From a bacterium (GTDB lineage: Bacteria > Bacillota_I > Bacilli_A > RF39 > UBA660), in assembly GCA_030531905.1 (NCBI GenBank), contig JAUNMG010000005.1:1-34217 (forward strand): 34,217 bases of DNA, in the 5' to 3' direction. A model generated the notes under the pieces. That model saw only the letters and a program-made list of their open reading frames with translations, was not told where the DNA came from and ran no database searches. Of this stretch, positions 1-34,217 are shown one piece after another. The position numbers and the translations under genes were made by a program. Each line of letters opens with the position of its first letter. Positions within the stretch are counted from its first letter, which is position 1.

Positions 1-1456
1 CTTTAAGTGAAATTATCTTAGAAACTGCTTCTCTTCTTATTTCATTTAGATTTTTAATAGGAATAAAGATATCATCATCTATATCTAAATCTAGTTTTTC
101 TAGATAAAATGGACTATTACCTAGTCTTTCTAATTGAAGTTTAATTCTTTCGGCACTAATTGGATTAGAAATGGCTTCTCCTACGATATTACCAGTAACT
201 AAAACTTTACTTTCTAAGGAAGTTGCTTCTAACGTTAAGATTTTATTTTTTCTAGCAGTTAACTTAAATCTTAAAGGTAGACGTTTTTCTTCATACTTTT
301 CTAAACTTTCGATTAATTTTTTATCTTGTGTTTTATAAACAGTATCACAAGTAGTTAGTCCTATTTTGTTATCAAGATAGACAATATCATCACTACTATT
401 AATAAGCTTATCTTTATCATTATATAGATAGTTACAGATAAAACCTTTACCACTTTCTAAGAATCTAATTCCATCTTCTTGATTAAGAGTCCTTTCTAAT
501 TTTATTTTTATTTTTTTATTGTTTACTGAAATTACTTTTCCTATTTTTAAACCAATATGATTAGGTGTATCTATATTCATAAGAGTAGTTGTTTCAAATA
601 AATTACCATCTGTAAATTTTCTATTAAACAGTGTTTTTAACTTGTTTGTTTCTTCTTCATAATTAAACTCTTTTGAATCTATTAAATGGCGATAAAAATT
701 AGTAATAAATCCTACATATTCAGGGCTTTTCATTCTACCTTCTATTTTAAAACTTTTAATCTTACTATTTAATAGTTCTTTGATATGGCCTGATGTATTT
801 AATTCTCTTGTACTTAATAAATATTTATTGGAAACTAGTAGTTTATTATTTTCATACAAGCTATAAGGAAGACGGCAACAACCTGTACATTCTCCTCTAT
901 TTCCACTTCTTTTACCTATCATTGAACTCATTAGACAATTTCCTGAATAACTGATACATAACGCTCCATGAATAAAGCATTCTAGTTCAATAGGAACATC
1001 TATTTTGTTAATTTCATTTATTGATAGTTCACGTGATAATACAACTCTTTTAACACCTAGTTTATAAAAAAACTTGATGGTTTCTAGACTGCTATTATTA
1101 GCTTGAGTAGAAGCATGAATCTCTAAATTTGGAAACATTTCTCTTACTAAGCAAATCATACCAAAGTCTTGCATGATAACAGCATCAACTGAATTTTTAT
1201 GAAGAAAATCAATTGTACTTATAAACGCCTCAACTTCATCAGTCTTAATTAGAGTATTCATAGTTACATATATTTTTACTCCATATAAATGGCAATATTT
1301 TATGGCTTTAATAAAATCTTCTTCTGAAAAGTTTTTAGCAAAAGCTCTTGCTCCAAAAGTTTTTAATCCTAAGTAGACTGCATCTGCTCCATTATGAACT
1401 GCTTGATATAAACTTTCCATATTACCAACAGGAGCTAGAAGTTCTTTTTTATCCAT
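1..1456 (-). CDS. U32 family protein with DUF3656 region, RlhA-like (partial, C-terminus beyond window)
   Basis: Runs off the left edge; about 485 residues are visible. It opens MDKKELLAPVG and continues with the U32 TIM-barrel pattern (NGADAVYLG, then VIMQDFGM and EIHASTQA). The cysteine cluster of the family is present: ECFIHGALC, SGNC, then NRGECTGCCR, which would hold a [4Fe-4S] cluster. The later part (VVGEAIS-like, LGNSPFYLEKLDL, LNEIRREA) resembles the DUF3656 region of RlhA. In E. coli RlhA makes 5-hydroxycytidine in 23S rRNA, while shorter U32 paralogues hydroxylate tRNA uridine; an RNA-hydroxylation role is inferred from family and architecture. The ATG has GAGGTGG five bases upstream, and an extended -10 lies at 1479-1487. 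Confidence 0.85.
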   Translation of the reverse strand, partial: MDKKELLAPVGNMESLYQAVHNGADAVYLGLKTFGARAFAKNFSEEDFIKAIKYCHLYGVKIYVTMNTLIKTDEVEAFISTIDFLHKNSVDAVIMQDFGMICLVREMFPNLEIHASTQANNSSLETIKFFYKLGVKRVVLSRELSINEINKIDVPIELECFIHGALCISYSGNCLMSSMIGKRSGNRGECTGCCRLPYSLYENNKLLVSNKYLLSTRELNTSGHIKELLNSKIKSFKIEGRMKSPEYVGFITNFYRHLIDSKEFNYEEETNKLKTLFNRKFTDGNLFETTTLMNIDTPNHIGLKIGKVISVNNKKIKIKLERTLNQEDGIRFLESGKGFICNYLYNDKDKLINSSDDIVYLDNKIGLTTCDTVYKTQDKKLIESLEKYEEKRLPLRFKLTARKNKILTLEATSLESKVLVTGNIVGEAISNPISAERIKLQLERLGNSPFYLEKLDLDIDDDIFIPIKNLNEIRREAVSKIISLK

Positions 1457-1478
1457 AGTACCACCTCATCTATAATCT

Positions 1479-1506
1479 ATTTTATCAGTTTTAAATATCT
1501 AATCAA
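1479..1506 (-). promoter_or_regulatory. Promoter of the U32 gene
   Basis: Minus-strand extended -10 TGATAAAAT at 1479-1487, with TTGATT at 1501-1506 and a 16-base spacer. The predicted start point lies just upstream of the GAGGTGG ribosome site. Confidence 0.55.
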
Positions 1507-1552
1507 CACTTTTTTTCTAAATATAAAATTATTTTCTAACATATATTTAAAT

Positions 1553-1912
1553 ATGGATAAAGATACTATTGAAATGGTTAAGCGACTTAATTTTGAAAAC
1601 CTAATATGGGTTGTTTTTATCGTTATTTCAGTTTTAGATATATATGGAGATGAACTAATCAAGAAAAGTTTAATTTGTGGTGATAAGACTTCTCAAAAAA
1701 AAGCAGATAAACTTTTTTTAACTTTAACTGCTATTTCTATTCCTATTTATATTTATTTTTTATCAAGAAATTATAAAGACTGTAGAAAACATCATAATAA
1801 AAGTTATGAAATTCGCTACATGGGAAGTATTTTCGTTTTAATTGGTACTTTATGTTTCTTATATTTTCAACTTACTACAAGACGTCAAACTGACTCACCT
1901 TCAAATGTATAA
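1553..1912 (+). CDS. Small membrane protein, unknown function
   Basis: 119 residues. Three hydrophobic stretches (about residues 17-33, 54-73 and 90-108) suggest three membrane segments, with lysine- and arginine-rich loops between them (for example RNYKDCRKHHNK). I recognise no family. The ATG at 1553 has no convincing Shine-Dalgarno sequence, unlike most genes here, so the start is uncertain. It is divergent from the U32 gene across 96 bases and convergent with the next gene: its TAA (1910-1912) is directly followed by that gene's stop codon on the other strand, with no base between. It could be a marginal gene, but its hydrophobic pattern and lack of overlap argue that it is real. Confidence 0.6.
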   Translation: MDKDTIEMVKRLNFENLIWVVFIVISVLDIYGDELIKKSLICGDKTSQKKADKLFLTLTAISIPIYIYFLSRNYKDCRKHHNKSYEIRYMGSIFVLIGTLCFLYFQLTTRRQTDSPSNV

Positions 1913-3019
1913 CTATTTATCAAATAATTCCAATTTTTTCTTGAATTCAGCTATTTCATCATTAATAATTGAATTTCCAAAATTACCAACTAAGGTTTTC
2001 AAACACTGAAAAACAAATAATTTTGTCTCCATATCTATAGAATTTGATGTTTTTATCATGACACATAAAGACTTTAGTTTATTCTCAGTAATATCAGAAA
2101 GCATTTTGATTTGAGATTTTTCAAATAATTCAAAGGTACTATCAATTAATTGTTTTCTATGATTGTAATCATATTTTTCAATCCAAGCATTTACAACCGA
2201 ATCAAATTGAATACTTATCTTACTTCTCTCAGTTCTAAGAAGCTTATCATCATCAACAATCCAGCTATCAACCGCATGTTGATAAATTCCTGAAGCAGAT
2301 GATGCTATAACATCTATATTTTCTTGATAAAGTAATACTCCTATCATACTTTGACTTGGAACAATATTTATTAGTTTCTTACTTATATTCTTATAATTAA
2401 ATGATGAGAATTCTTCTTTTCTTAATCCCGGGCCATCAAATGAATATATAGCCTTTATCTTATGTCTTTTTAAAAGACCAGTACCAAGAGAAGCTGTTAA
2501 AGCCAAATTTCCTCCCTTAGAGTGACCACAAACAATAACAGGAGAAGAAATTTTCTTTAGAATTCTATTCAAATAATTACCTGCTTCTTTTTGTGAAGGT
2601 GTTGGGTATTGAAATGAAAAGTATGCATCTTCTTTCCAACCAACTATAGAATTATCTGTTCCCTCAAACGATACAACTACATCTTTATTAGGTAGGATAA
2701 ATGTAGCCGCACCAAACTGAACATCATCACCATTTACGTGTTTGTAATTAGAAATCAAAACATTTTTATATCTTTTAGTACCAGCTATCTTTTGAAGTAA
2801 ATAAAAGGCCTTTCTTTGAACTGAAATATGTTTTTTTCTTGTATCTATACTAATCATCTTACTAACTTCATCTAGAGTGTATGCCTCATTATCCTTAAAA
2901 CTTACATTATCAAAACTAATATAAGATAATTGACTATATATCAAAATATCGATCTCACACAAAGCCTTTTGAAAGTAATCAAAATCACTATATTTTTCAA
3001 TAAAATCATTAATATGCAC
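1913..3019 (-). CDS. DUF2974 (Mbeg1-like) alpha/beta hydrolase
   Basis: 368 residues, probably a cytoplasmic lipase- or esterase-fold protein. The nucleophile elbow GHSKGG (Ser167) sits after a hydrophobic strand. FEGTDN near residue 118 is the usual strand of this family, and YSFDGPG (Asp195) and the later IYQHAVDSW could supply the acid and histidine of the triad. The substrate is unknown. The start is GTG at 3017-3019: the G of the upstream gene's TAG is also the first base of GTG (TAGTG), and GGTGAA lies upstream, so translation is probably coupled to the CmpB-like gene. No terminator is visible before the convergent gene at 1553-1912. Confidence 0.8.
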   Translation of the reverse strand: MHINDFIEKYSDFDYFQKALCEIDILIYSQLSYISFDNVSFKDNEAYTLDEVSKMISIDTRKKHISVQRKAFYLLQKIAGTKRYKNVLISNYKHVNGDDVQFGAATFILPNKDVVVSFEGTDNSIVGWKEDAYFSFQYPTPSQKEAGNYLNRILKKISSPVIVCGHSKGGNLALTASLGTGLLKRHKIKAIYSFDGPGLRKEEFSSFNYKNISKKLINIVPSQSMIGVLLYQENIDVIASSASGIYQHAVDSWIVDDDKLLRTERSKISIQFDSVVNAWIEKYDYNHRKQLIDSTFELFEKSQIKMLSDITENKLKSLCVMIKTSNSIDMETKLFVFQCLKTLVGNFGNSIINDEIAEFKKKLELFDK

Positions 3020-3729
3020 TATTTCACCTTATTTCTTATACTTTTATTTTTTAGTTTTTCTTCATATTCAGAAATATATCTTTTTAAGTCCATTGATGGT
3101 TTAAATGCAAATAAGAATGAATATTTTTGTTTTTCTCTTTCTTGAATATCTCTAATTTGACATTTTAATTCTTCATACTTTACTTCAACATTATTTTCTT
3201 TAGCGTAATTTCTTACCTTAGTTAAAAGTTTTGTTGAATAAAAATAGTCTATTATTAATATTCCACAAAAAAATCCAAGGATAAATGAAAATGATAAGTT
3301 ATTATTAAACCACTCTAGCTTTTCTAGTATAAATCCTGCGACAAAGTAGTAGTAAAAGGCACCTATCACAGTCCAGATAAGTGAAAACAAAGGACAAATT
3401 ATTCCTTTATAATTTCCCCATCTATCACTATAATCCCATAATTTAACAGGTTTATTTACGAATGTTAGTCCACCAATAAATTCAATTAAAGTCATCATAA
3501 CTCCCATTAATAAAATTATAATAAAAGAAGACATACTCATTTTAGAAAATAACAAATAGATTCCAGTTAATCCACATAATCCAAAGCCATAAATTGGTAA
3601 ATATGGTCCTATTAGGAATCCTGGATTAACCCATTTTCCATGAACAATTCTTCTAAAGAAAAGCTCCAAAATCCATCCAAATGTACTACCTATATAGAAT
3701 ATAAATATAAAATTTAAAAATAGATTCAT
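3019..3729 (-). CDS. CmpB/DUF1113-type multispanning membrane protein (putative ABC-transporter type IV family)
   Basis: 236 residues with about five membrane segments and a charged C-terminal tail rich in Lys and Glu. Family hallmarks are visible: YIGSTFGWILELFFRR at the N-terminus, GFLIGPYLPIYGFG near residue 40, then LWDYSDRWGNYKG and CPLFSLIWT. The family name refers to a putative ABC-transporter association; no ATPase is encoded nearby and the role is not known. It is the first gene of a two-gene unit with the DUF2974 hydrolase, overlapping by one base. An extended -10 lies just upstream at 3753-3761. Confidence 0.8.
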   Translation of the reverse strand: MNLFLNFIFIFYIGSTFGWILELFFRRIVHGKWVNPGFLIGPYLPIYGFGLCGLTGIYLLFSKMSMSSFIIILLMGVMMTLIEFIGGLTFVNKPVKLWDYSDRWGNYKGIICPLFSLIWTVIGAFYYYFVAGFILEKLEWFNNNLSFSFILGFFCGILIIDYFYSTKLLTKVRNYAKENNVEVKYEELKCQIRDIQEREKQKYSFLFAFKPSMDLKRYISEYEEKLKNKSIRNKVK

Positions 3730-3752
3730 TAAATATCCCCTACCTTTATTTT

Positions 3753-3761
3753 ATTATAACA
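3753..3761 (-). promoter_or_regulatory. Extended -10 promoter for the CmpB-like gene
   Basis: TGTTATAAT on the minus strand, 23 bases upstream of the start codon. No good -35 hexamer is visible at normal spacing. Confidence 0.6.
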
Positions 3762-3802
3762 CTATAAATTTGGACACAAACTTTAAAGCAAAAATTTAGT
3801 GT

Positions 3803-3831
3803 AAAAAAAAGACAAGTAACAACTACTTATC
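3803..3831 (-). terminator. Rho-independent terminator after the thioredoxin-like gene
   Basis: On the minus strand an 8-bp stem (3824-3831 with 3811-3818, one G-U pair) with a 5-base loop is followed by eight T residues, starting 2 bases after the stop codon. Confidence 0.8.
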
Positions 3832-3833
3832 AT

Positions 3834-4535
3834 TTAACAAGAACCTTTATCAGTACAAATATTAGAGTTTGACTTTTTTATTTTCTTCAATCCATCTTCA
3901 TAAATTGTTTTTAATTCTTTTAACTGTTTTTGACTCAAGCTTTTATATGGATCTTTTTGACTGTTTACTGTTGATGTATGTATATCTACTATTTTTCCTT
4001 CTTTTACAAAAACAACAGTTGGAAAATAAAGTCTTTTTATACTTTCATCATTAAGTCCATCATAGACACTAGCTTTGTCACCTAATAAATCTAGAATCTC
4101 ATAATATGGTTTTGTTCCCTCTTGTCTTGTAAACACTTCATTATTTTCATCTAAATCTTTTTCATCTCTAATTGAATATGCATTGAAATAGTAAACAGTT
4201 TCTTCTTTCTCATTCATAACTTCTAAAAATGGTTCTATCATATTACGACACCAAGGGCACTCAGAAAATCCAAAATAAATTACACCAGTACCTTTACTTA
4301 AAAGTTCTACTACTTTTTTACCACTGACATATTTAACACCATTTTTATCCGAAATACTTACTTTTTTATATTTTTTACCAGTGGATAGGCCTGTTCTTCC
4401 ATTAAATCTTTCATATTCTTTCTTGAACCTTTTTTCATCATTTGTAACTTTAGTATTTTTTACTGTAAAAATTGATAATACTAAAATAACAACAATTATT
4501 AATCCAATTATAAACCAAATTTTCTTTTCCTTCAT
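3834..4535 (-). CDS. Membrane-anchored thioredoxin-fold protein (bacteriocin transport accessory-like)
   Basis: 233 residues. An N-terminal signal anchor (about residues 7-24, preceded by MKEKK) places the rest outside the membrane. The active site CPWC lies at residues 93-96 within VIYFGFSECPWC, and the probable cis-proline strand is FPTVVFV. The C-terminus carries two further cysteines (CTDKGSC). The pattern fits thioredoxin-like accessory proteins involved in extracytoplasmic disulfide chemistry; the partner is unknown. I chose the ATG at 4535, which has GGAG 8 bases upstream. A longer reading from GTG at 4544 would place the start codon on top of the ribosome site. It follows the RluA-type gene by 16 bases and ends at a strong terminator. 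Confidence 0.8.
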   Translation of the reverse strand: MKEKKIWFIIGLIIVVILVLSIFTVKNTKVTNDEKRFKKEYERFNGRTGLSTGKKYKKVSISDKNGVKYVSGKKVVELLSKGTGVIYFGFSECPWCRNMIEPFLEVMNEKEETVYYFNAYSIRDEKDLDENNEVFTRQEGTKPYYEILDLLGDKASVYDGLNDESIKRLYFPTVVFVKEGKIVDIHTSTVNSQKDPYKSLSQKQLKELKTIYEDGLKKIKKSNSNICTDKGSC

Positions 4536-4551
4536 TTTTACCACTCCACTT

Positions 4552-5388
4552 TTATATCAAATGTTTAAATTCCACCGGAACTTCTGTCTTAAATTCCATT
4601 TCTTTTTTCAAAATAGGATAAAACATTTTCAATTTATTTGCATGTAAATATAATCTTTTCATGCCGTCTTTTTCTCCATATTTGTTATCACCAACAATAG
4701 GATTTCCAATATTTTCTAATTGAACCCTAATTTGATTTTTTCTACCTGTTTCAATATTAATCTTTAAAAGACTATATTTACTGTTTTCTTTAATTACTTT
4801 ATAATTCGTAATTGCTTCTTTTCCATCTTGTTTTTTAGTAATATATACAAGATTAGTCTTTGTTTCCATAAGCTTGTCAACAAGCCTTGCGCTTTTTTTA
4901 GGCATTAATCCGTGAACAACTGCAGTATATTCTCTTACACTAACCAAGCTATTCCAATCTTTTTGAAGCATATTCTTTGTTTTTTCGTCTTTAGCAAAAA
5001 CCACAACTCCACTAGTTTCTTTATCAAGTCTATGTACAATGAAAACTTTATTACTTTTATTTTTTTCTTTTAGATATGAGGAAACATAGTGATAAAGTGT
5101 CTTTTCTTTTTCTTTAGCAGTAGAAATAGTGAGTAATCCTGCTGGTTTATTTACAACAATAATATAATTATCTTCATATAAAATATCAAATGGCAAACTA
5201 CTCTTATTTTTTGTTTCTATATTAATAACCATACCCTTTGTAAGCATGTAATCATATTTAGTGGTTTTTGTATTATTAACATAAATAGAACCATGAACCA
5301 AATAAGATTTAACCTTTTTTTTAGGCATATCCAAATATTTATACAAATAAGCTAATAATTCTTTATCTTCTTTAACAACTAATTTCAT
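4552..5388 (-). CDS. RluA-family pseudouridine synthase
   Basis: 278 residues. An S4-like RNA-binding region is at the N-terminus (about residues 13-75, including SYLVHGSIYVNN), followed by the catalytic domain. The signature HRLDKETSG is at residues 119-127, with Asp122 as the expected catalytic aspartate; other family blocks are INIETGRKNQIRVQL and GDNKYG. Family members convert uridine to pseudouridine in rRNA or tRNA; the exact target cannot be told from sequence alone. AGGAG lies upstream of the ATG and an extended -10 at 5411-5419. It is the promoter-proximal gene of a two-gene unit with the thioredoxin-like gene. Confidence 0.9.
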   Translation of the reverse strand: MKLVVKEDKELLAYLYKYLDMPKKKVKSYLVHGSIYVNNTKTTKYDYMLTKGMVINIETKNKSSLPFDILYEDNYIIVVNKPAGLLTISTAKEKEKTLYHYVSSYLKEKNKSNKVFIVHRLDKETSGVVVFAKDEKTKNMLQKDWNSLVSVREYTAVVHGLMPKKSARLVDKLMETKTNLVYITKKQDGKEAITNYKVIKENSKYSLLKINIETGRKNQIRVQLENIGNPIVGDNKYGEKDGMKRLYLHANKLKMFYPILKKEMEFKTEVPVEFKHLI

Positions 5389-5410
5389 AAAAAACTCCTA
5401 TATATAAACT

Positions 5411-5419
5411 ATTATACCA
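5411..5419 (-). promoter_or_regulatory. Extended -10 promoter for the pseudouridine synthase gene
   Basis: TGGTATAAT, identical to four other sites in the window, 22 bases before the ATG. No clear -35 box. Confidence 0.65.
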
Positions 5420-5435
5420 CGAAAAAGAATAATAA

Positions 5436-5984
5436 CTATTTTTTGATGTTATTTATTTCAAAATATTTTAATAAATAATTCCAGCAACCTATTTTATCGG
5501 TTAAGTTTTCATAATTATTATTAACTCTTCTAATAACTTCATCTTTCTCAAACCATTTTATATCTTGTACTTCATCTTTTTGCAAAACTATATCTTTTAA
5601 ATCAACATCTTTATGAACAATATAAAATTCATTAAAATGTCTATTAATTATATCCCCACTAATATTTTCAGATGTTGTTGCACCTATAAATTCCAGCGAT
5701 GATTTATCTAAGTCTATTCCTATTTCTTCTTTTGTCTCCCTTATTACAGCTTGATATCCTAGTTCATTAGATAATACATGTCCACCTGCTGTAATATCCC
5801 ATAAATTAGGCCATAATTTTTTTGTAGAACTCCTTTGTTGTAACAACACCCTTTCATTGTCTTCACTTACAATAAATACAACAACAGCCTTATGATATAA
5901 TCCTTTTCTATGGCACTCATCCCTACTTGCAACTTCATTTGTATATTCACCATTTGCATTTAAAACATCAAAAAATTCATTCAT
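5436..5984 (-). CDS. Nudix hydrolase (IPP-isomerase-like subfamily)
   Basis: 182 residues. The Nudix box fits G-x5-E-x7-RE-x2-EE-x-G: Gly68, Glu74, Arg82-Glu83, Glu86-Glu87 and Gly89. The strands before it (VVVFIV, VLLQQRS, KLWPNLWDITAGGH) are typical of the YfcD/Idi-like branch, whose members hydrolyse nucleoside-diphosphate-type compounds or isomerise isopentenyl diphosphate. The substrate is not decidable here. AAGGAG lies upstream of the ATG. It follows the unknown gene 6008-6562 by 23 bases with no promoter between, so the two are probably co-transcribed. Confidence 0.85.
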   Translation of the reverse strand: MNEFFDVLNANGEYTNEVASRDECHRKGLYHKAVVVFIVSEDNERVLLQQRSSTKKLWPNLWDITAGGHVLSNELGYQAVIRETKEEIGIDLDKSSLEFIGATTSENISGDIINRHFNEFYIVHKDVDLKDIVLQKDEVQDIKWFEKDEVIRRVNNNYENLTDKIGCWNYLLKYFEINNIKK

Positions 5985-6007
5985 ATTATTATCTCCTTAA
6001 TCTATAT

Positions 6008-6562
6008 TTAGTAATGTGTCCTTAATTCATACACAATAACTTTCTCTTTATTAACGCCTAATTCTTTATTAAATAAGGCAAATTCTATTATTACATTTTG
6101 TAAATTATGTTCCATAGCATACTGATAAATAACATCAAAATGTGGAATACTATTTAATTTTTTATCAAAAATATCAGTTTTTAAATTAAATGTTGGATCA
6201 CTTATTGCATCCCTTACCGAAGCAGTTGGTTCAGTGGATAATATGGCATAAACTTCACCATTTGACAGAAATTCAACTTCTCCTACTAATAACTGATTGT
6301 CAACATAATTTGCAGAACTGACATTAATCGTAAATAAATTATAATCTCTTATTTCTTCCAAAACCTTGTCATAGTCAACTTTTAATTTAAAAACACCACC
6401 AGCTTTTGATTTATCTCTTATTGCATAATACTTTGATGGATATTTAGAGATAAATTGTTTTACTTGTTTATCATCTTGCCCTTCAAATAATTTTTCTGGA
6501 AATCTATTTAAATTAAGCTCCTCTATTTTTTTTATACTTTCTAGTTTATTTTTTATTATCAT
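6008..6562 (-). CDS. Unknown soluble protein
   Basis: 184 residues, no family recognised and no membrane segment or signal peptide. The N-terminal half is rich in Lys, Glu and Arg (KNKLESIKKIEELNLNRFPE); the central part has a SSANY segment and TEPTASVRDAISDP, and the C-terminus (VIIEFALF, KVIVYELRTHY) looks like alternating beta strands. I chose the ATG at 6562, with GGTGAA upstream in the leader TTGGTGAAGAAAATG; a reading from the TTG at 6574 would use the ribosome site itself as codons. An extended -10 (6587-6595) with TTGATT at -35 supports this as the first gene of a unit with the Nudix hydrolase. Confidence 0.75.
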   Translation of the reverse strand: MIIKNKLESIKKIEELNLNRFPEKLFEGQDDKQVKQFISKYPSKYYAIRDKSKAGGVFKLKVDYDKVLEEIRDYNLFTINVSSANYVDNQLLVGEVEFLSNGEVYAILSTEPTASVRDAISDPTFNLKTDIFDKKLNSIPHFDVIYQYAMEHNLQNVIIEFALFNKELGVNKEKVIVYELRTHY

Positions 6563-6586
6563 TTTCTTCACCAACTCTTAAAATAT

Positions 6587-6616
6587 AATATATCAAAATA
6601 ATACAATAAAAATCAA
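6587..6616 (-). promoter_or_regulatory. Promoter of the 6008-6562 / Nudix unit
   Basis: Extended -10 TGATATATT at 6587-6595 and TTGATT at 6611-6616, spacer 18 bases. Confidence 0.55.
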
Positions 6617-6720
6617 TATTTTCTATTATATTTCTATCAATATGAAATGGTGTTAACATCATTACAAATAACTTTTCTTAACAATTTCTAAATAGATTAT
6701 AGCCTATATCTTTTATACAT

Positions 6721-6751
6721 AAAAAAAGAGAAATAATTAATAATCTCTCTT
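6721..6751 (-). terminator. Rho-independent terminator after pgi
   Basis: On the minus strand AAGAGA (overlapping the pgi stop codon) pairs with TCTCTT at 6726-6731 across a 14-base loop, followed by a run of seven T. The stem is short and the loop long, so strength is uncertain. Confidence 0.65.
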
Positions 6752-7949
6752 AAAAATTTGATATTTTACTATTCATTACATTTTTATATTTTTCAACACC
6801 TGGTTGATTAAATGGATCTACATCAAATAAATAGGCTGAAAACGCAGAAGCCATCATAAAAAACATTGTTAACTGGCCAATACTTTCTAAAGAAATAATT
6901 CCCATATCAATTATATTATTAGGAACACCTCCATCATAATGAGCCTCAACAACAGAATTTAAAACAATATCATTGTACTCATTTAATGATTTATCTTCCA
7001 TCATAACATCAGTTTGATACTTAGCTTTTATCACAGTTTCGTAAATTAGTTTCCTTCCTTCTTGAATAAATTGGCCTAGTGAATGCAAATCCCTAGTATT
7101 AACAGTTGATACCGGAAATATTCCTTTGCCATCCTTTCCTTCACTTTCTCCAAATAATTGTTTTAGAAATTCAGTATAGTAATAAAGACTTTCATGGTAA
7201 ACACTAAAATTCTCTAGTAAAAATCCTAATTTGTACATAACATTTCTAATACAGGCATAATTGTAAGCTTCATCTAAATATTTTTTGCCTCCATAATAAC
7301 CTTTCAAAAACTTATCAATATCAAGATTCATAACAGCAAGTACTAGTAAATGAGCAGGTGTTATAATACTATATCTACCACCAATATCTGAAGGCATATC
7401 AAAAGTCATAAATCCATACTTTGACGCCTCATCTTTTAAATAGCCACTTAATTGATTAGTCGTAACAATAATTCTTTCTTTAAGTTCAGATAAATCATAT
7501 TTTTCTTTTAGTATATTTAAAATATAATTGTAAGTTAGTTTAATTTCAAGAGTCGTTCCAGATTTAGAAATAACATTAACATAAACACTTTTATCTTTAA
7601 TATAATTAACGACTTCACTTAATTTTTTAGCTGACAAATTATTACCAATATAGATAACTTCAACATCATCTTTAACAAATTCATTTGTAAAAATTTTTGC
7701 GATTGAATAGCTTCCCATATAGGAACCACCAATTCCTATTACAAGTAAAACATCAGCATTTTCTCTTATCATCTGGCTAACTTTCTTTATTTTTTTTAAA
7801 GTGGTATCATCAACACTTTTTTGATACCACCCTGTCATACTATCATTAGTAAAATGTTCTAAAATAGAATTTTTTTTCTTTAAAAGATCATCATATAATT
7901 TATCATCTAGAAAAGAAGACATGTAAGTTTTAAAATCAAATTTCAACAT
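6750..7949 (-). CDS. pgi: Glucose-6-phosphate isomerase
   Basis: 399 residues; interconverts glucose 6-phosphate and fructose 6-phosphate in the cytoplasm. Family blocks are clear: VIGIGGSYMGS in the phosphosugar-binding loop, ISKSGTTLE, DIGGRYS, QLFGESEGK with the catalytic-base glutamate, STVNTRDLHSLGQF with the conserved histidine, and NQPGVEKYK near the end with the conserved lysine. It is about 50 residues shorter than Bacillus enzymes, mostly through shorter N- and C-terminal segments; the core looks intact. The start codon shares one base with the stop of the giant glucan synthase gene (TAATG), with GGAGG about 10 bases upstream, so the two genes are translationally linked. Confidence 0.95.
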   Translation of the reverse strand: MLKFDFKTYMSSFLDDKLYDDLLKKKNSILEHFTNDSMTGWYQKSVDDTTLKKIKKVSQMIRENADVLLVIGIGGSYMGSYSIAKIFTNEFVKDDVEVIYIGNNLSAKKLSEVVNYIKDKSVYVNVISKSGTTLEIKLTYNYILNILKEKYDLSELKERIIVTTNQLSGYLKDEASKYGFMTFDMPSDIGGRYSIITPAHLLVLAVMNLDIDKFLKGYYGGKKYLDEAYNYACIRNVMYKLGFLLENFSVYHESLYYYTEFLKQLFGESEGKDGKGIFPVSTVNTRDLHSLGQFIQEGRKLIYETVIKAKYQTDVMMEDKSLNEYNDIVLNSVVEAHYDGGVPNNIIDMGIISLESIGQLTMFFMMASAFSAYLFDVDPFNQPGVEKYKNVMNSKISNF

Positions 7950-10900
7950 TATTTGTTTTTCCTCCTATAAACATAAACATCAAACACGCCTTTTGATTCT
8001 AACTTAATTTCTTTAACAGTTTTACCATTTAAAACTATTTCATTTTTAGAGTCAAATATCACTTTAATGTTATATGTTGCATCCATATACTTATAATTTA
8101 TTTCATAATTTCCAATACTAGAAGATATTTTTTCATCTAATTTCAAAATAGAACCATGTCGTTTAAATCCTAAAATCTCTTCAATTCCAACTCGATAATA
8201 CCATGCTGCTGAACCTGTATACCAAGTCCATCCACCTCTAGCTTTAAAGTATGAAGATGAATAAATATCTGCCGCAACTACATATGGTTCAACCTTATAT
8301 ATATCAGCAATATCTTTATTCAAACTTCTATTAACAGGATTAATCATTTGATAATAATCATAGGCTCTTGATTTATAACCTGCCTTAATTAAAGCCATGA
8401 TATACCATGAAGTTGCATGAGTATATTGCCCACCATTTTCACGAATTCCTTTTGGATAGCTTTTAATATACCCTGGATTATTAAGTGATTTATCAAAAGC
8501 AGGATCTAATAATTTTATTATTTTAGCATCTTTATCAACTAAATTTTTTTCAACAGAATCTATAATCATATCATATTTATCTTTATCTGCCACTCCACTT
8601 AATATTGAAAAAGCTTGTGAAATCAAATCAATCTTACACTCTTTATTTTTGTAACTTCCTAGTTTATCGCCATTATCAAAATAGGCTCTTAAATAGTAAT
8701 CCTTATCAAAACCATTTGTATTTAGGTTTTTCTTTAATTCTTTATTAAATTCTTCATATTTTAAAGTATCTATTTCTAAATCTTTACTGTAGTTTATGAT
8801 AACTTTAGTAAATTTATCTATTATTTCATATAAGAAGAAACCTAACCAAACACTCTCACCTTTACCTTTAATTCCAACCTTATTCATACCATCATTCCAG
8901 TCACCACCACCCATTAAAGGTAGACCGTGTATTCCAATTTGACTCATAGAATAGTTGATTGCTAAAAGACAATGATTAAATAATGTATCTTCTTTTTCAG
9001 TATAATTAAAACTAATACCACGTTCAGCTTCATGTTGAGTTAATTCCTCACCATAAATATATGGAACCATTTCATCTAGAATACTGTAATCTTCTGTTAC
9101 ATCTAAATAGTGAATAGTTGCATAAACTAACCATAAATAATCATCTTTATATCTACTTCTTAAACCAAAACGATTAGCTTCATGCCACCAATGAAGAACA
9201 TCTCCTTGTTCAAATTGATGAGAAGCATTAATGAGAATTTGAGTTTTTGTAAATTCAGGATTAACAATACAAATATTCATCGCATCTTGTAACTGGTCTC
9301 TATAACCAAAGGCTCCACTTACCTGATAAAAACCAGCACGTGCCATAATTCTTGATGATAAAGCTTGATATAAGTACCATCCATTTAACATATAGTCAAG
9401 ACTCGGATTAGATGTTTTTACTTGAATATTGCCAAGTAATCTATCCCATTTTTTCTTCACCATATCAAGTTCAATTAAACAGTTATCGACTATACTATAA
9501 TGGTAAATTAAATCTTGAAATTTTCTTTCATTTCTTGCACATCCTAAAGTAAATACAACCATCTTTTCACTGTTAGGTTTGATTTCAATAGAGTTAGTTA
9601 TACTTTTTACTAGAATACGATTATCTTCACAAGAGATAATCTTTTCAGATGATGACATAAAAACATCAACATCGCTAAAATTAATACTATAAACATTTCT
9701 AAGTTTTAAATAATTATTATCTGAAAATAACTCAGATAAAATATGTCTACTAGTTTTCTCTTCAAAATTTCCCAAAGTTGGATTCATATAATAAGTAAGA
9801 TCAATTTTTGCTTTTTCACTTGTTTTATTTGTTAATGAGACTAAATAAATCTTAACACTGTCACTTCTTGCGACAAATTCAGTAACTTTTGTTTTCAAAC
9901 TGTCTGTTTCAGATTCTAAAATACTATAACCAAAACCATGAGTACAAATTTCTGGATCAAAGATTTCATCATTAATAATAAATCCTTCTGATTTATCATT
10001 TAAAATCATTTCGTTAGTCCAAGATGTTATCTTATACTCTCCACTATTATATGAATAAGTATAACCACATCCATTATTAGTTACAATAGTACCAAAATTA
10101 TTATTAGAAATTACGTTAGACCAAGGAGTTGGTGTATTTTTATTATAAATTACATATTCACGGCCATCATTTTTAAAACCTCCGTAAGAATTGTCATAAG
10201 AAAGATTCAAAGGAGAAACTTGCTTTATATTGTTTTGATATGGCAATACCTTAGAAACACTTACCTTATTATTTCGTTGAAGATTATCTACCATATCTTT
10301 TAAAGATTCATTACCATTAACATCAAAATAAAGTCTAGGAACAGTTTTTAATAAGGTTAATTCTTCTCTTGTAACATCTTTTAAATCAATAATAGTAACA
10401 GTTCCGGGAGTATGATAAAAACTATTTAAGGTATAAATATGATATAATTCCTCTTCTATTTTTTGTCTAATAAGTTTAGCTGATTTATATTCTTCACTAT
10501 TTAGAATAATAATATCAACGAATATAGATTTGTTTTTAAAATATTCAAAAGCCTTTAGTAACTCCATAACAAATGATAAGTTATTAATGCTTTTAATATT
10601 TACCAAAATAATTGGCCTATCACCACTAACTCCAAATTTCCATAAACTACTTTGAGACAAAGCATTTTCTCTTAAAATATCTTTTCTTGAAGAAGAAACA
10701 GAAATCCTAGTTGTTTGATATAGATAATTTAGCATTGTATTAAATATGCGCATATCTTCCCCACTTAGATTAGAAACTTTGGTATTAATTATGTTTGATA
10801 CACTTGCTACTTTGAAGGCATTTTCAATACTCATCTTATCATTATATGAAGAAATAATATCATTTAATTGTTCCATACTTCTACCAAATCCACTGATAAA

Positions 10901-13900
10901 ATATACTTCTTTTTGGCTATTAGGTTCTATACAAATAGAATTTCTTAAAGCCATCACAGGTTCAATATTAGCACCAACATGATTAGTTAATTTAGTATCT
11001 AATGCCTTAGGATTTTGATATGAATAACCTCTACCAACAAAGTTAAATCTATCTGTTTCATAGCTATATTCATCTAAAGGATTATCAATTATAAGTCTAT
11101 TTAACATATAACTAGTAGCGCCTTCATCTCTACTAACTCTTTTAGTAACTAAAGAATTAGAATCACTAAGATATTTAGACTCTAAAAACATACTATTAAA
11201 AACACGATGAGCAACATCTTGAGGATTTTCTGATAAAATTGGCTCAGTATATGAAGTTAGTTCTAATCTTTTAGGTTTATCAGAATTATTAATAAATGTA
11301 AGCTTTCTTATTTCAGCATTATGGGAAGATGTAACAACAATCTCTGTCTTTGTTGTTATTGGACCATCTTTTCTAATATATTTAATTTTATCTGATGCAA
11401 AAACAACTTCATAATAATCTGACTTTTTATTTAGAGGTGCAAAATTATTAGACCAGATTTTCTTAGTATCTAAATCTTTTATATAGAAAAACATACCATA
11501 ATCTTGTTCCGTAATTTTTCGATATCTGTTTAATTGTAAGGTACGATATCTTGAAAAACTATCTCCTCTATCATTCATAAGTAGACAGTACTTTTTATTT
11601 GATAAAACACTAACTTCAGGCATATCAGAAATATATGAAAAACTTCTAATATCATTTTCGATTACTTCTTTTTCATAATTGTACTTTTTATATTTTGAAA
11701 TTTTCATATCTATATCTGCTTTTACTTGAACTTTTTCTTTTAATAAGATTTCAAAGGTTTTAACAAAAACATTTTCATGAAAATATTCTTTCATAACATC
11801 ATTTTTTAAATAATTAGTAATTCCCATTAAATTCATACCTTGATGATGAGCATAACAAGCCCTTACGATTCCTTCATTTGATAAATCATATGATTCATAG
11901 AAACCATATTTTGAAAGCATACCTAACTTTTTGAACTTTAATGTATTATTATATATTTCTTTTGGATATAATTCTAACTCCATCAAAGTTGAATATGGAG
12001 AAATTACTATTCTTTCATTTAATTCCTCTCTAGATTTTAAATATGGAACTGAAAAACTATGATATTTATAATTTAGGGAATTATCAAGTTCATTATAGGC
12101 TGATTCACTAATTCCAAAAGGAAGATTTTTATCAACAGATTCCATATATTCTTTTTGACAGATATAAGCAAATGAATATGATTCATCTAGTAATGTATTA
12201 GGGTAATTTTTCATAAATAAGAAAGGCATATAATATTCAAATGCTGTTCCAGACCATGAAATAAGTCCTTTGTGATTTTTATATGTAGTTAATGATTTAT
12301 CTAGACAAAACCAATGTTTACTTGGAATATCACCTTTAGCGATTGCTATAAAGCTAGTAAGACGTGATTCTGATGCAAATTTGTTGTAATTGTATGGTGA
12401 CATGTGATTTTCAGAAACATCATAACCTATACTTAATACTGATGTTTTAGTATAAAGTTTTCTAAAGTTGGTATTTTTAATTAACCTCTCGATTTTTTCT
12501 TTTAAAGCCTCATGAGTACCATCACTTACAAATGTTAAGGCTACAATCAAAGAAGCGACAAAATTACCAGAATCTATTGTAGAGATAAATTTTGGATTTA
12601 AAACTTCCATGGTTTTAGTGTCATACCAGTTATATAAATGTCCATGCCACTTTTCTAACTTAGACACTGACTCTATTATTTTTTCTAGATAGTCTATGGC
12701 CTCATCCTTAGAAATAAAATCTAAATTATATGCAGAAATAATACTAGTAATTGAAAATGCAATATCTGTAGGAGATGTTCTAAAATCAAGTTTTTCATCT
12801 CTGTTTTCTTGATAATTATCAGGTATTAAATAATTATATTCTTCACGTAAATTTTCTTTAAAATAGTCCCATGTTTTTAAAGCTATATCTTCAATAACAG
12901 CATCTTCTTTAGAATTTAATTTTTTTTCTTTTTTCAAATCTTTACTAATTAAATAAGTAACAAAAGGAGCTGATATAAAAATTAAACCAACAACAAACAT
13001 TGATATATTTTTTGTAAATATTGATATTATCAAAAGAATTAAACCAGTTATTAAGTTAACACTAAAATTAAAACAGTAGGTTTTCAAATCAAATTTAGCT
13101 GTTTTCGCAACTTCTTCAGCTGTAATCCAATTAAGTAAATTTTTATGGGAAATCTTCATTCTATAAATAGATCTTATAAAAGCATCTAAATATAATTTTG
13201 TGTAATAAGGTATAGTTGCAAAGACAACATATGCTCGTAATAGAATAGCTTTGCCACCAAACATTAGATTCTTATAATAGACTGTTTTAAACTTATTATC
13301 TTTTAAATATAATTTACTCTTCAAAAATGAAACAATAGAAAAAGCTATTATAAGTAAAACATAAATAAACCAAACAAGTTTATTCTTACAAATAGTAATA
13401 TTAAGAAGAACTATTATAAATAAAGTCAAAGATAAAAACATTCTTACAATATTATCAAAAATCTTAAATCTTTCTAAAAGATTAGTAGGATTAACTTCTT
13501 TTTTTCCTTTATAATTTTTCACCTTAGGAAACATATAATCAAGAATTTGAACATCTCCTCTAGCCCATCTATGTTGTCTAGATGTATCTACTAAAAACTT
13601 TGATGGAAAATCATCAATAAATTCTATATCAGAAACATAAGCACAGCGTAAATAACTACCCTCAAGTAAATCATGTGACAAAATTAAATTATCTGGAAAT
13701 CTTTCATACAAAAGTTTATCAAAAACATCTAAATCATAAATTCCTTTACCTACAAAACTTCCCTCTTTAAATAAATCTTGATAAATATTTGGAATAGATG
13801 ATGTATAAGTATCAAATCCCCCAATTCCCGCAAAAATTTGTGAATATAGTGATCTATTAGTTGATTCTATATCAGTAGAAATACGAGGTTGCATAAGAGC

Positions 13901-15601
13901 ATGGCCTTTAACTACCTTTGTTTCTTCTTTGTTAAGAATTGGTTTATTTAAAGGATGTGCCATACAACCAACTAAATTAAGAATAGAATTTAAGACTGGC
14001 TCTGTATCAGTATCTAAAGTTATTACATATTTTATTTTTAATGATGCATTTTCTAAAGTATTGACATTAAAATACTTTTTTAAATCTTTTTTGGAAAGTT
14101 TATTTAACAAGATTCTATTAAATTGAAGAATAGCTCCTCTTTTTCTTTCATAACCTAAGTAGCCATTCTCACTTTCATTATAAACTCTTTTGCGATAAAC
14201 AAAATAGAATAAGTCTTTTTTATATTTCTTATTTAATTTAGAAGCATATTCTAATCCAAAAGCAGAAATTTCTTTATCATAGTCTTCAACTTTTTTTGAA
14301 CTTTTCTTAACATCTCCTAATAAAGTAAAATATAAATTATCACTTTTGTTTATCAAATAAAAAGTTTCTAATTTATCAAACATTTCTTTAATTTTAGTTG
14401 TATCAGAAATAATGGTTGGTATTACAATCATTGTTGAATCTTCTTCAGGTATTCCCTTTAGATAATTTAATTTATAGGAAGGTTCTGTCCCTACAAATTT
14501 TTCTAAAATCAAGTTAACTATTTGAAGTACTAATTGACTAGTAGGAATAATTAATATCAAAAAACCTATAATTATATTTGGAATAAAAATCATTGATAAT
14601 AAAAAACTAGAAATAATACTAAAGATAGTTACAAAGAAAATATATAAAATCATTCTTAAGGTAGTGTCTTTTTCTTTAAATAAGGAAAAACCTATATGAT
14701 AATTATTATTATCAGAGTTATCAGAATATAATTTAGAAACATATTCATACTCAGTCACTTTATTTTTCTTAGATAGTTTTACTATTTTACTTCGATACAT
14801 ATTCTTGGTTTCAAAAGCCATTTTAAAATAAGTTTTATCTTCAAGTAATACTTTTTCACATTTACTAACGCTTGAATAGATACTTTCCAAATCATACAAT
14901 CTAATATTTTTAATACCTGTAAATAAATTAGAAATTAAAACTGTATCATCTATTTTTGACTGATATACACTATTTAAAATATCTTTAAGACTTACATTTT
15001 TTTCTTCTAGTTTCTCATTAAAATTTTTAAAGAATTTTCTTGCTTTAGTACCTAATTCTTTCAACTGATTATTAATTTCAAAAGTGTAATAATGATCTCT
15101 TACAGGATCAAATTGTTTTGATATAAAATCATCTATACTAATTTCTTCTTTATCAGAAAGTGTTAAGATATTTTTTGCTACTGAATCTTTAATTAAAAAC
15201 TGATTATAATTTTTCTTACAAAGTTCGCTTAATCTTGCATTATATATACCTATTAAAATTATTTTTGTCATTGATAATTCTTGATAAGAAAAATAATATT
15301 TATTTTTTCTTTGATATGAATTTAATTCTTTTACAAATAATTTGTAATTAATATTGTAATTATTTCTTATAACAATTTCATTTATAGCTTTATAGATTTC
15401 TTTTGATTTTTTTAATGTTTTAGAAAGAGATTTATTACCAATGATATCATTTTTATATTCAACTACTAAATAAAAATTATCTATTAACCATTCATTAACA
15501 ATTCCAACATTATTATGTTGTTTTACCTTTTCAACTAAAAATTTGTAATATTTAGAAATTATTTCATAATCTTTAATAAATTTATTTAGTAATCTAGTCA
15601 T
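7949..15601 (-). CDS. Cyclic beta-1,2-glucan synthase-like protein (GT84, GH189-like and GH94-like domains)
   Basis: 2550 residues in a single uninterrupted frame. In order: an N-terminal region of about 310 residues; membrane segments near 317-358; a GT84-type glycosyltransferase core (about 380-690) with DTDTE at 530-534, HDLLEGSYLR near 643 and QHRWARGD at 676-683; further membrane segments near 720-760 and 846-888; a glycoamylase-like (GH189) region at about 940-1290 with SWSGTAFEYYMP near 1115 and AHHQGM at 1251; beta-sandwich regions; and a GH94 phosphorylase-like part (about 1800-2500) with YRDQ at 2101, DWNDGMN at 2234-2240, RENGGQYTHA near 2387 and GWTWYTGSAAWYYR near 2457. In known synthases GT84 polymerises UDP-glucose, GH189 cyclises and GH94 trims chain length. 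Key motifs are kept, so activity is plausible. GGGAG precedes the ATG. Confidence 0.9.
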   Translation of the reverse strand: MTRLLNKFIKDYEIISKYYKFLVEKVKQHNNVGIVNEWLIDNFYLVVEYKNDIIGNKSLSKTLKKSKEIYKAINEIVIRNNYNINYKLFVKELNSYQRKNKYYFSYQELSMTKIILIGIYNARLSELCKKNYNQFLIKDSVAKNILTLSDKEEISIDDFISKQFDPVRDHYYTFEINNQLKELGTKARKFFKNFNEKLEEKNVSLKDILNSVYQSKIDDTVLISNLFTGIKNIRLYDLESIYSSVSKCEKVLLEDKTYFKMAFETKNMYRSKIVKLSKKNKVTEYEYVSKLYSDNSDNNNYHIGFSLFKEKDTTLRMILYIFFVTIFSIISSFLLSMIFIPNIIIGFLILIIPTSQLVLQIVNLILEKFVGTEPSYKLNYLKGIPEEDSTMIVIPTIISDTTKIKEMFDKLETFYLINKSDNLYFTLLGDVKKSSKKVEDYDKEISAFGLEYASKLNKKYKKDLFYFVYRKRVYNESENGYLGYERKRGAILQFNRILLNKLSKKDLKKYFNVNTLENASLKIKYVITLDTDTEPVLNSILNLVGCMAHPLNKPILNKEETKVVKGHALMQPRISTDIESTNRSLYSQIFAGIGGFDTYTSSIPNIYQDLFKEGSFVGKGIYDLDVFDKLLYERFPDNLILSHDLLEGSYLRCAYVSDIEFIDDFPSKFLVDTSRQHRWARGDVQILDYMFPKVKNYKGKKEVNPTNLLERFKIFDNIVRMFLSLTLFIIVLLNITICKNKLVWFIYVLLIIAFSIVSFLKSKLYLKDNKFKTVYYKNLMFGGKAILLRAYVVFATIPYYTKLYLDAFIRSIYRMKISHKNLLNWITAEEVAKTAKFDLKTYCFNFSVNLITGLILLIISIFTKNISMFVVGLIFISAPFVTYLISKDLKKEKKLNSKEDAVIEDIALKTWDYFKENLREEYNYLIPDNYQENRDEKLDFRTSPTDIAFSITSIISAYNLDFISKDEAIDYLEKIIESVSKLEKWHGHLYNWYDTKTMEVLNPKFISTIDSGNFVASLIVALTFVSDGTHEALKEKIERLIKNTNFRKLYTKTSVLSIGYDVSENHMSPYNYNKFASESRLTSFIAIAKGDIPSKHWFCLDKSLTTYKNHKGLISWSGTAFEYYMPFLFMKNYPNTLLDESYSFAYICQKEYMESVDKNLPFGISESAYNELDNSLNYKYHSFSVPYLKSREELNERIVISPYSTLMELELYPKEIYNNTLKFKKLGMLSKYGFYESYDLSNEGIVRACYAHHQGMNLMGITNYLKNDVMKEYFHENVFVKTFEILLKEKVQVKADIDMKISKYKKYNYEKEVIENDIRSFSYISDMPEVSVLSNKKYCLLMNDRGDSFSRYRTLQLNRYRKITEQDYGMFFYIKDLDTKKIWSNNFAPLNKKSDYYEVVFASDKIKYIRKDGPITTKTEIVVTSSHNAEIRKLTFINNSDKPKRLELTSYTEPILSENPQDVAHRVFNSMFLESKYLSDSNSLVTKRVSRDEGATSYMLNRLIIDNPLDEYSYETDRFNFVGRGYSYQNPKALDTKLTNHVGANIEPVMALRNSICIEPNSQKEVYFISGFGRSMEQLNDIISSYNDKMSIENAFKVASVSNIINTKVSNLSGEDMRIFNTMLNYLYQTTRISVSSSRKDILRENALSQSSLWKFGVSGDRPIILVNIKSINNLSFVMELLKAFEYFKNKSIFVDIIILNSEEYKSAKLIRQKIEEELYHIYTLNSFYHTPGTVTIIDLKDVTREELTLLKTVPRLYFDVNGNESLKDMVDNLQRNNKVSVSKVLPYQNNIKQVSPLNLSYDNSYGGFKNDGREYVIYNKNTPTPWSNVISNNNFGTIVTNNGCGYTYSYNSGEYKITSWTNEMILNDKSEGFIINDEIFDPEICTHGFGYSILESETDSLKTKVTEFVARSDSVKIYLVSLTNKTSEKAKIDLTYYMNPTLGNFEEKTSRHILSELFSDNNYLKLRNVYSINFSDVDVFMSSSEKIISCEDNRILVKSITNSIEIKPNSEKMVVFTLGCARNERKFQDLIYHYSIVDNCLIELDMVKKKWDRLLGNIQVKTSNPSLDYMLNGWYLYQALSSRIMARAGFYQVSGAFGYRDQLQDAMNICIVNPEFTKTQILINASHQFEQGDVLHWWHEANRFGLRSRYKDDYLWLVYATIHYLDVTEDYSILDEMVPYIYGEELTQHEAERGISFNYTEKEDTLFNHCLLAINYSMSQIGIHGLPLMGGGDWNDGMNKVGIKGKGESVWLGFFLYEIIDKFTKVIINYSKDLEIDTLKYEEFNKELKKNLNTNGFDKDYYLRAYFDNGDKLGSYKNKECKIDLISQAFSILSGVADKDKYDMIIDSVEKNLVDKDAKIIKLLDPAFDKSLNNPGYIKSYPKGIRENGGQYTHATSWYIMALIKAGYKSRAYDYYQMINPVNRSLNKDIADIYKVEPYVVAADIYSSSYFKARGGWTWYTGSAAWYYRVGIEEILGFKRHGSILKLDEKISSSIGNYEINYKYMDATYNIKVIFDSKNEIVLNGKTVKEIKLESKGVFDVYVYRRKNK

Positions 15602-15630
15602 ATATCAAAACACTCCCATCTTCTAAAATT

Positions 15631-15639
15631 ATTATACCA
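15631..15639 (-). promoter_or_regulatory. Extended -10 promoter of the glucan synthase-pgi operon
   Basis: TGGTATAAT on the minus strand, 29 bases before the ATG. The -35 region (TTTATC at 17-base spacing) is weak. Confidence 0.6.
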
Positions 15640-15666
15640 TGAAAGCTATTTTTGATAAAGAAAAAC

Positions 15667-15694
15667 ACAAAAAAACCTTTGGCAAACAAAGGTT
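15667..15694 (-). terminator. Rho-independent terminator after tRNA-Ser
   Basis: On the minus strand AACCTTTG (15687-15694) pairs with CAAAGGTT (15674-15681) over a 5-base loop and runs into a T tract. A strong terminator 9 bases after the tRNA end. Confidence 0.85.
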
Positions 15695-15703
15695 AATTTC
15701 TAA

Positions 15704-15794
15704 TGGCGGAGACAGAGAGATTTGAACTCTCGCGCCAGTTGCCCGACCTACACCCTTAGCAGGGGCGCCTCTTCAGCCTCTTGAGTATGTCTCC
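15704..15794 (-). tRNA. tRNA-Ser (anticodon GCT)
   Basis: 91 bases with encoded CCA. The acceptor stem pairs GGAGACA with TGTCTCC, the anticodon loop is CTGCTAA, the extra arm is long as in serine tRNAs, and the T arm contains GTTCAAATC. It has its own consensus promoter and terminator, separate from the three tRNAs upstream. Confidence 0.96.
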
Positions 15795-15807
15795 AACTGC
15801 ACTTATA

Positions 15808-15836
15808 ATATTACATGATAATTAAAATGATGTCAA
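15808..15836 (-). promoter_or_regulatory. Promoter of tRNA-Ser
   Basis: A perfect -35 TTGACA at 15831-15836 and TAATAT at 15808-15813, spacer 17. It lacks the TGn motif that marks the mRNA promoters here. Confidence 0.7.
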
Positions 15837-15847
15837 CATTTTTTTAA

Positions 15848-15870
15848 AAGAAAAACTCCGATTCGGAGCT
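15848..15870 (-). terminator. Terminator after tRNA-Glu
   Basis: On the minus strand CTCCG/CGGAG with a three-base loop, followed by TTTTT and further T-rich sequence. Confidence 0.75.
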
Positions 15871-15881
15871 TACTACATATT

Positions 15882-15958
15882 TGGTGACCAGTACGGAATT
15901 CGAATCCGTGAATGCTGCCGTGAAAGGGCAGTGTGTTAAGCCACTTCACCAACTGGCC
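15882..15958 (-). tRNA. tRNA-Glu (anticodon TTC)
   Basis: 77 bases including CCA. Acceptor GGCCAGT pairs with ACTGGTC (one G-U), the anticodon stem-loop is CTGCC-CTTTCAC-GGCAG, and the T loop is GATTCGAATTC. Third and last gene of the Ile-Asn-Glu unit. Confidence 0.96.
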
Positions 15959-15966
15959 AAAATAAA

Positions 15967-16043
15967 TGGCGCCCCAACTAGGACTTGAACCTAGGACCCC
16001 TTGATTAACAGTCAAGTGCTCTAACCAACTGAGCTATTGAGGC
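15967..16043 (-). tRNA. tRNA-Asn (anticodon GTT)
   Basis: 77 bases including CCA. Acceptor GCCTCAA pairs with TTGGGGC (one G-U), anticodon loop CTGTTAA, T loop GGTTCAAGTCC. Separated by 8 bases from tRNA-Glu and 8 from tRNA-Ile. Confidence 0.96.
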
Positions 16044-16051
16044 AATATTAA

Positions 16052-16128
<77 letters not shown>

Positions 16129-16149
16129 ATTAATAATTGGTACTTTTTC

Positions 16150-16178
16150 ATTTTACCTTACTTTTTTAAATAATGCAA
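16150..16178 (-). promoter_or_regulatory. Promoter of the tRNA Ile-Asn-Glu unit
   Basis: TTGCAT at 16173-16178 and TAAAAT at 16150-16155, spacer 17, ending 21 bases before tRNA-Ile. The rest of the 16179-16321 spacer is AT-rich and shows no gene. Confidence 0.5.
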
Positions 16179-16321
16179 GTAAAAATTAAATATTTTTGCA
16201 AGTTGCATTTATAGATTACTATAAATTATGTAATAAATCAAGATTTTTTTACTATTTTTTTAACTTTTTGTTTCTTATTATCTAGTTTTTCTTTATAATA
16301 AAAGATTTTTTCAAAAAAATA

Positions 16322-16350
16322 TTGTCATATCGCCTATTTTGAGTTATAAT
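16322..16350 (+). promoter_or_regulatory. Promoter of tRNA-Lys
   Basis: TTGTCA at 16322-16327 and a perfect TATAAT at 16345-16350, spacer 17. The tRNA begins 18 bases after the -10. Confidence 0.8.
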
Positions 16351-16367
16351 CATATTACATTGTTTAT

Positions 16368-16443
16368 GGACTGTTAGCTCAGTTGGTAGAGCAACTGACT
16401 CTTAATCAGTGGGTCTAGGGTTCGAATCCCTAACAGTCCACCA
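16368..16443 (+). tRNA. tRNA-Lys (anticodon CTT)
   Basis: 76 bases including CCA. Acceptor GGACTGT pairs with ACAGTCC, anticodon loop CTCTTAA, T loop GGTTCGAATCC. It is alone on the plus strand, divergent from the other tRNAs, with its own promoter and terminator. Confidence 0.96.
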
Positions 16444-16482
16444 ATTTAATAAAAACTTGGAATAACCAAGATATAACCTATG

Positions 16483-16520
16483 ACTACTTTCTCCTTATTT
16501 TGAAAGTAGTTTTATTTTAT
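16483..16520 (+). terminator. Terminator after tRNA-Lys
   Basis: A 9-bp stem ACTACTTTC/GAAAGTAGT with a 10-base loop, then TTTATTTTAT. Confidence 0.8.
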
Positions 16521-16567
16521 ATAAGGACTATAAATACCAAAAAGAAGTATAAAAGGAAGAGGTTTAT

Positions 16568-17392
16568 ATGGATAAAATTGATAAATTTATTAGAAAAGTA
16601 AAAGTTGAATCAGGGTACAGGAAGTTTGTGAACCATGACATTATCGATTTACTATCAAATTATTTTAATGGAAATTATAAAAAAGAACAATATCATAGTA
16701 CAATTGATAATCCTTTGGATATAGCTCTTCAATTTTATAAAGAGTACAACTATGAATATTATAATTTAATTCTAAATGGAATAAAAAGTAAAGATATAAT
16801 CATTGATACTGAAATAACAAAATCCTATGTTAACACAAGCAATTCAAAAGCTTATATCAAATTAAACAAAAATGATGTTGATATATTCATGTTAGTTCAT
16901 GAATTTGCCCATTTCATTGATAAACAAAGTGTTCCTCATATAATTCCTGATAACTATTGGTTTTTGTCTGAAACATTTGCCTTTTATTTTGAAAAACAAT
17001 TAGAACTTTGGTTAGATAATGATAAGTATAAGGATCTTATTTTAGAAAGAAGAAATAACCGAATGTTTTTTGAATCACGTATGATGAAAGCCATTAATTA
17101 TCAATTGTATTATGAAGACTTATATAAATCTAATGGTGATATCAAAGAAAGTGATATAGATTTAGAACAAATGAATTTTATAATGAGATATGATACTGAT
17201 GGTAACACTGTAAATTACCTACTACAATATCCAATAGCAAATATCCTTTCTGAAACTTTAGTTAAAAATAATTTATTATCTGATGAAAAAGAATTTGTAA
17301 GTACATGTTTAAATATAGATTTATATGGTCTTTTGGATAATAAATTTCCACATCAATCTAGCATCACAAAAAAAGCAACTATCTTTAAATAA
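16568..17392 (+). CDS. Small HEXXH zinc metalloprotease-like protein
   Basis: 274 residues with no signal peptide or membrane segment, so probably cytoplasmic. The zinc motif HEFAHFID has His111, Glu112 and His115; a conserved-looking helix WFLSETFAFYFE follows about 20 residues later and could provide the third ligand (Glu135), as in gluzincins such as the M3 oligopeptidases. The protein is much shorter than M3 enzymes (around 560-600 residues), so it may be a reduced or distinct family. Substrate unknown. The start ATG has AGAGG upstream. No clear promoter is seen after the tRNA-Lys terminator. Its 3' end overlaps the convergent C26 gene by 8 bases. Confidence 0.75.
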   Translation: MDKIDKFIRKVKVESGYRKFVNHDIIDLLSNYFNGNYKKEQYHSTIDNPLDIALQFYKEYNYEYYNLILNGIKSKDIIIDTEITKSYVNTSNSKAYIKLNKNDVDIFMLVHEFAHFIDKQSVPHIIPDNYWFLSETFAFYFEKQLELWLDNDKYKDLILERRNNRMFFESRMMKAINYQLYYEDLYKSNGDIKESDIDLEQMNFIMRYDTDGNTVNYLLQYPIANILSETLVKNNLLSDEKEFVSTCLNIDLYGLLDNKFPHQSSITKKATIFK

Positions 17393-17960
17393 TAGTTGTT
17401 TTTATCTTTCCTATAAACTCTCTGAATATCTTTTTTGAATCCTCATTATTCATCTTTTCAGGATGCCACTCTACTCCTATTTGAAAAATATCATTACTAC
17501 TTTCTAAAGCCTCAATTACTCCATCATAGCTTCTTGCTGTCACCTTAAATTCTTTAGAACTTAAAACTTGTTGATGATGATATGAATTAACTATAATTTC
17601 ACTTTTTCCAATTATATTTTTTAATTTAGAATCTTCAATATTTATAATATGCTCACATTTATAATGATTAGAGACATTTACTAATTTATTATTAGTATTA
17701 TAAAGAGCCATTGATTGCATTCCTTGGCAAATACCTAGAAGAGGTAAATTGTTATCTAATGCATATTTAATTAAATAATCATCTAACGATCCTTTTTCAT
17801 CTCCACCAGTTAATAAAATACCTCCACAAAATTTAATCAATTCTAAATTATTTTCATTGATAAGAACTGGAATTGCACCATTATCACTTACAGCATTCAA
17901 ATAATTAATATCCAGTTCTTTAGTATTTTCCATTCTATTTAAAATCGCTACTAATTTCAT
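17385..17960 (-). CDS. Peptidase C26 / class I glutamine amidotransferase-like protein
   Basis: 191 residues. The triad of class I amidotransferases is present: Cys78 in LLGICQGMQ, and His166 and Glu168 in GVEWHPEK. GGILLTGGD near residue 46 and SYHHQQV near residue 127 match the gamma-glutamyl-GABA hydrolase (PuuD/C26) group. It is shorter than usual (about 240-250) because the segment between GGD and the nucleophile elbow is compressed. Probably hydrolyses a gamma-glutamyl amide; the substrate is unknown. The ATG follows the T tract of the ddl terminator by 9 bases and has no Shine-Dalgarno sequence, so expression may depend on readthrough. Confidence 0.85.
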   Translation of the reverse strand: MKLVAILNRMENTKELDINYLNAVSDNGAIPVLINENNLELIKFCGGILLTGGDEKGSLDDYLIKYALDNNLPLLGICQGMQSMALYNTNNKLVNVSNHYKCEHIINIEDSKLKNIIGKSEIIVNSYHHQQVLSSKEFKVTARSYDGVIEALESSNDIFQIGVEWHPEKMNNEDSKKIFREFIGKIKTTII

Positions 17961-17969
17961 AAGTAAAAT

Positions 17970-17996
17970 AAAAAAAGATAGTTTGAAGACTATCTT
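17970..17996 (-). terminator. Terminator overlapping the ddl stop codon
   Basis: On the minus strand AAGATAGT (17989-17996) pairs with ACTATCTT (17975-17982) over a 6-base loop, followed by a seven-T run. The stem contains the ddl TAG codon, and the T tract ends 9 bases before the C26 start. Confidence 0.85.
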
Positions 17997-19213
17997 AATT
18001 TTCCTTTCATACCCTTCATTCCTTTTACACCGCCATTAGCTGCAAAACCTTTTAGTATATTTGTATCGAATGAATGAGTCTTACTAATTCTTTTTTTATA
18101 ATTTTTTACACCAATATTTATTAAATCATCTAAAAGATCAGAGAAATTAACACCCTTAGCTTCCCATAGATAGAAAGCTAAACTACCAGGAATAGAGTTA
18201 ATTTCGTTAATATAAGCTTTTTTTGCTTTTTCATCGATTAAGAAATCGATTCGACAAACACCTGCAGAGCCTAAGTTTTTAAATGCCTTAACTGCAATAT
18301 CTTCTATATCTTTTCTTAATTTATCACTAATTTCTGCTGGAAGTTTACGGTTAGCTGAAGCCATCCCTTTAGAACCATTCTTAATAGGAACTTTATAGCC
18401 TCCCTTAAGTTTCTTTCCACCACCAACATATTTTTCGTCATAAGTTAAGAATTTACTTGCAGAAATAACTTCCTCTATTTCACTAACTTTTTGATGTTCA
18501 TAATTACCTAAAACACTAATATTACATTCTTTTAAGTTAGGTACAACTTCTTCTACTAATATTTTGTCATCATATTGCATTGCATCATCAATTGCTTCTT
18601 TTAATTCATCAACATTATCTGCAACTTTGATACCAACACTACTACCAGTAGCTGAGGGTTTAACTATAACAGGGAATTTTAATTTTTTAATATCAGCTAA
18701 AACGCTTTCTCTATCATTTTTGTAATCACAATCATAAAACCATGTATATTTACTCATTGGTAATCCAGCTGATGCAAAGATATCTTTCATAAATACTTTA
18801 TCTTGTCCTACAACTGATGCATAAACATCTCCTCCAACAAATGGAATACCAATAGTTTGTAAATATCCTTGTAAAACTCCATCTTCTACATTAGTACCAT
18901 GTACTATTGGAAAAGCTATATCAATATCAGTAATTACATTATGAGGAAATCTTTTATTTTGTAAAACAAAAGAACCATCTTTTTCATATAAAACAACATT
19001 TTTTCCATATTTTTTTATTAAATTTAAATCTTTATATACTTCAATATCCTTTAACATATTTCCTGTATACCATTCACGATTTTTTGTTATATAGATAGGA
19101 ATAATATCATACTTTTCCTGATCTAATTTATTAATTGCTTGCATAGCAGAAATAATACTTACTTCATGCTCTACACTTTCACCACCAAAAATAACTCCAA
19201 CTTTAATTTTCAT
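17990..19213 (-). CDS. ddl: D-alanine--D-alanine ligase
   Basis: 407 residues; joins two D-Ala with ATP to make the dipeptide used by MurF in the cytoplasm. ATP-grasp features are visible: FGGESVEHEVSI at the N-terminus, FPIVHGTNVEDGVLQG, FPVIVKPSATGSSVGI, GVCRIDFL and the end block INEINSIPGSL. It is longer than the typical 340-370 residues, with a C-terminal Lys/Gly-rich extension (GGVKGMKGMKGKLR). GGAG lies upstream of the ATG. It follows murF by 12 bases, so the two enzymes acting in sequence are co-transcribed. Confidence 0.95.
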   Translation of the reverse strand: MKIKVGVIFGGESVEHEVSIISAMQAINKLDQEKYDIIPIYITKNREWYTGNMLKDIEVYKDLNLIKKYGKNVVLYEKDGSFVLQNKRFPHNVITDIDIAFPIVHGTNVEDGVLQGYLQTIGIPFVGGDVYASVVGQDKVFMKDIFASAGLPMSKYTWFYDCDYKNDRESVLADIKKLKFPVIVKPSATGSSVGIKVADNVDELKEAIDDAMQYDDKILVEEVVPNLKECNISVLGNYEHQKVSEIEEVISASKFLTYDEKYVGGGKKLKGGYKVPIKNGSKGMASANRKLPAEISDKLRKDIEDIAVKAFKNLGSAGVCRIDFLIDEKAKKAYINEINSIPGSLAFYLWEAKGVNFSDLLDDLINIGVKNYKKRISKTHSFDTNILKGFAANGGVKGMKGMKGKLR

Positions 19214-19225
19214 TTTAACACGCTC

Positions 19226-20833
19226 CTATTCATTATATGTATCTGGTAAATCATTTTCGAATAATGCATAAACTTCTTTTTTACCAGTTAAAGTAGCAAT
19301 AAATTTATAAGCATCTCTTACATCATTATATACAATTATTTTATCTTTATCAAAACCTTTTTCAACTAAACCTTCGTAAATTGGTTTGGTATGTTTTTCT
19401 CCAATTAAAACAGCATAATCAGCAACTTCTGAAATTTGTTTACCAAATTCTTTATTATAATATGCTTCTTTATCAGCAAGTTCTATCATACCAGGTGTAA
19501 CAACTACTTTAATACCAGGCATCATTCCAAGAACTTCAACAGCACCCTTAGCACCAACTGGATTAGAATTATAAGCATCATCTATCATATAGAAACCATT
19601 TAATCTTTTTAATTCAAGACGATGTTCAACAGCCTTAACTCCACGTACAGCTTGTTGTAACGCTTCTATTGTTATTCCAAATTCACGACCTAAAGCAATA
19701 CCAGCTAAAATATTATATACATTATGTTTACCTAATAGTTTAGTTTGAAATTCATATTTTTTCTTATCGCCTTTGAAAATAACATTAAATGTAGAACCTT
19801 TACTGTCACTTTTTATATCAGTAGCTCTAACATCAACATCTTTATTATCTATACCAATCCATACTATTTTTACTTTATTCTTTAGATTATAACTAACTTG
19901 TTTAGGATCATCACCATTTAAGACACCAATACCATCACTAGGTAATGATTCAATAAGTTCAAATTTACCTTCTTGAATATTTTTTTCACTACCAAAGCTT
20001 TCTAGATGAGCTGTACCAATTCTTGTTAAAATACCATATTTAGGATGAACAAGATTACATAAACCTTTAATTTCTCCTTTAACATAAGCACCCATCTCTG
20101 CTATAAAGATATCAGTAAATTTATCCATATGGTTATTTACAGTCATAATAAGTCCATTAAATGTATTTAAGTTTCTTGGAGTTGGTAATGCATTATACTT
20201 AATATTTAAAATATCACTTAAAATATTTTTACTACTAGTTTTACCATAACTACCTGTAATACCAATAATTTTTAAATTAGGCATACTTTTTAATGTAGAT
20301 TGAGCCTTATGCTTATAGTAATAGTATACGCCTCTTTCATATGGATGATTAATAATATTAGCAAGAAATACAACAAAGTTATTTAAATATAATTCTACTA
20401 CTATAACAACAAGCATTTTATATACTAAAGCACTATTATCAAAATTGAAGAATAACACTGCTACTGGAATAAGATATAATATGGTTGTTGTAAAGATTAA
20501 TCTTTTTACTCTCTTAGTCACTACTAATGGCTTTTTTTGTTGACTATTTGAAATAGCTTTTTCTATTTTATATGTTGTATAAATATAAATAACTAATAAA
20601 ACTAGTAATATAGCTGTTTCTACTCCAGAAATGCCAACTGTAACAAAAGCAAGTATAATTGATAAGATAATTGCAATTATCTCTAAACTTATAAAGTTTT
20701 GATAATTTTTAAATACCCATTTTAAATAACGATTATTTTCATTATATAAATTTTGTTGTAACATATGTAGGGAAATTTTACTCTTAAAAAAACATGTAAT
20801 AGCAATAGCTACTAATAAAATATAAACTAACAT
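19226..20833 (-). CDS. murF: MurF-type ligase with N-terminal membrane domain
   Basis: 535 residues. The C-terminal two thirds are a Mur ligase: P-loop GITGSYGKTS at about 191-200, NTFNGL, IAEMGAYVKGEI, GTAHLESFGS, KAVEHRLELK and DDAYNSNP. These match UDP-MurNAc-tripeptide--D-alanyl-D-alanine ligase, which adds the product of ddl to the peptidoglycan precursor. The first 160 residues hold about four or five hydrophobic segments, an addition absent from E. coli MurF, that would fix the enzyme to the membrane. I chose the ATG at 20833, with GGAGG eight bases upstream; the GTG at 20848 would read the ribosome site as codons. One base separates it from the hydrolase stop codon. Confidence 0.9.
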   Translation of the reverse strand: MLVYILLVAIAITCFFKSKISLHMLQQNLYNENNRYLKWVFKNYQNFISLEIIAIILSIILAFVTVGISGVETAILLVLLVIYIYTTYKIEKAISNSQQKKPLVVTKRVKRLIFTTTILYLIPVAVLFFNFDNSALVYKMLVVIVVELYLNNFVVFLANIINHPYERGVYYYYKHKAQSTLKSMPNLKIIGITGSYGKTSSKNILSDILNIKYNALPTPRNLNTFNGLIMTVNNHMDKFTDIFIAEMGAYVKGEIKGLCNLVHPKYGILTRIGTAHLESFGSEKNIQEGKFELIESLPSDGIGVLNGDDPKQVSYNLKNKVKIVWIGIDNKDVDVRATDIKSDSKGSTFNVIFKGDKKKYEFQTKLLGKHNVYNILAGIALGREFGITIEALQQAVRGVKAVEHRLELKRLNGFYMIDDAYNSNPVGAKGAVEVLGMMPGIKVVVTPGMIELADKEAYYNKEFGKQISEVADYAVLIGEKHTKPIYEGLVEKGFDKDKIIVYNDVRDAYKFIATLTGKKEVYALFENDLPDTYNE

Positions 20834-20834
20834 T

Positions 20835-21566
20835 CTAAACACCTCCACTTAAAAACGAATGTAATATATTAAGAACTTGTCCCAAGTTTTCTAAATAAGC
20901 ATAGTGAGTTCCAGGAAGAACTATTAGAGCTGCATCTGGCATAATCTTTTCCAGCATTTTTGCTTCTTCAATTGGAGCTTCTGTATCATTATCACCCCAT
21001 ATTAGAATAGTAGATTCTTCAATTTTTGATGCATAAGCAGATAAATCTTCATTAACTGTATTAACAAGTATTTGTCGCATCATTGGACTAGCCGCCTTAT
21101 AATCTCTAGAACCAATATATTTCTTCATAAACTCACCAAACTTATCCATTCCTGGTAAAGTCTTAAGTTTTTTTAATACCCTTACTTTTAAGGGCTGTTT
21201 TTGTTGTAATCTAACACATGGACTTCCAAATAAAACTAATTTTTCGATTGGATTATTTGCTGAATATCTGATAGCTACTCTTCCCCCAAAGGAATGTCCC
21301 ATCATGATTGGCTTTTTAATTTTCAATTCTTTTACAAGAATTTCTAACATATCAGCATAATCACTAATACTCCAAGCCTCACTAGGCTCTTCGCTTTCCC
21401 CAAATCCAGGAAAATCAATAATAGTTATTCGAAAGTTATTTGCTAAATTATCACCGATTGGCTTCATCATCTCTATATTTTGACCCCAGCCATGAAGTAA
21501 AACAACATCTTTACCCTTACCATATTGTATGTAATTAACAAGGGTATCTTTAATCTTTATTTTCAT
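20835..21566 (-). CDS. Alpha/beta hydrolase
   Basis: 243 residues, cytoplasmic. Classic fold features: VVLLHGWGQN (oxyanion region), DFPGFGES, nucleophile elbow GHSFGG with Ser92, acid strand STILIWGDNDTEAP, and the catalytic-histidine segment LPGTHYAYLEN. Substrate unknown; the position upstream of murF and ddl suggests, but does not show, a link with envelope synthesis. The start is the ATG at 21566: an extended -10 at 21583-21591 predicts transcription starting near 21576, so the upstream in-frame hydrophobic stretch would not be in the mRNA. The leader is TTGGTGAAAGTTATG. Confidence 0.9.
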   Translation of the reverse strand: MKIKIKDTLVNYIQYGKGKDVVLLHGWGQNIEMMKPIGDNLANNFRITIIDFPGFGESEEPSEAWSISDYADMLEILVKELKIKKPIMMGHSFGGRVAIRYSANNPIEKLVLFGSPCVRLQQKQPLKVRVLKKLKTLPGMDKFGEFMKKYIGSRDYKAASPMMRQILVNTVNEDLSAYASKIEESTILIWGDNDTEAPIEEAKMLEKIMPDAALIVLPGTHYAYLENLGQVLNILHSFLSGGV

Positions 21567-21582
21567 AACTTTCACCAAAATA

Positions 21583-21591
21583 ATTATACCA
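21583..21591 (-). promoter_or_regulatory. Extended -10 promoter of the hydrolase-murF-ddl operon
   Basis: TGGTATAAT on the minus strand; TTGGTGAA follows after exactly 4 bases and ATG after another 4. No recognisable -35 hexamer. Confidence 0.65.
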
Positions 21592-21750
21592 TACATTATT
21601 TTTAAATAGAATAAAAAAAGAAAAATTAACATAAATTTTACAATCAAAAGTTAATTCAATAAAAAAATGTGCTATATTATTTCAATTTTATTTCTACTAT
21701 CGACTTATTCTTAATATAACTAACCCTATATCTTAAATTAAAATCTACAC

Positions 21751-21785
21751 AAAAAAAGAAAACTATTATCATTTTCAGTTTTCTT
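21751..21785 (-). terminator. Terminator after the gene at 21846-22400
   Basis: On the minus strand AAGAAAACT (21777-21785) pairs with AGTTTTCTT (21756-21764), 12-base loop, then a T tract. The rest of 21592-21750 is AT-rich spacer with no gene seen. Confidence 0.75.
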
Positions 21786-21845
21786 AAATATTTTATTTGG
21801 TTATTACTTGTTATATTTTATCATTTCAATATTTTTCTAGAATTT

Positions 21846-22400
21846 TTACTTCTTAATATTTATTTTTTGATTTTCTAATTTATCACTTTTTGCCATATGA
21901 TCACACCAATCTAAATTAGTAAAATTAAATCCAAGACTTTCTGCTTCCTTATTTCTAAGATCCTCAGTGAAATAGTAACGACTTATAGTCTCACCATCGC
22001 TAGTTTCATATGAAAAACCATATTTAATACATAAATTATTACGATCATATTTATACATTTTACATTTATTTACTCTTTCTATAAATCCTTGTATTGGCAT
22101 ATAATCACTATTATTATTATCATCAAACCATTCAGAATCAGAATCTTTTTTTATACAAGAAAAAGAAATATCATTATATAACAAAGGAATTTGTTCATAA
22201 GTTGCAATTACTTCTTCATCTAAATTTACACGTTCTTCTCTAAAACCTATTTGCTTTCCATATCTTGGTACACATTCTATTTCAAAACCAATCTCCTTAG
22301 TATGGATTTCATCATATCCTATTACTTCATACACTGGTTCCTTAACTGTTACGCTGTGTTCAGGTATTACCACTTGCACTTTAAAATTAAAATTATTCAT
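21846..22400 (-). CDS. Unknown acidic protein
   Basis: 184 residues, no family recognised and no membrane segment. The N-terminal half looks beta-rich (FKVQVVIPEHSVTV, VYEVIGYDEIHTKEIGFEIE). A low-complexity Asp/Asn patch (DSEWFDDNNNSD) separates it from a C-terminal half ending in EAESLGFNFTNLDW and a Lys-rich tail. Its C-terminal segment resembles the end of the small protein at 22559-22852 (an AE-x-x-GF core followed by a short Met-Ala-x-x-Lys stretch). AGAAGGA lies upstream of the ATG; a terminator follows the gene. No promoter with the local TGn signature is visible. Confidence 0.65.
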   Translation of the reverse strand: MNNFNFKVQVVIPEHSVTVKEPVYEVIGYDEIHTKEIGFEIECVPRYGKQIGFREERVNLDEEVIATYEQIPLLYNDISFSCIKKDSDSEWFDDNNNSDYMPIQGFIERVNKCKMYKYDRNNLCIKYGFSYETSDGETISRYYFTEDLRNKEAESLGFNFTNLDWCDHMAKSDKLENQKINIKK

Positions 22401-22558
22401 ATCTATTTTTCCTTCTTTCTAAACAAATTACACTGTATAAATCAATATGTTTTAATACTAAACAGCATAATTTTATTTTATCTAAAATTTAACATTTTTT
22501 AACTAAATTTATTCAATATTACATCGACATAACTTAGTTTTTTATAATTATATATATC

Positions 22559-22852
22559 TTAAATTAGTAATAATTTATTTTTTTGATCTGCCATAAACAT
22601 TTTATGCCAATCAAATCCATTTGCTTCTGCAAAAGATCTCCTATGATTTGCAAATATCATACTTTTATCAGATTTTGTAAACTGATAAGTGTCTAACTCA
22701 CTAGGTCTTAAATCATTTTTATACAAAAGCATATCTTTATCGTCATTTGTAATATTACTTAATTTAATAGTTCCACTATTCATGGTTCCATAAATATTTT
22801 TAGAATCAACTAATTTCAAATTATACTTTGAATTATAAGTAATTTTATACAA
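22559..22852 (-). CDS. Small unknown protein, possibly truncated
   Basis: 97 residues if started at TTG (22852). There is no ATG and no Shine-Dalgarno sequence; the frame is open only 9 codons further upstream to a stop codon. The C-terminal part (RRSFAEANGFDWHKMFMADQKNK) echoes the end of the protein at 21846-22400. A (TTA)5 run lies just upstream, between it and the triple-GNAT gene. It could be a 5'-truncated copy of a longer gene or a real gene translated from a weak start; I cannot tell which. Confidence 0.4.
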   Translation of the reverse strand: MYKITYNSKYNLKLVDSKNIYGTMNSGTIKLSNITNDDKDMLLYKNDLRPSELDTYQFTKSDKSMIFANHRRSFAEANGFDWHKMFMADQKNKLLLI

Positions 22853-22899
22853 AACAGCATCTTTAAAATTATGTACTTATTATTATTATTATCTTCAGT

Positions 22900-24384
22900 T
22901 TAAATATGCCTACTACCATTGTTTTTTTCTAAATTATTATTTACTTTTGAATAGAAATTCATGTCCCATAATCTACCATTAACATAATATGATTCTAATC
23001 TTACACCATTTAACTGTGCTACTTTCTCATGTAATTTTTTTGAAGGATTGTTGAATTCAAATACTGCACTAGTAACACTAGCTACACCAGTAGAAAATAA
23101 TTCATCATAAAAATTATTAATAACTGTTGTACCTAAACCATTATGCTGTAGCTTTGGATCTATTCCAATTTCAACCTCTACATTTTTACCATTTGCATTA
23201 CTTCTTAGGATATTTATATACCCAGCATAATTGTTTTTATCATCTATGACAACGTAACTATAATTCATCAAAGCTTTAGAAATTCCATAATTTCCATTAC
23301 CTCTTTGTAAAAAATATTTATCTTCTCCCAAAGGTATTGTAAATTTTTTTCTTTCTTGCATCGCATTTATATGTCCTTGAATTATTTTATTAAAATCAAT
23401 ACCTTCTTTTTCGAATACATCTGGTCTTACCATTTTAAATCCATTATTTAATTCTATTTTTTCTGATAATTCCTTTTTTTCTGTATCCAATGTTGATAAT
23501 AAAATTGAATTATTCTCAGGAATTACTATTCCATTATTTTTCTCCATACCTGGAACATGTTGAAACATCAAATTAGATTCCAAGTTTTCACCACTAATTG
23601 CTCCAAACGGAATCGAACCATAGTAATTCATACTAGTGTCGTTTAATAAATTTAACATATCTCTATTACTACTATTAATAGATAATGTTATATTATGAAC
23701 ATTTGAATTATGAATATAATTAATATAGTCATCAATTATATAACCAGATAATTCATCCGTTATATCGCTCCCTAAATTTTTATCTAAGAAAATATTTAAA
23801 TTAGCCCTTCTATTAGACCAAATTAGGTTACTTAATCCCACTATACCAATAATTCTATCATTGCTTTTTATTGAAAAAGGAAATTGTAATCTTGGAATAG
23901 TATAATCTTGTGAAAATCTTTCCAAATCTTTTTCTGATATTCCTGGTATTAATAAGTTGTTTTCTATTACAATATTACTACTTGGAAAAATTTCTTTTTT
24001 TTCTATTTTTGTTTCACTTTTAGTAAGATATATCATTTCTTGAATTTCTGTAATATTTAATGACTCAGATAGGTATTTATTGAATTCATTTAATATTTCA
24101 TTTTTGTCTTCATTTTCCAAATCTTTATTGACTTCGAACCTAATTGAAGCAACATTATTTTTTGCATCAATATTGTATAATCCAATATACCCTAAATATT
24201 CTTTATCTTTATTTGTAATTGCCGCTCTATAAGTGGTTGGCATTTCTTTTAAAATTAACTCTACTTCTTCATCTGATACATTTGAATTATCTTTAATCAG
24301 TTGTTTTGTTGTCTCTATATAAGTATCAAAACTCCCTATTAAGTATTTATTTGTTTGTAATTTTGAAATGAAATTTTCACTCAT
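22900..24384 (-). CDS. Triple GNAT-fold acetyltransferase-like protein
   Basis: 494 residues made of three GNAT-like modules. Module 1 (about 15-130) has a YLGYIGLYNID strand pair and an ASIRFEVN strand. Module 2 (about 155-285) has IIGIVGLSNLIW and ANLNIFLDKNLG. Module 3 (about 355-482) has NYAGYINILR, EVEIGIDP and the acetyl-CoA loop QHNGLGT at 413-419. Only module 3 keeps the Q-x-x-G-x-G/A signature; modules 1 and 2 look degenerate and may be structural or bind substrate. The substrate is unknown. TTGGAGG precedes the ATG. A possible extended -10 (TGATACATT) lies upstream. Confidence 0.75.
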   Translation of the reverse strand: MSENFISKLQTNKYLIGSFDTYIETTKQLIKDNSNVSDEEVELILKEMPTTYRAAITNKDKEYLGYIGLYNIDAKNNVASIRFEVNKDLENEDKNEILNEFNKYLSESLNITEIQEMIYLTKSETKIEKKEIFPSSNIVIENNLLIPGISEKDLERFSQDYTIPRLQFPFSIKSNDRIIGIVGLSNLIWSNRRANLNIFLDKNLGSDITDELSGYIIDDYINYIHNSNVHNITLSINSSNRDMLNLLNDTSMNYYGSIPFGAISGENLESNLMFQHVPGMEKNNGIVIPENNSILLSTLDTEKKELSEKIELNNGFKMVRPDVFEKEGIDFNKIIQGHINAMQERKKFTIPLGEDKYFLQRGNGNYGISKALMNYSYVVIDDKNNYAGYINILRSNANGKNVEVEIGIDPKLQHNGLGTTVINNFYDELFSTGVASVTSAVFEFNNPSKKLHEKVAQLNGVRLESYYVNGRLWDMNFYSKVNNNLEKNNGSRHI

Positions 24385-24410
24385 CTATTAATCCTCCAAT
24401 CAGTATATAA

Positions 24411-24419
24411 AATGTATCA
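24411..24419 (-). promoter_or_regulatory. Possible extended -10 for the triple-GNAT gene
   Basis: TGATACATT, 27 bases upstream of the ATG; no -35. The weakest of the proposed promoters. The rest of 24385-24554 is AT-rich, and the only structure is the palindrome TGATATCA near 24473, not a convincing terminator. Confidence 0.35.
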
Positions 24420-24554
24420 TTTATTAGGTATTTTATTTTAATCGTATTATTGAGCTATTAAAAAATTAAATGATATCATCATAAATGATTAAATAAGATA
24501 TATTTTTTTATTGAATAATTTTCAGTTTGATTTTTAATATGAACAAGAAAACTA

Positions 24555-24905
24555 TTATTTAGCCTCTTCTTCATGTATTTTTTCAATTATATTTTCGATA
24601 TGATTTCCATATTCAATAGATGTATCATATAAGAATTTTAATTCTGGTGTATGTCTTATCTCTACTCTTTCAGAAAGTTTTCCTCTAATAAAATGACTCG
24701 CTCCATTTAATGCATCTAAAGTTTCTTTTTTTCTTTTTTCATCTAAAACTGTAAAATAAACTTTTGCGTAACTTAAATCACTTGTAATATCAACACCTGT
24801 TATAGTAACAAATTTAATATCTTCATCCTTTATTTCAGTCATTAATATATTACTAATTTCTTCCATAAAGGTATGATTTAATCTCTGTATTTTAACATTT
24901 GCCAT
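24555..24905 (-). CDS. rbfA: Ribosome-binding factor A
   Basis: 116 residues, the normal size. It helps mature the 3' and 5' regions of 16S rRNA in the small subunit. Visible features: VKIQRLNHTFMEEISNIL at the N-terminus, a DLSYAKVYFTV strand, the RGKLSERVEIRHTPEL block and FLYDTSIEYGNHIENII near the end. The ATG at 24905 has AGGAG 8 bases upstream; an ATG two codons earlier sits too close to that site. It is the last gene of the rimP-nusA-ylxR-infB unit. Confidence 0.93.
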   Translation of the reverse strand: MANVKIQRLNHTFMEEISNILMTEIKDEDIKFVTITGVDITSDLSYAKVYFTVLDEKRKKETLDALNGASHFIRGKLSERVEIRHTPELKFLYDTSIEYGNHIENIIEKIHEEEAK

Positions 24906-24917
24906 AACCATTTCTCC

Positions 24918-25232
24918 TTACATCTTTTTTGTCTTTATTGGATACTTCAAAGTAAATCTACTTTCATAAAATTCATATTTACTAACTTCTTTTACAAATT
25001 CATGTGTATTTAAATCATATATTTTCTTTAATGAGTGTTTTGAAGCATCTGGTGTAACTACAGCTACTGCATTAAAACCAAATTCAATAGCATCTTTCCC
25101 AAACTGTCCAATATATGATTGTCTAAATTTATTTTCTGAATCTAAATAGTTAATATATATCTTTTTATTCCTTTTTACTACAAGAAGTGACTTTTCATCT
25201 AGTAATTCTCCAACAATAACATTATTTTTCAT
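24918..25232 (-). CDS. Unknown protein in the ylxP position between infB and rbfA
   Basis: 104 residues. In many Bacillota ylxP (DUF503) lies here, but this protein shows none of the YlxP motifs (such as the SLKEKR block near the N-terminus). It is basic and seems beta-rich: NNVIVGELLDEKSLLVVKRNKKIYINYLD, then a QFGKDAIEFGFNAVAVV segment and a Lys-rich tail. It may be a ribosome- or RNA-associated protein by its company, but no family is recognised. GGGAG stands 6 bases before the ATG, and the infB stop codon is 10 bases upstream, so it is an integral part of the operon. Confidence 0.8.
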   Translation of the reverse strand: MKNNVIVGELLDEKSLLVVKRNKKIYINYLDSENKFRQSYIGQFGKDAIEFGFNAVAVVTPDASKHSLKKIYDLNTHEFVKEVSKYEFYESRFTLKYPIKTKKM

Positions 25233-25242
25233 CCTAAACTCC

Positions 25243-27375
25243 CTATCGTTTAATTTCTACTAATTCATATACTTCAATAATATCTTTTTCTTTATAATCT
25301 TGACAGTTTTCTAAAGTAAGACCACAGTCCATATCTTTTTTAACTTCTTTTACTTGATCTTTTTCATGTTGAAGTGTCTTAATACTACCATTATAAATAA
25401 CTGTTCCATCTCTAACAATTCTTGCTTTCATGCCATTTTTGATATTTCCAGTTAAAACATGGCATCCTGCAATTAAACCAACTTTTGAAAATTTAAATAT
25501 TTGTCTAACTTCAAGTGTACCAACAACATGTTCTTCATATTCTGGATCAAGCATTCCTTTCATAGCAGCTTCCATATCTTCTACAACTTTATAAATAATA
25601 TCGTAGTTTCTTATTTCAACTCCATATTCTTTTGCTGTATCCATAGTTTTTTGATTACCACGAACATTAAATCCAATGATAATTGCATTAGAAGCTGATG
25701 CTAAAACAACATCACTTTCAGTTATTGCTCCTACACTTGCTCTAATAATATTAATTTTAACGCCATCAACATCAATTTTTTCTAAAGATTGTCTAACAGC
25801 TTCACTACTACCATTAACATCAGCTTTTATAATGACATTAATTTCTTTAATTCCTTCTTTTATTTGACCAAATAAATCTTCTAAAGTCATACCAGTTCTA
25901 TTAGTATCAGCTTCTTTGGCTCTTATTTGACGTTCTTCAGCAATTGCTTTTGCTTGCTTTTCTGTTTCAAATGCCATGAATTTGTCCCCAGCACTAGGAA
26001 CTTCTGAAATACCTGTAACTTCTACTGGTGTAGATGGAAGTGCTTCAACTATGTTTTGACCTAAATCATTTTTTAAAGATCTAATCTTTCCATAATAATT
26101 ACCAATAACAATTGGATCTCCAAGTCTTAATGTACCATTTTGAATTAATAATGATACAACTGATCCAACTTGTTTATCCTTACGTGATTCAATTACTGTA
26201 CCTGTTGCATATCTATTTGGATTAGCTTTTAACTCTTGCATTTCACTTACTAAAAGAATATTTGCAAGTAACTCATCTATTCCAATACCATTTAAGGCTG
26301 ATATTTTATTAATAATTGTATCTCCACCCCATTCTTCTGGAGTAAGACCATTTTCAACTAAAGCTGTCATAATACGGTCGATATTGGCATCTTCCTTATC
26401 AATTTTATTAATTGCAACTATAATTGGTACTTTAGCAGCTTTAGCATGATCAATAGCTTCTTTAGTTTGAGGCATAATTCCATCATCTGCAGCAACTATA
26501 ATAATAACAATATCTGTAACTGATGCTCCACGAGCTCTCATTTCTGTAAAAGCTTCATGTCCTGGAGTATCAATAAATGTAATTTTTTTACCTTCATAAG
26601 TAACAGAATAAGCTCCTATTGCTTGAGTAATACCTCCAGCTTCACCACTAGCAACATTACTTTTTCTAATTGTATCCAAAAGAGTTGTTTTACCGTGATC
26701 AACATGTCCCATAATAGTAACTACTGGTGGACGTTGTACTAAATCTTCTTCATTTTCTTCTATTTCATAATTTTCAAAGTTAGAGATATCTTTTGTTTCT
26801 TCACGTTTTAATTCTTTATTATAATCAAGTACTAAAACTTCTGCTGTTTCAAAGTCAACACTTTGATTTTGAGAAGCCATAATTCCAAGAGCCATAACTT
26901 TCTTTATGATCTCAGTAGGATTAACTCCTAAGCTATCAGCAATATCTTTAATTGTCATTCCCTCTTTATAAAGAATAACATTATCATCTTGTTTAGCCTC
27001 ATTACTTTGTAATTTTTCACGATGTTTATAAATTTTCTTTCTTTCTTTCATAAAGTTTGTTTTAGCTTCTTGTTTTTTTACTGCTCTATTCTTTACTTTT
27101 TGAAAACTTTGTTGATTATCTAAATCAATATTAGTTAATGATGCTAACTCTTCTGCTTTGTCCATAACTTCTTCTTCATAAACTTCATCTAAATCATCTT
27201 CACTATCATTAACGTAGTCTTCTCTATCTTGCATTTCATTATCTAAAAGAATAATATCATCTTCAGTTAATAATGATTCTTCATTATCATAAGAAATTCC
27301 AATTTTATCACATAACTTCTTAACTTCTTCTATTGATAGTGATACATCATTAGCATAATCTAATAAACTCATCAT
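25243..27375 (-). CDS. infB: Translation initiation factor IF-2
   Basis: 710 residues; GTPase that brings initiator tRNA to the small subunit and promotes subunit joining. An N-terminal acidic and charged region (about 1-200) precedes the G domain: G1 GHVDHGKTT at 223-231, DTPGHE at 269-274 and NKID at 323-326. Beta-barrel and C-terminal domains follow ([15 protein letters not shown], the [14 protein letters not shown] block, then [12 protein letters not shown]). The length is close to that of B. subtilis IF-2 (716). Two consecutive ATG codons are possible starts; GAGGTGAAG lies 7-10 bases upstream. Confidence 0.97.
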
Positions 27376-27393
27376 CCTTCTTCACCTCTTTTT

Positions 27394-27657
27394 CTAATTT
27401 TTACAAATTTCTTTTATTTCTTCATAGACCTCGTCTTTTATTTCTACTTCCAATCTTTTTTCTAAGATTTTACTCTTTCTAGCTTTTTCTAAAACATTCA
27501 AGTCTTTCTTTATATAAGCTCCTCTTCCATTAGCCTTACCACTTAAATCAATAATAACTTCTTTTTCTGGAGTTCTAACAATTCTAAGTAATTCTTGTTT
27601 TGGAAGAGCTTCTCTTGTAACAACACAAGTTCTAAGTGGAATTTTTTTAACTTTCAT
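27394..27657 (-). CDS. ylxR: YlxR/DUF448 RNA-binding protein
   Basis: 87 residues. Family hallmarks: PLRTCVVTREALPKQELLRIVRT, then GRGAYIKKD and a C-terminal helix. YlxR proteins bind RNA, and the B. subtilis member is reported to modulate RNase P (RnpM). The start is the ATG at 27657 with GGTGA upstream; a TTG just before it belongs to the leader. Between nusA and infB as usual, but the L7Ae-like ylxQ that normally follows is absent: 18 bases separate this gene from infB. Confidence 0.92.
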   Translation of the reverse strand: MKVKKIPLRTCVVTREALPKQELLRIVRTPEKEVIIDLSGKANGRGAYIKKDLNVLEKARKSKILEKRLEVEIKDEVYEEIKEICKN

Positions 27658-27665
27658 CAAATCAC

Positions 27666-28799
27666 CTATTCACTACGGAAGTTAATTCCATCTAGACTTG
27701 CTTGTTCTTGTGTTTTTATATCTATTTTATAATGTGTTAGACGGCTTGCTAGACGAGCATTTTGTCCTTTTTTACCAATAGCTAGTGAGAAATTGTCTTT
27801 ATCTGCTATAACCATTGCTTCTTGTTTTTTAGGATCAGTAATTGCAACAGTTAAATTTTTAGCTGGTGCTAAAGCATTTTCAATAAATACAGCTGGATCC
27901 TTATCATATCTAACAACATCTAATTTTTCTCCATGTAATTCTTCCATGATTCTAGCAATACGACTACCTTTTTCACCAATACATGCTCCAATAGGATCAA
28001 TATTGGCTTTTTCTGAATAAACTGCTACTTTACTTCTGAAGCCAGCATCTCTTGCTACACTATAAAGTAAAACAGATCCATCAGAAAGTTCTGGAATTTC
28101 AAGTTCAAATAAACGTTTTACAAATCCATAATGACTTCTTGAAAGTAGAATAAGTAAATTCTTACCTGAATTATCTACTTTAGAAACATAAACTTTTATT
28201 TGACTACCCATTTCAATTTTTTCACCAGGAATAATATCTTTTTTAGGTAAAATTCCATTAGTACGACCTAAATCTATAAAGTAATTATCAGTATCTTCTA
28301 AAGCTACAGTACCAACAAGTAACTCATCTTGTTTATCACCGTATTCAGCCATAATACTATTTCTTTCAGCCTCACGCATTTTTTGAACAACTACTTGTTT
28401 TGCAGTGGAAGCTGCTACACGTCCAAAATCTTTTGGAGTTACTTCAGTATCAATAGTATCTCCTACATTTAAGGATTTATCCTCACGTCTAGCATCACTT
28501 AATTTAATTTCCGTTTCAGGATTAAAGATATCTTCTTCAATTTCATTTCCTTCTTCATCAACTTCAAAATTATCAGAATAATCATCTGGTTTTTCATCAG
28601 GAACTACTGTTAAATATGAATATACTTTTATTTCTCCTGTTTCACGATTAATCAAAACTTTAACATTAGTCTTTGAATTAAAATTCTTTTTATATGCAGA
28701 AGTTAGTGCTAACTCCATTGCTTCATATACTACTTCTTTATCTATTCCTTTTTCTTTTACAATATTATCAAGTGCTTTTAAAAACTCTTTACTATTCAT
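27666..28799 (-). CDS. nusA: Transcription termination/antitermination factor NusA
   Basis: 377 residues. The N-terminal RNA-polymerase-binding domain (NSKEFLKALDNIVKEKGI, ALTSAYKK) is followed by S1 (LVGTVALEDTDNYFIDLGRTNGILPK) and two KH domains (PIGACIGEKGSRI and LAIGKKGQNARLA). There is no C-terminal AR repeat, as is normal in Bacillota. The ATG at 28799 has AAGGAG 9 bases upstream; the earlier ATG at 28808 abuts the ribosome site. The start lies inside the end of rimP (8-base overlap), indicating coupling. Confidence 0.97.
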   Translation of the reverse strand: MNSKEFLKALDNIVKEKGIDKEVVYEAMELALTSAYKKNFNSKTNVKVLINRETGEIKVYSYLTVVPDEKPDDYSDNFEVDEEGNEIEEDIFNPETEIKLSDARREDKSLNVGDTIDTEVTPKDFGRVAASTAKQVVVQKMREAERNSIMAEYGDKQDELLVGTVALEDTDNYFIDLGRTNGILPKKDIIPGEKIEMGSQIKVYVSKVDNSGKNLLILLSRSHYGFVKRLFELEIPELSDGSVLLYSVARDAGFRSKVAVYSEKANIDPIGACIGEKGSRIARIMEELHGEKLDVVRYDKDPAVFIENALAPAKNLTVAITDPKKQEAMVIADKDNFSLAIGKKGQNARLASRLTHYKIDIKTQEQASLDGINFRSE

Positions 28800-29052
28800 T
28801 GCTACCATCTCCTTTTTCCTCTGAATAAATATCTAATTCATCATAATCTTGTTCAATTAAAGAAGTCTCATCCATAATTTTATTTATAATTCTAGAAGCT
28901 TCTGTTATCTTATTTAAATCAATAACACTATCACTATCTAAAACTATATTAAAAATAGTTTTTCCTTCTTCACTAGACTTAAAAGCATCACTAACATATA
29001 TGCCTAAATCCTCAATTTTAGAATTAACAAGATTGCTAACTATATCTTTAAT
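28792..29052 (-). CDS. rimP: Truncated RimP (N-terminal domain only)
   Basis: 86 residues against about 150-160 for normal RimP. The N-terminal KH-like domain is recognisable (IVSNLVNSKIEDLGIYVSDAF, then NIVLDSD, and ITEASRIINKIMDE). The protein stops just where the family motif SSPG-x-DRP should stand (here LDIYSEEKG), so the whole C-terminal SH3-like domain is missing and the nusA start follows at once. Position in the operon supports the assignment. Start: AGGAGG at 29061-29066 is correctly spaced (8 bases) only for an ATT codon at 29052. The in-frame GTG at 29061 overlaps the ribosome site. No ATG, GTG or TTG is otherwise available near the start. Confidence 0.75.
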   Translation of the reverse strand: MKDIVSNLVNSKIEDLGIYVSDAFKSSEEGKTIFNIVLDSDSVIDLNKITEASRIINKIMDETSLIEQDYDELDIYSEEKGDGSNE

Positions 29053-29074
29053 ATAAAACACCTCCTACATAACA

Positions 29075-29104
29075 GAAGGAGTGGAAATTTAATTCCACTC
29101 CTCC
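29075..29104 (-). promoter_or_regulatory. 12-bp hairpin at the 5' end of the rimP operon mRNA
   Basis: Arms 29093-29104 and 29075-29086 pair over 12 bp with one G-U and a 6-base loop, beginning about 6 bases from the predicted start point (near 29110). No T tract follows, so it is not a terminator. The 3' arm contains CTCCT, which could instead pair with AGGAG of the rimP ribosome site 10 bases downstream. Confidence 0.7.
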
Positions 29105-29116
29105 TTTCTTTCCTAG

Positions 29117-29145
29117 ATTATACCATATATATAACATTATTCCAA
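29117..29145 (-). promoter_or_regulatory. Promoter of the rimP-nusA-infB-rbfA operon
   Basis: Extended -10 TGGTATAAT at 29117-29125 and TTGGAA at 29140-29145, spacer 17. It lies inside the last codons of the upstream sigma-like gene: the same bases encode its final Met-Val and the TAA stop. Confidence 0.7.
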
Positions 29146-30251
29146 GTTTTTCTTTTAGTTTTTTGTTTTTTCTTCTTATCAGATGGTGACACCCCAAACT
29201 CCTCCAAATCTTTTCTTAAACACTCCTCATCCTTTAATCTCTTAATTGCTCTAGCCTTAACCTTCATTATATAAGCTGAATCACAATGAGCCTTTTTAAT
29301 ATAAGAATCATATTTTTCCTTTTTATCATGATCAAGTTCATATAAATGATAGATAACCATCTTTGAAGTTTCAGGAAGTCTTTCTAAACTATTTATAATA
29401 TCTTTATGAACATCTTTAATAAACATGCAATCAACAGCCTTAGTACTAAAATCTTCTTCAACTAACATTTCTTCTTCAAGTGGTAAAGTTTCACTTAAAT
29501 ATATTTTTCTTTTTAAAACTTCCTTGGTATCTTTACTGTTATAAATTTCCATATAAATATCAATAATATCATCTAAGTAATCAATTTCTTCATTTGCTTT
29601 TATTATGTGTCCAAGTTCTAATTCTAATGATTTCTTACAGTTAAGATAATCTACAAAAAAAGATTTTCCTTTAATATTTCTAATTTCATTTAAGCCCTTT
29701 TTGATATAGCCATCAATATAAGCCATCGCAAATGGTGGAAAACTTGCTTTTTCAAGAGAATAATTATCAACAGCCTTTATTAATCCCTCGTATCCATAAC
29801 TTTCTAACTCTTCTTTATTTAATTCACCATATCTATAATTATATTTAATAACTTGTTTTACTAATCTAAGATTTCCTTCAATTAACTTATTTCTTAATAA
29901 TTTCTTTTCTTCCTGGTCACTACATTCTTTATACTTTTTCATAATAATACCAAACTCATCTTTTGGCATTGTTTTTGGAAGAGTAACTACATTATCATTA
30001 TTACTATAAATATAATTATCAAAATCGGTATATAAAGCTCTCGAATCACCAATTACATAAATATCTTTACTCTTTAAATATTCAAATACTAGTGGAATTA
30101 AATCTTCTGGTACATCTCTTTCAATGATTGGAAGCTTAACAGTAGTAAAATAATACTCTTGTCCTGTTTTCTCATCATATTTTCTTCTACAATCAACTTG
30201 ATTTAAAATATGCTCATCAACATAATCTTTTATTTTTGCTTCTATTTCCAT
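29118..30251 (-). CDS. Divergent sigma-70-like protein
   Basis: 377 residues. Residues about 42-66 (IIERDVPEDLIPLVFEYLKSKDIYVI) resemble the end of sigma region 1.1. Residues 117-190 resemble region 1.2-2: KLIEGNLRLVKQVIKY, then LESYGYEGLIKAVDNY, then FPPFAMAYIDGYIKKGLNEI, in place of the usual FSTYATWWIRQAI. A C-terminal helix-turn-helix-like part (SLERLPETSKMVI, then AYIMKVKARAIKRL) would be region 4. The core-binding face is recognisable but the DNA-recognition face differs, so it may be an alternative sigma factor or a polymerase-binding regulator. The ATG at 30251 has GGGGTG 7 bases upstream; an in-frame ATG at 30290 would leave almost no leader. Confidence 0.7.
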   Translation of the reverse strand: MEIEAKIKDYVDEHILNQVDCRRKYDEKTGQEYYFTTVKLPIIERDVPEDLIPLVFEYLKSKDIYVIGDSRALYTDFDNYIYSNNDNVVTLPKTMPKDEFGIIMKKYKECSDQEEKKLLRNKLIEGNLRLVKQVIKYNYRYGELNKEELESYGYEGLIKAVDNYSLEKASFPPFAMAYIDGYIKKGLNEIRNIKGKSFFVDYLNCKKSLELELGHIIKANEEIDYLDDIIDIYMEIYNSKDTKEVLKRKIYLSETLPLEEEMLVEEDFSTKAVDCMFIKDVHKDIINSLERLPETSKMVIYHLYELDHDKKEKYDSYIKKAHCDSAYIMKVKARAIKRLKDEECLRKDLEEFGVSPSDKKKKQKTKRKTWNNVIYMV

Positions 30252-30301
30252 ATTTAAACACCCCATTTTATTAATTAAATAGCACTTCAAAATTGTTCTG
30301 T

Positions 30302-30330
30302 ATTATACCATAAAATTAAATTTATGTAAA
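30302..30330 (-). promoter_or_regulatory. Promoter of the sigma-like gene
   Basis: TTTACA at 30325-30330 (5 of 6 consensus), spacer 17, extended -10 TGGTATAAT at 30302-30310. The best mRNA promoter in the window. Confidence 0.8.
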
Positions 30331-30355
30331 TGTTTACTTATTTTTATAATATTTT

Positions 30356-30385
30356 TTGTGATTTTTAGCAATATTGTGTTATTAT
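30356..30385 (+). promoter_or_regulatory. Promoter of the CPBP protease gene
   Basis: TTGTGA at 30356-30361, spacer 18, extended -10 TGTTATTAT at 30377-30385. TTGGTGAA follows after 4 bases. Confidence 0.65.
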
Positions 30386-30401
30386 CAAATTGGTGAAGAT
30401 A

Positions 30402-31079
30402 ATGAAAGATTTTTATAAAAAACATATTAATTTATTAAAGGGAATATTTAGTTTTATTTTGTTTTTTTCAAGTTCCTATATTAGTCAATTATTAATAATT
30501 ATTTTAAATTTTAAAAAATTAACTGTAAAAGATGCCGTAATAATTAATTTCTTATCAAGTTTAATTATTGCCTTGATTTTGATATTAATATATAGAAAAG
30601 ACTTAGTAAAAGAATTTAAAATATATAAAAGAAATTTATCAACAAATGTTGATATTGGGATAAAATATTGGTTAATTGGACTTGGCTTTATGATGGTATC
30701 AAATATCATTATAAATATTTTATTTAAAGCTGGACAAGCTACCAATGAACAAGCTGTTCAAAAAATGATTTCTGCAATGCCTTATCTATTATTAATAAGT
30801 GCTGGAATCCTTGCACCTATAAATGAAGAGATTCTTTTTAGAAAAGTATTTAAAGATAACATAAAAAATAAAGTTATTTGTATTTTAGTATCAGGAATTC
30901 TTTTTGGTTATATGCATGTTATTTCTGCTACTACAATTTCCCAATTTTTGTATATAATTCCTTATTCTAGTTTAGGTATTGCTTTTGCAATAATGTATTC
31001 TAAAACTGATACAGTATTTACATCTATGTCCATGCATATGTTTCATAATATAATACTTACTATATTATCAATTATTTAA
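30402..31079 (+). CDS. CPBP-family intramembrane metalloprotease
   Basis: 225 residues with about six to seven membrane segments. Signature motifs are complete: EE-x3-R (Glu142, Glu143, Arg147 in NEEILFRKVF), F-x3-H (FGYMH, His172) and H-x3-N (HMFHN, His212 and Asn216), the residues of the membrane-embedded active site of the Rce1/Abi-type family. Bacterial members are linked to bacteriocin self-immunity and signalling, but the substrate here is unknown and no bacteriocin gene is adjacent. The ATG at 30402 is preceded by the leader TTGGTGAAGATA; the in-frame TTG at 30390 and GTG at 30393 are that leader. A strong terminator follows. Confidence 0.9.
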   Translation: MKDFYKKHINLLKGIFSFILFFSSSYISQLLIIILNFKKLTVKDAVIINFLSSLIIALILILIYRKDLVKEFKIYKRNLSTNVDIGIKYWLIGLGFMMVSNIIINILFKAGQATNEQAVQKMISAMPYLLLISAGILAPINEEILFRKVFKDNIKNKVICILVSGILFGYMHVISATTISQFLYIIPYSSLGIAFAIMYSKTDTVFTSMSMHMFHNIILTILSII

Positions 31080-31092
31080 CAAAATAAATATT

Positions 31093-31128
31093 AAAGGTCA
31101 TAATAGTTTAATCTTTATGACCTTTTTA
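31093..31128 (+). terminator. Terminator after the CPBP gene
   Basis: An 11-bp stem, 31093-31103 with 31115-31125 (AAAGGTCATAA/TTATGACCTTT), 11-base loop, then a T-rich tail. Confidence 0.85.
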
Positions 31129-31131
31129 TAT

Positions 31132-31512
31132 TTAGTATAATTTATTTGATTTTGTTACTTCTATTACCGGACGTACACCACGATCTGTACTGTGAACGTA
31201 ACTAAGACTTACGGAACGGGATTCACTATAAACAGTCCAAATAAATCCCACACGAGATTTATCAGGAGACTCTAACCATTCTACATAACTAGAACCTGTT
31301 GTTGAATAGTTTGTATTTTCTAAAATAAAATTGCATTTATTATTGATCTTTATTGGATTTATTAAGCTTACATTTTTCCGTTTACTAACTGTTGGAAGTT
31401 GCTTAATTGCCGTTACTGGTCCATTGTTATTTTTGCCACTCTCATCATAAGCTGTGGTTACAGAACCAGATGCAACTCCTTCTCCTACATTATTGTAATA
31501 GATTGATACTGC
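31132..31512 (-). pseudogene. C-terminal fragment of a DUF6273-like surface protein
   Basis: An open minus-strand frame of about 126 codons with no usable start, entered directly after a stop codon. It reads AVSIYYNNVGEGVASGS at the front, later YVEWLESPDKSRVGFIW and RSVSLSYVHSTDRGVRPVIEV, ending KSNKLY and TAA at 31132-31134. The combination of W-L-x-S-P, alternating strands and a terminal GVRPVI is typical of the C-terminal DUF6273-type domain of Bacillota surface proteins. The N-terminal part and promoter are missing, so this is a remnant. Confidence 0.7.
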
Positions 31513-31581
31513 TTATAATAAAGATAATTATTGTTTCAATCTTATTATCGAAACTGTTACTGATATTAAAATTATTAATAA

Positions 31582-31710
31582 TATAGTAATATTATTGATT
31601 ACAATGACTTATCAAACGAAGAATTAAAAAACTTTCCAAATTACATTCACTACTTTAATTATGAAAGACCACAGTCTGCACTTAAATATCTAACACCAAT
31701 GCAATATTAA
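31582..31710 (+). pseudogene. C-terminal fragment of a DDE (IS3-like) transposase
   Basis: 43 codons in frame, ending PNYIHYFNYERPQSALKYL then TPMQY and TAA. The sequence YF/YN-x-ERP-x-S-AL-x-YLTP is the conserved C-terminal block of IS3-type integrase domains. The frame upstream is closed by TAA at 31579-31581, and no catalytic part is present. The stretch 31513-31581 is AT-rich and yields no clear protein match; 31711-31788 is likewise empty. Confidence 0.7.
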
Positions 31711-31788
31711 GACATCTATTACGTTAAATAAGAAGCAAAAAATTTAATTTTTTAATTAATTATCTACTTTTACTTGACCAATGCAAAA

Positions 31789-32397
31789 CTACTTTTGTAA
31801 AATAGCTTTTTCTAAATCTTCAATATTTGAAACACCACTAATTATAAAATCCACTTGATTATCAGAAATAGTGATTTTTTTTCTTTCTTTTATTTGATAG
31901 TAAACATCTTTTGGAAATGAGCTAAGATATTCAATGTTGTCTCCAATAACACCTTCATAAACATGATTGTAATCCATTTTAATATTACTAATATTTTTTA
32001 TGTTTGTTTCATCATCACTATTAATTTTTACTATATATATCCTGTATCCACTTCCAACTTTATCTTTTAGTTTTTCATAGTCTTCACAACTATTAAGACA
32101 TTGATCCAGTATAAATGATACATTTTCTTTAATTAAATAATTAATTCTTTCATCTTGAATTTGTCTAACATTTTTATCTATTTCTATCCTTTTTTCATCA
32201 CTATAATCTTTTGTAAACTGATAATAATAATTTCTAATATAATCATTGCTTAACAAATAGATTTTTAAATCTTTTGACAAATTTCTAGCAATCGTTGTTT
32301 TTAAAGATCCCGGTAATGCTACAAAAGTCACCACAAATGGTTTATCGTATTTTACTACATTTTCTAAATTTATTTCACTAATAAAATCTTTATCCAT
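31789..32397 (-). CDS. P-loop kinase-like protein (AAA_33/zeta-toxin type) with altered Walker A
   Basis: 202 residues, cytoplasmic. The fold resembles small P-loop kinases: a beta strand FVVTFVALPG, then the loop PGSLKTT at residues 29-35, helix IARNLSKDL, IYLLSNDYIR as the substrate-side segment, and a Walker-B-like strand VSFILDQCLN. In the usual PGSGKTT the glycine before the lysine is replaced by Leu32, which may weaken nucleotide binding. Relatives phosphorylate small molecules or nucleotide sugars (zeta-type toxins); none of that is shown here. GGAG lies 7 bases before the ATG at 32397; an ATG at 32415 reads through the ribosome site. It lies between two mobile-element remnants and may be acquired DNA. 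Confidence 0.7.
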   Translation of the reverse strand: MDKDFISEINLENVVKYDKPFVVTFVALPGSLKTTIARNLSKDLKIYLLSNDYIRNYYYQFTKDYSDEKRIEIDKNVRQIQDERINYLIKENVSFILDQCLNSCEDYEKLKDKVGSGYRIYIVKINSDDETNIKNISNIKMDYNHVYEGVIGDNIEYLSSFPKDVYYQIKERKKITISDNQVDFIISGVSNIEDLEKAILQK

Positions 32398-32462
32398 ATT
32401 AATTCTCCTCTTCATATATTATTATTTCACACTTACTTTTATTATATCTTATTCTCTTAATT

Positions 32463-32630
32463 TTAGTAATGTATTTTTAATTTTTCAAACATAATATTTG
32501 TACTTGCATTTATATCTGCATCATTAACACTATTATATTACTAACATTCTCATTTTCTAACACTAATATGACCGCCTTTCTTATGTTCGAGAAACGAGGT
32601 CATATCATTTACCTGGTCTTTATAAATTAT
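32463..32630 (-). pseudogene. Remnant of TnpB (IS200/IS605 family), C-terminal
   Basis: Read in one minus-strand frame, the segment gives MTSFLEHKKGGHISVRK, a TGA, EC, TAG and TAA, then YNSVNDADINASTNIMFEK and KIHY with a final TAA. The D-x-NAS-x-NI block is the diagnostic end of TnpB, and HKKGGHISVRK-x-EC is what remains of its zinc-ribbon region. Three in-frame stop codons and loss of the N-terminal nuclease part make it inactive. An imperfect hairpin (32566-32573 with 32598-32605, plus inner pairs) lies in the same segment. The rest of the 32398-32631 spacer is AT-rich. Confidence 0.75.
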
Positions 32631-32631
32631 T

Positions 32632-33270
32632 TTAAATATTTACTCCTCTTTCTATTTTTCTATCACAGTAAATCAATCCAATAGAAATAATAAATTGAAT
32701 TATAAATGAGATTGTTAGTTGCATCCATAAACTATTTGATAAAACCATTTCATGGAAGAATAACAAATATAGAAAAGAATTAAGAAAACAAATAAACACA
32801 TAATTTAAACCTATCATGATACTTTTAGATGTCATATTAAATATTACATAATAATAGATTAATAAATTAACAAATAAGCTACCAAAATATGTAACTGTTA
32901 ATCCAAACATCTCAAAAATGCTTGCCTCACGATTTGTTAAATTATATATTAGTAATAAAAATGCAATAATTATTAGTGAAGAAACACAAATTGAAAATAA
33001 TGAATTTTTAAAACCAAATTTTTTAGTAATATAGTTACTTATAAAAATAATAAATGGTACTACAAATAATGAAAATGGTAAATTATTACCAAGCACCGTA
33101 AATTGATAAGATTTTAATGATACTGCTAAAATACAAATAACAGATAATAATATTGAAAACATAAATACATCATTATTGTATTTTTCTATATCTATTCTAC
33201 TCTTTACATTCTTTTTCTTTTTTCTATTATTAGTCTTATTTGATGATTTTTTAACTTGACTTGTAGCCAT
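32632..33270 (-). CDS. VUT-like (queuosine precursor transporter type) membrane protein
   Basis: 212 residues. A Lys/Asn-rich cytoplasmic N-terminus (about 1-27) is followed by six hydrophobic segments. The segment LPFSLFVVPFIIFISNYITKKFGFK matches the position and character of the VUT/YhhQ family block in which a Pro and an acidic residue precede a short basic Gly-aromatic turn, but the usual aspartate (SD-x-x-TE) is here Asn and Lys (SNYITKK), so the match is weak. If correct it would import a queuosine precursor; otherwise it is an unassigned transporter. The ATG at 33270 has AAGGAG 8 bases upstream; a GTG at 33279 overlaps that site. Confidence 0.5.
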   Translation of the reverse strand: MATSQVKKSSNKTNNRKKKKNVKSRIDIEKYNNDVFMFSILLSVICILAVSLKSYQFTVLGNNLPFSLFVVPFIIFISNYITKKFGFKNSLFSICVSSLIIIAFLLLIYNLTNREASIFEMFGLTVTYFGSLFVNLLIYYYVIFNMTSKSIMIGLNYVFICFLNSFLYLLFFHEMVLSNSLWMQLTISFIIQFIISIGLIYCDRKIERGVNI

Positions 33271-33301
33271 AAATTTCACTCCTTATTTTTCTTATACACT
33301 A

Positions 33302-33310
33302 ATAATATCA
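33302..33310 (-). promoter_or_regulatory. Extended -10 promoter of the VUT-like gene
   Basis: TGATATTAT, 31 bases before the ATG; no clear -35. Confidence 0.5.
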
Positions 33311-33347
33311 TTTTTTTATAATTTTTAAAATATTTTTTTACATATTA

Positions 33348-33356
33348 TGTTACAAT
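33348..33356 (+). promoter_or_regulatory. Extended -10 promoter of the metallophosphoesterase-like gene
   Basis: TGTTACAAT, then 4 bases, then TTGGTGAA and ATG after 4 more. TATAAT also occurs at 33356-33361, but directly against the ribosome site. Confidence 0.55.
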
Positions 33357-33372
33357 ATAATTGGTGAATAGT

Positions 33373-34217
33373 ATGGTAACAAGACAAGAAAAAAATAAAG
33401 ATATTCAAAATGAAATAGAAGAAGAAAAGTCTCGTGAAAAAAGAAAGAAAATAGTAAAATTACTCTTCAAGATAACAATTATAATTATAATCTTCTTTTT
33501 CTCATTATACTTTTATGCTAAATATTCTACTACTCTAGGATTAATTGTAAAAGAAGTAAGAATTACTAATCAAAAAATACCTGATTCATTTAATGGAAAA
33601 AAAATAATTCACTTTACAGATATTAATTATGGTAATAATATTTATCAAGAAGAATTAGATAACTTAGTCAATACTATTAACGCAAGAAAACCTGATATTG
33701 TAATTTTCACTGGTAATCTAATTGATAAAAATTATAAATTAAGTATAAAAGAACAAGAAAAAATAATTAACTCATTAAAAAAAATTGATACTTCTACTGG
33801 TAAATATGCTGTGTATGGAAAAGATGATAATGAAAAATTATTTTCTACTATAATGAATCAAAGTGATTTTATTATTTTAGATAACACATATGATTTAATC
33901 TATAATGATAACACTCCTATTTTACTAGTAGGACTTTCTAGTTATGTTAATAATAAAAGAAATATAGATGAAGCCTTTAAATATTTTAAAGAAGAAACAC
34001 ATAATTCTAATATTTATACAATTTCAATAATGAGTGAAACTGAAGATTTAGATGATGTTATTACTAATTATAACCCCGATTTAGTATTGGCTGGAAATTC
34101 ATTAAATGGGGAGATAGTAATACCTGGTATTGGTGGACTTATTAAGCAAGAAGGTTCTAGTAAATATATAAATCCCCACTATAAGAAAAATGGTACTGAT
34201 ATTTATATTTCTGGAGG
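33373..34217 (+). CDS. Metallophosphoesterase-fold protein lacking metal ligands (partial, runs off the window)
   Basis: 281 residues are visible. A charged N-terminus (about 1-28, Lys/Glu-rich) and one membrane anchor (about 29-46) precede a YkuE/YaeI-like phosphoesterase domain that would lie outside the membrane. Every signature block can be located but is altered: IHFTDINYG where D-x-H is expected (Asp83 kept, Asn85 for His); FTGNLID for TGDLID (Asn115 for Asp); VYGKDDNE for GNHD; AGNSLNGEIVIPGIGGL for the GHTHGGQ-containing block (both His lost). The frame is intact and the flanking family residues are conserved. This looks like a pseudoenzyme rather than a decaying gene. The family's usual role is phosphodiester or pyrophosphate-bond hydrolysis; here that is unlikely. 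Confidence 0.85.
   Translation, partial: MVTRQEKNKDIQNEIEEEKSREKRKKIVKLLFKITIIIIIFFFSLYFYAKYSTTLGLIVKEVRITNQKIPDSFNGKKIIHFTDINYGNNIYQEELDNLVNTINARKPDIVIFTGNLIDKNYKLSIKEQEKIINSLKKIDTSTGKYAVYGKDDNEKLFSTIMNQSDFIILDNTYDLIYNDNTPILLVGLSSYVNNKRNIDEAFKYFKEETHNSNIYTISIMSETEDLDDVITNYNPDLVLAGNSLNGEIVIPGIGGLIKQEGSSKYINPHYKKNGTDIYISG

Follow-up and report, generated by a model that had tools for sequence, protein, structure and literature searches.

The gene at positions 33373–34217 of the window, by which we mean the whole 34,217-nucleotide stretch of DNA that was analysed, is probably a conserved, membrane-anchored pseudoenzyme of the YkuE/YaeI (COG1408-type) metallophosphoesterase (MPE) family, with a non-catalytic binding role. 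Judging from the residues present, metal binding and catalysis have very likely been lost. A binding or regulatory role is the weaker part of this reading, and one towards which we lean, and the partner that we name speculatively, an intramembrane protease whose gene lies immediately upstream in many relatives, is a doubtful candidate. The fold and the surroundings of the site would have been kept while the two-metal centre was removed; the protein would very probably hydrolyse no phosphoesters, and the gene would owe its retention to the binding of something at the membrane by the folded domain. In short, the protein probably does a job that needs its shape, not its chemistry. Set against its homologues, it is the extreme of a repeated, ordered loss, although nearly all genomes of the family have held on to the gene itself.

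Gene structure and family assignment

Positions 33373–34215 on the forward strand translate into 281 residues, uninterrupted by a stop codon. The window makes up the first half of a 68-kb contig, from an assembly of 1.36 Mb in 66 contigs, and 10 N begin directly past its last base (C57:34218-34227; L045:1219-1228), inside the MPE gene. The gene and its N-terminal features are as follows.

33373–34217, forward strand: putative pseudo-metallophosphoesterase gene; 281 codons inside the window, the last ~25 codons beyond it, across the 10-N assembly gap
33373–33450, forward strand: charged N-terminal tail of ~26 residues, MVTRQEKNKDIQNEIEEEKSREKRKK, read from the sequence
33460–33522, forward strand: predicted single membrane helix, residues ~30–50, from a hydrophobic stretch (helix 4–55 in the structure model; topology deduced)

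A TGA lies a few bases past the gap, and is in the frame of the open reading frame if the gap is truly 10 bases. It is followed by an otherwise normal C-terminal block, SKTIGFRIFNNPSINFYRLTNKK-stop, which matches the orthologues. The lengths of 10-N gaps are usually nominal and contig edges are error-prone, so that the last ~25 codons of the window copy may or may not be intact. At the other end, the start of the tail, M-x-[ST]-R-x-EKN, is common to the genus and resembles tails in related clades. An interaction motif of the GpsB or MacP type was considered for the tail and rejected, the match to MacP being insignificant (E 0.022). Basic residues ahead of the membrane helix suggest that the MPE domain lies outside the cell.

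The sequence identifies the encoded protein as a YkuE/YaeI-like (COG1408-type) MPE with one predicted membrane helix. It scored above the cut-off of the Pfam Metallophos model (PF00149; 24.0 versus 21.5 bits), which was also matched by 105 of 108 relatives. The best NCBIfam match was LpxG, at 60 bits far under the cut-off of 350, and the YaeI model gave 43 bits against a cut-off of 188, so that the protein qualifies as an equivalog of neither. By E-value, the top weak Pfam match was DNA_pol_E_B (23.7 bits; cut-off 29.1). Using the Bacillus velezensis YkuE, which was recognised from the neighbouring fadH and L,D-transpeptidase genes, all motifs were found in register at 25% identity. Collinearity with YkuE extends to the end of the window and, in the orthologue L006, through the C-terminal FR-x-PxI block. 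Misalignment of the motifs was ruled out by the alignments to YkuE and to intact relatives. A sequence search against solved structures returned no useful match for the single protein and, with a profile, only Mre11/SbcD. Two AlphaFold models, built from two sequences, had mean pLDDT values of 62 and 48; the first fell below 50 at several former active-site loops, and its top three Foldseek matches were MPEs, Mre11 and YmdB among them. This lends weak support to an MPE fold, the models being too weak for the pocket to be inspected.

Replacement of the metal site

The ligand assignment used here is the usual one for MPEs, as established, for example, in Mre11. By this assignment, one of seven conserved metal ligands is left in the window protein, the first Asp (D83), and the catalytic His has been lost as well. 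The former motifs, compared over the nine genomes of the genus (the window's included), read as follows.

33619–33627, forward strand: former D-x-H, now D83-I84-N85; Asp in 173/173 homologues, His position replaced
33709–33717, forward strand: former TGD, now T-G-N115; Asn in 9/9, bridging ligand lost
33817–33828, forward strand: former GNHD, now G-K150-D151-D152; 9/9 lack the catalytic His and retain the last Asp
34030–34047, forward strand: former HEPD block, now M-S221-E-T-E-D; Ser in 9/9, metal-2 His lost
34093–34110, forward strand: former GHSHNG/GHTHGG, now G-N242-S-L244-N-G; identical in 9/9, each metal site losing one His

The metal-1 His residues are thereby replaced by N/D/E/Y and by Leu, the bridging Asp by Asn, and the metal-2 ligands by Lys, Ser and Asn. 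Among the elements expected of a competent dinuclear MPE (DxH, GD, GNHD, His and GHxH), the first Asp ligand and the GNHD Asp remain. Position 85 is variable in the genus (N, D, E or Y, with Y in three members) and position 150 is K in 7/9, Q in 1/9 and V in 1/9, while N115, D152, S221, N242, S243, L244, N245 and G246 are invariant over 9/9 and D83 is kept.

These results bear on a first-pass annotation of the same DNA, which had described the YkuE/YaeI motifs as lying in register with nearly all metal ligands replaced. The alignment to B. velezensis YkuE confirms the register, and every substitution named (N85, N115, K150, S221, N242, L244) is present in the translation. That nearly all ligands are gone holds with the qualification that D83 is kept. 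Its remark that several replacements are Asn is partly accounted for by an AT-rich genome (26% GC; the window protein is 10% Asn), which does not explain the invariance of N115 and N242 over nine divergent genomes; for the Lys that it also listed, conservation is partial (7/9).

Conservation and selection in the genus

The gene is present in 9/9 genomes of the genus, always of the same type; the eight orthologues are 57–73% identical to the window protein and open through to a normal C-terminus. To compare sites, we took the 47 columns in which 64 intact homologues show at least 90% conservation. The genus retains 36 of the 38 ordinary conserved columns, compared with 2 of the 9 ligand/catalytic columns (Fisher p = 1.9e-5). 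As judged from this alignment, the substitutions are aimed at the metal site beyond chance, and the earlier observation that non-ligand residues around the motifs are kept is borne out.

By the Nei–Gojobori method, dN/dS ranged from 0.12 in the closest genus pair (dS 0.46) to 0.27 for most close pairs, with L010–L013 the single high pair at 0.42. Intact homologues gave mostly 0.10–0.25, some reaching 0.42, and the neighbouring genes dacA and glmS gave 0.19–0.22 and 0.23, respectively, all such values being rough since dS is near 1 in many pairs. Nothing here suggests relaxed selection in the genus, where a pseudogene was rejected on dN/dS and conservation. At the level of sequence, the gene combines the loss of catalytic residues with purifying selection, as expected of a pseudoenzyme.

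A whole-genome Pfam search of the window genome, estimated to be 92% complete, found no intact YkuE-like copy. It identified two other MPE genes, whose products of 466 aa and 172 aa (the latter YfcE-like) have canonical motifs but are of other MPE types; on this search, a takeover of the function by an active paralogue was rejected. One genome, G003, carries two copies (L010 and L061), of which one is the genus-type pseudoenzyme and the other a paralogue that is eroded in a different way and has a CPBP gene of its own beside it.

The proposal of the first-pass annotation that this is a pseudoenzyme has stood up well: the substitutions are fixed in 9/9, purifying selection resembles that on intact relatives and neighbouring genes, and the window genome has no intact YkuE-like paralogue. 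Orthologues with normal ligands together with relaxed selection on this copy, the outcome that it had said would speak against it, were not found among the genus genomes. The binding or scaffolding role that it suggested may reasonably be inferred.

Ordered loss across the wider family

Homologues were found in 136 of 145 sampled genomes of the same GTDB family; a profile search of the order was positive in 115 of 117 sampled genomes, all 117 belonging to that family. We aligned 173 distinct sequences, tabulated their ligands and built a tree from which the ligand columns were excluded. All seven ligand/catalytic residues scored as losable are retained in 75 of the 173 sequences, while D83 is kept in 173/173 and the GNHD Asp (D152) is D or E in 173/173. 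The absences are nested. Each of the 45 sequences without the DxH His also lacks the catalytic GNHD His (45/45); the DxH His is likewise missing from all 21 that lack the bridging Asp (21/21), and the bridging Asp from all 15 that lack the HEPD-block His (15/15). In 18 sequences the metal-1 His pair is gone although the metal-2 His residues and the bridging Asp are still there; one sequence shows the reverse.

Parsimony placed 17 losses of the DxH His on the first tree and 16 on a second, always where the catalytic His had already gone (17/17 and 16/16). The corresponding p-values for the order of the two losses, 8e-5 and 2e-4, assume that the events placed by parsimony are independent; regains, of which we are sceptical, are inferred as well when parsimony is unrestricted. 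Near-complete loss, defined by absence of the bridging Asp and the first GHxH His, has arisen ~10 times. The 173 homologues thus trace one nested path of loss, taken repeatedly, from the catalytic His through the metal-1 His pair to the metal-2 ligands. When the second GHxH His is lost it is replaced by L, I, M or V only (58/58), which looks like the filling of an emptied pocket.

Erosion is not confined to this family, since other families of the class also have intact and partly eroded members; one of these, L237, has independently been heavily eroded at the same site (its ligand string reads DFNSDHDSHL). In a sister clade (L051, L017, L018, L020, L023, L044 and others), GNHD has become GExD or GDxD and the ligand His residues are mostly kept. 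These proteins possibly retain metal binding, perhaps as altered enzymes.

In many independent lineages of the family, present-day members represent stages between a complete two-metal site and almost none, so that the sequence of steps by which a pseudoenzyme arises can be tested directly. The annotation "metallophosphoesterase" is probably functionally wrong for a share of the family's genomes, and the finding points to a non-catalytic membrane function that could not be guessed from the fold.

Neighbouring genes

Two genes upstream of the MPE gene bear on a possible partner.

30390–31079, forward strand: CPBP/Rce1-like intramembrane protease gene (PF02517, 60 bits), catalytic motif intact
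32632–33279, reverse strand: membrane protein gene without a Pfam match, separating the protease gene from the MPE gene together with other genes; shared with the genus

A CPBP protease gene lies directly upstream of the MPE gene and co-oriented with it in 50 of 114 loci. The loci counted include some genes represented twice, and many loci end before they could reach the CPBP gene. In the window and its genus the two genes are no longer adjacent and other genes intervene. Wherever readable (62 loci, repeats included, with one motif of L022 falling outside the alignment), the protease motifs EExxxR/K, FxxxH and HxxxHN are intact whatever the state of the MPE. The MPE site hence erodes where that of its neighbour does not, which argues against general operon decay. 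Were the protease the partner, the MPE domain would be a membrane-bound accessory or regulator of it. This pairing is speculative; the link is by neighbourhood only and the genes are non-adjacent in the window genus. Literature searches found no paper linking CPBP proteases to MPEs.

Also near the MPE gene are the wall-synthesis gene dacA and a Zeta-toxin/AAA_33-like kinase gene (31789–32415, reverse strand). Elsewhere in the window (7949–15601, reverse strand) is a gene for a 2550-aa protein with GH94 catalytic, supersandwich and glucoamylase-like domains, which resembles cyclic beta-1,2-glucan synthases and is very large for a 1.36-Mb genome.

Alternative explanations

With D83 and D152 retained, a residual or different metal site is conceivable. 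In one alternative reading, the site has been re-tooled: it would have given up its nitrogen ligands, acquired oxygen donors (D83, N/D/E85, N115, S221 and N242) and come to bind a hard metal, for instance Ca2+ or Mg2+, either in a structural role or to support a new reaction. The residues at 85, 115, 221 and 242 are indeed mostly oxygen donors, D83 is invariant, and Ca2+ would be available if the domain lies outside the cell; however, a Lys occupies the former metal-2 Asn position in 7/9 of the genus, and in eroded sequences elsewhere in the tree, and residue 85 varies, being Y in three members, which makes this reading quite improbable. In another, the protein is still an enzyme, working through D83, D152 and K150 by an unorthodox mechanism without the classical two metals. 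The universal conservation of D83 and of D/E at 152 would fit such a mechanism, and partly eroded relatives with only metal-2 ligands could be one-metal enzymes, but position 150 can also hold Q or V, and no residue was noted as a newly invariant nucleophile or base; we consider this reading very improbable. Less credible still is a gene decaying toward loss. The active site is gone and the window copy has a TGA past the assembly gap, yet the gene is kept in 9/9 genus genomes, with eight orthologues open to the end, dN/dS of 0.12–0.27 in most pairs, 36/38 other conserved columns retained, and near-universal presence in the sampled family (136/145) and order (115/117). These data contradict decay for the genus; decay of the window copy alone, at the level of its species, is possible.

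A different alternative accepts that catalysis is lost and holds that the ancestral class of substrate, for instance glycans linked to undecaprenyl pyrophosphate (UndPP) such as UpsH is thought to cleave, is still bound, the protein acting as a lipid-carrier sensor or sequestering factor. UpsH is itself anchored in the membrane and, as an MPE, frees the carrier lipid of wall polymers linked to UndPP (PMC11898649). Lys150 could hold phosphate in the metal's stead, N115, S221, N242 and L244, all at former ligand positions, do not vary in the genus, and dacA lies nearby. Against this, UpsH faces the cytoplasm and the domain of the window protein is apparently outside, and we regard the idea as unlikely. 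Similarly unlikely, in our estimate, is the reading of an envelope protein kept for a non-phosphoesterase job, its site dismantled repeatedly across the family along a fixed path, with Lys now and then in place of a metal, while domain, anchor and often the pairing with an intact protease were kept, and serving as partner or regulator of the protease or of carrier-lipid traffic; if true, it would reveal a non-catalytic partner or regulator of one or the other. The intramembrane protease and the carrier-lipid pathway are best taken as leads to binding, not as conclusions. The conserved membrane-anchored pseudoenzyme is our preferred reading throughout.

Comparison with known systems

Literature searches turned up no report of a bacterial MPE of the YkuE/YaeI type that is inactive. 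The window protein is collinear with Bacillus YkuE and E. coli YaeI over the whole domain, with the same motif order. It differs from YkuE in its replaced ligands and in having a long charged N-terminal tail and membrane helix in place of the YkuE N-terminus, whereas L034, an intact family member, shares 33% identity with YkuE and still has the ligands.

UpsH (YpbG) of B. subtilis is a COG1408 MPE with a single membrane segment; its H202A and H204A substitutions each abolish function, both His residues being described as metal-coordinating (PMC11898649). If spacing is a guide, these would be the GHxH pair, at which the window protein has N242 and L244 and so lacks both presumed essential His residues. 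The two also differ in orientation, UpsH facing the cytoplasm and the domain of the window protein apparently lying outside.

LpxG of Chlamydia is a membrane-anchored calcineurin-like phosphoesterase with DxH, GDxxDR, GNHD and GHxH motifs, and is active and Mn2+-dependent (PMC4807358). The window protein is likewise membrane-anchored by prediction, but without the ligands of those motifs. Mutating the first Asp of LpxG alone nearly abolished its activity (PMC4807358); this residue thus matters in an intact site, and its retention by itself is no sign of activity in the window protein.

A precedent for the proposed fate of the domain comes from the B subunits of eukaryotic replicative DNA polymerases (e.g., Dpb2), in which an inactivated calcineurin-like phosphoesterase domain serves as a structural or regulatory subunit (PMC7308368, PMC4996933). 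The setting is unrelated and the window protein has no OB domain, so the likeness is one of analogy.
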